A DNA stretch of 64,000 bases from Pasteurellaceae bacterium Orientalotternb1 (GTDB lineage Bacteria; Pseudomonadota; Gammaproteobacteria; Enterobacterales; Pasteurellaceae): positions 1,214,911-1,278,910 of the forward strand of contig CP015028.1 of the NCBI GenBank assembly GCA_011455275.1, in the 5' to 3' direction. This document shows, one piece after another, positions 1 to 64,000 of this stretch. Both the position numbers and the translations under genes were made by a program. The stretch's first letter is position 1. Each line of letters starts with the position of its first letter. The notes under the pieces are model-generated. The model was not told the DNA's origin and searched no databases. It worked only from the letters and a program-made list of their open reading frames with translations.

Positions 1-80
1 TTGTAACATTTTATTGGTTGGAACTCTCTGTAAAGTTGCATAAATCCAGAAATAGTAGGCGATTTTTAGCGAAACTGCTG

Positions 81-86
81 TATAAT
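81..86 (+). promoter_or_regulatory. Candidate -10 element upstream of pnp
   Basis: A perfect TATAAT lies 178 bp before the pnp start codon. No good -35 hexamer is visible at the usual distance, so this is a weak promoter call. The rest of the 1-249 leader has one uptake-signal copy and a terminator-like hairpin and no convincing gene. Confidence 0.35.
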
Positions 87-210
87 GTGAGCGTTTTATT
101 TCCGTGTATGTAATAGGCGGCTATCAAAAAGGCTTTTGATGAGCGGTGCAAGCGGTCAGTTCCGAGAGTTTTTTTGCTAGTCGCAATTTTTAGGAAATAG
201 AACAATGTGC

Positions 211-234
211 AGGGTGGGTTTTATCCCACCTTTT
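211..234 (+). terminator. Terminator-like hairpin before pnp
   Basis: GGTGGG (213-218) pairs with CCCACC (225-230) around a six-base loop, extended by an A-T and a G-T pair, then TTTT. It ends an upstream transcript or forms a leader structure for pnp. In Escherichia coli the pnp leader is a structured RNase III target used in autoregulation; whether this hairpin plays that part is inference. Confidence 0.5.
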
Positions 235-264
235 AAAATTTTCTGAAAAATGAAGGACTTATCA

Positions 265-2382
265 ATGACTCCAATCGTCAAACAATTTAAATATGGTCAG
301 CATACGGTGACCTTAGAAACTGGTGCGATTGCTCGCCAAGCCACTGCAGCAGTAATGGCAAGTATGGACGACACTACTGTTTTCGTCACAGTGGTCGCTA
401 AAAAAGACGTGAAAGAAGGTCAAGACTTCTTCCCATTAACGGTTGATTATCAAGAGCGTACCTACGCAGCAGGTCGTATCCCAGGCGGCTTCTTCAAACG
501 TGAAGGTCGCCCATCTGAAGGCGAAACGTTAGTGGCTCGTTTAATCGACCGCCCAGTTCGCCCACTGTTCCCTGAAGGTTTCTTCAACGAAATTCAAGTG
601 ATTGCAACCGTGGTGTCAGTAAACCCACAAATTAGCCCAGATTTAGTGGCAATGATCGGTGCATCAGCGGCACTTTCGTTATCAGGCGTACCATTCAACG
701 GTCCAATCGGTGCAGCTCGTGTTGGTTTAATCAACGATCAATTTGTGTTAAACCCAACCACTGCAGAACAAAAAATTAGCCGTTTAGATTTAGTGGTGGC
801 AGGTACCGATAAAGCCGTATTGATGGTGGAATCTGAAGCGGATATTTTAACCGAAGAACAGATGTTAGCGGCGGTGGTATTCGGTCATGAACAACAACAA
901 GTTGTGATTGAAAACATCAAAGAATTTGTTAAAGAAGCAGGTAAACCACGTTGGGATTGGGTTGCTCCAGCTCCAGACACGGCGTTAATTGACAAAGTAA
1001 AAACGTTAGCCGAAAGCCGTTTAGGTGATGCTTATCGTGTGGTTGAAAAACAAGTGCGTTATGAGCAGATCGATGCGATCAAAGCGGACGTTATTGCTCA
1101 ATTAACAGCAGAAGATGAAACCGTTTCTGAAGGCAAAATTATCGATATTATCACTGCGTTAGAAAGCCAAATCGTACGTAGCCGCATTATTGCAGGCGAA
1201 CCACGCATTGACGGTCGTACCGTGGATACTGTGCGTGCATTAGACATTTGCACAGGCGTTTTACCACGCACTCACGGTTCGGCGTTATTTACCCGTGGTG
1301 AAACCCAAGCATTAGCCGTGGCGACTTTAGGTACTGAACGTGATGCTCAAATTATTGATGAATTAACGGGCGAGAAATCAGACCGCTTCCTCTTCCACTA
1401 CAATTTCCCGCCATACTCTGTGGGTGAAACAGGGCGTATCGGTTCACCAAAACGCCGTGAAATCGGTCACGGCCGTTTAGCGAAACGTGGGGTGTTAGCG
1501 GTTATGCCAACGGCGGAAGAATTCCCGTATGTGGTACGTGTGGTATCTGAAATCACCGAGTCAAATGGCTCTTCTTCAATGGCATCAGTGTGTGGTGCAT
1601 CATTAGCGTTAATGGACGCAGGCGTGCCAATCAAAGCAGCCGTTGCGGGTATCGCAATGGGCTTGGTGAAAGAAGAGGAAAAATTTGTGGTACTTTCTGA
1701 CATCTTAGGTGATGAAGATCACTTAGGCGATATGGATTTCAAAGTAGCGGGTACCCGTGAAGGGGTAACTGCGTTACAGATGGACATCAAAATCGAAGGG
1801 ATCACCCCAGAAATTATGCGTATTGCGTTGAACCAAGCGAAAGGGGCGAGAATGCATATTTTAGGTGTGATGGAACAAGCAATCCCTGCACCTCGTGCGG
1901 ATATTTCTGATTTTGCTCCACGCATTCACACAATGAAGATTGATCCGAAGAAAATCAAAGATGTGATCGGCAAAGGCGGTGCAACTATTCGTGCATTGAC
2001 CGAAGAAACGGGCACTTCAATTGATATTGATGATGACGGTACGGTGAAAATTGCGGCAACAGATAATAATGCAGCAAAACGTGTGATGGAACGTATCGAA
2101 GAGATCGTTGCAGAAGTCGAAGTGAATGCGGTGTACAAAGGTAAAGTCACTCGTGTGGTTGATTTCGGGGCTTTCGTGTCTATTCTTGGCGGCAAAGAAG
2201 GTTTAGTCCACATTTCACAAATCACCGATGCTCGTGTTGAGCGTGTTGCAGACTACTTAGAAGTAGGGCAAGAAGTCCAAGTGAAAGTGGTCGAAATCGA
2301 TCGCCAAGGTCGAATTCGTTTAACGATGAAAGATATCGTTGCAGAATCGGCAACGCTAGAGCAAGCAGAGCTTGCGGAGTAA
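265..2382 (+). CDS. pnp: Polyribonucleotide nucleotidyltransferase (PNPase)
   Basis: PNPase degrades RNA 3' to 5' by phosphorolysis and is a degradosome component. The ATG at 265 is chosen because AAGGA at 253-257 sits seven bases before it and the protein then begins MTPIVKQF, matching the family N-terminus; an ATG 15 bp upstream lies against this ribosome binding site. The 705-residue product has two RNase PH domains, the active-site stretch [14 protein letters not shown] in the second, a KH domain with [12 protein letters not shown], and a C-terminal S1 domain ([14 protein letters not shown]). Length is normal. A stem-loop follows the stop and nlpI starts 50 bp downstream, the usual pnp-nlpI order. 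Confidence 0.98.
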
Positions 2383-2389
2383 TCCATAA

Positions 2390-2413
2390 GATCTGCTCCT
2401 TTGGGAGCAGATC
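2390..2413 (+). terminator. Perfect 10-bp hairpin between pnp and nlpI
   Basis: GATCTGCTCC (2390-2399) and GGAGCAGATC (2404-2413) form a perfect stem with loop TTTG. No T-run follows, so it may act as a 3'-end stabiliser or processing site within a pnp-nlpI transcript and not as a full terminator. Confidence 0.55.
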
Positions 2414-2432
2414 ATTAACCTAAGGTTTGAGA

Positions 2433-3356
2433 ATGTTGCAACGCATTAAGCTGTTGAAATTTCGCAGTATTCTACTGAATCTCTTTCTGATGTTATCTTT
2501 GACCGCTTGTGTTAATCGTGTGTCAGACATTATTGCACCAACAAAACTTGCGATTGCGGAACTCAATCCGCAGTTGCGTTTTGAGCAAGAGGTAATGGTT
2601 GCTCGGCTAACTCAGGTATTAGATGAGGCAGTACTAAGCCAAACAGAGCGTGCGGAGTTACATTTTGAACGTGGTGTTATTTACGACAGTTTAGGTCTGT
2701 GGTCATTAGCTCGTAATGATTTCGCTTTAGCGGTAGAACTCGCCCCTAAAATGGCGGCAGCATACAACTACTTAGGTTTATATCTTTTACTTGAAGATGA
2801 TTACGACAGCTCCATAGACGCTTTCAACGCCGTCTTAGAGCTTGATCCGAATTATGACTATACTCGTTTAAATCGAGGATTAGCGTTCTATTATAGCGGT
2901 CGCTATAACGAAGCAGAACGTGATTTATTAGCGTTTTATGAAGCAGATAAAACCGATCCTTACCGCGTTTTATGGTTATATTTCAATGAGTTGGAATTCT
3001 TACCAAGTGAAGCAAAAAATAAGCTAGTTGAACGCTCAAAAGGGCTAGCAGACACTTTCTGGGGAACCAGTATTGTTGCCTATTTTTTAGGGAATTACAC
3101 ACTTGAGCAACTACGGTTAAAAATGAACGCTCAAGCCGAGCCAAACACGGCACAATATGCCGAAATTTTAACCGAAACCTATTTTTATCTTGCAAAACAA
3201 ACACTCAAAATCAATCAAGTGGACGAGGCAACTAGCCTTTTCCGTCTGACTATTGCAAACCAAGTGTATAACTTCGTTGAGTATCGTTTTGCCTTGTTTG
3301 AGCTAGCACGTTTACGTGCAGCAAAAACAAATCCCGTTATTGTTGGGAAATATTAG
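2433..3356 (+). CDS. nlpI: Lipoprotein NlpI with TPR repeats
   Basis: NlpI is an outer-membrane lipoprotein that scaffolds peptidoglycan endopeptidases and assists the protease Prc. The ATG at 2433 follows AAGG at 2422-2425 by seven bases; an in-frame TTG six bases upstream is less likely. The 307-residue protein has a lipoprotein signal peptide ending LSLTAC (lipidated Cys26) and TPR-like helices at about residues 65-165, including LARNDFALAVELAPKMAAAY and DSSIDAFNAVLELDPN. Position after pnp supports the name. Confidence 0.93.
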   Translation: MLQRIKLLKFRSILLNLFLMLSLTACVNRVSDIIAPTKLAIAELNPQLRFEQEVMVARLTQVLDEAVLSQTERAELHFERGVIYDSLGLWSLARNDFALAVELAPKMAAAYNYLGLYLLLEDDYDSSIDAFNAVLELDPNYDYTRLNRGLAFYYSGRYNEAERDLLAFYEADKTDPYRVLWLYFNELEFLPSEAKNKLVERSKGLADTFWGTSIVAYFLGNYTLEQLRLKMNAQAEPNTAQYAEILTETYFYLAKQTLKINQVDEATSLFRLTIANQVYNFVEYRFALFELARLRAAKTNPVIVGKY

Positions 3357-3525
3357 GACGATACAAGCGGTCAGTTCCGAGCAAAATTTTGCAAAATCTC
3401 ACCGCTTGCCTATGTGACAAGTTATACAAGGCATTGATTTGCTTTCTATTTATTTTTCTTACCTATCAGCACTCAACAATAGAATTTTTATTTTTTATTG
3501 ACTTTGATGAAGCCAATATTGCCCA

Positions 3526-3664
3526 TTCTGCCCCCGCTTGCGAGAGAAGTACCGCCGAAGGCGGGGTAGGGGGCAATACAAGCGGTCACTTTTTGCGAAT
3601 TTTTTGCAAAATCCCCCTTCGGTTTCGCTTTGCTCAACCACTTCTCCCGCAAGCGGGGGCAGAA
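3526..3664. repeat. Intergenic repeat with 25-bp inverted ends and an internal uptake signal
   Basis: The ends 3526-3550 and 3640-3664 are inverted copies matching at 24 of 25 positions and beginning TTCTGCCCCCGCTTGCG. Between them lie an uptake-signal copy (ACAAGCGGTCAC) and TTTTTTGCAAAA. Related units occur after deaD (5543-5665) and between aceE and aceF (43527-43645). No coding capacity is evident. The 3357-3722 gap holds this unit plus one more uptake signal at about 3365. Confidence 0.75.
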
Positions 3665-3722
3665 TGGAGTTCATCAAAGAAAATAGAACAACGATGCAAT
3701 TTGCATTATTTTTTGGAATTTT

Positions 3723-5540
3723 ATGACAACTAACACTTTAACTTTTGCCGATTTAGGCTTACCACAATCTATCCTTGATGCCGTCACTGAAATGGGTTTT
3801 GTAACCCCATCGCCAATTCAACAAGAATGTATCCCACACTTACTCGCAGGGCGTGATGTGTTGGGAATGGCACAAACGGGAAGTGGTAAAACCGCAGCTT
3901 TTTCTTTACCTGTTTTGGCTCAAATTGATCCAAACCAACGCCACCCGCAAATGTTGGTGATGGCACCAACCCGTGAACTTGCGATTCAAGTGGCAGACGC
4001 TTGTGAACAATTCACCAAAAATATGAAAGGCATTCGCACCGTGACCATTTACGGTGGCCAGCGTTACGATATTCAAATCCGTGCGTTAAAAAATGGGGCT
4101 CAAGTGGTTGTGGGGACACCGGGGCGTATTCTTGATCACATTCGCCGTGGCACTTTGGATTTATCAGAACTCAAAACCATCGTGCTTGATGAAGCGGACG
4201 AAATGTTGCGTATGGGCTTTATTGAAGACGTGGAAACGGTGATGGCAGAATTGCCTGAAAACCACCAAACCGCGTTATTTTCTGCCACAATGCCAGAGCC
4301 AATTCGCCGTATTACCAAACGTTTTATGAAGGATCCGCAAGAAGTCAAAATTCAAGCGACCCAACGTTCCGCACCTGACATTACCCAAAGCTACTGGATG
4401 GTCAATGGCTTCCGCAAAAACGATGCGTTACTGCGTTTCTTGGAAGTGGAAGAATTTGATGCAGCGATTATTTTCACCCGCACCAAAACGGGTACCACCG
4501 ATGTGGCAGAACTTTGTGAACGCAATGGCTACCGTGCCGCCGCATTAAACGGCGATATGACCCAACAAGCACGTGAACAGGCGTTAGACAAACTGCGTTC
4601 AGGGCGTTTAGATATTATCGTGGCAACAGATGTGGCAGCTCGCGGGATCGACATCGATCGCATCAGCCTTGTGGTGAACTTTGATATTCCGCTTGATGCC
4701 GACTCTTACGTTCACCGTATCGGTCGTACTGGTCGTGCAGGGCGTTCAGGGCGAGCGTTACTTTTCGTAGAGCCACGTGAACGTCGTTTATTGAAAAATA
4801 TCGAACACTTAATCAAAAAGCCAATTGATCAAGTGTCAGTACCAAACCACGAAATTTTAATGGCAACACGCCGCGAAAAATTCAAAGCGAAAATCTCACT
4901 ACAACTTGAGCATCACGATTTAGAGTTATATCGTGAATTGTTGGAAGATCTGTTTACTGCAGACCAAGACCACGAAGAATTAGCCGCAGCGATGATGATG
5001 TTATTGCAAGAAAAGCAAAAACTCATTCTGCCGCCTGATCCTGAAATTCGTTCATTGCGTGGCGAGCGTGGCAAAGGACGTGAAAATCCACGTTCAGCCG
5101 ATCGTCGTGGCGGTCGTGAGCAGCGTGATAACAACGGCGTAGCGATGGATCTTTACCGCATCGAAATCGGACGTGAAGATGGTGTAGAAGTTCGTCATAT
5201 CGTTGGTGCGATTGCCAACGAAGGTGATATCAGCAGCCGCTACATTGGGCATATCAAACTACACGATACTTATTCAACCATTGAATTGCCGCAAGGTATG
5301 CCGAAGCATTTAGTGCAACACTTCGCACAAAAAGCCCGAGTGTTAAGCAAACCGATGCAGATGTCGTTATTAGGTCCTGCTGACAGTGCGACCAACAGCA
5401 GCCCATACGAAAACAAAGGCGGGCGTGGTCGTGGTGATCGCAATGACCGCCGTGGTGGACGTGATCGTGATGAGCGTAGCTTCAAAGACCGCAAAGGTGG
5501 CTTTAAAGAAAAACGCTTTAATGACCGAGGTCGCAGATAA
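3723..5540 (+). CDS. deaD: DEAD-box ATP-dependent RNA helicase (DeaD/CsdA)
   Basis: A cytoplasmic RNA helicase of ribosome assembly and cold adaptation. The 605-residue product shows the helicase motifs in order: Q motif region (FVTPSPIQ), Walker [23 protein letters not shown] in [16 protein letters not shown], and the second-domain motifs [10 protein letters not shown] and HRIGRTGR. The DeaD-type C-terminal RNA-binding domain lies at about residues 475-545, followed by an Arg/Gly-rich tail ([20 protein letters not shown]). Length and tail point to DeaD rather than RhlB, RhlE or SrmB. The start follows a weak GGA. Confidence 0.95.
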
Positions 5541-5542
5541 AA

Positions 5543-5665
5543 TTCTGCCCCCGCTTGCGGGGGAAGTACCCAAGCTTGCGAGAGGATAGGGGGCTTGCAA
5601 GCGGTCACATTTCAGCAAAATTTTGCAAATCCCCCGAATCCCTTCCCCGTAAGTGGAGAAGGGAA
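5543..5665. repeat. Second copy of the CCCCCGCTTGCG intergenic repeat
   Basis: Begins TTCTGCCCCCGCTTGCGG three bases after the deaD stop and ends CCCGTAAGTGGAGAAGGGAA, a diverged inverse of the start. It contains an uptake signal (CAAGCGGTCAC) and TTTTGCAAAT at the same internal place as the copy at 3526-3664. It fills the deaD-tadA gap. Confidence 0.65.
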
Positions 5666-5694
5666 TTTTCATCAAATTCTACGAATTTTGTAAA

Positions 5695-6234
5695 ATGTTC
5701 ATCCAACTTACCCAAACCCATTGTGATTTATCCCTTTCCGAGCAAGATCTCCACTTTATGCAATATGCTTTGAATTTGGCGAATAATGCTGAAGCCGAAG
5801 GTGAAATTCCTGTGGGGGCGGTGTTAGTTGCTGCAAATGGTGAGATCTTAGGCGAAGGTTGGAACCGTTCGATTGTGTTGTCTGACCCAACGGCTCACGC
5901 TGAAATTCAAGCGATCCGAATGGCAGGGCGGAAAATTGAAAATTACCGCCTGCTCGATACCACCTTGTACGTTACCCTTGAGCCTTGCACAATGTGTGCG
6001 GGGGCGATTTTGCATAGCCGCATCGGGCGGTTGGTGTTTGGGGCAAGTGATTATAAAACGGGGGCGATCGGCTCACGTTTTCACTTTTTTGAAGATTTCA
6101 AAATGAACCACGCCTTGCAAATTCGTGGCGGGGTGATGGCGGCAGAATGTAGTCAAAAAATCAGCCACTTTTTCCAACAACGCCGAGCAGAGCATAAGCG
6201 GTTGAAAGCGTTACAAGCGGTCACTTCCGACTAA
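5695..6234 (+). CDS. tadA: tRNA-specific adenosine deaminase TadA
   Basis: TadA converts A34 to inosine in tRNA-Arg(ACG). The zinc/catalytic signatures are present: HAE in DPTAHAEIQAIR and PCTMC in TLEPCTMCAG, plus GAIGS downstream. The start is uncertain: ATG 5695 gives 179 residues, slightly longer than the E. coli enzyme, and an in-frame GTG lies at 5653. No strong ribosome binding site decides it. The last codons (QAVTSD) are formed by an uptake signal, ACAAGCGGTCAC, overlapping the stop, so the C-terminus seems to have been rewritten by uptake-signal gain. Confidence 0.95.
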   Translation: MFIQLTQTHCDLSLSEQDLHFMQYALNLANNAEAEGEIPVGAVLVAANGEILGEGWNRSIVLSDPTAHAEIQAIRMAGRKIENYRLLDTTLYVTLEPCTMCAGAILHSRIGRLVFGASDYKTGAIGSRFHFFEDFKMNHALQIRGGVMAAECSQKISHFFQQRRAEHKRLKALQAVTSD

Positions 6235-6248
6235 TTTTTTGCAAAAAA

Positions 6249-6276
6249 ATCCCCGAACAGTGAACTAATCGGGGAT
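6249..6276. terminator. Bidirectional terminator between tadA and frr
   Basis: ATCCCCGA (6249-6256) pairs with TCGGGGAT (6269-6276) around a 12-base loop. A-rich sequence precedes it and TTTTA follows, so it can serve the two convergent genes. Confidence 0.75.
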
Positions 6277-6286
6277 TTTAGTTGAA

Positions 6287-6844
6287 TTAGAAATCCATCA
6301 ACTCTTTTTCTTTATCTGCCAAAATTTCATCGACTTTTTTAATGTAAGTGTCGGTGATTTTTTGGATATCTTCCTGTGCTTTGCGTTCTTCGTTTTCGCT
6401 GATCGCTTTCTCTTTTTCTAATGCTTTGATTTTATCATTCGCATCACGACGCACGTTACGAATTGCCACTTTGCCTTGCTCGCCTTCGCTTTTCACGATT
6501 TTGATTAAATCACGGCGACGTTCTTCCGTAAGCGGCGGAAGCGGAACACGAATAGTTGTGCCCGCAGAAGACGGGTTTAAACCTAAATCTGAAGTTAAAA
6601 TCGCTTTTTCAACAGCACTGATTAAAGAACGGTCGAAAACCGTGACGGCTAAAGTGCGAGCATCTTCTGCAACCACGTTAGCTAATTGACGAAGTGGCGT
6701 CGCAGAACCGTAGTAATCCACTTGAATGCCGTCTAATAAACTTGGTTGAGCACGACCCGTACGGATTTTTGAAATGTGACCTTTTAACGCTTCAAGGCTT
6801 TTTTCCATACGATCTTGCGTATCTTTTTTAATTTCGTTGATCAT
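6287..6844 (-). CDS. frr: Ribosome recycling factor
   Basis: RRF splits post-termination ribosomes together with EF-G. The 185-residue protein has the family length and conserved segments [15 protein letters not shown], LADVxxxx-equivalent [18 protein letters not shown], and [16 protein letters not shown]. In many gamma-proteobacteria frr follows pyrH; here the neighbour upstream is the divergent gmhA, so frr has its own promoter in the 155-bp gap. Confidence 0.97.
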
Positions 6845-6915
6845 TGTTTGTTCCTTTGATTAAACACAAAAACGCAATGATTCTACCTAATTTTCAAGGT
6901 TTTTCCTAGTGTTAA

Positions 6916-7584
<669 letters not shown>

Positions 7585-7589
7585 AAATA

Positions 7590-7610
7590 AAGGGGCTATT
7601 GCCCCTTTTT
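7590..7610 (+). terminator. Rho-independent terminator after gmhA
   Basis: AAGGGGC (7590-7596), loop TATT, GCCCCTT (7601-7607), then T's. Confidence 0.85.
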
Positions 7611-7683
7611 CGTTTATTGCTATATAAAAAAACAATGGCTTGTTAGCTAACAAGCGGGTAGTTCCTTTAAAAATTTTGCAAAT

Positions 7684-8481
7684 CTAAACGTGCGGTTTGC
7701 ATTCAGGGAGGGTGCCTTCAATTTCAAATAAGACATCGCCTTCTTTGAAAAAGACATAGCCGCCATTTTTCATTTTTGTCCAGCTCTCATTTTTGGTGAG
7801 CGGTTGGGTGGTGATGATGGTGACTTTGTCGGTCTCGCAAGTGTAATCACGGAAGTCGATCATCACATCATCATCACGCAAGGCGGTTCCAAATGGGGCT
7901 TTGCGGGTCACATAATGGAGATTGGTGGAACAGCGGGCGATCATCCAATGTCCGTTTGATAAAATAAAATTGAATACGCCGTGCTGGGCGATATCGCTGG
8001 TGATCTCAACAATGGCATCGAAAATGGCTTTTTCACTGGGTTTTTGACTAAAACGTTTTTTTAGTGCGGCAGCAAGGTGGCAAAAAGCGGCTTCGGAGTC
8101 CGTCGTACCAATTGCTTGATAATGGTTGTTTGGGCAGTTTTTGATATCGACCGTACCGTTATGGGCAAACACCCAGTTTTCTCCCCAAATTTCGCGAATG
8201 AAGGGATGAGTGTTTTCCAAATTCACTTCGCCGCAGGTGGCTTTGCGAATGTGGGCGATCACATTGTAGGATTTTATGCGGTATTGTCCCACGAGATCTG
8301 CCATAGGCGAAGAGGCACCTGGTCGGTTGTCACGAAAAATTCGTACGCCTTTGCCTTCAAAAAAAGCGATACCGAAACCATCTGTGTGGCAATCGGTTAA
8401 TCCAGCACGACGGCGGAAGCCGTCAAAAGAGAACGTAATGTCCGTTGGGGTGTTGCAATTCATTCCGAGTAATTGGCACAT
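7684..8481 (-). CDS. Class II glutamine amidotransferase, YafJ-like
   Basis: Glutamine amidotransferase type 2 (Ntn-hydrolase) domain over the full 265 residues. After Met removal the N-terminal Cys2 (MCQLLGMN) is the predicted nucleophile, and NTHPFIREIWGENWVFAHNGTVDI matches the glutamine-site segment of the YafJ family. No synthase domain is fused, so the partner or substrate is unknown. The E. coli homologue is of uncertain function. It is a single gene in this window. Confidence 0.85.
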   Translation of the reverse strand: MCQLLGMNCNTPTDITFSFDGFRRRAGLTDCHTDGFGIAFFEGKGVRIFRDNRPGASSPMADLVGQYRIKSYNVIAHIRKATCGEVNLENTHPFIREIWGENWVFAHNGTVDIKNCPNNHYQAIGTTDSEAAFCHLAAALKKRFSQKPSEKAIFDAIVEITSDIAQHGVFNFILSNGHWMIARCSTNLHYVTRKAPFGTALRDDDVMIDFRDYTCETDKVTIITTQPLTKNESWTKMKNGGYVFFKEGDVLFEIEGTLPECKPHV

Positions 8482-8552
8482 AATTTTACTTCTTCAATAA
8501 TAAGGGTAATTTTGCAGTATTATGTAGTCACACAATAGATTATTTTATATTC

Positions 8553-8643
8553 GTAGGGTGGATCTTGACCCACCAAATCATTTTGGTTTTGCAAAAAATT
8601 GGGAAAATTTCCGCTTGTTATGGTCGGTCAAGCCCCACCCTAC
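8553..8643. repeat. GTAGGGTGG inverted-end intergenic repeat
   Basis: Begins GTAGGGTGGATCTTGACCC and ends GGTCAAGCCCCACCCTAC, an approximate inverse. A related unit lies at 43643-43702. Its middle carries a partial uptake-like sequence. It occupies the gap upstream of the YafJ-like gene. Confidence 0.6.
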
Positions 8644-8664
8644 ATAATAGTGAATTTATTCTAA

Positions 8665-8704
8665 AATCTGACCGCTTGTTATAGTCGAAACAAGCGGTCA
8701 GATT
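8665..8704. terminator. Hairpin made of two inverted uptake signals
   Basis: AATCTGACCGCTTGTT (8665-8680) and AACAAGCGGTCAGATT (8689-8704) form a perfect 16-bp stem with an eight-base loop. It lies just past the znuB stop and probably terminates the znuCB transcript. Confidence 0.7.
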
Positions 8705-8754
8705 CTCAAGAAAATTTGCAAAAATAGCAATAGCCTAACGCAGAATTTATTGAT

Positions 8755-9540
8755 CTATTCTGTGTTTTTTTTGCATAACGAAAGCAAGAACATTGCTCCC
8801 GCAAAAACCACAACAGACGGACCAGCGGGCGTGTCTTTTAGCCCTGAAAAAATTAAGCCGCCAGTAACGGCTAAAATGCTAAACAAAATCGCATATCCTA
8901 CCATCATTTCAGGGGTGCGGGCGAAACGGCGGGCAGTGGCGGAGGGGATAATCAGCAGCGATGTAATGATTAACGCCCCGACAAATTTCATACTTAATGC
9001 GATGGTTAAAGCAGTAAGTAGCATCAGCAATAACCGCAAACGATCGATATTTAAACCTTCGATTTGAGCGAGTTCGGGGCTGACGGTAATCGACAGCAAT
9101 TTTTTCCATAAAAAGCCTAAAACCGTGACGATAAACAGTACGCCAGCGGCGATGAAGAGCACATCATTAAAATCGATCGCTAACAGATCGCCAAATAGAT
9201 AAGACATTAAATCGACCCGCACATTATCAAGCAGGCTAATGGTGATCACCCCAAGGGACAAACTGCAATGGGCGATGATGCCAAGAATGGTATCAACTGA
9301 ATGGTTAGAATGCTGCTCTAACCAAACCAAACCGAGTGCGAGTAAAATCGTCATCCCGATCACCGCAATATAGGGATCAACTTGTAAAAAAATACCTAAC
9401 GCTACACCAAGCAGAGCAGAATGGGAAAGGGTATCGCCAAAATATGCCATTTTTCGCCACACCACAAAAGCACCGAGCGGGGCTGTCACAAAGGCAAGCA
9501 GCAAACCTGCAAGCCAAGCGGGAAATAAAATCTCAAACAT
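8755..9540 (-). CDS. znuB: Zinc ABC transporter permease ZnuB
   Basis: Inner-membrane permease of the high-affinity zinc importer. The 261-residue protein is almost wholly hydrophobic with about seven or eight helices and family segments [20 protein letters not shown] and [20 protein letters not shown]. It starts eight bases after the znuC stop, so the two are co-transcribed. No znuA (periplasmic binding protein) is in this window. Confidence 0.94.
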
Positions 9541-9548
9541 AACTTCTC

Positions 9549-10337
9549 TTAATGTTGGCAGTTACCACGGCAGACATCGCCGTGTAAATCGTGATGGTGA
9601 TTGTGTTTATGGGCGTAAATTGCCACGTTTTTAGCAAATTGATCGCCAAAAAAGTGAATAAAACTCGGTTCGCTCGAAATCATTTCAGGCGTTCCAGCAC
9701 AGCAAATATGGCGATTGACGCATAAAACTTCGTCGGTATTTGCCATCACGATGTTTAAATCGTGCGAAACCATTAAAATCGCACAATTTAACCACCCCCG
9801 AGTTTTATTTAGCAGTTGATAGAGTTCCGTTTGCCCTGTAATATCCACACCTTGCATCGGCTCATCTAACACTAATAGTTGTGGACGATCCAAAATCGCC
9901 CGAGCAAGCAGCACTCGTTGTAATTCACCACCTGATAATTTTTGCATTCGATTTTCGCTTAAATGGGTAATCGAAAATAGTGATAGGGCTTCATCAATCA
10001 AGGCATTATTGCTGTTTGGTTTTAATGATAAAAACTTGTGAACAGTGATCGGAATCGAGGGATCAAGATGCAATTTTTGCGGCACATAGCCGATTTTTAA
10101 GCCTTTTTGATGTGAAACGTGACCGCTTGTGGCAGGCAATAATTTCAGCAGCACTTTAAGCAGGGTGGATTTTCCCCCACCATTTGGACCGACAATTGTC
10201 GTGATCGAGTTCGGGTAAATTTTTAGGCTGATGTTTTGTAAAATGGGCTGCTGATCAAAAGTCACGTTGATATTGTCGAGCTGCACTAAAGGCGGCTTGG
10301 AACGGTCAATCAGAGGTCGAATTTGGCTAATTTGCAT
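9549..10337 (-). CDS. znuC: Zinc ABC transporter ATPase ZnuC
   Basis: ATP-binding subunit with Walker [11 protein letters not shown]-loop VPQKLHL, signature LSGGELQR, Walker B LLVLDEP and switch His in VSHDLN. The 262-residue protein ends in a His/Cys-rich tail ([12 protein letters not shown]), a likely metal-binding extension. It is divergent from mepM over a 147-bp gap, where I looked for a Zur operator and saw no clear one. In enterobacteria znuA lies between mepM and znuC; here it is absent. Confidence 0.95.
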
Positions 10338-10484
10338 TAAATTTTTATGGGTATGAATTTTCGCTAAAAGTAGCGGATTTTTATCATTTTGACAAGAACG
10401 GACGGAATTTTTTGTTTTTCACCCTGTCAGAAGCAACTCAAATCAAATAACGTTTAGAATTAATAAAGCATTTAGGGTAATAAT

Positions 10485-12053
10485 TTGCAACATGTTGTTT
10501 TTGCACGAGATCGTCGGCGTAAGAAATATCGCATAAAAGCGATTGTGTTTCTAGTGGCGATACTTTCTGCGTCTATTGGGATTTTTCTCACATTTAACTC
10601 TTCACAAGAGAACACGTCGATAGCACTCAACGTTTCTACGGAAAGTGATCTGCAAAAAAAAGACGGGAACTTACCGCTTGTTACCACGGAAAATGTGGAT
10701 CCCATTTCTACTTTTGCTGCGAATACGGCATTAATGGCACTTTCATGGCTACCGCAAGAGAGCCAAGAACTCACCTATATTCAAATCGAACAAGGTGAAT
10801 TAGAAGAACCTTCTTCACAAGGAGCTGTGGACGAAAATGCGACTTCTTATGAAGATGATTTTGTGGCGGAAGATGATATTGATGATGAAACCATTCAAAG
10901 ACTGCAAGCAGAAGGATTAAAACAAGAGGACTTATTGTCTCCTGATGCAGAAGAGGCATTGAGCAGTTTTTTAGATGTTGCTGATCAAGCAATGAGAATT
11001 CAAAATCAATTTAGCTATACGGTGGCGAAGGGCGATAAATTACAAGATGTCTTGGAACAATCGGGTTTAAGCCCTGCCACGGCAAAATTTTTAGAGAAAA
11101 AATTTCCGCAGTTAGCGAAATTAAGTGCTGGTCAGCAGTTTTACTGGATTCTAGGTAAAGATGGTGAACTGGAATATATGAACTGGCTTGTTTCTGAAAA
11201 AGAAGAAAAAATTTTTGAGCGGAAATCCGAAAATCAATTTTCGGTACAAACCGTTAAAAAGAAAGGTGAATGGCGGCAAGATATTGTGCGAGGCACGCTC
11301 AATGGCGACTTTAAATCAAGTCTAAAAGCCCAAGGGCTTTCATCGCGTCAAATTAATCAGCTTGTTGCCGCTTTACAATGGCAAGTCTCACTCAATAAAT
11401 TAAAAAAAGGGGATAAATTTGTCATTCTAGTCAAACGTGAATATATCAATGGCAAAGTTACCGAATTAGGTAATGTGGAAGCGATTCATTTGATGACAAG
11501 TAAGAAAAGTTATTATGCGATTCAAGCGGATAATGGTCGTTATTACAGCCGTCACGGTGAGACGCTCGGAAAAGGCTTTGCTCGCTATCCATTGCAATCA
11601 AAACCGAGAATTTCATCACCGTTTAACCCACGACGATTACACCCTGTAACCCGTCGAGTTGCTCCGCACAAAGGCGTTGATTTTGGATTACCTATTGGCA
11701 CCCCAATTATTGCACCTGCCGATGGCGTGGTAGAACACGTTGCTTATCAAGCAAATGGGGCAGGGCGTTATATTAAAATTCGTCATGGGGGACAATATAC
11801 AACGGTTTATATGCACTTAAGCCGTCAATTAGTGAGAGTTGGGCAATCCGTTAAAAAAGGTGAACGTATTGCACTTTCAGGCAACACGGGACGTTCAACA
11901 GGGCCGCATTTACATTATGAATTTCATATAAATGGACATCCTGTGAATCCAATGACAGTAAAACTGCCAGGAACAGGATCGGGAATGCCAGACAAAGAAC
12001 GTAAGGCATTTTTAGTTAAAGCAAAATCTATCGAATCAAAACTGAAACTTTAA
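10485..12053 (+). CDS. mepM: Murein DD-endopeptidase MepM (YebA), M23 family
   Basis: Periplasmic endopeptidase that cuts D-Ala-mDAP crosslinks so peptidoglycan can expand. The 522-residue protein starts at TTG: AGGG at 10474-10477 is seven bases upstream and there is no nearby in-frame ATG. An N-terminal membrane anchor (IKAIVFLVAILSASIGIFL) is followed by an acidic linker, the OapA/LysM-like region (VAKGDKLQDVLEQSGL) and the M23 domain with zinc ligands in HKGVDFG and HLHYEFH, and SGNTGRSTGPH. The enterobacterial protein matches along its length. Confidence 0.93.
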   Translation: MQHVVFARDRRRKKYRIKAIVFLVAILSASIGIFLTFNSSQENTSIALNVSTESDLQKKDGNLPLVTTENVDPISTFAANTALMALSWLPQESQELTYIQIEQGELEEPSSQGAVDENATSYEDDFVAEDDIDDETIQRLQAEGLKQEDLLSPDAEEALSSFLDVADQAMRIQNQFSYTVAKGDKLQDVLEQSGLSPATAKFLEKKFPQLAKLSAGQQFYWILGKDGELEYMNWLVSEKEEKIFERKSENQFSVQTVKKKGEWRQDIVRGTLNGDFKSSLKAQGLSSRQINQLVAALQWQVSLNKLKKGDKFVILVKREYINGKVTELGNVEAIHLMTSKKSYYAIQADNGRYYSRHGETLGKGFARYPLQSKPRISSPFNPRRLHPVTRRVAPHKGVDFGLPIGTPIIAPADGVVEHVAYQANGAGRYIKIRHGGQYTTVYMHLSRQLVRVGQSVKKGERIALSGNTGRSTGPHLHYEFHINGHPVNPMTVKLPGTGSGMPDKERKAFLVKAKSIESKLKL

Positions 12054-12062
12054 GGAAAGTAT

Positions 12063-12746
12063 ATGCAAAAAACATTGGCTGCACTTATTTTAGGTACACT
12101 TTTTTCCACAGGCTTGATGGCAGAAGTAAACTTACAAAAGCAACTTGAAGCCGTTGGAGCAACAAATGTGACATTATCCGATTCGGCATTGCCAGGTTTT
12201 AAAACCGCAGTGTCTGACCAAGGCGTAGTACAAATCAGTCAAGATGGTCGTTTCGTTATTTATGGAAATATTTTTGAGCTAAAAAACGGCAAAGCAATTG
12301 ACATCACAAACCAAGCGTTGCTCTCTCAACTTGAGAGCCTAAAAGATGAAATGATTGTTTATCCTGCGAAAAATCAAAAACATGTGGTAACGGTATTTAT
12401 GGATATCACTTGCCATTATTGCCATTTATTACATGGAAAAATGAAAGAATATAACGAGTTAGGGATTACTGTTCGGTATTTAGCTTTCCCGCGTGGGGGA
12501 ATGAATACGCAAACCGCAAAACAGATGGAAGCCATTTGGACAGCGAAAGACAAAATGTTTGCTTTGGATGAAGCGGAAAAAGGAAACTTACCAAAAGAGC
12601 AAAAAACGCCAAATATCGTGAAAAAACATTATGAGTTAGGCATCAAATTTGGGGTAAATGGCACGCCAAATATTATCACTGAAGAAGGTCAAGTCATTCC
12701 AGGCTTTGTGGAGCCAAAAGAATTACTTAGTATGCTTAACCAATAA
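12063..12746 (+). CDS. dsbC: Thiol:disulfide interchange protein DsbC
   Basis: Periplasmic disulfide isomerase. The 227-residue precursor has a Sec signal peptide (about residues 1-20, cleavage after LMA), an N-terminal dimerisation domain, and a thioredoxin fold with active-site Cys117-His-Tyr-Cys120 and the cis-proline loop NGTPNI. It begins nine bases after the mepM stop with recJ next, the dsbC-recJ order seen in Haemophilus. Confidence 0.95.
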   Translation: MQKTLAALILGTLFSTGLMAEVNLQKQLEAVGATNVTLSDSALPGFKTAVSDQGVVQISQDGRFVIYGNIFELKNGKAIDITNQALLSQLESLKDEMIVYPAKNQKHVVTVFMDITCHYCHLLHGKMKEYNELGITVRYLAFPRGGMNTQTAKQMEAIWTAKDKMFALDEAEKGNLPKEQKTPNIVKKHYELGIKFGVNGTPNIITEEGQVIPGFVEPKELLSMLNQ

Positions 12747-12750
12747 TCTT

Positions 12751-12808
12751 ACAAGCGGTCAGATCCTCGTAAAAATTTGCAAATTTTTCGTCGGAACTGA
12801 CCGCTTGT
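12751..12808. repeat. Inverted uptake-signal pair, dsbC-recJ gap
   Basis: ACAAGCGGTCAG (12751-12762) and CTGACCGCTTGT (12797-12808) face each other across A/T-rich AAATTTGCAAATTT. The pair can fold as a long hairpin and probably ends the dsbC transcript. Confidence 0.7.
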
Positions 12809-12851
12809 TGTTTCCGTTATTTTATATCCGATTGATTTTATTCTACTGATA

Positions 12852-14570
12852 ATGCAAAAAATCATTAAACGTCGTCCGTTACTGACTACGGAGATCCTAT
12901 CTGAAATTCCCCTTTTAAATCGCCTTTACCAAGCTAGAGGCGTGGGATCTCGCAGAGAATTAGAACTTTCTTTAAAGCATCTGCATAATCCCAACTTGCT
13001 CGTGAATATACAGCAAGCGGTTGAATTGTTATGGCAAAGCTATCAAACGCAAGAACGTATTGTGATTGTCGGGGATTTTGATGCCGATGGTGCAACAAGT
13101 ACAGCACTAGCCATTTTGGCATTGCGACAATTCGGTTTTCAATCTGTTGATTACCTGATTCCAGATCGTTTTTCTCAAGGGTACGGGCTAAGTGTTGATG
13201 TCGCTAAAACGGTGATTGTAAAAGGTGCCGATTTAGTGCTGACGGTCGATAACGGTATTTCCTCTTTCGACGGCATTAATTTACTAAAATCCCATCAAAT
13301 CAAAGTGTTGGTGACCGATCACCACTTACCTTCAGACGAATTACCTGCTGCCGATGCGATGGTCAATCCAAATCTGATTGCTTGTGGTTTTCCTTCTAAA
13401 TCATTAGCTGGTGTAGGGGTTATTTTTTATGTTATGGTTGCTTTGCGTGCTAAGTTACGCCAAGAAAATGTATTTGAAGGTAAACCCGAGCCGAATATCA
13501 CAGAATTACTCGATCTTGTTGCATTAGGCACGGTAGCCGATGTGGTTCCGCTCGATCATAATAATCGTATTTTGATCGCTCAGGGATTAAATCGCATTCG
13601 TTCAGGACATTGTCGAGTGGGCATTCAAGCCCTTGCAGAAGTCAGTAAACGTGATCTAGCAAGCTTGCAAGCCAGTGATCTTGGCTTTGCGATTGCCCCT
13701 CGTTTGAATGCGGCAGGGCGTTTGGAAAATATGTCGCTTGGGGTCGAATTATTGATTAGTGATAATTTATCGGTAGCTCGTCAATTAGCCTTAGAATTAG
13801 ATGCACTTAACCAAACACGTAAAGAGTTTGAACAAGAAATGAAAACCGAAGCTTTAGCGATTTGTGCCAAGCTTCCTAATATTGCAGACTGTGATTCTGC
13901 TCATGGCATCGTATTATATCAGCCTGATTGGCATCAAGGCGTGATTGGTATTTTGGCATCTCGCATTAAGGATCAATTCCACCGACCAGTAATCGCTTTT
14001 GCTCAAGACGATGATGAGGGCAAGTTTTTACGAGGATCAGCACGCTCGATTTCAGGTGTCCATATTCGTGATTTATTTGAACGAATTGACACTTACCATC
14101 CTAATTTGTTAGTCAAATTTGGCGGGCACGCAATGGCGGCTGGCTTAACGATTGCGGAAGAAAACTTAGCAACATTTCAGCAAATATTTAATCAAACCCT
14201 TCAGGATTTCGTTGAACCAGAACAATTAACAGGCGTTATTTATACCGATGGTGAATTAGCTCACAATGAATTAAATTTAGCTACGGCAGAATTAATCAAA
14301 AATGCAGGACCTTGGGGGCAACATTTTGCAGAGCCTTTATTTGAAGGGGAGTTTCGTATTTTGCAGCAACGTTTAGTTGGAGAAAAACACCTTAAACTAC
14401 TTGTCGAAAGCCGTGATGGAATGTTGTTAGATGCCATCTGGTTTAATGTTGATTTACGCCAATACCCTGATTTATCAATAAAATCAGCAAGATTAGTGTA
14501 TAAATTAGAAATAAATGAATTCCGTGGCAATCGAAATATTCAGCTTATGGTAGAAAATTTATCAACTTAA
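12852..14570 (+). CDS. recJ: Single-stranded-DNA-specific exonuclease RecJ
   Basis: 5'-3' single-strand exonuclease of recombination and repair. The DHH-superfamily motifs are visible in the 572-residue protein: DFDADGATS, VTDNGIS-like LTVDNGIS, VTDHHLP, the DVVPLDHNNR segment, and the DHHA1 motif GGHAMAAG. Length is close to the E. coli enzyme. Confidence 0.96.
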   Translation: MQKIIKRRPLLTTEILSEIPLLNRLYQARGVGSRRELELSLKHLHNPNLLVNIQQAVELLWQSYQTQERIVIVGDFDADGATSTALAILALRQFGFQSVDYLIPDRFSQGYGLSVDVAKTVIVKGADLVLTVDNGISSFDGINLLKSHQIKVLVTDHHLPSDELPAADAMVNPNLIACGFPSKSLAGVGVIFYVMVALRAKLRQENVFEGKPEPNITELLDLVALGTVADVVPLDHNNRILIAQGLNRIRSGHCRVGIQALAEVSKRDLASLQASDLGFAIAPRLNAAGRLENMSLGVELLISDNLSVARQLALELDALNQTRKEFEQEMKTEALAICAKLPNIADCDSAHGIVLYQPDWHQGVIGILASRIKDQFHRPVIAFAQDDDEGKFLRGSARSISGVHIRDLFERIDTYHPNLLVKFGGHAMAAGLTIAEENLATFQQIFNQTLQDFVEPEQLTGVIYTDGELAHNELNLATAELIKNAGPWGQHFAEPLFEGEFRILQQRLVGEKHLKLLVESRDGMLLDAIWFNVDLRQYPDLSIKSARLVYKLEINEFRGNRNIQLMVENLST

Positions 14571-14705
14571 ATTATGAATAAAAAGCTAGAACAAATATAT
14601 TTTGTAGTGTAGAATTTAAAAGATTTTACGTTATGCCTAATAAAGTAAAACTTTATTTTGAATTTCGGTAAGCTTTTATCCTCATTTTCAAAAGGACTCC
14701 CTAAA

Positions 14706-15551
14706 ATGAAAAAAACAATTTCTCGCAGCCTACTATTAACAAGTGTTGCTCTTGCTGTAACAGCTTGTGGTAATTTAAGCAAAGTATCTGACCAAGGTAC
14801 TACTGACAATCCAGTTTTCCCAAAAATTTCTGAATCTAAGTTTAACCACGATGGTTCACAATTTGGTTCTTGGCCAAACTGGGAAAACGTTCGCCAAATT
14901 GAACGTGGTATGAACAAAGACGAACTTTATAACTTAATTGGTCGTCCACACTTTGCCGAAGGTTTATACGGTGTTCGTGAATGGGATTACGCATTCAACT
15001 ATCGTGAAAACGGTATGCACAAAATCTGTCAATTCAAAGTGCTATTTGACAAAAATATGAATGCACAGAGCTTCTACTGGTATCCAAATGGTTGTAACGG
15101 TAATTCAGCATTTAACTTAAGTGGTGATTTCTTATTTGATTTCGATAAAGACACTCTAACGGCAAAAGGTAAAGAGGTTGTTGATAATGTTGCTGCACAA
15201 TTAAAATCTTCTGGTGCTCAACAGGTGAAAATTGCGGGCTATACAGACCGTTTAGGTTCAGAACAATATAACTTGAACCTTTCACAACGCCGTGCAAATA
15301 TGGTTAAAGCACGTTTAGCACAACAAGGCGTAACTGCACAAATGGATGCAGTAGGCTATGGTAAAGCTAATCAAGTGAAAGCTTGTGATGGTGTTCATGG
15401 TCAAGAGTTAAGAGACTGCTTACGTCCTAACCGTCGTGTAGAAATTTCTGCAAACGGTGGTGTAATGAAGCAAAATGAAGGTGGCAACGTTGCAGGTCCA
15501 AATGGTCCTACACCACTTTATCAAACACCATCATATGACGGTAACAAATAA
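14706..15551 (+). CDS. OmpA-family lipoprotein with an OmlA/BamE-like domain
   Basis: ATG 14706 follows AAAGGA (14691-14696). The 281-residue precursor has a lipobox ending AVTAC, then a SmpA/OmlA-like segment at about residues 45-115 (QIERGMNKDELYNLIGRPHF), and a C-terminal OmpA peptidoglycan-binding domain (DFDKDTLTAKG, IAGYTDRLGSEQYNLNLSQRRA, RPNRRVEI). It is probably an outer-membrane lipoprotein tethered to the wall. This two-domain form is common in Pasteurellaceae; no gene symbol is certain. Monocistronic, with a strong terminator. Confidence 0.88.
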   Translation: MKKTISRSLLLTSVALAVTACGNLSKVSDQGTTDNPVFPKISESKFNHDGSQFGSWPNWENVRQIERGMNKDELYNLIGRPHFAEGLYGVREWDYAFNYRENGMHKICQFKVLFDKNMNAQSFYWYPNGCNGNSAFNLSGDFLFDFDKDTLTAKGKEVVDNVAAQLKSSGAQQVKIAGYTDRLGSEQYNLNLSQRRANMVKARLAQQGVTAQMDAVGYGKANQVKACDGVHGQELRDCLRPNRRVEISANGGVMKQNEGGNVAGPNGPTPLYQTPSYDGNK

Positions 15552-15566
15552 TTTTTAACTATAAGA

Positions 15567-15600
15567 ACAGAAAGGGTGAGTCAATCGCCCTTTCTTTTTT
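15567..15600 (+). terminator. Terminator after the OmpA-type lipoprotein gene
   Basis: AGAAAGGG (15569-15576) pairs with CCCTTTCT (15588-15595), with three further inner pairs including a wobble, followed by TTTTTT. Confidence 0.85.
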
Positions 15601-15616
15601 TCTATTCGGAGAGTTT

Positions 15617-16438
15617 ATGTTTTACCAAGCTATTGCATTTGACCTTGATGGTACTTTATTAACTAGCCAAGCCACAATCTTAGATTCTAGTAAACAAGCG
15701 ATTAAGCAAGCCCAATCATTGGGATTGAAAGTTTTTATTGTCACTGGACGTCATCACACTGCGGTGCGTCCTTACTATCACGAACTCGGTTTGGATACCC
15801 CAGTGGTTTGTTGTAACGGTACCTATCTTTATGATTTTAAACAAAATAAAGTGCTGTGGGGCAATCCACTGACCACTGAACAAACCAATTTTTTGGTAAA
15901 ATCAGCTCAGGATCTCGGTATTCATGTTGCAATTTATACGCGAGATAGTATGACCTATGAGCAGCCCAATGCTCATTTCACCAAGTTTCTCAAATGGGTC
16001 GATAGCTGCGAAGAAAGTGTGCGACCAAGTGTGAAGCAGGTGCATTTCCCCGATCTTTTAGATGGCAGCACCTTAATTTGGAAAGTGCTAATTAGCGATC
16101 CCGATCTGGAAAAAATGCAAACTTTTGTGGAAAAGTTACCGCTTGATCAATTCAGCCCTGAATGGTCGTGGGTCGATCGTGTTGATATTACGGCTCAAGG
16201 AAACAGCAAAGGGGCATGTTTAGCAGAATTGCTGAAACTCGAAAATATTGAACCGAAAAATGTGATTGCCTTTGGCGATAACTTCAATGATATTAGTATG
16301 TTATCTACAGTTGGTATGGGGATTGCGATGGGGGAATCAGAACAAGAAGTTCAACAGCACGCTAAAATGACAATCGGTTCAAACAATGAAGATAGCATTG
16401 CTCAAACGTTGAACCAGTTATTAGGGTTGGGTAAATGA
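15617..16438 (+). CDS. Cof-type HAD phosphatase, YbhA-like
   Basis: The 273-residue protein has HAD motif I DLDGTLLT, the Cof-type cap with VTGRHHTAVRPYYHELGLDTPVV-type sequence, motif III region NSKGACLAELL and motif IV FGDNFNDISML. It is closest in my recollection to E. coli YbhA, a pyridoxal phosphate phosphatase, sharing CCNGTYLYD and WSWVDRVDI-like segments. Substrate is inferred only. It overlaps the next gene by four bases (ATGA). Confidence 0.85.
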   Translation: MFYQAIAFDLDGTLLTSQATILDSSKQAIKQAQSLGLKVFIVTGRHHTAVRPYYHELGLDTPVVCCNGTYLYDFKQNKVLWGNPLTTEQTNFLVKSAQDLGIHVAIYTRDSMTYEQPNAHFTKFLKWVDSCEESVRPSVKQVHFPDLLDGSTLIWKVLISDPDLEKMQTFVEKLPLDQFSPEWSWVDRVDITAQGNSKGACLAELLKLENIEPKNVIAFGDNFNDISMLSTVGMGIAMGESEQEVQQHAKMTIGSNNEDSIAQTLNQLLGLGK

Positions 16439-16971
16439 TCATTCGCAAATCACAACCTGCTGATTTTCAACGCATTTTAGATATTTATAACCAAGCGATC
16501 CCAACACATCAAGTTACCGCTGATCTGTTTTTGGCGACACAACACAGCCGCCAAAACTGGTTTGATTTTCACTTAAACAGCGAAAAATACCCGCTTTGGA
16601 CGGTGGAAGACGAAACGGGCATCGCAGGCTGGTTTAGTTTTTCGCCATTCTATGAACGACCTGCTTTTGTGCATACTTCTGAAATTAGCATTTATCTCGA
16701 TGAATCAGCTAAAGGTAAGGGGTATGGATCAAAAATCATTCAATATATGCAAGAGGTGATGCTTGAGTACGAAATCTACACGCTGATGGCGTACGTGTTT
16801 GAGATGAACCAAGTCAGCCAAAATTTGATGAAAAAACACCAATTTGAATGCTGGGGGCGTTTCCCAAATATTGCGAATATGGGCAAAGATGAGCAGGGTA
16901 ATGTGAAATGGCGGACACTGTTGATGATGTCTTATCAAAAAGGCATTACAAGCGGTGAGATCCACGAATAA
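16435..16971 (+). CDS. GNAT-family N-acetyltransferase
   Basis: A 178-residue GNAT protein, probably a small-molecule or amino-acid N-acyltransferase of the YncA/Pat type. The acetyl-CoA binding loop is ESAKGKGYGSKII and the C-terminal MNQVSQNLMKKHQF fits motif B. Start overlaps the HAD gene stop (ATGA), so translation is coupled. The last residues (TSGEIHE) come from an embedded uptake signal. Substrate unknown. Confidence 0.82.
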   Translation: MIIRKSQPADFQRILDIYNQAIPTHQVTADLFLATQHSRQNWFDFHLNSEKYPLWTVEDETGIAGWFSFSPFYERPAFVHTSEISIYLDESAKGKGYGSKIIQYMQEVMLEYEIYTLMAYVFEMNQVSQNLMKKHQFECWGRFPNIANMGKDEQGNVKWRTLLMMSYQKGITSGEIHE

Positions 16972-17065
16972 TTTTGCAAAAATTGCATAAACTGCTTGCA
17001 TATTTAAGCCGAATTTTGCAATCTAGCAAGCAGATTACTCATAATAAATAGACAGGAGATAAGTG

Positions 17066-17953
17066 ATGGCAAAACCGTTATTTTCAGGCAGTATTGTGGC
17101 ATTGCTCACGCCAATGATTGATGGCGAAATTAGTTTTGAAGACTTAAAAAAGCTCATTGAATTCCACATCAACGCTGGAACACATGCTATCGTTTTAGTT
17201 GGAACCACAGGTGAATCAACCACACTCACGATTGATGAACAAGTCCGTTTAATTAAAAAAGGCGTAGAATATGCTGCAGGTCGTATTCCAATTATTGCAG
17301 GCACAGGATCAAACTCAACCAATGAAGCCATTACCTTAACTAAGTTGCTTGGTGATAGTGGTGTTACGGGTTGCTTGACGGTTGTGCCTTATTACAACAA
17401 ACCAACTCAAGAAGGTATGTATCAGCATTTCAAAACCATTGCTGAAGCTTCTGAACTTCCACAAATTCTCTACAATGTCCCAAGTCGTACAGGTAGTGAT
17501 TTGAAACCTGAAACCGTGGCACGTTTAGCCAAAATTCCAAATATTGTTGGGATTAAAGAAGCGACTGGTGATGTCAGCCGTGTGAAACAAATTAAAGCAC
17601 TTGCAGGTGAAGATTTCATTTTCTTAAGCGGTGATGATGCGACAGGTTTAGAATCGATGAAACTCGGTGGACAAGGCGTGATTTCTGTTACCAATAACCT
17701 AGCGGCTGTGGATATGGCGAAAATGTGTGAGTTAGCATTGGAAGGTAAATTTGAAGAAGCGGACGAAATCAATGAGCGTTTAATGGGATTACACCACGAT
17801 TTATTTATCGAAGGTAATCCAATCCCAGTAAAATGGGCTGCCTACAAAATAGGCTTGATTTCCCAACCAAGTTTACGTTTGCCGCTGACACTTTTATCAG
17901 AAGAATCACAACCAAAAGTTCTCGCAGCATTACAAAAAGCAGGACTAATCTAA
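17066..17953 (+). CDS. dapA: 4-hydroxy-tetrahydrodipicolinate synthase
   Basis: DapA condenses pyruvate with aspartate semialdehyde, the first committed step to diaminopimelate and lysine. AGGAG (17054-17058) supports ATG 17066 over GTG 17063. The 295-residue TIM barrel has GTTGESTTL, the active-site tyrosine in YNVPSRTG, and the Schiff-base lysine in [10 protein letters not shown]. Monocistronic. Confidence 0.97.
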
Positions 17954-17964
17954 CTCGAAAAAAC

Positions 17965-17990
17965 AAACCCCGTTATCTCTAACGGGGTTT
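17965..17990. terminator. Bidirectional terminator between dapA and folD
   Basis: AAACCCCGTTA (17965-17975), loop TCTC, TAACGGGGTTT (17980-17990), T-rich downstream and A-rich upstream. Confidence 0.9.
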
Positions 17991-18020
17991 TGCAAATTTT
18001 TAAGAGAATCTAACCGCTTG

Positions 18021-18875
18021 CTATTCTCCAATATGTTGTTGATAGGCTTGCAACGTATTTTGCATCAGCATTGCAACGGTCATTGGTCCAACCCCACCAG
18101 GCACAGGAGTAATAAAGCTTGCTTTTTGGCTTGCAATATCAAACTCTACATCGCCCACCAATTTTCCATCAAGACGATTAATACCCACATCAATGACAAC
18201 GGCACCTTCTTTAATCCACTCACCTGATATAAATTGGGGCTTACCAACGGCAACAACTAAAATATCGGCTTGACGAATATGTGAAGCTAAATCTTTAGTA
18301 AAACGATGAGTGACAGTGACAGTACAGCCACCGAGTAATAATTCTAACGCCATTGGGCGACCAACAATATTCGACGCTCCCACAATGACAGCATGCTTCC
18401 CATATAAATCAATCCCTGTCGTTTCGAGTAACTTCATAACGCCATAAGGCGTACAAGCCCGCAAAGTAGGGATACGTTGGCACAGTCTTCCCACATTATA
18501 AGGATGGAAACCATCAACATCTTTGTTTGGCTGAATCGCTTCAATCACTTTTGTCGTATCAATATGAGAAGGCAATGGCAACTGTACTAAAATACCATCT
18601 ACGCTTTCATCATGGTTCAACTCATCGATCAATTCGAGTAACGCTTGCTCGCTAGTTTCTTGTGGTAAATCGAATGATTTTGACTGAATGCCAATTTCAG
18701 CACAGCTTTTACGTTTGCTGCTTACATAAACCTGTGAAGCAGCATCTGAACCTACTAATATAACAGCAAGTCCTGGGCTTCGTTTCCCTTTTTCCTGATA
18801 TTGTTTGATTTGCTGAGCGATCTCATCTTTGATTTGGCTTGAAAGGGCAGAACCTGAAATAATTTGGGCAGACAT
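18021..18875 (-). CDS. folD: Methylenetetrahydrofolate dehydrogenase/cyclohydrolase FolD
   Basis: Bifunctional enzyme giving 10-formyl-THF from 5,10-methylene-THF. The 284-residue protein has the catalytic-lysine region [23 protein letters not shown], the dinucleotide-binding [15 protein letters not shown] and [15 protein letters not shown] PurR-like box lies 16 bp before its start, consistent with supply of formyl-THF for purine synthesis. Confidence 0.97.
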
Positions 18876-18890
18876 TGCAACTCCTAAGAA

Positions 18891-18906
18891 ACGAAAACGT
18901 TTGCTA
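18891..18906 (-). promoter_or_regulatory. PurR operator upstream of folD
   Basis: ACGAAAACGTTTGCTA fits the PurR consensus ACGCAAACGTTTNCNT except at one or two positions and sits immediately upstream of folD. A better copy is at purE (40451-40466). Confidence 0.65.
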
Positions 18907-18994
18907 TTTTCTCAAAAAAAGCGTGGTTTGATAAGTAAAATATCGTTCTAATGTTCAAAGAACAGACATTCAGAGCGTAGCGATATAAAAATGA

Positions 18995-19022
18995 TTGACG
19001 ATGTTTAAAAAGAAATTATAAT
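18995..19022 (+). promoter_or_regulatory. Promoter of the tRNA-Pro/tRNA-Arg pair
   Basis: TTGACG (18995-19000), a 16-bp spacer and a perfect TATAAT (19017-19022), 15 bp before the mature tRNA-Pro. Confidence 0.85.
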
Positions 19023-19036
19023 GCTCGCATCTTTGT

Positions 19037-19113
19037 CGGCGAGTAGCGCAGCTTGGTAGCGCAACTGGTTTGGGACCAGTGGGTCGTAGGTTCAAATCCT
19101 ATCTCGCCGACCA
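19037..19113 (+). tRNA. tRNA-Pro (TGG)
   Basis: 77 nt with encoded CCA. The acceptor stem CGGCGAG pairs with CTCGCCG, the anticodon loop is TTTGGGA (TGG), and the sequence is near-identical to E. coli tRNA-Pro(UGG). Confidence 0.97.
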
Positions 19114-19145
19114 TTTCTTTTCATTTCAACATAATTCCTTACACT

Positions 19146-19222
<77 letters not shown>

Positions 19223-19253
19223 TTTAAAGTCTTATATATCAATTAGTTACGTT

Positions 19254-20286
19254 TCACGCAGCCAGTTTTAAATGTGTCGTTGGCTTTGAGTGTGCCGTAA
19301 ATGTGTCATTGAGTCCCACTTTATTAGCGTGTTTCAGTAGATGCTCTGCATTAAGGTGGGCGTATTTTTTACCATCTCTAGCGTTTCCCATCCACCCAAT
19401 TCTTTGAGTGTAAAGAATGGCGTTCCTGCTTGGACGTGCCAGCTCGCCCAAGTGTGGCGGAGAGCGTGAAAATGGAAATCAAGCAAAAGGCATTTTTTAG
19501 CCGCAAGGGCAAATGACTTTCTGTTGATGTCGTTAAGGGGATTTCGATTTCGCCCAACAAAAACATATTTCGGATGTCTGCCACGAATAGACTAGCTGCT
19601 TCATCGTTGTTCGCTTTACCTGATTTAGCCACGTCGTTTGAGACAATAGCAATCCGTCGAGCAAAATCAATTTTATCCCACGTCATCGTTAGTATTTCCG
19701 TTCGCCTTACTCCCGTCATTAATGCAAAGGAACAAATCGCTCTCATCCAATCCTGACTGAATGCATTGAGCAATCTATTGGCTTGATCTTTGGTGATCCA
19801 ACGCCCCGAATGGGTGGCTCTTTATTTTTAGGTAGGTGTGGTACTTTATCAACTAGTCCCGCTTGATGGGCGAGATTTAAGATCCGCAAAATAGACTGGA
19901 TATACTTGTTTTTCGTTGAGTTGGTGAGCGGCTTGTTGGTTTTCACACTCCGCATCGGGATATGATTTAGGATTTCTTGCGTTGTTAAAGAGCTTAATGC
20001 CCGTCCCTGGAATTTCTCACGCCAATATTTAGCGTGCCGTTTTTTCGTGTCTGTGTCTTTTAGACCTTCGGCGGAACGAACATAAAGCAATAAAGCCTCT
20101 TCAAAAATGTATTCTGGCTTTTCGTCCAGTTTGTCTATTTTCCACATCTCGGCTTTAAGCTGATCGTGGTAATGTTGAGCTTCTTTTTTTTACAGTCGTG
20201 CCAGCAGAGCGTCTAATTCTTTGACCGCTTGGGGTTGTGATATCAACTCACCACGGACCTTCTTTTGTTCTTTTGTAGATCGACAT
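19254..20286 (-). pseudogene. Phage tyrosine integrase, multiply frameshifted
   Basis: Reading the minus strand across frames recovers an integrase: N-terminus MSIYKRTKEGPW from 20286, interrupted by an in-frame TGA, then MWKIDKLDEKPEYIFEEA, MTGVRRTEILTMTWDKIDF (Arg I), HALRHTWASWH (HxxR) and YAHLNAEHL (Tyr). At least four frame changes separate these: an extra A in an A8 run near 20190, shifts near 19810 and 19590, and a missing A in an A6 run near 19366. It cannot make an active recombinase. Confidence 0.9.
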
Positions 20287-20380
20287 AGTGTTACCTCTTC
20301 GACCGACAAAGCTAATCGGTCGGTATTATCAGATCGTTATCGGGCGTTTCAACGCCAACAGTGAAGATCATATTTATCTC

Positions 20381-20815
20381 CTAAACAAGTGAGAGTTGTG
20401 GTTTTAAATCGAGAACACAAAAGAGCTGATCGAGTTTGTCAATACCGCTTTTGTACCACGGATTAAGTAGCCGTTGCATTTCGGCAGGACTAAAGCCCAC
20501 CAGTTTGCCTAGCTCGGTTTTGGTGAGCTTGCGGGTGATGCGTTCATTGTGAACTAGCACTTTGGCTTCTACCAAGGTTGGCATTAACACAAGGATTTCA
20601 CCCGCTTGTTGGGGGGCGGGTTCGGGGAAGCGTTCATCATTTTTGATGGTAAATTCCACCGCACCGATAAGATGAGATTGTAGCTCGGTGAGCGTTTCGT
20701 CAAGGGTTTCAGCTTGAGCAAAGACGGCATAGTTATCGCTAAAACGGAGGGTGCCGAGATAGTAGGTTTCGCCATTTTCTTCGAGCTGTTCAAGGGTTGC
20801 AGGGTAGTAACGCAT
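20381..20815 (-). CDS. hicB: HicB-family antitoxin
   Basis: ATG 20815 follows AAAGGAAAT on the minus strand. The 144-residue protein has the HicB partial RNase H-like fold (MRYYPATLEQLEENGE, LQSHLIGAVEFTIKNDERFPEP) and a C-terminal DNA-binding region (KTELGKLVGFSPAEMQRLLNP). HicB normally neutralises the mRNA-cleaving toxin HicA and represses the operon. The preceding hicA appears broken, so this may be an orphan antitoxin. Confidence 0.82.
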   Translation of the reverse strand: MRYYPATLEQLEENGETYYLGTLRFSDNYAVFAQAETLDETLTELQSHLIGAVEFTIKNDERFPEPAPQQAGEILVLMPTLVEAKVLVHNERITRKLTKTELGKLVGFSPAEMQRLLNPWYKSGIDKLDQLFCVLDLKPQLSLV

Positions 20816-20828
20816 AAATTTCCTTTTG

Positions 20829-20955
20829 TTGAGATTACGTGTGCCGAATAAGCCCCCTTGCGATTGTAGCACTGCGAAATGAGAAAGGGAGCTACAACTT
20901 GTTCAACTAAAATGCCTTGCTCTTGTAGGTATTTTAGAAATTGTTTCGGCTTCAC
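20829..20955 (-). pseudogene. hicA: hicA toxin remnant
   Basis: Minus-strand frame from 20955 begins MKPKQFLKYLQEQGILVEQ, a HicA-like N-terminus, but the following sequence loses the HicA core (the conserved His loop is not recognisable) and the frame runs on into hicB in the wrong phase. It is a truncated or frameshifted toxin gene. The exact break is not certain. Confidence 0.5.
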
Positions 20956-20990
20956 TTAATCTCCCGTGTTTGTTTAAGATGGGAATATTA

Positions 20991-21006
20991 TATGCGTTTA
21001 CGTATA
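20991..21006. promoter_or_regulatory. Imperfect palindrome upstream of hicAB
   Basis: TATGCGTTTACGTATA is an imperfect inverted repeat 36 bp upstream of the hicA remnant start, a position suited to a HicB operator. No transcription data. Confidence 0.3.
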
Positions 21007-21042
21007 TTTTTCGATGGCTATTTTTAATTTAAAGGGAGAAAA

Positions 21043-21108
21043 ATGAACGAAAAAACGGAAGAATTATTGGGAATGTTGAGCTTGGCGGCGTTGCACTGGG
21101 GGAGTTGA
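21043..21108 (+). CDS. Short truncated phage ORF
   Basis: A 21-codon frame (MNEKTEELLGMLSLAALHWGS) with AAAGGGAG before it. It looks like the start of a small phage protein cut short by a frameshift near 21100. Weak support. Confidence 0.25.
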   Translation: MNEKTEELLGMLSLAALHWGS

Positions 21109-21155
21109 TGATTGAACTTGAATTCCCCTATCTGTGGAAATGAAGGAGTATAAGA

Positions 21156-21542
21156 ATGCCGTATGAAATTCAGTTAAATGCCCGTATTGATGATGTGTTA
21201 AATGTGTGGGTTCGCCGTTGGGCGAGTGAGAAAGGGTGTAAGGGTTATCCGTCTTTGCAGTCGTTTATGCGGGAATCGGCAAACCAAGTTACTCGTTTTT
21301 CGATAAACGAATTGGACGAACGTACTTATGTGCGGATTGATGAAGCGGTGAAAGTGCTGCACGATCGCAATTTTGATGCTTATCAGGTGCTAATGGCAGT
21401 TTTCTTGCAGCGACAGGAGCGAAAAGTGATTTGTGAGACGATAGGCATTTCCCCTAAAACTTACCACGAACGGCTCAATGCCGCTAAAAGTTTTATGGAA
21501 GGCTCGATATTCGGGAGTGGTTTGGTTAAGGTTCGACTTTAA
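21156..21542 (+). CDS. Phage antitermination-like protein
   Basis: 128 residues, preceded by AAGGAG. The C-terminal part ETIGISPKTYHERLNAAKSFMEG resembles the helix-turn-helix of phage late-gene antiterminators of the Q/RinA/ArpU kinds, and its place upstream of the lysis genes agrees. Assignment rests on motif and position only. Confidence 0.5.
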   Translation: MPYEIQLNARIDDVLNVWVRRWASEKGCKGYPSLQSFMRESANQVTRFSINELDERTYVRIDEAVKVLHDRNFDAYQVLMAVFLQRQERKVICETIGISPKTYHERLNAAKSFMEGSIFGSGLVKVRL

Positions 21543-21559
21543 TATGTACGGGAGATGAT

Positions 21560-21913
21560 ATGAAGCGTAATTGGGATTTGATTCGGAAAATACTCATTAA
21601 ACTGGAAGAAAAAGCCGATATTGAAAGCGAATTGAGCTCGGAAGATATTCGTGGTTTTGACCGTTATACCGTTGCTTATCACTACAACATTATAGCACAA
21701 GCAGGCTTGATTACAGTTGCGGATAACAGCGGCATTGACGAGATAGATTATTCAGCCTTATCGCTTACTTGGCAAGGACACGAATTTTTAGACAAAATCC
21801 GAAATGATCGTGTATGGAACAAAGTTAAACGAACGGTGCAAAGTAAAAGTCTTGATTTATCCTTTGATGTGATAAAGCAAGTGGCGGGGGCGTTGATTGG
21901 GGCAATGTTGTAG
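21560..21913 (+). CDS. DUF2513 family phage protein
   Basis: 117 residues. MKRNWDLIRKILIKLEE and the winged-helix-like IIAQAGLITVADNSG...LTWQGHEFLDKIRN match DUF2513 proteins, common in prophages and of unknown function. It begins 17 bp after the antiterminator-like gene with GGGAG upstream. Confidence 0.75.
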   Translation: MKRNWDLIRKILIKLEEKADIESELSSEDIRGFDRYTVAYHYNIIAQAGLITVADNSGIDEIDYSALSLTWQGHEFLDKIRNDRVWNKVKRTVQSKSLDLSFDVIKQVAGALIGAML

Positions 21914-21940
21914 TTAAACCGCCACTACTCAAGGGTATTT

Positions 21941-22219
21941 TTAATGGTAAATCTCTCGGCGGTGTCCGATTTCTAACGCTGTTATCAGTAATTCGCCATT
22001 ATTGATATGGCAGATAATGCGGTAATCGCCTACTCGGTATCGCCACATTCCAGAAAGCTCGCCCACTAAGCCTTTACCCTTATCTCGTGGGTTTTCCAGT
22101 GTGGTTAAGGTTTTAAGATAGTTAATGATTTGTTGGGCTTGTTGTGGGTTTTTCTTGGCGAGCTTTGCTAGTTGTTTTTTAGCGGTTTCCGCTAAGCTGA
22201 CTGTCCAAGTTGAGTTCAT
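21941..22219 (-). CDS. RelE/ParE-family toxin
   Basis: 92 residues with the RelE fold signatures AETAKKQLAKLAKKN, LSGMWRYRVGDYRIICHI and the C-terminal IGHRREIYH. RelE toxins cleave mRNA on the ribosome; ParE relatives act on gyrase. The arginine and tyrosine-rich RYRVGDYRI segment favours RelE. It overlaps the antitoxin gene by 41 bases. Confidence 0.88.
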   Translation of the reverse strand: MNSTWTVSLAETAKKQLAKLAKKNPQQAQQIINYLKTLTTLENPRDKGKGLVGELSGMWRYRVGDYRIICHINNGELLITALEIGHRREIYH

Positions 22220-22424
22220 TCTCGACTTCCTCTAATGAATAGGTTTTCTCTTTGCCTGCACGAACTCGCTCTAATACCGCATTCGCTAATAATAAATCTT
22301 CCAAATCTTCTAAATAGGCTTCAAGGGCTTCTTTGACATAGAAAGATTTTGCTCGCCCTGTTTGAGCAGCAAGATTATCTAAACGTTGTTGCAGTTCATC
22401 AGGTAGTCTTACCGTTAATGCCAT
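22179..22424 (-). CDS. RelB-like ribbon-helix-helix antitoxin
   Basis: 81 residues. N-terminal ribbon-helix-helix (TVRLPDELQQRLDNLAAQTGRAKSFYVKEALEAYL, shown here only by its edges: TVRLPDELQQRL and KSFYVKEALEAYL) and a C-terminal toxin-wrapping tail. The C-terminus extends past the usual end of this family because its frame stays open through the toxin start. Confidence 0.88.
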   Translation of the reverse strand: MALTVRLPDELQQRLDNLAAQTGRAKSFYVKEALEAYLEDLEDLLLANAVLERVRAGKEKTYSLEEVENELNLDSQLSGNR

Positions 22425-22530
22425 TGCTTATCTCCTTCTGATTAAGTTAAAAACAAGTATAAGAATCTAATCAATGTAATACAAGTATTATTTGTATTCA
22501 GGTGTGAAATTTGGCGGGAAATTGTAAAAC

Positions 22531-22546
22531 TGTGAACAACTTCACA
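22531..22546 (+). promoter_or_regulatory. Perfect CRP-type site
   Basis: TGTGA-ACAACT-TCACA, a perfect TGTGA-N6-TCACA core. It overlaps a TTCACA -35 (22541-22546) with TATAGA as -10 (22565-22570, 18-bp spacer). The centre lies about 40 bp before the predicted start of transcription, a class II arrangement. It would place the downstream lipoprotein under cAMP-CRP control. Confidence 0.75.
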
Positions 22547-22603
22547 GAAAAAAATTAAGAAAAATATAGAATATTGACATTTGTTTACCAAATAGGGGAT
22601 TTT

Positions 22604-23527
22604 ATGAAAAAATTATTCTTAGCAACAGCGTTGTCATTAGTTCTAACTGCCTGTGGTGGCGGTGGTTCAGGTGGTGGAAACTCATCAAGCAACAGTAATA
22701 ATGTTACACCACCATCTACAGGACAAAAATCAATAGATTTAGTCTCAGAAGAACTTAAATCTCAAATGAGAGCATTAAAGAAAATCACGTTGGATAATGG
22801 CACGGTATTAGATGTCGCTGAAATGCCAGTAGGCTATTTAGAGCAGAATATTGACACAGGCAAAGTGAAAGGAATCAATGGTGTTTACTACGCTTTTGGT
22901 ACATGGGTTCCTTATAATTTAACTTATAACGAACACGGTTTACCGACAAACCATTCATTATATAATCAACAAAGAGCTGTGGCATATATTACCCAAAAAG
23001 CAGATCTTCCAAAAAGTGGTATAGCTGTCTATGAAGGTCAATCTTTAGGTGCTGCAACTCGTGGTAAATTACGTTTAGAAGTTGATTTCTCCAAACAGAC
23101 ATCAATTACAGGTAAAATTTATGATCGTCGTTTAGATGATGGTCGTTCACTCGCGGATATTAATCTCAAAAGAGGCTATATCGTTACCTTCAGTGAAGGT
23201 GGGTCTGGCTTCAGAGGAGATGCTGACTATCGCGGTGTAAATGGACAGTTTGATGGTAACTTTGTTGGTCCAAAAGCTGAAGAAGTGATGGGACGAGTCA
23301 CTAGAAATGGTGCTGTTTATGTAGGTTTTGGCGGTAAGCGTGGTGAATTGATTGGGGTACAACCATCTGTTGAAATGCCGAAGATAGATACGCCAACAAA
23401 CACTAAACCAGAAATTCCAAATGTAACGGGTATAGAAAAATCACCGAAAGAAATTGTAGATGAAATCAATAAACAATTTCTTGAAAGCCCTTTAACAAAA
23501 GAAATGCTCAACTCGTTATTGAATTAA
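22604..23527 (+). CDS. Surface lipoprotein with TbpB-like beta-barrel domain (Slam-type substrate)
   Basis: AGGGGA (22594-22599) leads to ATG 22604. The 307-residue precursor has lipobox LVLTAC then a Gly/Ser/Asn-rich flexible linker. The C-terminal half (about 155-265) matches the eight-stranded barrel of TbpB lobes: LRLEVDFSKQTSITGKIYD, FRGDADYRGVNGQFDGNFVG, and GPKAEEVMGRV...VGFGGKRGEL. Such lipoproteins are flipped to the cell surface by Slam translocons. No slam, tbpA or receptor gene is adjacent, so the ligand is unknown. It sits as cargo in a prophage remnant. Confidence 0.8.
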   Translation: MKKLFLATALSLVLTACGGGGSGGGNSSSNSNNVTPPSTGQKSIDLVSEELKSQMRALKKITLDNGTVLDVAEMPVGYLEQNIDTGKVKGINGVYYAFGTWVPYNLTYNEHGLPTNHSLYNQQRAVAYITQKADLPKSGIAVYEGQSLGAATRGKLRLEVDFSKQTSITGKIYDRRLDDGRSLADINLKRGYIVTFSEGGSGFRGDADYRGVNGQFDGNFVGPKAEEVMGRVTRNGAVYVGFGGKRGELIGVQPSVEMPKIDTPTNTKPEIPNVTGIEKSPKEIVDEINKQFLESPLTKEMLNSLLN

Positions 23528-23533
23528 AAGAAC

Positions 23534-23566
23534 AAATCCCCTTGACCCTCCAAGGGGATTTTTTTA
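23534..23566 (+). terminator. Terminator after the surface lipoprotein gene
   Basis: AAATCCCCTTG (23534-23544), loop ACCCTC, CAAGGGGATTT (23551-23561), then a T-run. Confidence 0.9.
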
Positions 23567-23640
23567 TTATCCATAAAGTAGCTAGTAAGCCTTTATCAAA
23601 GACGGTAATTTATCTCTACCCGACAAAGCAAGGAAATCTA

Positions 23641-23880
23641 ATGTTTAATCTGTTTAAACGCCCACTTCATAAAGATAGCTTGGACTCGTGGTGTAAAATT
23701 TTAGATGATGTAGCGAAGGTTGCAATTCTTGCTATTCCTGTTGTACTATATAACGAAACATTATTGGCTTATAAAGTAGCCAATAGTCTATTTCTTGTCA
23801 GTAGTGCTTACCTTTGTTTATTCAGTGCAGATTTTATGCGAAAAAACAAAGCTAAATTAACCAATGAAGAAGGAGAGTAA
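23641..23880 (+). CDS. Small two-helix membrane protein (module copy 1, protein A)
   Basis: ATG 23641 follows AAGGAAA. The 79-residue protein starts MFNLFKRPLHKDSLDSWCKI and has two hydrophobic stretches (about 27-44 and 48-64) joined by a short turn, ending in a charged tail. It is clearly paralogous to the protein at 36720-36950: both share NxFKRP, the LD-W-KI-DD-AKVAILAIPV core and a similar second helix. A 27-codon gene follows directly. Function not recognised. Confidence 0.7.
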   Translation: MFNLFKRPLHKDSLDSWCKILDDVAKVAILAIPVVLYNETLLAYKVANSLFLVSSAYLCLFSADFMRKNKAKLTNEEGE

Positions 23881-23881
23881 A

Positions 23882-23965
23882 ATGGCATTAACAGTCGGTC
23901 TTGGCTTAATTACAATGGCGTTGCTTTTCTTAGCCATTTCATTACAGCATAGTATTAAACATTAA
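23882..23965 (+). CDS. 27-residue hydrophobic peptide (module copy 1, protein B)
   Basis: ATG one base after the previous stop, with AAGGAG ending in the upstream gene. The product MALTVGLGLITMALLFLAIS then QHSIKH is a single membrane helix with a basic tail. The partner in copy 2 (36640-36723) has exactly the same length (84 nt with stop) and layout. Its size, spacing and ribosome binding site argue that it is translated. Confidence 0.65.
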   Translation: MALTVGLGLITMALLFLAISLQHSIKH

Positions 23966-23971
23966 ATTTCC

Positions 23972-24004
23972 AAAAGCCTGTTTACAACGCAGGCTTTTTT
24001 ATTT
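23972..24004 (+). terminator. Terminator after module copy 1
   Basis: AAAAGCCTG (23972-23980), nine-base loop, CAGGCTTTT (23990-23998), then T's. Confidence 0.85.
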
Positions 24005-24078
24005 ATTATCCATCCCATAGGTCTCAAAACCTTAAACAGTAAGCGGCAATCCGCACCCGTCAGACAAGCGGTTTTTTT

Positions 24079-24177
24079 ATGTCTAAATTTGCAGATCCTT
24101 TTTCCTTGCCATTAAAAAAGGATTTGGAAAACTCAATGTCGAGAGGGCGGAGAATACAATACCCGAAAGGGGAATAA
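24079..24177 (+). CDS. Possible 32-residue leader ORF before the BRO gene
   Basis: An open frame beginning MSKFADPFSLPLKKD and ending RRIQYPKGE. No clear ribosome binding site. The 23966-24262 gap otherwise holds a terminator, an uptake-like ACAAGCGG with a T-run, and a short inverted repeat (CCCTATCAAATAGGG at about 24218-24232) that could be an operator or leader hairpin. Confidence 0.25.
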   Translation: MSKFADPFSLPLKKDLENSMSRGRRIQYPKGE

Positions 24178-24262
24178 TCCCAGCCGACTTTTGGCGGCTT
24201 CTGAACCTCTTGACACCCTATCAAATAGGGAAAATTTCAGAAAAAACCAAAAGGAGTCAATT

Positions 24263-24937
24263 ATGACTAATCAAATCACTACTCACACTCAACTTTCTAC
24301 ATTTAACTTTGAAAATTCAGCAATTCGTGTCGTATCAATCAACAATGAGCCTTGGTTTGTTGTCGCGGATCTTTGTCGTGCGTTAGGCTTGTCTAGCCCA
24401 ACAAAAGCTATCTTAAATCTTGATGAAGATGAAGTAGCCCTGAATTCAATTCAGGGCATAAGCAAAGGTAACGATCAAGTAAATATCGTCAGCGAAAGTG
24501 GAATGTACACCTTGATCTTACGTTGTCGTGATGCCGTGAAAAAAGGATCTGTGCCACACCGTTTCAGAAAATGGGTAACAGCCGAAGTTTTGCCACAAAT
24601 TCGCAAAACAGGGCAGTATTCGCAAAATAATCAACGGAACTTACCGCTTGCTGTTGAACAGGACGAAGAAGCACTAAACATCATTGTAAACTTATTCCAC
24701 TCGCTCAACAGTGCTTACGATATGGGCGAGAAACTTCGCACCCAAGCCCCACACCTTGCAAGACAAATCGACAATGAAATCGGCGGGCATTACATCTACA
24801 ACTTGCATATGCCAACCAAACAAGCACTCGAAAAAGCTCGCAAGTTTGTCCACGCAAAAAGCGAGCGGATAATGTTTGTCAAAGGAATGTTGAGCTTGCT
24901 CGAAGAGCCAAAACGCCTAGTTCATACGAACTTCTAA
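24263..24937 (+). CDS. BRO-N domain phage antirepressor
   Basis: AAGGAG (24251-24256) supports ATG 24263. The 224-residue protein has an N-terminal BRO-N domain (IRVVSINNEPWFVVADLCRA, SESGMYTLILRCRDAVKKG, RFRKWVTAEVLPQIRKTG) and a helical C-terminal part. Phage BRO/antirepressor proteins relieve repressor control. It may now be a stand-alone regulator in the remnant. Confidence 0.9.
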   Translation: MTNQITTHTQLSTFNFENSAIRVVSINNEPWFVVADLCRALGLSSPTKAILNLDEDEVALNSIQGISKGNDQVNIVSESGMYTLILRCRDAVKKGSVPHRFRKWVTAEVLPQIRKTGQYSQNNQRNLPLAVEQDEEALNIIVNLFHSLNSAYDMGEKLRTQAPHLARQIDNEIGGHYIYNLHMPTKQALEKARKFVHAKSERIMFVKGMLSLLEEPKRLVHTNF

Positions 24938-24960
24938 TTGCAAAAAATTCCCAAAATCTG

Positions 24961-24989
24961 ACCGCTTGTACTGGTGACAAGCGGTTTTT
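24961..24989 (+). terminator. Uptake-signal terminator after the BRO gene
   Basis: ACCGCTTGT (24961-24969), seven-base loop, ACAAGCGGT (24977-24985), TTTT. It is built from two inverted uptake-signal cores. Confidence 0.75.
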
Positions 24990-25020
24990 GGCGTTGGCGG
25001 TGTAATTGCTTAAAAAGTGA

Positions 25021-25049
25021 TTGACAGTGTACACTAAAACAGGTACATT
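25021..25049 (+). promoter_or_regulatory. Promoter with internal palindromic operator before the bacteriocin
   Basis: TTGACA (25021-25026), 17-bp spacer, TACATT (25044-25049). Between the hexamers lies the perfect palindrome AGTGTACACT (25026-25035), a likely repressor site. No LexA-type CTGT-N8-ACAG box is present here, unlike most colicin genes. Confidence 0.55.
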
Positions 25050-25100
25050 TTAGCTATGCTTGCAACTCGTACAAGCGAGCGAAAGCGAATGAATTTCTAC

Positions 25101-25131
25101 AGCCCTGATCGGAAACGGTCGGGGCTTTTTT
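25101..25131 (+). terminator. Strong terminator 50 bp after the promoter (leader terminator or small RNA end)
   Basis: An 11-bp stem, 25101-25111 with 25116-25126, closed by a GAAA tetraloop and followed by six T's. With the promoter at 25021 it would give a transcript of about 75 nt ending 25 bp before the bacteriocin start. Confidence 0.7.
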
Positions 25132-25155
25132 ATTGGATAAAATAAAGGAGTTTTT

Positions 25156-25488
25156 ATGTCAAATAAAATAGATGAGCTTGACCTAATAACAGTATGTGCA
25201 GATAAGAATACATTAGAATCTAAAGATCCAACGCACTGTGAGCCTAAAGAGAAAGAGGATATTGATTCTAGATACGAAAAGGAAACCGATCTTGGTGGGC
25301 GTGATGATAGTGATAAACCATCTATAAGTAGCTCAAACCATGCAATCAATAGTAGCAAAGTGTCATTGACTAAAAGTGATTCTGATGCAATTAAATCTGC
25401 CGCAAGAATTATTGCGCAATCTCAGGGGAAAGATATTAGGTGGAGAGGGGAGTTAGACGTAGAAAAGATAAGATTTGGAGAATGGTAG
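25156..25488 (+). CDS. N-terminal part of a colicin-like bacteriocin, with TonB-box-like motif
   Basis: AAAGGAG precedes ATG 25156. The 110-residue product is acidic, Ser/Lys/Asp-rich and probably disordered. Residues 9-15 (DLITVCA) resemble a TonB box, as found near the N-terminus of TonB-dependent colicins. Its frame ends TGG-TAG exactly where the pore-domain ORF begins (ATG at 25482 overlaps). One added base at 25483-25485 would fuse the two into a protein of about 350 residues. It is therefore either the translocation domain of a frameshifted bacteriocin or a separate, translationally coupled protein. Confidence 0.6.
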   Translation: MSNKIDELDLITVCADKNTLESKDPTHCEPKEKEDIDSRYEKETDLGGRDDSDKPSISSSNHAINSSKVSLTKSDSDAIKSAARIIAQSQGKDIRWRGELDVEKIRFGEW

Positions 25489-26204
25489 AGACGCAAGCCA
25501 AAAATGGAGACTGGGAAGGTATTCTTAACCACACTCATCAATGTTTATTGAACCCTATGATTGGTTATTCTCAATTAAATATGGAATCTGTTTCTGTTGA
25601 GTCTTATTTACTTGCTCAAGCAAATGCAAAAGAAAAAAGCCACCTACTTGAACATTATGAGGCTGTAAACAATGTTTTATCAGCTTATAAGGATTTGTAT
25701 GAAAAGAAAATTGATGCGAAGTTAGCAAAAGATTTTCAGCAACTTTCTCGGAATTTTACATATTTACCATCTCGTATAAATATGGCTCAAGTCCGCTATG
25801 ATAAATTTATGAATGGTAAGAAATTTATGATTTCAAAAAGTGATCAAAAATTACTTGATGATCTAGTTGCTTTAAATAATTCGGCACAAGTAAAAGAAAA
25901 TGCGAGATCTTTATATAAGGTTGCTAAAGTTTTCGGATGGGGAAGTAGCGTTGTAACCGCTTATGAATTAGCGACCGTTTTCAATAAGTCTCAGGAAACA
26001 GGCGATTGGCGTGAATTTGGAGCAAAAATCAGTCAGCTCGGTTCTAATATGTTAATTGGGCTTATTGTGGGATTTGGTATTACTGCGAGTTCTCTTCCTT
26101 TAGCTATCATCATTGCAGGATTAGGTGTACTTGCATCTAATGCTTTAGATGATAGTTTTTGGCTGAAAATGCAAAATCATACTCAAGGCTATCTTGCAAA
26201 ATAG
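25482..26204 (+). CDS. Pore-forming colicin domain protein (bacteriocin C-terminal part)
   Basis: 240 residues from ATG 25482. The last 180 residues follow the pore-forming colicin domain: amphipathic helices (KSHLLEHYEAVNNVLSAYKD, LAKDFQQLSRNF), the conserved ETGDWREFGAKISQLGSNML segment (compare VTGKWRPFFVKLES in colicin Ia, from memory), a long hydrophobic hairpin (LIGLIVGFGITASSLPLAII then AGLGVLASN) and the terminal ALDDSFWLKMQ. The convergent gene downstream encodes a small membrane protein in the position and orientation of immunity genes of pore-forming colicins; the two overlap by 16 bp. Confidence 0.8.
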   Translation: MVETQAKNGDWEGILNHTHQCLLNPMIGYSQLNMESVSVESYLLAQANAKEKSHLLEHYEAVNNVLSAYKDLYEKKIDAKLAKDFQQLSRNFTYLPSRINMAQVRYDKFMNGKKFMISKSDQKLLDDLVALNNSAQVKENARSLYKVAKVFGWGSSVVTAYELATVFNKSQETGDWREFGAKISQLGSNMLIGLIVGFGITASSLPLAIIIAGLGVLASNALDDSFWLKMQNHTQGYLAK

Positions 26205-26557
26205 TGTTTTACTAAGACAACTAGCGTAATAATTGGGGAAAAAATAGCTCCTATAATTCGGTAGGGCTCACTTTGAATAAGGTGGGCTCTAAACCAATCG
26301 TTGGGGAGCTTCTTTAAATTATGCAATATCCAATAGTATCCAAAAGGAGCAGTTGGAAGGCTGTACCAAAATAATTTATATATATCAACATTATTGATTG
26401 AAAAACGTTGAAGAATAAATTTCTCTACAAGCAAACTAATGATGAGTATTGCTAAATAAGCAAAGAAAATAGTCCAATATTGCTTTTCAGTAATATGGAA
26501 AATATCTAGCAGTTTAATCCACCATTGCGGACGTTGTTTATAAAATGGCGTTGTCAT
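26189..26557 (-). CDS. Putative immunity protein for the pore-forming bacteriocin
   Basis: 122 residues with three hydrophobic segments (about 30-48, 60-78 and 101-118), basic ends and AAAGGAAAT before the start. Size, three-helix topology and opposite-strand placement match the E1/Ia-type colicin immunity proteins, which sit in the inner membrane and block the cognate pore. I recognise no sequence motif, so the call is from context. Confidence 0.7.
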   Translation of the reverse strand: MTTPFYKQRPQWWIKLLDIFHITEKQYWTIFFAYLAILIISLLVEKFILQRFSINNVDIYKLFWYSLPTAPFGYYWILHNLKKLPNDWFRAHLIQSEPYRIIGAIFSPIITLVVLVKHYFAR

Positions 26558-26570
26558 TTTCTTATTTCCT

Positions 26571-26600
26571 TTATTAAGGCAATTTGCAAATTTTAGTCAA
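26571..26600 (-). promoter_or_regulatory. Promoter of the immunity gene
   Basis: On the minus strand TTGACT (26600-26595), an 18-bp spacer and TAATAA (26576-26571), 14 bp before the ATG. It allows constitutive immunity expression independent of the bacteriocin. Confidence 0.6.
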
Positions 26601-26606
26601 AATCTG

Positions 26607-26637
26607 ACCGCTTGCATAGTTTGCAGGCGGTTTTTTT
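26607..26637 (+). terminator. Terminator before the holin gene
   Basis: ACCGCTTGCA (26607-26616), loop TAGTT, TGCAGGCGGT (26622-26631) with one wobble pair, then seven T's. Confidence 0.8.
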
Positions 26638-26660
26638 ATGCCTCTTAATTGGGGTGGGGT

Positions 26661-26903
26661 ATGAATAATACAATGAAAGACGTAATTAAGGATATTCCGA
26701 TTGAATCACAGCTTTATGCTTGGCTAACTTCCTTTTTTGGCGCTTGGACAATCAGTGAGTGGGCGATTTTAATTGGTGTAATAGTGACGGTTTGCGGCTA
26801 TGTACGGGAATCTCGGTATAAAAAGCGAATGCTAGAACTGGAAGAAATTCGTGTCGGTGTTCGGGATAAAAATGGGGAGTTGATCAATGAAAAAACGGGT
26901 TAA
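26661..26903 (+). CDS. Phage holin
   Basis: 80 residues from ATG 26661 after GGGGTGGGG. One clear membrane segment (SEWAILIGVIVTVCGYV) with a charged C-terminal tail (RYKKRMLELEEIRVG), the layout of HP1-type holins. It overlaps the endolysin start by 17 bases. Confidence 0.75.
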   Translation: MNNTMKDVIKDIPIESQLYAWLTSFFGAWTISEWAILIGVIVTVCGYVRESRYKKRMLELEEIRVGVRDKNGELINEKTG

Positions 26904-27306
26904 ATCCACAGGGGTTGTTGTTTGCTCTGTAACCGCCGTTATCGCTGTAATGCAGCAACATTTCGGCAGTGAATTTCGCACGAGTCGAGCAGCGTTAGAA
27001 ATTATTGGTGATGCGGAAGGTTGTCGGCGTGATCCGTATATTTGCCCCGCTGATGTGCTGACGGTAGGGGTTGGTTCCACGGCGGCAGGCGGTGAGCCTA
27101 TCGACCCGAAAAAACGTTATTCCGATATGGAAATTGCAGAGCGTTGGAAGAACGATATTAAGATTGCCGAGCGGTGTGTGAATAACTTTGCCAATGGCTA
27201 TGGGATTCCGCAAGGTGTATTTGATGCAGCGGTGTCGCTAACCTTTAATGTGGGCTGTGGGGCAACTCGTAAATCCACGATGTTCCGTAAAATCAGCAAC
27301 TCATAG
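26887..27306 (+). CDS. SAR-type endolysin (lysozyme), C-terminally truncated
   Basis: 139 residues, shorter than the roughly 170-180 usual for this family. The N-terminal weakly hydrophobic segment (TGVVVCSVTAVIAVMQQHFG) is a signal-arrest-release anchor with a Cys. The catalytic E-X8-C-X5-T pattern is present (Glu in DAEGCRRDPYI, Cys and Thr in CPADVLTVGVG). After TRKSTMFRK the frame enters sequence from the Rz gene and stops, so a deletion has removed the C-terminus. It is probably inactive or weak. Confidence 0.85.
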   Translation: MKKRVKSTGVVVCSVTAVIAVMQQHFGSEFRTSRAALEIIGDAEGCRRDPYICPADVLTVGVGSTAAGGEPIDPKKRYSDMEIAERWKNDIKIAERCVNNFANGYGIPQGVFDAAVSLTFNVGCGATRKSTMFRKISNS

Positions 27307-27482
27307 CCGAACAACAAGCGGTCGAAAAGCAGCAAAGAATTGCAAATGAGCTAAAAGCAAAATCGGAGCAATCCCGTGAAAGAGTCCGAATCATTTTACA
27401 AAAAGAGCCTTGTGCCAACACTCTTATGCCTCGTGATGTCACTGATAACATTAAGCGGTTGCACCACAAGAACAAAAATTGA
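27294..27482 (+). pseudogene. Rz i-spanin, 5'-truncated
   Basis: The frame from 27294 reads QQLIAEQQAVEKQQRIANEL, then KAKSEQSRERVRIIL and RDVTDNIKRLHHKNKN before its stop: the coiled-coil and C-terminus of an Rz protein with no start or membrane anchor. The same deletion truncated the endolysin. Confidence 0.75.
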
Positions 27483-27660
27483 GTATCTCTACCCACCGCA
27501 AGCCTACACCATCCCTTGCGAGCGGTCAGAATTTAGCGGCACAACCTATGGCGATGCTGTCGAGCATCTGATTAAAGTCATCAGTGAGCGAGACTTATGT
27601 GCGAGTCAAATCGACAGCATCAGAGAGTGGCAAGCACAGACCAAACAAGGGTTTAAATAG
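27376..27660 (+). CDS. Rz1-like o-spanin lipoprotein
   Basis: Nested in another frame over the Rz 3' end and extending beyond it, the classic Rz/Rz1 arrangement. 94 residues from a GTG, signal peptide with lipobox LSGC, proline in YLYPPQAYTIPC. It would lack a working Rz partner here. Confidence 0.75.
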   Translation: MKESESFYKKSLVPTLLCLVMSLITLSGCTTRTKIEYLYPPQAYTIPCERSEFSGTTYGDAVEHLIKVISERDLCASQIDSIREWQAQTKQGFK

Positions 27661-27694
27661 CTTAGTAGATTAAGCCGCTATCACGGGAGCATTA

Positions 27695-28365
27695 TGATCT
27701 GCACCCCAAAAGTTGGACTTTTATCTTCAAAATGGTAAAAATCGGGCACTGACTTGTCGGCATTTTCAGCTTACCGAAATGACATTCCGTCGTTGGGTCT
27801 CTCAATATAATCACAATGGAATCAAGGGGGTAGTTGCACGCCGTACCAAACAGCAATATGCACCTGAATGTAAACTCGACGTGATACAAGCGGTAAAAAA
27901 TGGGTAATGCAAGCGAAGAAAGTACCGTTCCTATCAGGGTGAAGTGGGGAAAATTGCGGAAAACCTGTTACAACAAGACTTCCACGCTACCGCCCCGAAT
28001 CAGAATGGGTAACGGACATTACCGAGTTGAAATGTGCACAAAGGAAGGTCTATTTCTCACCGATTAAAGACTTATTTAATGGGGAAATTATCGCTTACGA
28101 TGTTGCCAAACACCCGAATATTGAGCAAATTACCCGAATGATGCAGCAAGCCATCGCTAGACTTGATGGTGCCACACCTATCCTGCATTCCGACCAAGGC
28201 TGGCAATATCAGATGGATCGAGAGCTGTGCCAAACTTGAACGAACGCTTCATAAATATGTGCGTTACTACAATGACGAACGTATTCAAGTGAAATTAAAA
28301 GGACTCAGCCCTGTTGAGTACAGAACGCAGTCCTTAAATTAGTCCAACTTTTGTGGTGCAGATCA
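27695..28365 (+). mobile_element. IS3-family insertion sequence remnant
   Basis: Terminal inverted repeats 27695-27719 and 28341-28365 match at 24 of 25 positions (TGATCTGCACC..CAAAAGTTGGACT). Inside are an orfA fragment without its N-terminus (MDFYLQNGKNRALTCRHFQL, helix-turn-helix) and an orfB fragment with DDE-core pieces (TDITELKC, PILHSDQGWQYQM, RYYNDERIQVKLKGLSPVEY). Internal deletions and frameshifts make it non-autonomous. A second trace of the same IS is at 55936-56070. Confidence 0.85.
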
Positions 28366-28384
28366 AAATGTTCCCTTCTATCAT

Positions 28385-29071
28385 TTATGCAGCATTCTGT
28401 TCGTTTTGTGCACAAAGATCGTCTGCTTGGGTCAGCAATTTTGCAATGGCACTGCGATAGGTGATTTCAAGGGATTCGCGGCTAGTGGCAATTACCCCTT
28501 GATCGATTAAAAAACCGTCATTCACATCATAAACCCAACCGTGAATAGAAAGATTTTTCCCCCGTTTCCACGCCGCATCGACAATAGATGAACGGCCTAA
28601 ATTATACACTTGCTCGGCAACATTAAGGCGAGCCAACATATCAGCACGTTGGTCTGAATTCAGTTTTCCAAGTAAATGGCTGTGTTTGAACCACAAGTCT
28701 TTGATGTGTAGTAACCAGTTATTGATGAGTCCAAAATCTTCTGTACCAATGGCGGCTTTAATCCCCCCGCAATTGGTGTGACCGCAAATAATAATATGTT
28801 CAATATCAAGCACATCGACTGCATATTGCACAACGGATAAGCAGTTTAAATCGGTGTGAATCACTAAATTCGCAACATTGCGATGCACAAAAAGCTCACC
28901 TGGTTCTAAACCGGTCAATTTTTCTGCGGGTACTCGGCTATCAGAACAACCAATCCAAAGATAGCTCGGTTTTTGATGCTCTGCTAACTGTTTGAAATAG
29001 TCCGATTGCTCGTCTTTCATTTGGGTTGCCCACGTATGATTGTTGGCAAACAGACGTTCGATTTTTTTCAT
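28385..29071 (-). CDS. can: Beta-class carbonic anhydrase
   Basis: Interconverts CO2 and bicarbonate. ATG 29071 gives 228 residues aligned with the Haemophilus enzyme (HI1301); the extra upstream codons start with TTG. Zinc ligands Cys42 and Asp44 (CSDSR), His and Cys in GHTNCGG are present, as is the allosteric-type Trp/Arg region of the type II enzymes ([12 protein letters not shown]). Single gene next to the prophage scar. Confidence 0.95.
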
Positions 29072-29172
29072 TTTATCTCTCAAATAGGTAGAAAGATGTG
29101 GATTCTAGCATAAAAAAATTTGAATCATTGCAGTTATGTGGACATAAGAAACCGATTAAGAGCAATTTTCTG

Positions 29173-29517
29173 CTATTCTTTCATCTGTACTAAAGAAATA
29201 GTATTGCCTTCTAAGTCAGTTAAGTCGCACACTAGCACCACGTCCCAATCCACGATTTCTCCTGTTTCAATACCTACAGCAATAAGTTTGTTTCGGCAGT
29301 CGGAGACATCGTCCACACCGATAACTACGGTAGAGTTTCCTGCTGATTCACCTTCAGAAAGCTGTAGCCAAGCATTATCAGCAATACGCCATTCGGCCAC
29401 GCCGTCCATTGGTATTTCATTGGGCTCACCTAGCCATTTTTGATACCAAGCGAGTGAGCTGTTGTAATTGCTAACATTAATGACAGAAACTAAATTATTG
29501 GTAGGAAATAGTTTCAT
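29173..29517 (-). CDS. VOC (glyoxalase/bleomycin-resistance) family protein
   Basis: 114 residues with paired beta-alpha-beta-beta-beta units: VSVINVSNYNSSLAWYQKWLG and the terminal LTDLEGNTISLVQM. Substrate unknown; only some metal-ligand positions can be guessed. Monocistronic. Confidence 0.75.
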   Translation of the reverse strand: MKLFPTNNLVSVINVSNYNSSLAWYQKWLGEPNEIPMDGVAEWRIADNAWLQLSEGESAGNSTVVIGVDDVSDCRNKLIAVGIETGEIVDWDVVLVCDLTDLEGNTISLVQMKE

Positions 29518-29578
29518 TATTTACTCCTATTAAATCGAGTTAAAAAATTGGTTAAATATGCAATGTGGCTATAACGAA

Positions 29579-29636
29579 ACAAGTGGTCAGATTTATTCAG
29601 AAATTTGCAAAATTTTCTTCAAATCTGACCGCTTGT
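29579..29636. repeat. Inverted uptake-signal pair after cspD
   Basis: ACAAGTGGTCAGATTT (29579-29594, one mismatch) and AAATCTGACCGCTTGT (29621-29636). It probably terminates cspD on the minus strand. Confidence 0.65.
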
Positions 29637-29646
29637 ATAGGGTGGA

Positions 29647-29856
29647 TTATTCTACAATAGGTACGATGCGAGAGGCGGATGCACCTTTATCACTGTTAGT
29701 AAACTCAAATTGGACTTTTTGTCCCATTTTAAGTGAACGGTAACCATCTCCTTCAATCACAGAAAAGTGTGCGAAAATATCGCCGTCAAAGACCTCAGAG
29801 GTAATAAAACCAAATCCTTTTGCATTGTTAAACCATTTTACGATGCCGATTTCCAT
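29647..29856 (-). CDS. cspD: Cold-shock domain protein, CspD-like
   Basis: 69-residue single cold-shock domain with RNP1 KGFGFIT and RNP2 DIFAHFS, starting GIVKWFNNAKGFGF. Length and the C-terminal GASASRI favour CspD (a DNA-replication inhibitor in E. coli stationary phase) over CspA-type chaperones, but this is inferred. Confidence 0.85.
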   Translation of the reverse strand: MEIGIVKWFNNAKGFGFITSEVFDGDIFAHFSVIEGDGYRSLKMGQKVQFEFTNSDKGASASRIVPIVE

Positions 29857-29944
29857 AAGAGAACTCCCTTGTTGTGTAAGTTTTTATGATCTTAATGTAA
29901 ATTAAGATTTTCTCAACGAGCAAATGTTAAAATTTCGATCTAGA

Positions 29945-31117
29945 TCACAAAATTGTTGCATTCTTGTCCATTTGTTGTGGAAATTGATGGCAGATTTTCC
30001 ATAGTCTTGCAATATTTTCAGCAGAGGAAACGAGATTTTCTTGCCCTTTTGAGAGCGTTTGTTCGAGTGATCCTACTTGTCGGATAATCGGGAATACGGC
30101 ATCAATGCCATATTGATAAACAAGAGCGTAGTCGTCACTTAAGCCGCCAACAATAGCAATAACGGGTTTTCCAAATTGTTTGGCGACTTTAGCCACACCG
30201 ATAGGCGTTTTCCCTGCGACAGATTGGGCATCCATTCTTCCTTCGCCAGTAATAACCAAATCAGCGGTTTGGATTTTCTTCGCTAACTGTGTTGCACCCA
30301 TCACAATTTCCACACCTGATTTTAGTTGCACATTGGGAAGTAACTGCAGCCCCGCCCCCATACCGCCAGCGGCTCCAGATCCTGAACGATCGGCAATATT
30401 TCGGTTATATTGCCTCTGTACCACGTCAGCAAAATGCGAAAGTGCTTGATCGAGCTGTTCCACCATACTTGGCGTAGCTCCTTTTTGGGGAGCAAATACT
30501 GCAGAAGCACCATTTTTACCGCAGAGTGGATTAGTTACATCGCAAGCGACTTCAATCTGCACGTGTTGCAAGCGGGGATCGAGTTGGCTTAAATCAATGT
30601 GAGCTATATTCCGCAATTCGAACCCGCCAAAACCGATTTCTATGCCAGACTTGTTGATGAATTTTGCCCCTAAGGCTTGCAACATTCCCACGCCAGCATC
30701 GTTAGTGGCACTTCCCCCAATACCAAGCAAGATTTTCTCAACGCCCGCATTTAAGGCGGCTTTGATCAATTCACCTGTTCCAAAACTGGTGGTATAAAGC
30801 GGATTTCTGCGATCTGCAGGAACTAAATGCAAACCAGACGCGGCAGACATCTCAATAATGGCGAGTTTTCTATCGCCAGATAGCCCCCAAATGGCTTCGG
30901 TTGGCAATGCAAGCGGTGAGATCACGCTGGTTTTTTGCAAATTCCCGCCCGTGGCATCAATCAACGATTGAACAGTGCCTTCACCACCATCTGCCATCGG
31001 GATAAGCTCAAATTCGGCTTCAGGAAAAATACGAGCAAATCCCCTTTGAATAGCGTCGGCAACTTCCATTGCGGTTAGGCTTTCTTTGAAAGCGTCTGGT
31101 GCGATGACGATTTTCAT
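29945..31117 (-). CDS. Glycerate 2-kinase (GarK/GlxK family)
   Basis: 390 residues opening MKIVIAPDAFKESLTAMEVA, with PMADGGEGTV, LGIGGSATNDAGVGMLQALG and DLVITGEGRMDAQSV, the family signatures. It phosphorylates D-glycerate, feeding glycolysis. It follows the Nif3-like gene by five bases and may be co-transcribed with it. An uptake signal is embedded in frame near 30910. Confidence 0.93.
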   Translation of the reverse strand: MKIVIAPDAFKESLTAMEVADAIQRGFARIFPEAEFELIPMADGGEGTVQSLIDATGGNLQKTSVISPLALPTEAIWGLSGDRKLAIIEMSAASGLHLVPADRRNPLYTTSFGTGELIKAALNAGVEKILLGIGGSATNDAGVGMLQALGAKFINKSGIEIGFGGFELRNIAHIDLSQLDPRLQHVQIEVACDVTNPLCGKNGASAVFAPQKGATPSMVEQLDQALSHFADVVQRQYNRNIADRSGSGAAGGMGAGLQLLPNVQLKSGVEIVMGATQLAKKIQTADLVITGEGRMDAQSVAGKTPIGVAKVAKQFGKPVIAIVGGLSDDYALVYQYGIDAVFPIIRQVGSLEQTLSKGQENLVSSAENIARLWKICHQFPQQMDKNATIL

Positions 31118-31122
31118 ATCAA

Positions 31123-31893
31123 CTAGGCAGGGTTATCAATATCAATAAAGTGAACATCAACAGCATACTGTTCTGCCAACCATACGCCAAGGGCTTTAAT
31201 ACCATCTCGCTCGGTGGCGTGGTGTCCGCAGGCGAAATAGTAAATGCCTTGCTCGCGGGCGGAATGGGTGGTTTGCTCGGAGATTTCCCCGCTGATAAAA
31301 GCATCACAACCTTTGACAGCAGCTAAGTCAATGTAGCCTTGCCCGCCGCCGCTGCAAATGCCGACAGTTTTGATCATTTTGTGCGGAAAGTCGGCAACAA
31401 ATTCATCGCAAAGAGTAACGCTGCGTTGCAATGCGGTTTCCAATTTTTGCTTTAATTCCGTGGCGGAAATCGGTTGGGCTAATTCGCACAGCATTGGAAT
31501 CGAATTCGGGCTCTCTTCTAACCCTTGCAAATTTTCCCCGCCGATCATTTTGGCTAATTGGGCATTGTTGCCCAGTTCGGCGTGAATATCCAACGGCAAA
31601 TGATAGCCAAATAAGTTGATGTCATTGACCAATAACTGTTTGATTCGCTTGCCTTTCATTCCACGAATGCACGGATTTTCATTTTTCCAAAAATAGCCGT
31701 GATGCACCAAAATCGCATCGGCATTGTGGGCAATCGCCTGTTCGATTAGCGGCAAAGACGCCGTTACGCCCGTGATGATTTTGCGAATTTCCCGTTTGCC
31801 TTCCACTTGCAAGCCGTTTGGGGCGTAGTCGGCAATCATTTTGCTGTTGAGTTTGTCGTCGAGAATTTGTTCGAGTTGTAAATTGGTGAGCAT
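31123..31893 (-). CDS. Nif3-like dinuclear metal-centre protein (YbgI)
   Basis: 256 residues. Metal-binding motifs VHHGYFWKNE, HLPLDIHAELGNN, and the C-terminal FACGHHATERDGIKALG fit the NIF3/YbgI (DUF34) family, toroidal hexamers of uncertain function. It shares an orientation and a tight gap with garK. Confidence 0.92.
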   Translation of the reverse strand: MLTNLQLEQILDDKLNSKMIADYAPNGLQVEGKREIRKIITGVTASLPLIEQAIAHNADAILVHHGYFWKNENPCIRGMKGKRIKQLLVNDINLFGYHLPLDIHAELGNNAQLAKMIGGENLQGLEESPNSIPMLCELAQPISATELKQKLETALQRSVTLCDEFVADFPHKMIKTVGICSGGGQGYIDLAAVKGCDAFISGEISEQTTHSAREQGIYYFACGHHATERDGIKALGVWLAEQYAVDVHFIDIDNPA

Positions 31894-31947
31894 TGTTTGT
31901 CCTTTTTTGAATATACAAGCGGTGAGATTTTGCCCATTTTTTGCAAA

Positions 31948-33432
31948 TTACGTCCCGCAAAATGTTTGGTAGTTATCGTTCGGCTCAAGCACTTGTTGAT
32001 AATGTGCGACATCGGCATTGTAATCAAACGGCTGCTGTAAAGCGATCAGTAATTGTTGAAACGGTTGCAGATCGCCTTCGATTGCTCGTGCTAAGACCTC
32101 TTCTACCCAATGATTGCGGGGGATCACAAACGGATTAGCGGCTTGCATCAACGCAATTATTTCTGCTTTTGATTGAGATTGTTTTGCCAATCGAGCCTGC
32201 CATTGTTCCCACCAATTTGCAAAAAATTGACTGGAAAAGACCGCTTGTGTGCCGTCTAGCTTCCGTTTTCCGCCCATCACTTCAAGGGTTAAACCGATAA
32301 AGGTGTTGGTGTAATCCGCTTGGTTGATTCGCATTAGGTGGAGCAGTTCTTCAGACAGAGCCTGATCGCCTTCTTCAATGGCAAACAGTCCCAATTTTTT
32401 CGCCATCCCTTCTGCGTAATAACGTTGATAAAGCGGTTCAAATTCCGCCAATTTTTGCGTTGCGAGTTCGATCGCCTCCGATTGTTCGTCACTGAACAGC
32501 GGCAGCAAGGCTTCTGCGAAACGGGTTAAATTCCATTCGGCAATTAATGGCTGGTTTTCGTAGCGATAACGTCCACCGTGATCAATAGCACTAAACACGG
32601 TTTGCGGATCGTAATGATCCATAAAAGCACAAGGGCCGTAGTCAATGGTTTCGCCTGAAATTGCCATATTATCAGTATTCATCACCCCGTGAATAAACCC
32701 GACCAACTGCCATTTGGCGATCAGCTGAGCTTGGCGGTTGATGACTTTTGCCAATAATTGCAGATAGGGATTTTCGTCTTCGCTTGAAATTTCAGGGAAA
32801 TGGCGAGCGATTACATAATCCGCCAAAGATTTGAGTTCTTGCTGATGAGTAAATGCGGCGGCAAATTGAAAAGTCGCCACACGAAGATGACTAGCCGCAG
32901 TGCGAGTGAGTACCGCACCGTCTAATGCGGTTTCCCGATAAATGTTCTCGCCCGTTGTCGTCACCGCTAAACTGCGAGTGGTGGGAATGTTCAACGCATT
33001 CATCGCTTCGCTGATGAGATATTCCCGCAGCATCGGGGCAAGGGCAGCTTTGCCATCGCCACGGCGAGAGTAGGGCGTTACACCATTGCCTTTGAGTTGA
33101 ATGTCGATTTTCTCCCCCTGCGGTGTGAGCTGTTCACCAAGCAATGTCGCCCGCCCGTCGCCCAACATATTAAATCGCCCGAATTGGTGTCCTGCATAGG
33201 CTTGGGCTATCGGTTGGCTATGGTCAGGGAAACGATTTCCCACCAGTAAATCAGCCAGTTGGGTGAGATCGGCATTTTCATTCGCATTTAACAAACCAAG
33301 TTGTTGGGCAAGCGGTTGATTAAACACGAGAATTTGCGGATCAGGAAATCCCGCAGGTGTGCCATCGGCGTAAAAGTTGGGTGAAAGTGCGTTGCGGTAA
33401 TCCGCTGAGAGTTGCCAGTGTAATGAAGTCAT
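31948..33432 (-). CDS. selO: Protein adenylyltransferase SelO (YdiU)
   Basis: Pseudokinase-fold AMPylase. The 494-residue protein has AYAGHQFGRFNMLGDGRA, QLKGNGVTPYSRRGDGKAAL, the GVMNTDNMAISGETIDYGPC region and ends FCGT, where the family's C-terminal Sec/Cys lies. It AMPylates redox proteins in E. coli; substrates here are unknown. Confidence 0.94.
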   Translation of the reverse strand: MTSLHWQLSADYRNALSPNFYADGTPAGFPDPQILVFNQPLAQQLGLLNANENADLTQLADLLVGNRFPDHSQPIAQAYAGHQFGRFNMLGDGRATLLGEQLTPQGEKIDIQLKGNGVTPYSRRGDGKAALAPMLREYLISEAMNALNIPTTRSLAVTTTGENIYRETALDGAVLTRTAASHLRVATFQFAAAFTHQQELKSLADYVIARHFPEISSEDENPYLQLLAKVINRQAQLIAKWQLVGFIHGVMNTDNMAISGETIDYGPCAFMDHYDPQTVFSAIDHGGRYRYENQPLIAEWNLTRFAEALLPLFSDEQSEAIELATQKLAEFEPLYQRYYAEGMAKKLGLFAIEEGDQALSEELLHLMRINQADYTNTFIGLTLEVMGGKRKLDGTQAVFSSQFFANWWEQWQARLAKQSQSKAEIIALMQAANPFVIPRNHWVEEVLARAIEGDLQPFQQLLIALQQPFDYNADVAHYQQVLEPNDNYQTFCGT

Positions 33433-33497
33433 TTGCTTTCCTTAAAGAGTGAAAGAATTGGGCGAGTATGGGGAGAAATCGGAAATCGCAAATGCAG

Positions 33498-33553
33498 CAA
33501 GCGGTCAGTTCCTTCGAAAAATTTGCAAAATTTTTGTCAGAACTGACCGCTTG
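33498..33553. repeat. Inverted uptake-signal pair overlapping the cpxA 3' end
   Basis: CAAGCGGTCAGTT (33498-33510) and AACTGACCGCTTG (33541-33553) around AAATTTGCAAAATTT. The cpxA stop lies inside the right arm. Confidence 0.75.
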
Positions 33554-34946
33554 TCGCGTTATTCAGACCAGAGCGGAAGGTGGATTTTAATGCGTAATCC
33601 CCCAACAAACTTTTACCAGCACTCACTGATCCTTTGTGCTGTTGGATAGCATTCTCCACAATCGCAAGCCCTAAACCAGTACCACCTGTTTGTCGGGCAC
33701 GATCTTCGCCAACTCGATAGAATGGGCGGAAGATTTCTTCATACTGGTCTTGTGGCACGCCAACACCATCATCTTCAACGATAAAAATCAGTTCGTTATT
33801 TTCAATGTAGCTGATCACATTAATTTGTCGTTTCGCATATTTCTTCGCATTACGAATCACATTTTCGACCGCACTTGCGAGCAGTGATACATTGCCATTG
33901 ATGTGGTGATTTTCTGGGTTTTGAATTTGCTGATGAATATTCAGAATTAAATCATTCTGCTCGAGCTCAAATTTTGCATCAATAAAGACATCTTCCCACA
34001 TTTTGTTGATGCTGAAAATTTCTCGATGCAAGTGATGATTGACTTGCTGTCTGGAAAGAGAAAGTAAGTCATGGATCATCGTATCTAATTTTTGTATTTC
34101 ATTTTCAATACGAGTTAGCTCATTCGATTCACCATTACGACGACGTAATAGGGATACGGAAAGTTGAATTCGCGTGAGTGGCGTTTTGAGTTCATGGGAA
34201 ATATCAGACAATAACCGTTGTTGATAGCTGGTGAGTTTTTGTAATGATTTTACCATTTGATTAAAGCTGATACCCACTTGGCGAAGCTCATTCACACCTT
34301 CCGTTTCAAGTTCTGGGTTTAGGCTTAGATTACCTGTTGCTACCGCATCTGCGGTTATCCGCAATGCTTTAATAGGTTTTGCAATTTGCCAAGAAAACCA
34401 CAGCAATACTGGGGCACAAATAATGAGCAGCAGTATCAACATAAGTACAGGGAAATCAAACAGTAGATTAATGATTTCTTGTTGTGGATCGACCTTATCA
34501 ATAAAGTATTGAAGATAATGACGTTCATCTGAACTGGTCATAAAAGGCCCATACATTTCGAGAGAACCAAATCGACGCTGTAATGGGTTGGAAGGATTGT
34601 TTGCCTTGAAAGTAAAAACTCTAAACGCATTGAGATGCTCTGGATTTATGCCGCTGACTATATTACTTTGTGGTTCGAGTAAAATAACATCGTAGCCATT
34701 TGGGGTTTTGATCGATAGGTTTCGACGAAAAACTTCGGCAAGATTAAATTCTAAACGAGTATTAACTGTTTCATTACTAAAAAAAGTCAGTTTTTTTTCT
34801 TCAATTGGATTAAAAGTACGAGCATCAAAATAAGGTAAAATAAGCACGATACTGAGAATTGAGAAGAAAATAATGAAGAAATAAGAAAAGATCTGAAAAG
34901 CAAAATAATTGCGTAATACTTTGAATTTATTCCACAAATAAAGCAT
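33537..34946 (-). CDS. cpxA: Envelope-stress sensor histidine kinase CpxA
   Basis: 469 residues. Two membrane segments (about 15-38 and 161-186) flank a periplasmic sensor domain; then HAMP, the dimerisation helix with phospho-accepting His251 (SDISHELKTPLTR), and the ATPase boxes NVIRNAKKYA, VEDDGVGVP and GGTGLGLAIVE. The final residues (TSGQF) are encoded by an uptake signal overlapping the stop. cpxR is directly upstream; cpxP was not seen. Confidence 0.94.
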   Translation of the reverse strand: MLYLWNKFKVLRNYFAFQIFSYFFIIFFSILSIVLILPYFDARTFNPIEEKKLTFFSNETVNTRLEFNLAEVFRRNLSIKTPNGYDVILLEPQSNIVSGINPEHLNAFRVFTFKANNPSNPLQRRFGSLEMYGPFMTSSDERHYLQYFIDKVDPQQEIINLLFDFPVLMLILLLIICAPVLLWFSWQIAKPIKALRITADAVATGNLSLNPELETEGVNELRQVGISFNQMVKSLQKLTSYQQRLLSDISHELKTPLTRIQLSVSLLRRRNGESNELTRIENEIQKLDTMIHDLLSLSRQQVNHHLHREIFSINKMWEDVFIDAKFELEQNDLILNIHQQIQNPENHHINGNVSLLASAVENVIRNAKKYAKRQINVISYIENNELIFIVEDDGVGVPQDQYEEIFRPFYRVGEDRARQTGGTGLGLAIVENAIQQHKGSVSAGKSLLGDYALKSTFRSGLNNATSGQF

Positions 34947-35008
34947 AAAAAATCTCGTTAGTAAGATAAAAAATTCCCCCGAAATTATTTCGAGGGAATC
35001 TGTAACAC

Positions 35009-35716
35009 TTATTTTTCAGTAACAAGTAAATAACCACGACCTCGTAATGTTTTGAACCAAGGTAAATTGTCATTACGTTCAGGCAGTTTTTTCCGTAAGT
35101 TTGAAATGTGCATATCAATCGCACGATCATAAGGTGTTAGGCGTTTGCCTAAAATATCCAGGCTTAATAATTCACGAGAAAGAATCTCACCAGGGTGTTG
35201 CATTAAGATTTGGAGCAAGGCAAATTCGGTTCCCGTTAAGTCAAGGTCTTTGCCTTCAAAGACGGCTTGTTGGCGACCTGGATGTAATTCAACCCCACCA
35301 AACTGAAGGAGTTTACGTTCTTCATCAACAGGTTCACTGCCTTCAGGCATATCTTTTGCTGTTCGGCGTAGAATCGCTTTAATACGTGCAACCAACTCAC
35401 GATCATTAAAAGGTTTTGGAAGATAATCATCAGCCCCTAATTCTAGGCCAAGGACGCGATCGATTTCGTCATCTCTTGCACTAAGCATCAAAACGGGAAG
35501 ATCGTATTTTTGGCGAACTTGCTTTAACGTTTCAATGCCGTTTAATACAGGCATCATGATATCAAGTAACATAATGTCGTAGTGTTTTTGCTCTAACTTA
35601 TCTAAAGCTTCTTGACCATTGTGTACAACATCAGGGTCGAAACCTTCTAAAGAAAGTAGTTCTGCCAGTAATTCGGTTAAATCTACATCATCATCAACAA
35701 GTAAAATTTTTGGCAT
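35009..35716 (-). CDS. cpxR: Response regulator CpxR
   Basis: 235 residues: receiver domain with Asp8-Asp10, phospho-acceptor Asp52 (LLDIMMP), Lys in LPKPFND, and an OmpR-type winged helix (LDLTGTEFALLQILMQ, AIDMHISNLRKKL, TLRGRGYLLV). Pairs with cpxA, which starts 62 bp downstream. Confidence 0.96.
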   Translation of the reverse strand: MPKILLVDDDVDLTELLAELLSLEGFDPDVVHNGQEALDKLEQKHYDIMLLDIMMPVLNGIETLKQVRQKYDLPVLMLSARDDEIDRVLGLELGADDYLPKPFNDRELVARIKAILRRTAKDMPEGSEPVDEERKLLQFGGVELHPGRQQAVFEGKDLDLTGTEFALLQILMQHPGEILSRELLSLDILGKRLTPYDRAIDMHISNLRKKLPERNDNLPWFKTLRGRGYLLVTEK

Positions 35717-35796
35717 AGCGTTGTTCCTATTCCATGTAGTTTATGACTGCGATTATTTCGCTTGTTTGACACTCATCGTGATCAAATATGGCTACT

Positions 35797-36597
35797 TTAC
35801 AAAATTTTGTCAATTTTTTCCAATCTTTTTATTTCATTCCAAATAAAATCCAGTTCAGAAAGCGTGCAAGCGGTCAGTTCCTTGCCTTGTTTTGCAAGTG
35901 TATCTTCAATTTTTCTGAACCGATTTTCAAATTTGACATTCGCCTTGCGTAAACAACTTTCTGCGTCAATTTTGTGATGACGACAGAGATTGACACTCGC
36001 AAATAGCAAATCGCCCAGTTCTTCTTCTAATCGTTCAGGGTGAAGTGGTGATTGGGCTAATTCTTCACAGACTTCTTGCCACTCTTCCGCCACTTTATCT
36101 TGCACATCATGCCAATTGTCCCAATCAAACCCCACTTTAGCACAACGCTTTTGTAATTTTTGAGTGCGGGTAAGTGCGGGTAAGGCGAATGGTAGATCGT
36201 CTAAGATGGAATTTTGCCCCTTGGCTTTTTTCTCCGCCGCTTTTTGGGCTTCCCAGTTCTGCAACGCTTCTTCGCTATTTTGAGCAGACTTATCGCCAAA
36301 AACGTGTGGATGGCGGAAGATCAATTTGTCGTGCAAATCTTGTACGACATCATTAAACGTAAAATTTCCTTCTTCTGTTGCAAGTTGGCTTAAAAAAATG
36401 ACTTGTAACAGTAAATCGCCTAATTCTTCTCGCAAAGCAGTGCGATTATTGGTGTGCAAGGCTTCTGCGACTTCGTAGGTTTCTTCCAACAAATGAGGCA
36501 ACATTGAATCAAATGTTTGTTTAATATCCCAAGGGCAACCTGTTTGTGGATCACGCAGTTTAGCCACCACATCAAGTAAAGCGGTCAAATTTGTCAT
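35797..36597 (-). CDS. mazG: Nucleoside triphosphate pyrophosphohydrolase MazG
   Basis: GGAG before ATG 36597 selects this start over one 27 bp upstream. 266 residues with two MazG domains; LRDPQTGCPWDIKQTFDSML and EExxE-type motifs EETYEVAEAL and EELGDLLLQVIF, repeated as EEWQEVCEEL and EELGDLLFASVNL. It removes non-canonical or excess NTPs. An uptake signal near the 3' end encodes part of the C-terminus. Confidence 0.95.
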   Translation of the reverse strand: MTNLTALLDVVAKLRDPQTGCPWDIKQTFDSMLPHLLEETYEVAEALHTNNRTALREELGDLLLQVIFLSQLATEEGNFTFNDVVQDLHDKLIFRHPHVFGDKSAQNSEEALQNWEAQKAAEKKAKGQNSILDDLPFALPALTRTQKLQKRCAKVGFDWDNWHDVQDKVAEEWQEVCEELAQSPLHPERLEEELGDLLFASVNLCRHHKIDAESCLRKANVKFENRFRKIEDTLAKQGKELTACTLSELDFIWNEIKRLEKIDKIL

Positions 36598-36607
36598 ATT
36601 TTCTCCA

Positions 36608-36637
36608 AATGAAAAACCCTGCAATCGCAGGGTTAAT
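36608..36637 (-). terminator. Hairpin after module copy 2
   Basis: AACCCTGC and GCAGGGTT pair around GATT just past the 27-codon gene on the minus strand, followed there by TTTTTC. Confidence 0.75.
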
Positions 36638-36639
36638 AA

Positions 36640-36723
36640 TTATTTCACAAAGTGTCTCACCGCCATTGCAATGCCGAATGTTACTAAGGCAAACATTGCA
36701 AGTCCAAAGGTCATACCTGTCAT
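36640..36723 (-). CDS. 27-residue hydrophobic peptide (module copy 2, protein B)
   Basis: Start ATG overlaps the upstream stop (ATGA). The product MTGMTFGLAMFALVTFGIAM then AVRHFVK is one membrane helix with a basic tail, the same 27-residue length as its counterpart at 23882-23965. GAGGAGAT at the end of the upstream gene is its ribosome binding site. Too short for usual gene finders. Confidence 0.65.
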   Translation of the reverse strand: MTGMTFGLAMFALVTFGIAMAVRHFVK

Positions 36724-36950
36724 AATGGATCTCCTCGTAGTTTGGATTTTCTTAAATAGCGGCTAATAAAAAGCCAAAAATATGCTCCGATCAGTAAGAA
36801 AATTGAATTGAGTATTTTCATTAATACGGTTTCATTGCCATAAAGCATAACAGGTATGGCTAGAATTGCAACTTTTGCAATATCGTCTGAAATTTTTGCC
36901 CACGCATCAAGGGTTTCAAATTCAATTGGGCGTTTAAAAATGTTCCACAT
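36720..36950 (-). CDS. Small two-helix membrane protein (module copy 2, protein A)
   Basis: AGGAGG is spaced correctly for the second of two ATGs (36950). The 76-residue protein starts MWNIFKRPIEFETLDAWAKI and contains SDDIAKVAILAIPVMLYGNE, then a second hydrophobic stretch (ILNSIFLLIGAYFWLFI) and a basic end. It is paralogous to 23641-23880. A LexA box lies 40 bp upstream, so expression should rise with DNA damage. Confidence 0.72.
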   Translation of the reverse strand: MWNIFKRPIEFETLDAWAKISDDIAKVAILAIPVMLYGNETVLMKILNSIFLLIGAYFWLFISRYLRKSKLRGDPL

Positions 36951-36989
36951 CATTCCTCCTAAATCGCTAAAATACGGGTTATAATTTTA

Positions 36990-37005
36990 CTGTGTAAATA
37001 TACAG
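36990..37005 (-). promoter_or_regulatory. LexA (SOS) box
   Basis: CTGT-GTAAATAT-ACAG, a perfect CTGT-N8-ACAG core, with outer TA on one side (TACTGT). It overlaps the -35 region of the minus-strand module; TATAAC on the minus strand (about 36983-36978) could be the -10. The divergent pepP starts 87 bp on the other side and might also be affected. Confidence 0.75.
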
Positions 37006-37091
37006 CTTGAAAGCAAAAATTTCACGCAGCCGAGCAGAAATCTTATGCTACAATTCGACCGCTTGTATTTTCATACTTAAAGGATTTCATT

Positions 37092-38414
37092 ATGGATTTA
37101 ACCTACCTTCAAAAAATGCCACAAGCTGAATTTAGCCAACGCCGCCAACGGGTGTTTGAGCAAATGCAAGACAATTCAGCCTTGATTGTCTTTACTGAAA
37201 CGGAAAAACGCCGTAATAGCGATTGTGACTATTTGTTTCGCCCAGACAGCTATTTTTGGTATCTCACGGGCTTTGCCGAGCCGCAATCGGCGTTATTGCT
37301 GATCAAACAAGACGGCAAATGCGACAGCGTCATTTTTTTACGCAAAAAAGATCCGCTGATGGAAACGTGGAACGGTCGTCGTTTAGGGATCGATGCCGCA
37401 CCTCAAACCTTAGAAATGAACGAGGCTTTTGATATCGATGAAATGCAATCGGTATTTGCAAAAAAATTGGCAAATCTGACCGCTTGTTACTACGCTCGTG
37501 GTTTGCAACCATGGGGCGATAAGATTGTGTTTGACAGCTTTGATGCGATTAACGCTCAACGTCAAAAAGTCCCAACCACGTTGATTGACTGGCAGCCGAT
37601 GCTATCTGAAATGCGTCTGTTTAAGTCAGAAAATGAAATTGCGTTAATGCAACAAGCCTGCCAAATTTCCGCCCTTGCACACCTGCGAGCAATGAAACAG
37701 ACCCGCCCAAATCGCTATGAAATGGAAATTGAAGGCGAAATTCAGCACGAATTCTCCCGCTTTGGTTCCCGTTTTGCGTCCTATAATCAAATCGTGGCGG
37801 GCGGTGATAACGCTTGCATTTTGCACTACAACGAAAACGATCAGGTATTGCAAGACGGTGATTTACTGCTGATCGATTCAGGGGCAGAGTTTGCGATGTA
37901 TGCGGGCGATATTACCCGAACCATTCCAGTCAATGGCAAGTTCAGTCAAGCCCAGCGGGAAGTGTATGAAATCGTGCTAGAGGCGTTAAAAGAAGCGACC
38001 AAATTGCTCGTACCGAATAGTTCGATTAAAGCTGCAAATGATAAAGCGGTAGAAATTATGACTGCGGGAATGGTACGTCTTGGCATTCTGAAAGGCGATG
38101 TGGCAACGCTTATCGAAGAAAAAGCCTATAAACAATTTTATATGCACGGTTTAGGGCATTGGTTGGGCTTGGATGTCCACGATGTCGGCGAATACGGCAC
38201 TGATCGCGATCGCCCTCTCGAAATTGGAATGGTGCTGACCGTGGAACCAGGGCTTTATATTCCGAAAAATGCTGATGTGCCAGAACAGTACAAAGGCATT
38301 GGTATTCGGATCGAAGATGATCTTCTCATCACTGAATACGGTAATAAAAACCTCACCTGCGGCGTGCCAAAAGAGATCGAAGAAATCGAAGCGATAATGG
38401 CAGAAAATAAGTAA
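37092..38414 (+). CDS. pepP: Xaa-Pro aminopeptidase PepP
   Basis: 440 residues of the M24B family. The N-terminal creatinase-like domain (SDCDYLFRPDSYFWYLTGF) precedes the pita-bread catalytic domain with metal ligands in LIDSGAEFAMYAGDITRT, HGLGHWLGLDVHD, VEPGLYI and GIRIEDD. Cleaves N-terminal residues before proline. AAAGG upstream of the ATG. Confidence 0.96.
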   Translation: MDLTYLQKMPQAEFSQRRQRVFEQMQDNSALIVFTETEKRRNSDCDYLFRPDSYFWYLTGFAEPQSALLLIKQDGKCDSVIFLRKKDPLMETWNGRRLGIDAAPQTLEMNEAFDIDEMQSVFAKKLANLTACYYARGLQPWGDKIVFDSFDAINAQRQKVPTTLIDWQPMLSEMRLFKSENEIALMQQACQISALAHLRAMKQTRPNRYEMEIEGEIQHEFSRFGSRFASYNQIVAGGDNACILHYNENDQVLQDGDLLLIDSGAEFAMYAGDITRTIPVNGKFSQAQREVYEIVLEALKEATKLLVPNSSIKAANDKAVEIMTAGMVRLGILKGDVATLIEEKAYKQFYMHGLGHWLGLDVHDVGEYGTDRDRPLEIGMVLTVEPGLYIPKNADVPEQYKGIGIRIEDDLLITEYGNKNLTCGVPKEIEEIEAIMAENK

Positions 38415-38422
38415 GGTAAGAA

Positions 38423-38448
38423 AAAAGGCTTTCAATTGAAAGCCTTTT
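38423..38448. terminator. Bidirectional terminator between pepP and purK
   Basis: AAAAGGCTTTC (38423-38433), loop AATT, GAAAGCCTTTT (38438-38448). Confidence 0.88.
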
Positions 38449-38486
38449 GATTTGCAAAGTTTTTAACGGAACTGACCGCTTGTATG

Positions 38487-39578
38487 TCAAATTTTCAGCT
38501 TGTCTGCCGCCCACGTTAATCCAGAGTGGAAATCTTCCGTCAAAAGCGGTTTGAATTGTTGCAAGCGTTCGGCTAAATAGGCTTTGTTTGGGTGACAAAG
38601 GTTGATGTGTCCGACTTTACGACCTTCACGCACTGCTTTTCCATACCAATGCAGTTGGCAGAACGGTTGAGCAAGCCATTGGTTTGTGTGTTTGATGCCG
38701 ATCAGGTTGAGCATCACACTTGGGGCAATGGCTTTCAGTTCTGGTGTTGGCAAATCAAGTAACGCTCGTAAATGCAGTTCAAATTGACTGATTGAGCAAC
38801 CGAGTTGTGTCCAGTGTCCGCTGTTGTGGACGCGTGGAGCGAGTTCGTTGATCAGCAATTTATCGCCAACTACAAAACATTCCATCGCCATTACGCCAAC
38901 GTAGTCCAACTCGTGCATAATCGCAGACAACATCTGTTCTGCTTGCTGTTGGAATGCTTGTTGATGTGGCAAGTCTGGATTCATTACGCTATACCGCAAA
39001 ATGCCGTTTTGTTGCAAGTTATGGGTTACAGGGTAAAAACGGGTTTCGCCATGACGGAAGCGAGCCCCAACCAGCGATACTTCGCCGTCAAAAGGAATGA
39101 ATTTTTCCGCAATCACTTCACCAAAGAGATCGGGGGTGATCTGGTTGAGATTGTCTTTGGTGATAATCCATTGTCCACGTCCGTCATATCCGCCAGTACG
39201 GCGTTTCACGACTATTTTTTCTCCAACATTTTCAAAAACTTGCTGCCATTGTTCAGGCGTTTCTAATAATTGCCAAGGAGAAGTTGCAAGGTTGAGTTGG
39301 TCGAGTAATGATTTTTGGGTTAAACGATCTGCCAATTTGCCGAACACGTTGAGATTAACAAAATTCGGGTGATTGCCGAGTAATTGGGTGAGTGGCGTAT
39401 CCGTCCAACGTTCAATTTCAGCAGTGATTAGGCTGTCTGGTTCAATCTCAAACACAGGGGCATCAAATGCCAGCGGGCGAACGTCAATATCCAACGGTGC
39501 TCCTGCGTAACGCAACATTCTGCCAAGTTGTCCGTTACCAAGCACATAAACGGTAGGGTAGGTGTTACTTTTTTGCAT
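38487..39578 (-). CDS. purK: 5-(carboxyamino)imidazole ribonucleotide synthase PurK
   Basis: ATP-grasp enzyme that carboxylates AIR in purine synthesis. ATG 39578 gives 363 residues starting just before VYVLGNGQLGRML, as in the family. Other signatures: VVKRRTGGYDGRGQW, ECFVVGDKLLINELAPRVHNSGHWT. Same strand as purE, from which it is separated by a gene remnant. Confidence 0.95.
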   Translation of the reverse strand: MQKSNTYPTVYVLGNGQLGRMLRYAGAPLDIDVRPLAFDAPVFEIEPDSLITAEIERWTDTPLTQLLGNHPNFVNLNVFGKLADRLTQKSLLDQLNLATSPWQLLETPEQWQQVFENVGEKIVVKRRTGGYDGRGQWIITKDNLNQITPDLFGEVIAEKFIPFDGEVSLVGARFRHGETRFYPVTHNLQQNGILRYSVMNPDLPHQQAFQQQAEQMLSAIMHELDYVGVMAMECFVVGDKLLINELAPRVHNSGHWTQLGCSISQFELHLRALLDLPTPELKAIAPSVMLNLIGIKHTNQWLAQPFCQLHWYGKAVREGRKVGHINLCHPNKAYLAERLQQFKPLLTEDFHSGLTWAADKLKI

Positions 39579-39656
39579 AATCTTCTCTGGTAGGGGGACT
39601 AGCCCCATTTGTAAAATTTTTGGAAAATCTGACCGCTTGTGGCGGTATTTTTAGGA

Positions 39657-39903
39657 TTAAAAATAATTCCTTAAGGATTGGCTAACTGCTTGATTTAACA
39701 GCACGAGTAGTTTAATTCGGGCTTTTGGTCCGCTAAGTCCTTGGGTGAAAATCACGCCTTGCTGTTTGAGCTGTTTACCACCACCGAGATAATCATAAAC
39801 ATCTTGTGTGATGCTGTTAAAGGCTCGAGAAACCAGCTCCACAGGAATTTTCGCCGCTAAGAGTGGTTCCGCCCGTATGTAAAATCAGCAGTTTCTTTGC
39901 CAT
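39657..39903 (-). pseudogene. Remnant of an asparaginase-like gene between purE and purK
   Basis: The minus strand from ATG 39903 reads MAKKLLILHTGGT, an asparaginase N-terminus with the catalytic-Thr motif TGGT, then jumps into VELVSRAFNSITQDVYDYLG and GLSGPKARIKLLVLLNQ, which read as the C-terminal part of the same family in another frame. The middle of the gene is deleted. It lies one base after the purE stop side, so it was once part of a purE-x-purK operon. Confidence 0.6.
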
Positions 39904-39904
39904 A

Positions 39905-40399
39905 TTATGCGATGCGTGGATCTGGATTGTCTAAAACGCTTTGGGTTTGTTCATTACGGAATTGTTGCAATTTTTGAGCTAATTCAGGATTAAATGCCGC
40001 TAAAATTTGTGCTGCGAGTAAAGCCGCATTTGCCGCACCTGCAGGTCCGATCGCCAAGGTACCAACAGGAATGCCCTTTGGCATTTGTACGATAGAGTAG
40101 AGACTATCCACACCGCTTAACATTGAGCTTTTCACAGGCACACCAAGCACGGGAACAATCGTTTTGGCAGCAATCATCCCAGGTAAATGAGCTGCACCGC
40201 CAGCCCCTGCGATAATCACTTTATAGCCGTTCGCTTGAGCGGTTTCGGCAAAGGTGAATAGTTTATCGGGGGTGCGATGTGCGGAGACCACTTCAACGTG
40301 GTAAGGAAGGTCAAATTGGTCGAGAATTTGTGTTGCTTCCGACATTGTCGCCCAATCCGATTTTGAGCCCATTACGATCGCAATTTCAGGTTTGTTCAT
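39905..40399 (-). CDS. purE: N5-CAIR mutase PurE
   Basis: 164 residues from ATG 40399, shown by alignment of [16 protein letters not shown] with the family. Signatures: [37 protein letters not shown]. Works with PurK. A PurR operator is 52 bp upstream. Confidence 0.96.
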
Positions 40400-40450
40400 T
40401 GAAAATCTCGCTATCAAAATACAAAAAAACAGGCATCAGAATACCACAAA

Positions 40451-40466
40451 ACGCAAACGTTTGCTT
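40451..40466 (-). promoter_or_regulatory. PurR operator upstream of purE
   Basis: ACGCAAACGTTTGCTT fits the PurR consensus ACGCAAACGTTTNCNT fully. The 40418-40860 gap also contains two uptake signals (about 40531 and 40580, inverted) and the aceE leader; I saw no clear PdhR site. Confidence 0.85.
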
Positions 40467-40860
40467 AAAAATATGAGTAGTAAATCTGTAAAATTGACTG
40501 CTTGTTGCGTTGAAATTTGGTGGGATACTTTACAAGCGGTTTTTTCGTAGTTCAGATTTGCAAAATTTGATCGAAATCAGACCGCTTATGTGCGTTATAG
40601 GCGGTCAAAAATGGACAAAATCCATTGATTTTGTTATCTTGTGTGCAAATTTTTCTACATTTTTTCAACAAGTTTTAAATGTTGTTAAAAATCAAGTAGA
40701 TAGCACAAAGTTATAAGCAAGGTTGGCTGATTTTTTAGGTATAAATGAGAGTGTGCTTAAGCTTTCTGCAAACTTTTGTAATGATTTTGTGTGTAAGATT
40801 TCAGCAGATGATAAGCTGTTGGCTTATCAATTTTATTCACTCATAAAAAAGGAAAAAACT

Positions 40861-43518
40861 ATGTCAGAATTGTTAGCACACGACGTAGATCCATTCGAGA
40901 CACAAGAATGGTTAGATTCAGTTAATTCTTTAGTTAAAGAAGAAGGAACTGAACGTGCACAATATATTATTCAACAAGTGATGCAACACGCTCGTACGCA
41001 GGGCGTTGGGCTTCCATCAGGCATTACCACTGACTATGTGAACACAATCCCTGTTTCTGAACAGCCAGTTTATCCAGGTAACAAAGAAATTGAACGTCGT
41101 ATCCGTTCTGCAGTACGTTGGAATGCGATTGCAATGGTATTACGCAGCCAGAAAAAAGATTTGGATTTAGGCGGTCATATTTCGACTTTCCAATCTGCAG
41201 CGACAATGTATGAAGTCTGCTTCAACCACTTTTTCAAAGCCGCAACCGACAAAGACGGTGGTGACTTAGTGTATTCGCAAGGCCACGCTGCACCAGGTAT
41301 CTATGCACGTTCTTTCTTAGAAGGGCGTTTAACCGCAGAACAGTTAGATAACTTCCGCCAAGAAGCTTTCGTTGATGGCTTATCTTCTTACCCACACCCG
41401 AAATTGATGCCTGAATACTGGCAGTTCTCAACGGTTTCAATGGGGTTAGGTCCTGTAAATGCGATTTACCAAGCACGTTTCTTAAAATACTTACACAACC
41501 GTGGTATTAAAGATACCTCTGGTCAAACCGTTTATGCTTTCTTAGGCGATGGTGAGATGGACGAAATCGAGTCTAAAGGAGCATTAACCGTTGCGGGTCG
41601 TGAGAAATTAGATAACTTAATTTTTATCATCAGCTGTAACTTACAACGCTTGGACGGCCCAGTAAATGGTAATGGCAAAATCGTTCAAGAACTTGAAGGC
41701 TTGTTCAACGGAGCGGGTTGGGAAGTGATCAAAGTGTTATGGGGTAGCGGTTGGGATAAACTGTTCGCCAAAGACACATCAGGCAAATTGGCTCAGTTGA
41801 TGATGGAAGTGGTTGATGGCGACTACTTAACCTTTAAATCAAAAGACGGTGCGTATATTCGTGAACACTTCTTCGGTCGTTTCCCTGAAACCGCAGCATT
41901 AGTGGCAGATATGACAGACGATGAGATTTGGGCATTACGCCGTGGGGCTCACGATTGCGAAAAAATGTATGCGGCATTTGACCGTGCAAAACGTTCAAAT
42001 CGCCCAGTGGTGATTTTAGCTCACCAAGTAAAAGGCTATAAAATTCCAGAAGCGGAAAGTAAAAATACCGCTCACCAATCGAAAAAAATGTCATTAGAAA
42101 GCTTAAAAGGTTTCCGTGACTATTTCCACTTGCCATTAACTGACGAGCAAGTTGAAAATCTAGACTACATCACTTTCCCAGAAGGTTCAGAAGAGTACAA
42201 CTACTTGCACGGTCATCGTAAAGAGTTAAACGGCTACTTGCCTGCTCGTCGTCCTAAATTTGATGTGGAATACAAAGTGCCTGCATTAGAAGAATTCCAA
42301 GCGTTGTTAGATGCTCAACCACGTGGTATTTCAACCACAATGGCATTTTCTCGTGTACTCAATATCTTATTGAAAGACAAAAACATCGGCAAAACTATCG
42401 TACCAATCATTGCAGACGAAGCCCGTACCTTTGGTATGGAAGGCTTATTCCGTCAAATCGGTATTTATAACCCGCACGGTCAAAACTATGTTCCATCAGA
42501 CCGTGATTTAGTGGCGTACTACCGTGAAGCGACAGATGGTCAAGTATTGCAAGAAGGTATCAATGAGTTAGGGGCAACGGCCTCTTGGGTGGCGGCAGCG
42601 ACCTCATACTCGGTGAACAACCAACCGATGATCCCATTCTTCATCTACTACTCAATGTTCGGCTTCCAACGTGTGGGCGATATGATGTGGTTAGCAGGTG
42701 ACCAATTAGCCCGTGGCTTTATGATCGGTGGTACTTCAGGTCGTACCACCTTAAACGGCGAAGGCTTACAGCACGAAGATGGTCACAGCCATATCCAAGC
42801 GGGCGTAATTCCTAACTGTATTACTTACGACCCAGCGTTTGCCTTTGAAGTCGCAGTGATTGTACAAGACGGTATCAACCGTATGTACGGCGAAAAACAA
42901 GAAGATGTGTTCTACTACATCACTACCTTAAACGAAATCACTGAACAACCAGCAATGCCAGCAGGTGCAGAAGAAGGGATCCGTAAAGGTCTTTATAAAT
43001 TCGAAACCGTGGAAGGTAAAGGCAAAGGTCACGTTCAATTATTAGGATCAGGTGCGATTATGCGTCACGTTCGTGAAGCAGCACAGATCCTTGCACGTGA
43101 CTACGGTGTGACTTCGGATGTGTTCTCTGCACCATCATTTAACGAATTAGGTCGTGAAGGTACGGATGCAGTACGTTGGAACTTATTACACCCAACCGAA
43201 ACCCCACGTGTGCCATACGTTGCACAAGTGTTGGCAGATTTACCAACGGTGGCTTCCACCGACTATATGAAGCTCTACGCAGAGCAAATTCGTGCTTATG
43301 TGCCAAGCAAACACTACCACGTGTTAGGGACAGACGGTTTCGGTCGTTCAGACAGCCGTGCAAACTTGCGTGAACACTTTGAAGTCGATGAGCGTTACGT
43401 TGTTGTTGCTGCATTAACGCAATTAGCCAAAGAAGGCACAATTGAGTTGAAAGTGGTGGCAGAAGCCATTGAAAAATTCGGCTTGAACGTAGATCGTATC
43501 AATCCATTGTACGCATAA
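40861..43518 (+). CDS. aceE: Pyruvate dehydrogenase E1 component
   Basis: Thiamine-diphosphate enzyme that decarboxylates pyruvate and acetylates the E2 lipoyl group. AAAAGGAAAA before ATG 40861 and the N-terminus MSELLAHDVDPFETQEWLDS fix the start; the longer upstream frame is not conserved. 885 residues, with the ThDP motif GDGEMDEIES...NLQRLDGPVNGN and GHSHIQAGVIPNCITYDPA-type sequence. First gene of aceE-aceF-lpdA. Confidence 0.97.
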   Translation: MSELLAHDVDPFETQEWLDSVNSLVKEEGTERAQYIIQQVMQHARTQGVGLPSGITTDYVNTIPVSEQPVYPGNKEIERRIRSAVRWNAIAMVLRSQKKDLDLGGHISTFQSAATMYEVCFNHFFKAATDKDGGDLVYSQGHAAPGIYARSFLEGRLTAEQLDNFRQEAFVDGLSSYPHPKLMPEYWQFSTVSMGLGPVNAIYQARFLKYLHNRGIKDTSGQTVYAFLGDGEMDEIESKGALTVAGREKLDNLIFIISCNLQRLDGPVNGNGKIVQELEGLFNGAGWEVIKVLWGSGWDKLFAKDTSGKLAQLMMEVVDGDYLTFKSKDGAYIREHFFGRFPETAALVADMTDDEIWALRRGAHDCEKMYAAFDRAKRSNRPVVILAHQVKGYKIPEAESKNTAHQSKKMSLESLKGFRDYFHLPLTDEQVENLDYITFPEGSEEYNYLHGHRKELNGYLPARRPKFDVEYKVPALEEFQALLDAQPRGISTTMAFSRVLNILLKDKNIGKTIVPIIADEARTFGMEGLFRQIGIYNPHGQNYVPSDRDLVAYYREATDGQVLQEGINELGATASWVAAATSYSVNNQPMIPFFIYYSMFGFQRVGDMMWLAGDQLARGFMIGGTSGRTTLNGEGLQHEDGHSHIQAGVIPNCITYDPAFAFEVAVIVQDGINRMYGEKQEDVFYYITTLNEITEQPAMPAGAEEGIRKGLYKFETVEGKGKGHVQLLGSGAIMRHVREAAQILARDYGVTSDVFSAPSFNELGREGTDAVRWNLLHPTETPRVPYVAQVLADLPTVASTDYMKLYAEQIRAYVPSKHYHVLGTDGFGRSDSRANLREHFEVDERYVVVAALTQLAKEGTIELKVVAEAIEKFGLNVDRINPLYA

Positions 43519-43526
43519 CATCAGTA

Positions 43527-43645
43527 ATTCTCCCCTTGCGGAAGCAGGGGGGAGTACCGCCGAAGGCGGGGAGGGAGGACAAGCGGTCAGATCTTTCTGA
43601 TTTTTTGCAAATTTTCCCCTATCCCCTTGTTCCGCAAGTTTGGTA
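43527..43645. repeat. Third, diverged copy of the CCCCTTGCGG intergenic repeat
   Basis: Starts TTCTCCCCTTGCGGAAGCAG, includes GTACCGCCGAAGGCGGGGAG (the same internal text as the 3526 copy), an uptake signal ACAAGCGGTCAGAT, TTTTTTGCAAAT and ends CCCCTTGTTCCGCAAG. It sits between aceE and aceF. Confidence 0.6.
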
Positions 43646-43702
43646 GGGTGGGTCCTCACCCACCAGCCCGAAAATCGTTCGGTGGATCAAGGCTCTCCCT
43701 AC
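43643..43702. repeat. Second GTAGGGTGG intergenic repeat
   Basis: GTAGGGTGGGTCCTCACCC at the left and GGTGGATCAAGGCTCTCCCTAC at the right, an approximate inverse, as at 8553-8643. (The right arm is quoted as two pieces: GGTGGATCAAGG and CTCTCCCTAC.) It abuts the unit before it. Confidence 0.55.
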
Positions 43703-43725
43703 GATGAAAAAGAAGGAAAAATAAA

Positions 43726-45630
43726 ATGTCAAAACAAATTCAAGTACCCGATATCGGTGGCGATGAAGTTACTGTAACGGAAGTGATGGTCAAAGTTGGC
43801 GACACGATTGCGGTCGATCAATCAATCATCAATGTGGAAGGCGACAAAGCCTCAATGGAAGTCCCTGCACCAGAAGCGGGCGTGGTAAAAGAAGTATTAG
43901 TGAAAGTGGGCGATAAAGTCACCACAGGCTCACCAATGTTAGTGTTAGAAAGTGCAGACGCAGCACCCGCACCACAAGCGGCAGCTCCTGTTGCAAAAGC
44001 TGATCCAGTGCCAACGGCGGCAAGTGTGGTAGTTGATGTAAATGTACCAGACATTGGCGGTGATGAAGTCAATGTCACTGAAATTATGGTAAAAGTGGGT
44101 GATAAAGTTGAAGTTGATCAATCTATCATCAACGTGGAAGGCGATAAGGCATCAATGGAAGTACCAGCACCAATCGCAGGTGTGGTGAAAGAAATTCTGA
44201 TCAATGTAGGCGATAAAGTTTCAACGGGTAAATTAGTGATGCGTTTTGAAGTGGCAGGTGCAGCACCTGTAGTAGCACCACCTCAAGCAGCGGCTACTCC
44301 AGCACCTCAAGCGACAGGATCTGTGATTAAAGAAGTCAATGTACCAGACATCGGTGGCGATGAAGTCAATGTCACCGAAATTATGGTGAAAGTGGGCGAT
44401 AAAGTTGAAGTTGATCAATCTATCATCAACGTGGAAGGTGATAAAGCCTCAATGGAAGTGCCAGCACCAATCGCAGGTGTGGTGAAAGAAATTTTGATCA
44501 ATGTAGGCGATAAAGTTTCAACAGGCAAATTAATTATGAAATTTGAAGTGGCGGGAGCGGCTCCTGCGACAGCACCTGTTGCTCAAGCAGTTGCCCCACA
44601 ACCTGCGGTGACTCCAGCTCCAGCAGCACAATCAGGCAATGTGTCTGGTTTAAGCCAAGAACAAGTGGTAGCAAGTGCAGGTTACGCACACGCCACGCCA
44701 GTGATCCGCCGTTTAGCTCGTGAATTTGGCGTAAGTTTAGACAACGTGAAAGGCACAGGTCGCAAAGGTCGCATCGTTAAAGAAGACATTGAAGCCTATG
44801 TGAAAACTGCGGTGAAAGTGTTTGAAGAAGTGAAAGCAGGTAAAGCCCCTTCAGCTGCAGGCACAGGTGTGGCGAACGGTGCAGGTTTAGGCTTGTTACC
44901 GTGGCCAAAAGTAGACTTCAGCAAATTTGGTGAAGTGGAAGAAGTGGAATTAAGCCGTATCAACAAGATCTCAGGGGCGAACTTACACCGTAACTGGGTG
45001 ATGATTCCGCACGTGACTCACTTCGACCGTACCGACATCACCGAGTTAGAAGCGTTCCGTAAATCACAAAACGACATTGTGGCGAAACAGAAACTCGATG
45101 TGAAAATCACGCCAGTGGTATTCATTATGAAAGCCGTGGCGAAAGCGTTAGAAGCCTTCCCACGTTTCAACAGCTCAATTTCTGAAGATGGGCAAAAACT
45201 TACCATTAAGAAATATATCAACATCGGTGTGGCGGTGGATACCCCGAATGGTTTAGTCGTTCCTGTGTTCAAAAATGTGAACAAAAAAGGCATTATCGAG
45301 CTTTCTCGTGAGTTGATGGAAGTGTCGAAAAAAGCCCGTGACGGTAAATTGTCTGGCTCAGATATGCAAGGCGGCTGTTTCACTATTTCAAGCCTTGGCG
45401 GTATCGGTACTACCCACTTTACTCCGATCGTGAACGCACCAGAAGTTGCAATCCTAGGTGTATCAAAATCTGAAATGATGCCTGTTTGGAACGGTAAAGA
45501 GTTCCAACCACGCTTGATGTTGCCGTTGTCGTTATCCTTCGACCACCGCGTGATTGACGGTGCAGACGGTGCGAGATTCCTAAGCTACATCAACGGTGTG
45601 TTAGCGGACATTCGTCGTTTAGTAATGTAA
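43726..45630 (+). CDS. aceF: Pyruvate dehydrogenase E2 (dihydrolipoamide acetyltransferase)
   Basis: 634 residues. Three N-terminal lipoyl domains at about 1-76, 103-178 and 204-280, each with the lipoylated lysine in [11 protein letters not shown] and separated by Ala/Pro-rich linkers, then the E1/E3-binding domain ([14 protein letters not shown]) and the catalytic domain with HRVIDGADG. Domains 2 and 3 are nearly identical in protein and DNA, which suggests recent duplication or gene conversion. AAGGAAAAATAAA precedes the ATG. Confidence 0.97.
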
Positions 45631-45632
45631 TG

Positions 45633-45690
45633 ACAAGCGGTCAGATTTGATGAAAGTTTTGCAAATTTCCCCAAAAATCTGACCGCTTGT
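45633..45690. repeat. Inverted uptake-signal pair, aceF-lpdA gap
   Basis: ACAAGCGGTCAGATTT (45633-45648) and AAATCTGACCGCTTGT (45675-45690) form a perfect 16-bp inverted repeat. It may reduce read-through into lpdA, which then has 90 bp of its own leader. Confidence 0.75.
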
Positions 45691-45781
45691 TGATGATTCT
45701 GTGATCTTGTTCTCGTTATTAAATTGTTAAAAGTAGTACAATAAATAACAATTTCCAACGAACCCTATTTCAGAGGTAAAA

Positions 45782-47206
45782 ATGAGCAAAGAAATTAAAA
45801 CCCAAGTGGTTGTACTTGGTGCAGGTCCTGCGGGCTATTCAGCAGCATTCCGCTGTGCAGACTTAGGTTTAGAAACCGTATTAGTTGAGCGTTACTCAAC
45901 CCTTGGTGGTGTGTGCTTGAACGTGGGTTGTATCCCATCTAAAGCATTACTTCACGTGGCAAAAGTGATCGAAGAAGCGAAACACGCAGAGCATAATGGT
46001 ATCACCTTTGGCGAGCCAACCATTGATTTAGATAAAGTACGTGCAGGTAAAGAATCCGTAGTATCTAAATTAACGGGCGGTTTAGCAGGTATGGCGAAAA
46101 TGCGTAAAGTGGCGGTGGTTGAAGGTCAAGCAACTTTTGCTGACTCACACACTTTAGTCGCTCGTGATCGTGATGGTAATCCAACTACGATCAAATTCGA
46201 CAATGCGATCATCGCCGCAGGCTCTCGCCCAATCCAACTGCCATTTATTCCACACGATGACCCACGTGTTTGGGATTCAACCGATGCACTTAAATTAAAA
46301 GAAGTACCGAAAAAATTACTCATTATGGGTGGGGGTATCATCGGTTTAGAAATGGGGACGGTGTATAATGCACTCGGTTCAGAAGTAGAAGTGGTTGAAA
46401 TGTTTGACCAAGTGATCCCAGCAGCGGATAAAGATATTGTTGCGATCTACACCAAACAAGTTGAGAAAAAATTCAAGTTAATGCTTGAAACTAAAGTAAC
46501 TGCCGTTGAGGCGAAAGATGATGGTATCTATGTGTCAATGGAAGGCAAAGCGTGCAACGACACCAAACGTTACGATGCAGTATTAGTTGCAATCGGTCGT
46601 GTGCCAAACGGTAAATTACTCGATGCGGGCAAAGCAGGCGTAGAAGTGGATGAGCGCGGTTTCATTCACGTGGATAAACAAATGCGTACCAACGTGCCAC
46701 ACATTTTCGCTATCGGCGACATTGTCGGTCAGCCAATGTTAGCCCACAAAGGGGTGCACGAAGGTCACGTTGCGGCAGAAGTGATTGCGGGTATGAAACA
46801 TTACTTCGATCCGAAGGTGATCCCATCAATCGCTTACACCGAGCCAGAAGTGGCGTGGGTGGGTAAAACTGAGAAAGAGTGCCGTCAAGAAGGCTTAAAC
46901 TTCGAAGTGGCGAAATTCCCGTGGGCAGCCTCGGGGCGTGCGATTGCGTCTGAATGTGCGGAAGGTATGACCAAATTGATCTTCGATAAAGACACTCACC
47001 GCATTTTAGGTGGTGCCATTGTCGGGACCAACGGCGGCGAATTGTTAGGTGAAATCGGCTTAGCCATCGAAATGGGCTGTGATGCAGAAGACATCGCACT
47101 GACCATTCACGCTCACCCAACTTTACACGAATCTGTTGGCTTAGCGGCAGAAGTGTTTGAAGGTTCGGTAACCGACTTACCAAATCCAAAAGCGAAGAAA
47201 AAATAA
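45782..47206 (+). CDS. lpdA: Dihydrolipoamide dehydrogenase (E3)
   Basis: 474-residue flavoprotein that reoxidises dihydrolipoyl groups of E2. FAD-binding VVVLGAGPAGYSAA, redox-active Cys45 and Cys50 (GGVCLNVGCIPSK), NAD-binding GGGIIGLEMG, and active-site His in HAHPTLHES. Start after CAGAGG. Serves pyruvate and 2-oxoglutarate dehydrogenases. Confidence 0.97.
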   Translation: MSKEIKTQVVVLGAGPAGYSAAFRCADLGLETVLVERYSTLGGVCLNVGCIPSKALLHVAKVIEEAKHAEHNGITFGEPTIDLDKVRAGKESVVSKLTGGLAGMAKMRKVAVVEGQATFADSHTLVARDRDGNPTTIKFDNAIIAAGSRPIQLPFIPHDDPRVWDSTDALKLKEVPKKLLIMGGGIIGLEMGTVYNALGSEVEVVEMFDQVIPAADKDIVAIYTKQVEKKFKLMLETKVTAVEAKDDGIYVSMEGKACNDTKRYDAVLVAIGRVPNGKLLDAGKAGVEVDERGFIHVDKQMRTNVPHIFAIGDIVGQPMLAHKGVHEGHVAAEVIAGMKHYFDPKVIPSIAYTEPEVAWVGKTEKECRQEGLNFEVAKFPWAASGRAIASECAEGMTKLIFDKDTHRILGGAIVGTNGGELLGEIGLAIEMGCDAEDIALTIHAHPTLHESVGLAAEVFEGSVTDLPNPKAKKK

Positions 47207-47228
47207 TTTCTCGCCACCCCAATAGTAA

Positions 47229-47260
47229 AAACCTTCCTTGAAAGAGGAAGGTTTATTTTT
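47229..47260 (+). terminator. Terminator after lpdA
   Basis: AAACCTTCCT (47229-47238), six-base loop, AGGAAGGTTT (47245-47254), then ATTTTTTAA. Confidence 0.85.
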
Positions 47261-47271
47261 TAATAAGCAGA

Positions 47272-47342
47272 ACAAGCGGTCAGATTCTTCGCATTTTTTG
47301 CAAATCGTATTTGCAAAATTTTTATAGGAACTGACCGCTTGT
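47272..47342. repeat. Inverted uptake-signal pair, lpdA-yacL gap
   Basis: ACAAGCGGTCAG (47272-47283) and CTGACCGCTTGT (47331-47342), with two GCAAAT segments between. It serves the convergent lpdA and yacL ends. Confidence 0.7.
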
Positions 47343-47353
47343 CTGTAGCTAAA

Positions 47354-47728
47354 TTAATGTAACGTTTTGATAAACCGTTCGTAAGCCTGTAAAAAAGCTT
47401 CAAAATCTTCTAAGCCGCAAAAAGCGATACTTTCTTCATTATAGAAGTTAAACCCTTCTTCCATTTGTTCGAAGTCATCTGTATCCATATCCAGATTATT
47501 TGCCTTTGCCATCACTTCTTCTGCATTGAGATAGAGTGAGTATTCCCGCCCCTCAAAAATAGCTTCGTAGTTGTTGGAAAGTTTGCATTTCGCAATTTCA
47601 GTGAAAATGTCCTTTAACATTTTCGGTTCTGGTGAAACTTCCGTATTCAGCCAACGGGCAAATGCCTCGTGGTCCATTGAACATTTTGCCACGACACCGT
47701 GCATCGTATGAGTAAATTGGTATTCCAT
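47354..47728 (-). CDS. yacL: UPF0231 family protein YacL
   Basis: AAAGGAGAAC before ATG 47728 gives 124 residues starting [23 protein letters not shown] (edges only: [13 protein letters not shown]), as in E. coli YacL. Conserved [12 protein letters not shown] and [14 protein letters not shown]. Function unknown. E. coli yacL is also near the pdh/lpd region, so the neighbourhood is conserved. Confidence 0.9.
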
Positions 47729-47745
47729 AAGTTCTCCTTTTATCG

Positions 47746-47816
47746 ACAAGCGGTCAGATTCTCAAAACGTTTTGCAAATGTGATTTGCAAAAAATGAGGC
47801 TAAAGTGACCGCTTGT
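47746..47816. repeat. Inverted uptake-signal pair, yacL-uvrA gap
   Basis: ACAAGCGGTCAG (47746-47757) and TGACCGCTTGT (47806-47816) just past the uvrA stop; probable uvrA terminator. Confidence 0.65.
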
Positions 47817-47820
47817 TGGG

Positions 47821-50649
47821 TTAGCCTTTCGCCAAAATCGCTTTTAAGAAGCGGGCGGTATGGGAATGTTTGTTTTGGGCGACTTCTTCGGGGCTACCCG
47901 TGGCGATAATTTTTCCGCCTCCAGAACCGCCTTCTGGACCAAGATCGACGATCCAGTCCGCTGTTTTAATCACATCTAAATTGTGTTCGATCACCACAAT
48001 AGTATTGCCTTGATCACGCAAGCGGTGTAGCACGCTGAGAAGCTGTTTGATGTCGGCAAAATGCAAGCCTGTCGTTGGTTCGTCCAAAATATACAGGGTT
48101 TTGCCCGTATCTCGTTTGGATAATTCCGTAGCGAGTTTGACCCGTTGGGCTTCACCGCCCGAAAGAGTGGTCGAAGATTGCCCCAAACGAATATAGGATA
48201 ACCCCACGTCCATTAAGGTTTGTAATTTGCGGGCGATCATCGGTACCGCATCGAAAAATTCTCGGGCTTCTTCCACCGTCATTTCTAACACTTGGTGAAT
48301 GGTTTTGCCTTTATAGCGGATTTCCAAAGTTTCACGATTGTAGCGTTTGCCTTTACAATGATCACAAGGCACATATACATCGGGCAAAAAGTGCATTTCG
48401 ACTTTGATCACGCCATCGCCTTGGCATGCTTCGCAACGCCCGCCTCGCACGTTAAAGCTGAAACGCCCCACGTTATAACCTCTTGCCCGAGCTTCTTGCG
48501 TGCCTGCAAACAGTTCACGAATGGGAGTGAATAACCCTGTATAAGTTGCTGGATTGGAGCGTGGTGTGCGTCCAATTGGGCTTTGGTTGATGTCAATCAC
48601 TTTGTCAAAATGGGCTAAACCGTCAATACTTTTGTATGGTGCCACATCGCTGTTTTCTGCCCGATTTAACGCATTTTGAGCCAGCGGGAAGAGCGTGTCG
48701 TTGATTAAAGTCGATTTGCCAGAGCCAGAAACGCCCGTAATACAAGTAAACAAGCCGACAGGAATTTCTAGATCGACATTTTTCAAATTGTTACCGCTTG
48801 CCCCGAAAAGCTTGAGAGATTTAGCAGGATCACGCACAGTGCGGTTTTGCGGGATCGCAATTTTTTCCCGTCCTGATAGGAATTTGCCCGTGATCGAATT
48901 TTCGCTCTGCATAATCTGCTTAGCGGTGCCTTGCGCAATCACGTTTCCGCCGTGTACGCCCGCTCCTGGACCAATATCGACAATATGATCAGCCGCTAAA
49001 ATTGCATCTTCATCGTGTTCGACCACAATCACCGTATTGCCAAGATTGCGTAAGTGAATAAGTGTGTTGAGCAAGCGTTCGTTATCTCTCTGATGTAAAC
49101 CAATCGAAGGCTCGTCCAACACATACATTACTCCCACTAAGCCCGCACCAATTTGGCTGGCGAGACGGATACGTTGTGCTTCACCGCCCGACAAGGTTTC
49201 GGCGGAACGAGAAAGAGAGAGATAATTCAAACCGACATTGACTAAAAACTGCAGGCGCTCACGAATTTCTTTCAAGATTTTCTCTGCGATTTTCGCTCGT
49301 TGCCCTACAAGTTGTAAGGTTTCAAAGAACAGCAATGCTTCGCCGATGCTTTTTTCCGACACTTCGGGCAAATTGGTTTTGTCGATAAACACATAGCGAG
49401 CTTCTTTGCGTAAACGTGAGCCGTTGCAATCGGTACAAGCTCGATTGTTGATGTATTTCGCCAGTTCTTCCCGCACTGAATTGGACTCGGTTTCTTTATA
49501 GCGGCGAGCCATATTATTCAGCACGCCTTCAAAAGTGTGCGTGCGTTTGACACTGTCGCCTCGATCGTTCACATAAACAAATTCGATCTCGTCCTTTGAA
49601 CCATTTAGCACGATGTTTTGGATTTTTTTCGGCAGCGCTTTAAACGGTGTTTCAATGTCAAAATCGTAGTGTTTTGCGACCGATTTTAATAAACCAAAGT
49701 AGTAGAAACTGCGTTTGTCCCAGCCTTTAATTGCTCCGTTGGCAAGAGAAATATCTGGATTTTGCACTACTTTGCGTTCATCAAAATATTGTTGAACCCC
49801 CAAACCATCACAAGTAGGGCAAGCTCCCGCAGGATTGTTGAATGAGAACAAACGCGGTTCTAGTTCGGTTAAAGAATAACCACATTGAGAACAGGCAAAA
49901 CTCGATGAAAAGACCAATTCTTCGGCAGTTGGATCGTCCATATCGGCGATAATTGCGGTGGAACCAGAGAGTTCCAACGCCGTTTCAAAGGACTCCGCTA
50001 AACGAGTCGTAATATCTGGACGTACTTTAAAGCGGTCAATGACTACTTCAATCGTATGTTTTTTCTGTAATTCTAATTTGGGTGGATCGGATAAATCACA
50101 AATTTCGCCGTCAATGCGTGCTCGAATGTAGCCGTTAGCGGTTAAATTCTCGAGCAGTTTTACGTGTTCCCCTTTGCGGTCTTTCACCACAGGGGCAAGT
50201 AACATCAATCGCTTGCCTTCAGGCTCTTCCAATACCCGATCGACCATTTGTGAAATGGTTTGAGCAGCTAATGGCGTGTCGTGATCAGGGCAGCGAGGCT
50301 CACCAACCCGAGCGAACAATAACCGCAAGTAATCGTGAATTTCTGTGACCGTACCGACCGTAGAACGTGGGTTGTGAGAAGTGGATTTTTGCTCAATCGA
50401 AATCGCTGGTGAAAGCCCTTCAATATGATCAACATCTGGCTTTTCCATAAGTGATAAAAACTGGCGAGCGTAAGCCGAAAGTGACTCTACATAACGCCGT
50501 TGTCCTTCAGCGTATAAAGTATCAAATGCCAAAGACGATTTGCCCGAGCCAGACAAGCCCGTAATTACAATAAATTTATCGCGTGGTAAGGTTAAATTGA
50601 TATTTTTCAGATTATGGGTTCTCGCCCCACGAATATCGATGTGTTGCAT
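47821..50649 (-). CDS. uvrA: Excinuclease ABC subunit A
   Basis: Damage-recognition ATPase of nucleotide excision repair. 942 residues: two ABC modules with Walker [15 protein letters not shown] and [13 protein letters not shown], signatures [12 protein letters not shown] and [12 protein letters not shown], and Cys4 zinc modules ([10 protein letters not shown]...[14 protein letters not shown]...CDHCKGKRY). Divergent from ssb with a shared LexA box. Confidence 0.98.
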
Positions 50650-50712
50650 AAATGCCTTTTAGTAAATAAATCTTTTTTAAATTCTCGATCATTATCGCAT
50701 AATTTGAAATAA

Positions 50713-50728
50713 CTGTACAAAATATCAG
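50713..50728. promoter_or_regulatory. LexA box in the uvrA-ssb intergenic region
   Basis: CTGT-ACAAAATA-TCAG, one mismatch from CTGT-N8-ACAG, with outer AA/TT. The uvrA-ssb gap carries an SOS box in E. coli as well. Confidence 0.7.
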
Positions 50729-50807
50729 TTTTAAATAGTGATTTTTTTTTTCAAATCAGGCAAAATAGCCGAAATTTTTTAAACCTATTTTTTAATGAGA
50801 GGATTTT

Positions 50808-51347
50808 ATGGCAGGTGTAAATAAAGTAATTATTGTTGGACGTTTAGGTAACGATCCTGAAATGCGTACAATGCCAAATGGCGATGCTGTCGCGAACATC
50901 AGTGTGGCAACTAGCGAAGTGTGGAACGATAAACAAACGGGCGAACGCCGTGAAGTGACAGAATGGCATCGTATCGTATTATTCCGCCGTAATGCCGAAG
51001 TCGCAGGACAATATTTGCGTAAAGGTTCACAAGTTTATGTCGAAGGCAAACTTAAAACTCGCAAATGGCAAGATCAAAACGGACAAGATCGCTACACCAC
51101 TGAAATTCAGGCAGATTCTTTAACCATGCTTGGCGGACGTAACGATAACGAAGGCGGATTTGGAGGAAATCAAGGTGGTTGGAACCAAGCTCCACAGCAA
51201 CAAAACTATAATCAGGGTGGCTACGATAACAATTATTCCCAAACGGGTGGTAATAACAATGCTCCAGCCGCTCCGAAAGCTGCTGCAAAACCAGCCCTAC
51301 AAGTTGAACCACCAATGAACGATTTTGATGATGATATTCCGTTCTAA
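50808..51347 (+). CDS. ssb: Single-stranded DNA-binding protein
   Basis: 179 residues: OB-fold at about 1-110 ([32 protein letters not shown]), a Gly/Gln/Asn-rich linker, and the acidic C-terminal tip DFDDDIPF that binds partner proteins. GAGAGGA precedes the ATG. Confidence 0.98.
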
Positions 51348-51382
51348 AAATTCATTATGAATTTTTTACGGATTACTATGAA

Positions 51383-51422
51383 AAAAAAGAAGAGCCTTTG
51401 ATGATAGTAGCTCTTCTTTTTT
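51383..51422 (+). terminator. Terminator after ssb
   Basis: AAAAAAGAAGAGC (51383-51395) pairs with GCTCTTCTTTTTT (51410-51422). Confidence 0.85.
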
Positions 51423-51481
51423 GTTATGTTTCTCTCTATATTGAATTACTTCACTCTTAGATTTTCTTCTTAGGATCAACA

Positions 51482-53416
51482 ATGAAAAAGAACTTAATCA
51501 CAACATCACTTTTACTTGGCTTACCTAGTTTCGTTCTTGCACAAACAACTGCTGAACTTCAACCGATCAACGTCTATTCCGCCTATGCTACTCCAGTCAA
51601 TCAAGACAAAACCGCATCATCTGTTACCGTGCTGACTGAAAAAGATTTCGCACAGCGTAATGCGACTTATGTCAGCGATGTTTTAAAAACCGTACCAGGT
51701 GTGGCGATGAACTCATCGGGTGGGCGAGGTACTTTGACGAATTTATATATTCGTGGTGCGGAGCCAAATCAGTCTGTTGTCGTGATTGATGGGGTAAAAG
51801 TAAACCCTATTTCGGGAAATGGTTTTGACTTTGGTGGATTAACACTTAGCAATATCGAACGTATTGAAGTATTGCGTGGTGAACAATCTGCACTTTGGGG
51901 CAGCGACGCAATGGGCGGGGTGGTTTATATCACCACTAAAAGCGGCTTATATAAAGATAAACCTTTCAATGTAGATATTGATTTAGGAACAGGTTCTCAC
52001 GGTACTTATGATGCTTCGGCGACAGTGTCTGGCTATAACAGCGGCTTCTATTACGCCTTACACGGCGATAGCCACCGCACTCGTGGTATTTCAGCATTAA
52101 ACTCAAATAAATTCCACTACACTTCAATATCAGGCACGCCATTTACGACAGGTGGTGCAGTTGAGAAGGACAAATTCCATCGTGATAATGTATCAGTACA
52201 TTTAGGTTATGATGATGATAATAAAGGAGTTGAAGTTTTAGCCAAACACGCTTCTCAAACAGGGCATTATGATAATAGCTATAATGAAACAGCATTTGAT
52301 GATTATTATCGCACTCGTGAAAATCTTGTGAAATTAAGCGGATACTTTGGTAGTGATCAAGATTTATTAAAACATAAAGTGAATATTAGCCAATTCAATG
52401 CAAAAACGAAGAATACCGAATTTAATGCCTATTCTTCAGCTGCTGATAAAATTGATCGCCGTACAAATGATTCAGAAAAATTGAATGCAAACTATCAGCT
52501 AGATATCAATTTTGATCGTGAAGGTTCCATCACTCAAGCTGTGAGTTTATTATCAGAATATCAAAAAGCGAAATATGAAGGAGATGAATATCTCAATCAG
52601 AAAAAGAAATTTACTGATAAAAGTCTTGCGATGGAATATCGTTTATTTAGCGAGCAAGATCACTCTCTTTCTGTAAGTGGACGCTATTTAGATAATTCCC
52701 TTTATGGTGATGAATTAACAGGACGTATTGCAGGATCTTACCGTTTGTCACCGAATTTCAAGGCTCACACAAGCTTTGGAACAGCAGTACAAACGCCAAC
52801 AGTGTCAGAATATTTTGGCTATGCTCCTTGGACTGCCCCGAATTTTGACTTAAAACCAGAAAAAAGTCGCGGTGGTGATGTGGGGTTATTAATCGAATCC
52901 ACAGACAAAGCACATAGTGTGGATTTGACTTATTTTGCACGTAATGTGAAAGATTTGATTATATCTGGATATAATTCATCCATTTTTAAATATCAAAATA
53001 ATAATGTGGAAGGTACAAGCCAAATTCGCGGTGTGGAAATCGCCTACAACGGCAAATTAACCCAAGATTTAACCGCTTACGCTAACTATACCTTTACTCG
53101 TGCGAAAGATAGCAAAGGTATTGAATTAGTTCGCCGTCCAAAACATACGGCAAATGTGGGTTTGGGGTACCAAGTGACTCAACAGTTAGGGGCGAATCTC
53201 GGTATTTCTTATGTCGGTAAACGTATTGACACTTACCCTCATCGTACCAAAATGTCTTCGTACACGTTGGTGAATACAGGGGTCAATTATCAGCTCAACA
53301 AAAATGTAAATCTATATGCGAATTTGAACAACGTGTTCAACAAAAAATATGAAAATGTGCTTGGCTACGGTCAAGACGGTCGCAATGTTTACGTTGGTGT
53401 AAAAGGTTCGTTCTAA
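51482..53416 (+). CDS. btuB: TonB-dependent outer-membrane receptor, BtuB-like
   Basis: 644-residue precursor with signal peptide ending VLAQ, a TonB-box-like ELQPINVYSA, plug domain (SVTVLTEKDFAQRNATYVSD, NLYIRGAEPNQSVVVIDGVK split here as NLYIRGAEPNQ and VVVIDGVKVN) and beta-barrel ending in Phe (YVGVKGSF). The vitamin B12 receptor family fits best, and binding-protein/permease/ATPase genes follow. I saw no cobalamin riboswitch in the 134-bp upstream gap, so cobalamin is probable but unproven as ligand. Confidence 0.82.
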   Translation: MKKNLITTSLLLGLPSFVLAQTTAELQPINVYSAYATPVNQDKTASSVTVLTEKDFAQRNATYVSDVLKTVPGVAMNSSGGRGTLTNLYIRGAEPNQSVVVIDGVKVNPISGNGFDFGGLTLSNIERIEVLRGEQSALWGSDAMGGVVYITTKSGLYKDKPFNVDIDLGTGSHGTYDASATVSGYNSGFYYALHGDSHRTRGISALNSNKFHYTSISGTPFTTGGAVEKDKFHRDNVSVHLGYDDDNKGVEVLAKHASQTGHYDNSYNETAFDDYYRTRENLVKLSGYFGSDQDLLKHKVNISQFNAKTKNTEFNAYSSAADKIDRRTNDSEKLNANYQLDINFDREGSITQAVSLLSEYQKAKYEGDEYLNQKKKFTDKSLAMEYRLFSEQDHSLSVSGRYLDNSLYGDELTGRIAGSYRLSPNFKAHTSFGTAVQTPTVSEYFGYAPWTAPNFDLKPEKSRGGDVGLLIESTDKAHSVDLTYFARNVKDLIISGYNSSIFKYQNNNVEGTSQIRGVEIAYNGKLTQDLTAYANYTFTRAKDSKGIELVRRPKHTANVGLGYQVTQQLGANLGISYVGKRIDTYPHRTKMSSYTLVNTGVNYQLNKNVNLYANLNNVFNKKYENVLGYGQDGRNVYVGVKGSF

Positions 53417-53423
53417 TCCTATC

Positions 53424-53445
53424 GGGCGTGGCGACACGCCCTTTT
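53424..53445 (+). terminator. Terminator between the receptor and binding-protein genes
   Basis: GGGCGTG (53424-53430), loop GCGA, CACGCCC (53435-53441), TTTT. It ends four bases before the next ATG, so it would set the ratio of receptor to ABC genes and may mask their start. Confidence 0.8.
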
Positions 53446-53448
53446 GTT

Positions 53449-54237
53449 ATGCGTAAAATTCTCCAACTGTGCATCGCAGTTTTGCTTTCAAGCGGCATGG
53501 CTTACGCTGAAACAGTGCAATTTGTTTCGCTCAATTTGTGCAGCGACCGATTGCTGATCGCTCTCGCTCGCCCTGAACAAATTGCGGCACAGTCTCCTTA
53601 TTCCAAAAATCCGCTGATGATGTTGGATAAAATCAATACGGATAACCCTACGGTTGAGCCACAGCTTCATCAGCTGTTGCCCTATTTAGACAAAACGGTG
53701 CTGATCAATCCGCTTTTTTATCCGCAGTTGGTAGAAAAATTGCAGCAACTGGGCGTGAAAGTCGTGCCGATTAGCGAACCGCAAACGCCAGAAGAACTGT
53801 TTGCTTTGATAACGCTACTTGGCAAGCTGACAGGCAATGAAAGCCAAGCCAAGCAGTTGATTTATGAGTTAAATTTGCAAAATTTTTCGCTAAACCGATC
53901 GCTTGTAGAAACCCTGATGTTGTCCGACACAGGCGTATTGGATGGTAATAGCCCGCCTTACCGTACCTTATTGCAATTAGCAGGGCTTGAACCGATGAAA
54001 AACACGCTCACACCGCAGAATTTTTCCCTCGAAAAACTGCTGCTGATCCAACCCAATCAGCTTGTGATGATCAGCGATAAGCAAGGCTATAATGAACAGG
54101 CGGAATTGCTACGCCACCCGATTTTGCAAAAAATCTTCCAAAACCGACCGCTTGTTCAGCTTCCATTAAAGTACAGTTACTGCTTCGACCACGGGCTATG
54201 GCAAGGGGCGGAGAAAATCCGACAACAGATAAAATGA
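53449..54237 (+). CDS. btuF: Periplasmic B12/iron-siderophore-type binding protein, BtuF-like
   Basis: 262 residues from ATG 53449 with signal peptide (ILQLCIAVLLSSGMAYA). Class III substrate-binding fold: VSLNLCSDRLLIALARPEQI, a helical backbone and VKVVPISEPQTPEELFALIT. The start lacks a clear ribosome binding site because a terminator stem ends just before it. Last four bases overlap btuC (ATGA). Confidence 0.8.
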   Translation: MRKILQLCIAVLLSSGMAYAETVQFVSLNLCSDRLLIALARPEQIAAQSPYSKNPLMMLDKINTDNPTVEPQLHQLLPYLDKTVLINPLFYPQLVEKLQQLGVKVVPISEPQTPEELFALITLLGKLTGNESQAKQLIYELNLQNFSLNRSLVETLMLSDTGVLDGNSPPYRTLLQLAGLEPMKNTLTPQNFSLEKLLLIQPNQLVMISDKQGYNEQAELLRHPILQKIFQNRPLVQLPLKYSYCFDHGLWQGAEKIRQQIK

Positions 54238-55211
54238 AGAAAATCAATCGATTAAATCTGATCTTGGCCGCAATATTGGTTACCTTAATCGCCCTTGCGT
54301 GCAGCTACCAACTCGGCGACTTTTCTGCTCTTCGCAATGCGGACGGGGTGCTGACGGATATGCGTTCTTTGGTGTTGATGGATATTCGCCTGCCGCGTTT
54401 GCTGCTGGCGGTGTTAACGGGGGCGAGTTTGGCATTGGCGGGCAATGTGATGCAGGGAGTGTTTCAAAATCCGCTGGCAAGCCCAGGGTTGCTAGGGGCT
54501 GCGAACGGGGCGACAACGGCGAGCGTATTTATTTTGTACTATTTTTCCGTGCCGTTTTCGCTGCTACTGTTTGGCGGTGTGGTAGGGGCGTTGGCGAGCT
54601 TTTTGTTGGTGTATCGGATTGCCAAAAATTATGGTGGCACGATGCTGATTTTAGCTGGCGTAGCGGTCAATATGTTGCTAGGTTCAGCGATTGCGTTACT
54701 GCTTTCCAATGCACAAAGCCCTTGGGCGTTGGCAGAACTTTACCGCTGGCTGCAAGGATCGCTAGTGTGGGCAAAATTTGATAACTTATTGATTTCCTTG
54801 CCGATTGTGCTGCTTGGTATATTCTGCATTTACCGACAACGGCGTTATGTGGATCTGCTTACCTTTGGTGAAGAAACTGCCAGCACAATGGGCATTGAGC
54901 CGAAACGCAGCTTTTTTATCACTACCTTGGGTGTAGCGTTGTTGGTGGGCGCAACCATTCCGCAGACGGGCACTATCGGCTTTATAGGCCTAATTGCACC
55001 GCACTTTGCCCGTATTTTACTGAAAAAACGCCCGTCGCAACTCTATCTCACTAGCAGTTTGATCGGAGCGTTGTTGTTGCTGATTGCCGATCTCGCCATT
55101 CAATATCTGTCGTTTTTCTCGCATATTTATATTGGCACACTAACGGCGATTATTGGGGCTCCCGTGTTGATTTGGATTTTGCTCACACAGCAACGGAGGC
55201 TTTATGATTAG
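54234..55211 (+). CDS. btuC: FecCD-family ABC permease, BtuC-like
   Basis: 325 residues from ATG 54234. About ten hydrophobic helices, LPRLLLAVLTGASLALAGNV, GVFQNPLASPGLLG, and the cytoplasmic coupling segment GFIGLIAPHFARIL are family signatures. Overlaps btuF by four and btuD by eight bases. GC is visibly higher than in neighbours. Confidence 0.88.
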   Translation: MKKINRLNLILAAILVTLIALACSYQLGDFSALRNADGVLTDMRSLVLMDIRLPRLLLAVLTGASLALAGNVMQGVFQNPLASPGLLGAANGATTASVFILYYFSVPFSLLLFGGVVGALASFLLVYRIAKNYGGTMLILAGVAVNMLLGSAIALLLSNAQSPWALAELYRWLQGSLVWAKFDNLLISLPIVLLGIFCIYRQRRYVDLLTFGEETASTMGIEPKRSFFITTLGVALLVGATIPQTGTIGFIGLIAPHFARILLKKRPSQLYLTSSLIGALLLLIADLAIQYLSFFSHIYIGTLTAIIGAPVLIWILLTQQRRLYD

Positions 55212-55941
55212 TATCGAAAATTTGCGTTTATCCTACGGCTTGAAAAACATCAGCTGCCAGATTCCACAGGGCAAGCTGGTGGGGATTATGGGGGCGAACG
55301 GTGCGGGAAAGTCGACTTTACTCAAAGCGATAGCTGGGATTTTGCCCACAACAAGCGGTCAGATCTGGCTAGAAAATTGCAAATTGAGCCAGCTTTCGCC
55401 TGCGGAAAAAAGCCAAAAACTCGCCTATCTTGCCCAAAGTACCGCAATTCATTGGGATTTAATTACCTATGATGTGATCGCTCTCGGCTTACCGCAACCG
55501 TTGCCAAGCCACCAAGAGCAGCAAAAAGTGGCGGCGGTTTCAGATAAGTTTTCCATTTCGCACTTGCTCGATAAACCGTTCCAACAGCTTTCAGGCGGCG
55601 AGAAAACACGGGTACAGCTTGCTCGTTGTTTCATTAAACAAACTCCGATTTTACTTGCCGATGAACCGATTGCCTCTCTCGATCCTTACTACCAAATCGA
55701 TATTATGGAACAGATCAAATCTCTCACTCCCAAGCAAACCTGTGTGGTCGTCATTCATCATTTATCTTTAGCATATCGTTTTTGCGATGAGATAATTTTG
55801 CTAAAAGCAGGTGAAATCATCGCAAGTGGGGAAACACAAAAGGTTTTGACAAAGCGAAATCTTGCAGATGGATTTGGGGTTCAGGTAGAAATTGATGAAA
55901 GTAAACGTGATATTTTTTCGATTGAAAAACGAGCCAGTTAG
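55204..55941 (+). CDS. btuD: ABC transporter ATPase, BtuD/FecE-like
   Basis: 245 residues. Walker A GANGAGKSTLL, signature LSGGEKTRVQLARC, Walker B PILLADEP, switch His in VIHHLS. An uptake signal is translated in frame as TTSGQIW near residue 50. The final few codons run into an IS remnant, so the native C-terminus may have been altered. Confidence 0.9.
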   Translation: MISIENLRLSYGLKNISCQIPQGKLVGIMGANGAGKSTLLKAIAGILPTTSGQIWLENCKLSQLSPAEKSQKLAYLAQSTAIHWDLITYDVIALGLPQPLPSHQEQQKVAAVSDKFSISHLLDKPFQQLSGGEKTRVQLARCFIKQTPILLADEPIASLDPYYQIDIMEQIKSLTPKQTCVVVIHHLSLAYRFCDEIILLKAGEIIASGETQKVLTKRNLADGFGVQVEIDESKRDIFSIEKRAS

Positions 55942-56070
55942 CGACCAATTCTTACCATTTCGAAGATAAAATTCGATGATTTGTTGTTTGACAGATTTGT
56001 TGGATTTAGTCATAAAAAATCTGCACCTTAGTCTGTTGGAAGTTCATTCTAACTTTTGGGGTGCAGATCA
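55936..56070 (-). mobile_element. End fragment of the same IS3-family element
   Basis: The right end (56051-56070) matches the IS terminal repeat at 27695. On the minus strand from 56013 it encodes MTKSNKSVKQQIIEFYLRNG, the transposase OrfA N-terminus that is deleted from the 27.7-kb copy, then breaks off after NWSLT. It abuts the btuD stop. Confidence 0.75.
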
Positions 56071-56089
56071 TACAGAAGGTGGTTTAAAC

Positions 56090-57193
56090 TTAATTTAATA
56101 GCCAAACTCGCCCATAATGTTTCATATGTCCAGCTTGGTGACCTGCTTTATCGCCAATACCTTGATATAAATCGAAGTGTTGGTTCTTAACCGCACCTCC
56201 AACATCAAGGGCAACCATCAACCGCATTTCGTGTTTGCCTGTCCAGTTTCCTTGTTGATCAACTAATGGCATTTCCACCAGTAATACGCTGCCTGTTGGA
56301 ACAATGCGTTTATCTGACGCAACCGATGAAAGTGCAACCAGCGGAACTTGTGCAGAGCCTTTTACATCTAGTGTTGGATCATGACGGAAATAAACAAAGG
56401 ATTTATTCCGTTCTAAAAGTCCTTGCAAACGGTGTGGATTACGGTTTGCCCACTCTCGGATAGCCTGAACAGACATTTTCTCTTTAGGAATTTCGCCATC
56501 TTCAACTAATAAACGCCCAACACTGGTGTAGCTGTAGCCATTTTTATCGCCATAAGCAAAGTGTCTTAAATTGCCACCACCTAAATCGACAAAACCGCTA
56601 CCTTGAACTTCCATTAAAAAATTCTCTAAATAAGAATTCGTATAGGCAAGTTCTAAACCTTTTCCGTATAAAGCACCATTATAGATTTCCGAACGGCTGT
56701 ATTTTTTATTACCACGTGGAATTGCGTAAATTGGGTGACGAAATTCACCTTGAGGTGTCAAGCGAGCCTGAATAACGGGGATATAATATCCTGTCATTAA
56801 GACATTTTGGAAACCATCTTCACCACGCATTTGACGAGAGAATAAGCCGTAGTGTGCCAAATCTTTAATATTTCCGCCTGACTGAACCCAAGCGGTCACT
56901 TTACGGTAAGTATTTGCAAATGTAGCAGAAAGATTTCCTGAATATTGATAAACATGATTAAGTTGTTTTAGAAAATCGGATGAATTTACGATATTTCCTT
57001 GTGCATCAACAGAAGCGGTAGCAAAGTAAGGAATATGTTCAGGCACGAACTGTCTCCCTTGAGTCACGGCTCCAAATTTCGCTCTATCTGCAGTATAGGC
57101 ACCGCTCTGTTTTTTTGTTGTAGTCTCGCAGCTCGCGAGAAAGAGCATTGTTCCAGCTAACAATGCATATTTTGTGTATGCTTTCCAAGTCAT
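56090..57193 (-). CDS. mltA: Membrane-bound lytic murein transglycosylase A
   Basis: 367 residues from ATG 57193 (AAGGA upstream). Lipobox LFLASC with Cys22, MltA domain (LMTGYYIPVIQARL, FLMEVQGSGFVDL) and a C-terminal 3D domain with the catalytic aspartate region (MVALDVGGAV and GIGDKAGHQAGHMKHYG). Cleaves glycan strands to 1,6-anhydro ends. Located beside the initiator tRNA gene as in E. coli. Confidence 0.94.
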   Translation of the reverse strand: MTWKAYTKYALLAGTMLFLASCETTTKKQSGAYTADRAKFGAVTQGRQFVPEHIPYFATASVDAQGNIVNSSDFLKQLNHVYQYSGNLSATFANTYRKVTAWVQSGGNIKDLAHYGLFSRQMRGEDGFQNVLMTGYYIPVIQARLTPQGEFRHPIYAIPRGNKKYSRSEIYNGALYGKGLELAYTNSYLENFLMEVQGSGFVDLGGGNLRHFAYGDKNGYSYTSVGRLLVEDGEIPKEKMSVQAIREWANRNPHRLQGLLERNKSFVYFRHDPTLDVKGSAQVPLVALSSVASDKRIVPTGSVLLVEMPLVDQQGNWTGKHEMRLMVALDVGGAVKNQHFDLYQGIGDKAGHQAGHMKHYGRVWLLN

Positions 57194-57347
57194 TTTGAAA
57201 TCCTTATGAGAATAAAAGGCGGTTAGCATAGCAAAAGCCAAGACAAATAGATAGAATCAAATTGCATCAAAAAACGACAAATTTGCTGTTAAATAAGCTG
57301 CTTTTGTGCTTATTTGATTCAAGCGAATTATGATTAAAAATAAGTGA

Positions 57348-57375
57348 TTGAAAATAAAAATGAATTTAGTATGAT
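57348..57375 (+). promoter_or_regulatory. Promoter of the initiator-type tRNA gene
   Basis: TTGAAA (57348-57353), 16-bp spacer, TATGAT (57370-57375), 14 bp before the tRNA. Confidence 0.75.
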
Positions 57376-57389
57376 ACCAATCATTCAGA

Positions 57390-57466
57390 CGCGGGGTGGA
57401 GCAGCTTGGTAGCTCGTCGGGCTAATAACCCGAAGGTCGTTGGTTCAAATCCTGCCCCCGCAACCA
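57390..57466 (+). tRNA. Initiator-type tRNA (fMet scaffold) with anticodon AAT
   Basis: 77 nt with encoded CCA. Initiator hallmarks are intact: C1-A72 mismatch (CGCGGGG/CCCCGCA) and three G-C pairs in the anticodon stem (TCGGG/CCCGA). The anticodon loop is CTAATAA, so the anticodon is AAT where the E. coli initiator has CTCATAA (CAT). The T-stem GTTGG/CCTGC also has a T-T mismatch. It is either a decayed initiator copy altered at the attachment site of the satellite that follows, or a variant tRNA. Confidence 0.8.
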
Positions 57467-57673
57467 GTTTTCAGTTTTTATACGTTCGCAACCGTTCAAA
57501 AACTCAATCAAATCAATAGATTAGTAGTTATATTCGTTCGCAAGGGTTCTTTTGAGTTCGCTTAAATCCTGCGTTTTTTTCTACTGAGTTTCTACTGGCA
57601 TTTATTAAATGTTCCCAGTAGAAAACTAGTAGAAAGTAAACGTTCCATTTAACCGAAAATGAGAGCAACCAAA

Positions 57674-58885
57674 ATGGCGAAAATCATCTCTTTAACCGAT
57701 AAAAAAATCCAAACCCTCAAAATTTCAGAAAACAAGAAAGAACAATGGATAAAAGATCAAAATAATCTTTACGTTGTGCTGAAACCAAGCGGGCGGAAAT
57801 TTTTTATCTTCAAATATACCCACCCACAAACGAGAAAAAGCCGAACCGTTACTTTGGGCGAATTTCCTTATCTTTCCTTACTCGATGCTAGGGTAAAAGC
57901 CAATGAGCATTTTTCTTTGTTGGTTCAGAATATCGATCCTAAAGATTATTTTGCGCAGCAACAGCAAGAAGCCGAAGCAAAACGGATTACTTTTGCCGAT
58001 GTGGTGCCGCAGTGGGCTGCGTGGAAGCTGGCGAAGAAAAAATGCAATCAGCAGACAATGAACGATACACTGAAGCGGATTGAAAACTATATTTACCCAA
58101 GATTTCAGGGGTATAAGTTGGATCAATTCAGCAAGAAAGACACCTTAGATAAGTTGCACGAGATAAAAAGCGATGAAATGCGTAGCCGTGTTTTTCGTGC
58201 ATTGCGTCAAGTGTTGGATTATGCCGTGAAATTTGAGCTTTTGCCGTTTAATCCCGTGTCTGTTTTGAATGATGAATTTATCGCCCCACCGCATAAACAT
58301 CACCCGACAATTTCCCCCGAAGAATTGCCAGAGTTTATGCGAACTGTTTATTTTTCAAACTGCCACTATCAAACTAAGCTATTGATAGAATTTCAGCTTG
58401 TTACGATGTTGAGAGCTTTTGAAGTTGCGGCGATTGAATGGGCTGATGTTGATTGGAAAAGCAATACGATCACAATTCCCGCCGAGAGAATGAAAGGGCA
58501 TAAAGAATCGCATACTTTCCCGCTCTCTTCTCAAGCCTTGCAAATTTTGGCAGAGCTGAAAATGCTCAATGGGCATCATAAGCACGTTTTTGCGGGGCGT
58601 GTTGATCGTTTTGGTTGTTACAGTAGCCAAACGGCGAATAATGCAATAAAGCGAATGGCAGGCGGGAAATATAAGGGGCTTTTGACTTCCCACGGAATGC
58701 GGAGCATTGCAAGCACTTATTTGAATGAGTTGTTTACGGAAGAGCCGCACGTTATTGAAGCGTGCTTATCTCATAAAGACAAGAATGAAGTGCGAATGGC
58801 TTACTTTCGGGGTAACTATTTAGAACGTCGCCGTGAGATTATGCAAGCGTGGGGCGATTATGTAGAGCTGTGCAAGAAAGCCTAG
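57674..58885 (+). CDS. P4-type tyrosine integrase
   Basis: 403 residues from ATG 57674. N-terminal DUF4102-like arm-binding domain (LTDKKIQTLKI, VTLGEFPYLSLLDAR) and a catalytic domain with MLRAFEVAAIEW (Arg I), SHGMRSIAST (HxxR), LSHKD and the tyrosine in MAYFRGNYLERR. Placed 200 bp from the tRNA 3' end as usual for tRNA-integrating satellites. A second in-frame ATG 15 bp upstream is possible. Confidence 0.93.
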   Translation: MAKIISLTDKKIQTLKISENKKEQWIKDQNNLYVVLKPSGRKFFIFKYTHPQTRKSRTVTLGEFPYLSLLDARVKANEHFSLLVQNIDPKDYFAQQQQEAEAKRITFADVVPQWAAWKLAKKKCNQQTMNDTLKRIENYIYPRFQGYKLDQFSKKDTLDKLHEIKSDEMRSRVFRALRQVLDYAVKFELLPFNPVSVLNDEFIAPPHKHHPTISPEELPEFMRTVYFSNCHYQTKLLIEFQLVTMLRAFEVAAIEWADVDWKSNTITIPAERMKGHKESHTFPLSSQALQILAELKMLNGHHKHVFAGRVDRFGCYSSQTANNAIKRMAGGKYKGLLTSHGMRSIASTYLNELFTEEPHVIEACLSHKDKNEVRMAYFRGNYLERRREIMQAWGDYVELCKKA

Positions 58886-58894
58886 ATGCTATGG

Positions 58895-58917
58895 GGCGGT
58901 AGATATACCGCCTTTTT
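58895..58917 (+). terminator. Terminator after the integrase
   Basis: GGCGGTA (58895-58901), loop GATA, TACCGCC (58906-58912), TTTTT. Confidence 0.85.
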
Positions 58918-59200
58918 ATTTGAATAGATCAATAAACTTTTGCCAGTAGGACTTATTTTTTTCCTTGATGGCTTTTTCTGCTTTTGACAATTCATATAGT
59001 TTATTTTTTCTGTTTATTTTTTCTAAATATTCATTATATTCATTTCTCTCCCTTTCTAATTCTTCAAGCAATTTTTCTGTTTCTTCTGTCTGTTTTGCTT
59101 CTCTGTCTCTTCTTTTTTTATTTTCTTTTTCAGCAGGCTCACAAATCACTTTATGTACAACATAGGCAGCAATTATTTTTGATGTTGTTGATTCAAACAT
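58916..59200 (-). CDS. Small coiled-coil protein of unknown function
   Basis: 94 residues from ATG 59200 after GGAGG. Almost entirely Lys/Glu/Arg-rich with a predicted long coiled coil (KQTEETEKLLEELERERNEY) and an N-terminal hydrophobic patch (SKIIAAYVVHKVI). Not recognised. Confidence 0.55.
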   Translation of the reverse strand: MFESTTSKIIAAYVVHKVICEPAEKENKKRRDREAKQTEETEKLLEELERERNEYNEYLEKINRKNKLYELSKAEKAIKEKNKSYWQKFIDLFK

Positions 59201-59749
59201 TATAACCTCCATTTTTAAAGTGATTCAATTATAACGCAATATAAAGTAATTTGAGTGATACTATTTAAAGAAATGCCTAGTATCGAATAACTTTAAATAG
59301 AATGTTTAGATCTTGAATTAATCCAGCTAGAAAATGCTTTGAGCAGATCTCAATACGTGCACTGTACCTCGCCACACCCGCACAGACTAAAAGGGGCTGT
59401 TTTTATGCAAATGCGTAATTAGTCTCGAACCTTGTACTACTTGGTATGAACGAGATTCATAGACTCAAAAATTTTTACGCATTTCTACGCATAATTATGC
59501 AATTCTACTCAAACAAAATCGCCCTTTTCTGCTCGATGTTGAAAGAGCAATGAGAGAACCACCGCAATTTGCAAAAAATCGGGCAAATCTAACCGCTTGT
59601 AACCGCCCAATAATCCCCACAAAATCGCCCCGAAATGTCAAAACGCCGTTCACATCCCGTCTAAATAGCCAAATTTTCAAAATCCGCTAATCTAGCTTGC
59701 AACTGCTAGCAACCGCAAGCAAGAGCAAATTTTCAGGAGCAAGCCCACA
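59201..59749. other. Satellite intergenic region with TACGCA repeats
   Basis: About 550 bp without a convincing gene. Near 59475-59500 the text TTTTACGCATTTCTACGCAT then AATTATGCA has closely spaced TACGCA words, which also recur elsewhere in the satellite. It may contain the alpA promoter, regulatory sites or origin iterons. A start-less plus-strand frame (about 59510-59690) and a minus-strand frame of 61 codons exist but lack ribosome binding sites. Confidence 0.4.
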
Positions 59750-59962
59750 ATGGAGAACACCACCCCAAAAGAACGATTTATCAAAATTGACGAAGTCAAC
59801 CGCTTAACCGCTCTTTCAGATAGCACAATCTATCGAAAAATGAACGCTGGCGATTTCCCGCAAAATATCAGTATCGGCACTAATTCGAAAGTTTGGTTAG
59901 AAAGTGAAATTCAGCACTGGATAGCCGAACAAATTCAAAAAAACCGTAAACCAAAGGATTAA
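59750..59962 (+). CDS. AlpA-family transcriptional regulator 1
   Basis: 70-residue MerR-like helix-turn-helix protein: RFIKIDEVNRLTALSDSTIY, RKMNAGDFPQNISIG, VWLESEIQHWIAEQI. AlpA proteins activate satellite and prophage excision or integrase genes. CAGGAG lies 14 bp upstream. Confidence 0.88.
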   Translation: MENTTPKERFIKIDEVNRLTALSDSTIYRKMNAGDFPQNISIGTNSKVWLESEIQHWIAEQIQKNRKPKD

Positions 59963-59965
59963 ATA

Positions 59966-60625
59966 ATGAGCCTAGAAAACTTCAACCAATTAAAAGCCAA
60001 ATTTACCGAACAAGAAAAGCACGTTATTGCGATTCAATCGGAATTAACCAAGAACGGCAATATATTGCAAGCCTTGAAAAATGAATTAGATGAAATGATT
60101 CAACGGCAAAAAAATAAATTAGCCGAAACGGGCGAGCTATCTGCCGATGAGTATGTGGAATTAAAACAGAAAGATGCAGGCTATAAGGCACGCATTGAAT
60201 ACTACCAAGCATTAAATACTGAGCTAGAAGAAAAGTTATACCAAGCCAAAGATGCCCTATATTTAATGCGTGAAAAATTAAAGCAAGATCGGGGCGAATA
60301 TCTTTATCAGCAGGCGAATGCAATGCTCGAAACGCTATTTAATGACAAGCAAGCCGAATTAGCTCAAATCTATGGCTATTTAGCCCAAAGTAAGCGTATT
60401 GAACCGTCTTATCTTATAGGCGAAACGCAACAAAAAGCGGTAATGCGTTATTTATTTGAACAATTTGAAAAGCGTATCAATACCGAATCAAAACTTGACG
60501 AAATATTAACGCTTTCTAGCCCCGTATTAGCTGATTTTTGCCCTAAATCACCGACACAAAAGCACCTAGAAAGTTTTAACCAAAACCCAAAAGGCTTTGC
60601 CGCTTTATTCCAAAATTTACAGTAA
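59966..60625 (+). CDS. Coiled-coil protein, candidate capsid assembly or decoration protein
   Basis: 219 residues starting four bases after alpA. N-terminal 100 residues form a coiled coil (KHVIAIQSELTKNGNILQAL, LKQKDAGYKARIEYYQALNT), then a helical domain and a Pro-containing tail. The arrangement resembles P4 Psu, a capsid decoration/polarity suppression protein, and its place just before the capsid gene also suits a scaffold. Motif-level identity was not seen. Confidence 0.45.
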   Translation: MSLENFNQLKAKFTEQEKHVIAIQSELTKNGNILQALKNELDEMIQRQKNKLAETGELSADEYVELKQKDAGYKARIEYYQALNTELEEKLYQAKDALYLMREKLKQDRGEYLYQQANAMLETLFNDKQAELAQIYGYLAQSKRIEPSYLIGETQQKAVMRYLFEQFEKRINTESKLDEILTLSSPVLADFCPKSPTQKHLESFNQNPKGFAALFQNLQ

Positions 60626-60642
60626 CAGAAGGAACCCTAATA

Positions 60643-61590
60643 ATGACAATTATGCAATTCGCCCACGCTCTCAAATTAGATAAAAGCGGCAATACGGTTC
60701 GCTTTGATGATAACCTTGAAGAACAAGCCAAAGTATTGAAACGGCTCAAAACAAACCGCCTTTTCAAGCTGATTAACATTCAAGAAACCCGATTCGCTAA
60801 AGGTAATGCAATGGGGCTATATGTTCCAATCGCAGGCACGACAAACACCGCCGCAGGCGAAACCCGAGAACCGAAAAAAACGCTATCGCCCGCCGCTGAA
60901 TACCATTGCCAACAGCTCAACATTGACGGCTATCTACACTATACCCAGCTTGATGCGTGCAATCTCGAAGAATCCCCCGAAACCGCCGTATTGCGTTTGC
61001 TCGATGCTCAAGTGTTGAAAGGCGTATTAATGGCAGGCTGGCAGGGCGTACGCCGTGCAGCCACTTCAGACCCAACGCAAAACCCGCTGGCACAAGATAC
61101 ACATTTAGGTTGGTTGCAGAAAATCCGAGATGGCAAGCCCGCCGCCGTGATGAACGGGGCAGAAGTAGGCGAAGGCAAAGCCTACAAAACGCTAAACGCC
61201 CTAATCAAAGCGGGGTTAGCCAAAATCGAACCCGCCTACGCAATGGGCGGTGATATGGTCGCTATTTGCGGGCGTGAAATTGTCGGCAATAGCGAAACCA
61301 CGCTAAATTTAGCCGATTTAAACGAAGATCTAGGCGAATTTCTGACCCTATCCCAGCGGAAAATCGGCGGCTTGCCCGTACTGACAATCCCTTACTTCCC
61401 AAGTAATGCGATTTTAATCACCAGCTTGCGAAATCTCTCGCTTTATGTGCATTTGAACAATATCCGCCGCTTTATGATTGAACAGCCCGAAAAAGACCGC
61501 TTAGCCAATTATTTTTCGATGCCCGTTGATTACATCGTAGAAGATTTTAATGCGTGTTGCTTGATTGAAAACGTAGAGATTGCGGACTGA
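60643..61590 (+). CDS. P2 gpN-like major capsid protein
   Basis: 315 residues; AAGGAA 10 bases before ATG 60643. Segments match P2 gpN as I recall it: LMAGWQGVRRAATSDPTQNP, QDTHLGWLQKIRDGKPAAVM, RKIGGLPVLTIPYFPSNAIL, ITSLRNLSLYVHLNN, and MPVDYIVEDFNACCLIE. It is about 40 residues shorter than gpN (357), mainly at the N-terminal scaffold-like segment and C-terminus. Stop overlaps the next start (TGATG). Confidence 0.85.
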   Translation: MTIMQFAHALKLDKSGNTVRFDDNLEEQAKVLKRLKTNRLFKLINIQETRFAKGNAMGLYVPIAGTTNTAAGETREPKKTLSPAAEYHCQQLNIDGYLHYTQLDACNLEESPETAVLRLLDAQVLKGVLMAGWQGVRRAATSDPTQNPLAQDTHLGWLQKIRDGKPAAVMNGAEVGEGKAYKTLNALIKAGLAKIEPAYAMGGDMVAICGREIVGNSETTLNLADLNEDLGEFLTLSQRKIGGLPVLTIPYFPSNAILITSLRNLSLYVHLNNIRRFMIEQPEKDRLANYFSMPVDYIVEDFNACCLIENVEIAD

Positions 61591-61772
61591 TGGAACGCTA
61601 TTTACAGCAAGCCGAAACAATGCCCTTTACGGAAAAAATGAGCTTTGTTTTGGCTCTTATTGAGCAAGATGAGATTGATGAGCGGCAAGCCTATCAAATC
61701 ATCACCGCAACAGGCGAACCGCCCGAAAAGAGCGAAGAAGAGCCACAAGGGGCAATGATTGACTTCTTATAA
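61590..61772 (+). CDS. Small acidic protein coupled to the capsid gene
   Basis: 60 residues, start overlapping the capsid stop. Sequence ERYLQQAETMPFTEKMSFVL and ending GAMIDFL. Not recognised. Tight coupling suggests a role with the capsid protein. Confidence 0.6.
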   Translation: MERYLQQAETMPFTEKMSFVLALIEQDEIDERQAYQIITATGEPPEKSEEEPQGAMIDFL

Positions 61773-61783
61773 TTGCCCCAACC

Positions 61784-61807
61784 GCCCCGCCCCTAGCGGG
61801 GCTTTTT
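61784..61807 (+). terminator. Terminator after the capsid operon
   Basis: GCCCCGC (61784-61790), loop CCCTA, GCGGGGC (61796-61802), TTTTT. Confidence 0.85.
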
Positions 61808-61901
61808 CATTCCTTAGTTACGCAAAAACCGCTAGAATTGAACCGTTGCGAACCTACGCAACCAATGAGAGCCAATCAATCACAAACTAGGGAACAACGA
61901 A

Positions 61902-62723
61902 ATGAGCCAGCCAAGTTACAGCCTACCGCCCCGCAAGTGGTACACCCTCGAACAAGCGGCGAAACGCATTGCGAAATTAACAGGGGAAGAAATCGAAGTG
62001 GGGGATTTATTGCATTTTTGGTATATCAATCAATTAGAAATATCCATATTCTTTCGGAAAACAGAAACAACCCTAACAATAGGGGAGTACAAATTTGACA
62101 ATGAAGAGTTTATATTTATTGAACAACCAAAATACTTTATAACAAGCGATTCAAAAATAGAAGTTATTGAAGGGGCAATATATGAAAATTTTGAAATAGA
62201 CAACATATTCAATAAAATTTTATTTGATGATGGTTACATAACCTATACTGGAATTTGCAGCATTGTTCCAAGTGCTTTTAATTATGTTGAAATGGAAAAG
62301 GAAATTATAGAAAAAGGAATTTGTGTAAACTTTGCGGGAAATCTAATTACGCCAAAGCATTCAGAATTAAAAACAAGATTGTCGTTTTTTATTCAATTTA
62401 AAAATTTTGAAAAAGCTAGATATAGTTATTTGAATAAAGAAAATTTATATATTCTCAATGATCATTTAGATGATTTTATTTCAAATAGGAGTAATGAATT
62501 GCAGAGTATTGCAAAAAAAGAAAAACAACCCACAACCAAAACGCTAAATTCTCAAGCCGAATTTATTCGCAATTTAATCACTATTCATTATGGCGAAAAG
62601 GCGGCGAATAATATCCGAAACGAACTGGAAAACTCTCGAAGCCGTATATCTAGAGATTTTGACGAAAACGCCTTAAAAGCCCCGAGCGGTAAAACAGTTG
62701 ATCGCTGGATAAATCAAATCTAA
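61902..62723 (+). CDS. Satellite protein with HTH-like N-terminus, function unknown
   Basis: 273 residues. N-terminal WYTLEQAAKRIAKLTGEEIE reads like a DNA-binding helix-turn-helix seen in Pasteurellaceae element proteins. C-terminal NLITIHYGEKAANNIRNELE and GKTVDRWINQI resemble phage replication or regulatory families. The middle (62030-62520) is far richer in A+T than both ends, so the gene may be a mosaic with an exchanged centre. Confidence 0.6.
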   Translation: MSQPSYSLPPRKWYTLEQAAKRIAKLTGEEIEVGDLLHFWYINQLEISIFFRKTETTLTIGEYKFDNEEFIFIEQPKYFITSDSKIEVIEGAIYENFEIDNIFNKILFDDGYITYTGICSIVPSAFNYVEMEKEIIEKGICVNFAGNLITPKHSELKTRLSFFIQFKNFEKARYSYLNKENLYILNDHLDDFISNRSNELQSIAKKEKQPTTKTLNSQAEFIRNLITIHYGEKAANNIRNELENSRSRISRDFDENALKAPSGKTVDRWINQI

Positions 62724-62730
62724 CCCTTCT

Positions 62731-62768
62731 CAATTTTCGGAATATTCCAACAATTTTCGGAATATTCC
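62731..62768. promoter_or_regulatory. Tandem 18-bp operator repeats upstream of alpA 2
   Basis: CAATTTTCGGAATATTCC occurs twice (62731-62748 and 62751-62768), 20 bp start to start, each holding the palindrome GGAATATTCC. The 20-bp phase places both on one DNA face, as for a cooperative regulator. It lies 115 bp before the second AlpA gene. Confidence 0.7.
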
Positions 62769-62882
62769 GAAATCATTCGCCCCCTTTCCCCAAAATTCCC
62801 CTTGCGAACTCAAGAACGCAACCGAGCGAATAGCAACCGTTGCGGACGTATAAAACTGAAATTTAACAGCAAGGGGAAACCG

Positions 62883-63074
62883 ATGGACGAAACACCAATC
62901 AAACCGCAGCTTTTGAGCATTAAAGAATTGATTGCAATGCTCAATCTTTCCAAAACCACGATTTACGCTTTGCTAAAGCAAGGCAAATTTCCGCCGCCGT
63001 TTATGCAGGGTAGCCGTTGCACCCGTTGGAAAATGGCAGACGTTGAAAACTGGCTAGCACAAGGGGGCAAATAA
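62883..63074 (+). CDS. AlpA-family transcriptional regulator 2
   Basis: 63 residues from ATG 62883 (AAGGGGAAACC upstream). Helix-turn-helix LLSIKELIAMLNLSKTTIYA, then LLKQGKFPPPFMQGSRCTRW. A different subtype from the first AlpA. Stop overlaps the next start (TAATG). Confidence 0.88.
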   Translation: MDETPIKPQLLSIKELIAMLNLSKTTIYALLKQGKFPPPFMQGSRCTRWKMADVENWLAQGGK

Positions 63075-63436
63075 TGGCAGGACTTGAAATCAAATGCCCA
63101 TTTTGCGGGGGCAAATGCAACATAAGAACCAGCGAACGCCCAACGCTTTTAACCGTACAGGCACAAGTCTATTGCATAAATTGCGGCACGTTACGGGCGG
63201 ATTTTATCGGGCAGCTCACCAACGTTAAACGGGCGTTATTCCTAGATTGCCCCGAAGCAGAGCGTTGGAGCAAAACCGAGAAAGAGCAGATAGCCGAAGA
63301 CGGCAAAAAACCGCTCACCAACGAGGAGCGGGTAGCCCAATTCAAAGCGGGCAAAGACCAACCCGATCTATTTGCTGATAACACCATAATGACCCCGCAA
63401 GAGCGAGTAGCACGGCGGGAAGCCTTACGCAACTGA
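63074..63436 (+). CDS. Ogr/Delta-like zinc-finger protein
   Basis: 120 residues. CPFCGGKCNIRTSERPTLLT and VYCINCGTLRADFIGQ hold four cysteines in the layout of P2 Ogr and P4 Delta, which activate late genes of the helper and satellite. A charged C-terminal extension (EERVAQFKAGKDQPDLFADN) is added. In a P4-like setting it would activate capsid gene transcription. Confidence 0.75.
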   Translation: MAGLEIKCPFCGGKCNIRTSERPTLLTVQAQVYCINCGTLRADFIGQLTNVKRALFLDCPEAERWSKTEKEQIAEDGKKPLTNEERVAQFKAGKDQPDLFADNTIMTPQERVARREALRN

Positions 63437-63583
63437 TGCACCTACGCCAATTCTACGCCATTCGCAGGGGCTAAACTCGAAAGCATTTGCGTAGAGACAC
63501 CATAAAAAAACCGCTTGCAGATTGAGAGCCTTGCAAGCGGTAGGATTGATGAAATTATTCACTCAAAAATAGGAATATAAGAA
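63437..63583. other. Intergenic region with TACGCC words and an uptake-core hairpin
   Basis: Contains CCTACGCCAATTCTACGCCA and GCATTTGCGTAGAG, plus ACCGCTTGCAGATTGAGAGC followed by CTTGCAAGCGGTAGG, a hairpin of ACCGCTTGCA and TGCAAGCGGT (about 63511-63542). No gene seen. Confidence 0.45.
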
Positions 63584-64000
63584 ATGAAACCTAAATTATT
63601 TCACAAGCAGAAACAATCTACGCCAATTTCTGCTAAAATGCAACAAATTTCTAGATTGTTATTGACAACCCCAAACCGTTCGCCGTATGCTTCCCCCGCT
63701 TTCGCAAAATCGAAAGCCGAGTGTGGAAACTCGAATAGATACACGGCGAATAATAGCACGCTTTTAATCCGTGCTTTTTTTATTCGTTGCTCACGCACAC
63801 CTAAAGAACGCCGATTTTTGGCGTGTTCGCCTATGGTAGCGTGTAGCGGGCAAGGCTTAGCCCTTGACTGTGTTCCGTGTATCGCAGTTTTCCACCCCGT
63901 TGCACGCTATCGCCCTACATTGTGGAAAATGTTAGCGATAGCCCCAATCAATTTTTACACGGAGCTATCAGCAATGAAACAATTTGCCTACTCATTCCTA
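63584..64000 (+). CDS. Ash/Icd-like satellite ORF, partial at the window end
   Basis: From ATG 63584 (AGGAATATAAGAA upstream) the frame stays open to base 64000. It reads MKPKLFHKQKQSTPISAKMQ, RFLACSPMVACSGQGLALDC and ends at MKQFAYSFL. The cysteine-rich LACSPMVACSG stretch recalls the Ash/Icd-like ORFs of P4-type elements, some of which inhibit host cell division. The 3' end is outside the window. Confidence 0.5.
   Translation, partial: MKPKLFHKQKQSTPISAKMQQISRLLLTTPNRSPYASPAFAKSKAECGNSNRYTANNSTLLIRAFFIRCSRTPKERRFLACSPMVACSGQGLALDCVPCIAVFHPVARYRPTLWKMLAIAPINFYTELSAMKQFAYSFL

Follow-up and report, generated by a model that had tools for sequence, protein, structure and literature searches.

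What is the role of two very small genes that stand in tandem twice within one stretch of bacterial DNA, the first predicted to encode a two-helix membrane protein and the second a one-helix peptide? The stretch, hereafter the window, comprises 64,000 nt of contig CP015028.1 of Pasteurellaceae bacterium Orientalotternb1 and holds one pair on each strand (Table 1). Direct reading bears out the two pairs described in the initial annotation: both copies are coding, with ribosome-binding sites (AAGGAA and GAAGGAGAG in copy 1) and a hairpin and T run after each. In copy 2, the stop codon of gene 1 and the start codon of gene 2 overlap as ATGA. Gene 1 of copy 1 combines a conserved half, MFNLFKRPxxxxSLDSWxKILDDVAKVAILAIPVVLY, with a variable helix 2, and its AlphaFold model (mean pLDDT 76.7) contains two long helices, residues 11–36 and 42–68. 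A read-through fusion of genes 1 and 2 was also modelled (pLDDT 80.8); its contacts were set aside because the linker imposes a topology at odds with the charges of gene 2.

Table 1. Features of the window discussed in the text
Feature	Position	Strand	Remarks
CRISPR-DR34 repeat	20863–20898	-	36 nt, single and perfect
ParE-type toxin and ribbon-helix-helix antitoxin pair	21941–22424	-	Same prophage remnant as copy 1
Lipoprotein	22604–23527	+	Just upstream of copy 1; PF08794, PF01298
Gene 1, copy 1	23641–23880	+	ATG start; predicted two-helix membrane protein, 79 aa
Gene 2, copy 1	23882–23965	+	ATG start; one-helix peptide of 27 aa, MALTVGLGLITMALLFLAISLQHSIKH, 84 nt with stop
Terminator-like stem, copy 1	23973–24000	+	AAAGCCTG/CAGGCTTT, then T run; direct reading
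sRNA-Xcc1 (Rfam)	24138–24222	+	80.0 bits (gathering 53); between copy 1 and antirepressor
Phage antirepressor (Bro-N/Ant)	24263–24937	+	Recurrent neighbour of prophage copies
ORF with pore-forming colicin domain	25440–26204	+	PF01024, E = 9.8e-7
Opposing ORF	26189–26557	-	122 aa, membrane-protein appearance
Terminator-like hairpin, copy 2	36611–36635	-	AACCCTGC/GCAGGGTT, then T run; direct reading
Gene 2, copy 2	36640–36723	-	27 aa, MTGMTFGLAMFALVTFGIAMAVRHFVK, 84 nt
Gene 1, copy 2	36720–36953	-	77 aa, or 76 from the second ATG
LexA-type box	36990–37005	-	CTGTATATTTACACAG; ~52–55 nt upstream of copy 2 gene 1

A search of the genome aligns the two gene-1 proteins over 73 residues with 51% identity (E = 9.7e-22). 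A family profile recovers the gene-2 peptides from the same genome at E = 1.7e-7 and 9.7e-7, with an identity between them of only 27%. A recent duplication within this genome was rejected, since in the tree neither copy is the other's closest relative. That both second genes measure 84 nt, to which meaning had first been attached, proved a coincidence: across the family, gene 2 encodes about 25 to 48 aa, and what is conserved is the gene arrangement and the helix pattern, not gene-2 length.

A gene-1 profile detects the family in 63 of 140 Pasteurellaceae genomes and 25 of 43 genera, with at most six copies per genome. All 13 positives in an order-wide sample of 395 genomes are Pasteurellaceae, and the family is absent from the other families of the order sampled there. 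Four residues of gene 1 are invariant in an alignment of 60 proteins (P8, W17, K26, and P33 in copy 1 numbering), and conservation is concentrated in the first half. Of the 88 main-set loci that have an intact gene 1, 87 also have gene 2 after it; the stop codon of the first gene usually overlaps or adjoins the start codon of the second. Pooled dN/dS values from 26 close pairs (0.17 for gene 1, 0.21 for gene 2) indicate that purifying selection acts on both genes. Together with the intactness of the pair, this upholds the proposal that it is a functional unit.

Searches of Pfam, NCBIfam, PHROGs, and PDB sequences returned no convincing match for either protein, and the best hit of a PDB fold search had E = 1.4, none being significant; a weak fold match is to be expected of a helical hairpin. 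No domain, including any for delivery or trafficking, was recognised in gene 1 (~75 aa). Gene 2 is conserved in other genomes and the homologues fall into no known annotated family, as the initial annotation had supposed. The pair is not mentioned in the literature that we searched.

Genomic settings and promoters

The module occurs in three settings: prophages, ICE-like elements, and the chromosome. Most copies are single and lie between housekeeping genes. Prophage copies adjoin a Bro-N/Ant antirepressor gene (64 nt after it, or roughly 200–800 nt before it), and ICE-like copies follow an ArdC-like gene or small ORFs; neighbours outside the window were assigned by sequence reading, not by family search. 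No linked secretion gene was recognised among the clustered neighbours. Phage Aaphi23 carries the family, with gene 2 as ORF13 (YP_003952.1, annotated as hypothetical) and gene 1 unannotated just upstream, as do 15 loci in IMG/VR; a plasmid search gave nothing convincing. RNA-seq data for A. actinomycetemcomitans phage S1249 (PMC10087258) held nothing usable on the module.

Phage and chromosomal copies are intermixed in a tree of 79 proteins, which argues for repeated moves between settings; a history with only one phage–chromosome transfer was rejected, because four or more label changes are required by well-supported branches. At the glyA site, comparison with relatives that lack the pair places the start of the insert, which brings its own CRP-S element, directly after the upstream stop codon and its end ahead of a palindromic terminator also present in the empty sites.

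In the competence regulon, whose known members have been listed, CRP acts at Sxy-dependent sites termed CRP-S elements (PMC5809987, PMC6957337); the pair is missing from the member lists examined in these papers. When the regions upstream of gene 1 were scanned for known regulator sites, CRP-S was the single strong signal. With up to two mismatches to TGCGA-N6-TCGCA allowed at −75 to −105 of gene 1, an element precedes 38 of 63 non-redundant chromosomal copies, 11 of them with an exact match, against a background per search window of 1.5% (up to two mismatches) and 0.01% (exact). By this criterion the remaining 25 chromosomal copies (about 40%) have none, nor do any of the 16 prophage or six ICE-like copies; upstream of both copies in the window the best site has four mismatches. 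Sites for FNR, Fur, sigma-E, ArcA, and OxyR-like regulators show no clear enrichment upstream of the module.

A 22-bp CRP-S motif searched genome-wide in five genomes marks, among its hits, sites before pilA, a comN-type pilin gene, comM, comF, dprA, comE1, rec2, and comA, all recognised by sequence, as well as before copies of the module; a reversed control pattern gave zero matches in the same genomes. Motif and spacing are common to the module and pilA, comE1, comM, dprA, comF, and rec2. We therefore predict, from motifs, that CRP and Sxy switch on most chromosomal copies in natural competence. The competence link surfaced in homologous loci and had not been foreseen in the initial annotation. 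It makes the pair an apparently undescribed, widespread small-protein addition to the predicted competence regulon of Pasteurellaceae, a family that includes textbook transformable species. One gene pair would thereby tie natural transformation to prophages and ICE-like elements, a link relevant to the unsettled question of why DNA uptake exists and how mobile elements react to it.

In the window, the box upstream of copy 2 has the same form as the recA (CTGTATATTCAAACAG) and lexA (CTGTATATAAAGACAG) boxes of this genome. A general link of the family to LexA was rejected: an exact box occurs in one of 99 module loci, copy 2, and is therefore treated as a local feature. Copy 2 probably answers to LexA instead of a competence element and, judged by their promoters, both copies in the window are non-competence versions.

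A separate observation concerns a genome (G145) in which a CRP-S element lies 92 nt before a 75-aa ORF present in two copies (L302, L310), a possible further uncharacterised competence-regulated gene.

Exchange of helix 2 and gene 2

Copies at orthologous positions in different species were compared, pair by pair, at six chromosomal sites (lgt-gph, glyA, rseC-mobB, sppA, dinG, and tgt). Nucleotide identity is 80–100% in the promoters and 90–100% in the first half of gene 1, drops to 50–78% from around nt 100–140 of gene 1, just after helix 1, and stays low through gene 2. Over the same boundary the synonymous difference per site rises from 0.00–0.25 to 0.5–0.8, which shows that a diverged allele has replaced the earlier one; relaxed selection does not account for the difference. 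After gene 2, identity returns to 83–100% at five of the six sites; the exception is sppA, with a second, displaced gene 2 downstream and no return of identity. Distances in the 3′ half of gene 1 and in gene 2 correlate with r = 0.82 among pairs with near-identical 5′ halves, and with a partial r of 0.50 across all loci (0 of 999 permutations). These comparisons indicate that the 3′ half of gene 1 and gene 2 are replaced together as one cassette, a joint replacement that could partly reflect tract length because helix 2 and gene 2 are adjacent. A constant half with a swappable helix and partner offers directly testable allele-specific pairs of very small membrane peptides.

Replacement can leave a trace. 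At the sppA-side locus of one genome (G081), a new gene 1 and gene 2 are followed by a second intact gene 2, which matches the gene 2 resident at this site in another genome (G084) with 99% identity; in a third (G080), the old gene 2 alone is intact. Further tandem or lone intact copies of gene 2 exist. In total, gene 2 is intact without an intact gene 1 in about 20 places and the reverse holds in about three, in counts not corrected for the ancestry that several cases share. This excess is suggestive of a toxin and its antidote and is no proof of one, because gene 1 is a 2.7-fold larger target.

Individual lone copies occur at other sites. In two species of one genus, an oligopeptidase-like gene has an intact gene 2 on its own downstream (L230 in G067, L232 in G061), and a relative has the complete pair at apparently the same site (L155 in G065). 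Between rseC and mobB, several species of genus g7 (L127, L137, L139, L149, and L284) have a broken gene 1 with an intact gene 2 and, for the most part, an intact CRP-S element.

Candidate functions

Among the roles first put forward for the pair (membrane toxin and antidote, phage defence, membrane stress), toxin and antidote is best supported, by cassette replacement and the orphan gene 2 copies. We tentatively favour, as a reading a little short of probable, a polymorphic membrane effector encoded by gene 1 with a matched one-helix antidote encoded by gene 2, because the cassette and orphan pattern resembles effector-immunity loci and because competence-driven toxin-antitoxin operons have precedents. 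To our knowledge, a 27-residue membrane peptide has no close precedent as an antidote. Killing of other cells is not indicated because no export signal is evident.

In the effector-antidote reading, gene 1 would form a short hairpin in the inner membrane, its N-terminal half constant (an amphipathic segment and helix 1) and its helix 2 variable; the single helix of gene 2 would pair with helix 2 in the membrane and keep gene 1 harmless. We infer membrane insertion and orientation, toxicity of gene 1, and its neutralisation by gene 2, as well as induction of most chromosomal operons by CRP and Sxy during competence. Homologous recombination, presumably following transformation, would exchange helix 2 and gene 2 as one cassette and sometimes leave the old antidote behind, and prophages and ICE-like elements would carry versions devoid of the competence switch. 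The likeliest benefit, speculatively, is addiction: transformation that deprives a cell of the module, or leaves it with a mismatched one, would lead to arrest. In its fullest form, this describes a self-protecting membrane addiction module of transformable bacteria, switched by competence, with a helix and antidote cassette that spreads by transformation and is borrowed by prophages and ICEs, perhaps resisting removal by transformation; we regard that form as unlikely.

Sxy-regulated toxin-antitoxin operons are exemplified by toxTA of H. influenzae and hicAB of E. coli (PMC6957337). Like the module, toxTA (HI0660-HI0659) is an accessory two-gene CRP-S operon of Pasteurellaceae, and it has the toxin first, as would the module if gene 1 is the effector (PMC6957337). 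ToxT and ToxA, however, are soluble proteins of RelE/ParE-like and HTH type, unrelated in sequence to the two predicted membrane proteins, and the module differs in that its alleles are exchanged as cassettes. More broadly, no sequence relation to known toxin or antitoxin families was found in Pfam, NCBIfam, or PHROG. Displaced immunity arrays at type VI effector-immunity loci of V. cholerae, likewise a naturally transformable host, arise in a similar manner: a cassette of effector and immunity gene recombines in and the old immunity gene stays downstream (PMC5361080). In contrast to these arrays, the module has no linked secretion system or delivery domain, and its variable unit is one helix and a 27-residue peptide. 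CDI and Rhs polymorphic toxins also combine a constant N-terminal part with a variable C-terminal part and a co-changing partner gene (PMC3482391), whereas gene 1, at 75 aa, has no trafficking domain and a toxicity that we infer.

The main rival, which we consider somewhat unlikely, is a two-subunit inner-membrane complex that blocks or gates DNA passage, used by prophages against superinfecting phage and by the chromosome in the competent state, with the DNA-uptake channel at work; its target specificity would lie in variable helix 2 and gene 2. Such a DNA-entry or superinfection-exclusion device would fit the presence of the module beside the antirepressor in lambda-like prophages, Aaphi23 among them, and in ICE-like elements with an ArdC-like gene, and paired variation suits two interacting subunits. 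The small two-helix proteins T4 Imm and HK97 gp15 are inner-membrane superinfection-exclusion proteins of phages, comparable in size with gene 1 but without detectable sequence relation to it; as far as we know, proteins of this type are not linked to competence and have no obligatory one-helix partner. Known exclusion-protein families gave no convincing PHROG or Pfam match and no significant PDB fold match. Moreover, retention of a lone intact gene 2 is unexpected for a mere subunit, and competence control would set the device against DNA uptake.

Alternatively, the module could be an accessory to or a brake on DNA uptake, its prophage copies acting as inhibitors that shield the prophage from removal by transformation. 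It has the CRP-S promoter in common with the uptake genes, and prophages are known to counter transformation (PMC12637031). However, the module is found in under half of the Pasteurellaceae genomes, the rapid replacement of its alleles is unlike the conserved uptake genes, and several of its loci are decaying, which makes this role quite unlikely. Ordinary stress-response membrane proteins that acquired their promoters (CRP-S, LexA) at random would account for the LexA-type box of copy 2 and for the other promoters of prophage and ICE copies but are very unlikely, as chance does not explain CRP-S at a fixed spacing in 38 of 63 chromosomal copies scattered over many sites and cassette replacement is atypical of such proteins.

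The prophage remnant around copy 1

Copy 1 is of the prophage type. The remnant that surrounds it holds integrase pieces and antirepressor, holin, endolysin, and spanin genes; a flanking att duplication was looked for and not found. The position of the sRNA-Xcc1 match directly upstream of the antirepressor suggests a possible regulatory RNA of that gene.

The region around copy 1 contains several further features. The lipoprotein gene next to copy 1 encodes factor H binding protein/TbpB-type barrel domains and has a PHROG of its own. The CRISPR-DR34 repeat overlaps an ORF of the remnant, and Rfam finds no second one between 18800 and 38000. A ParE-type toxin gene is paired with a ribbon-helix-helix antitoxin gene. 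Finally, the ORF with the colicin domain and the opposing ORF beside it, a plausible immunity protein, sit just before the phage holin, endolysin, and Rz genes, and the remnant may work as a bacteriocin-and-lysis cassette.
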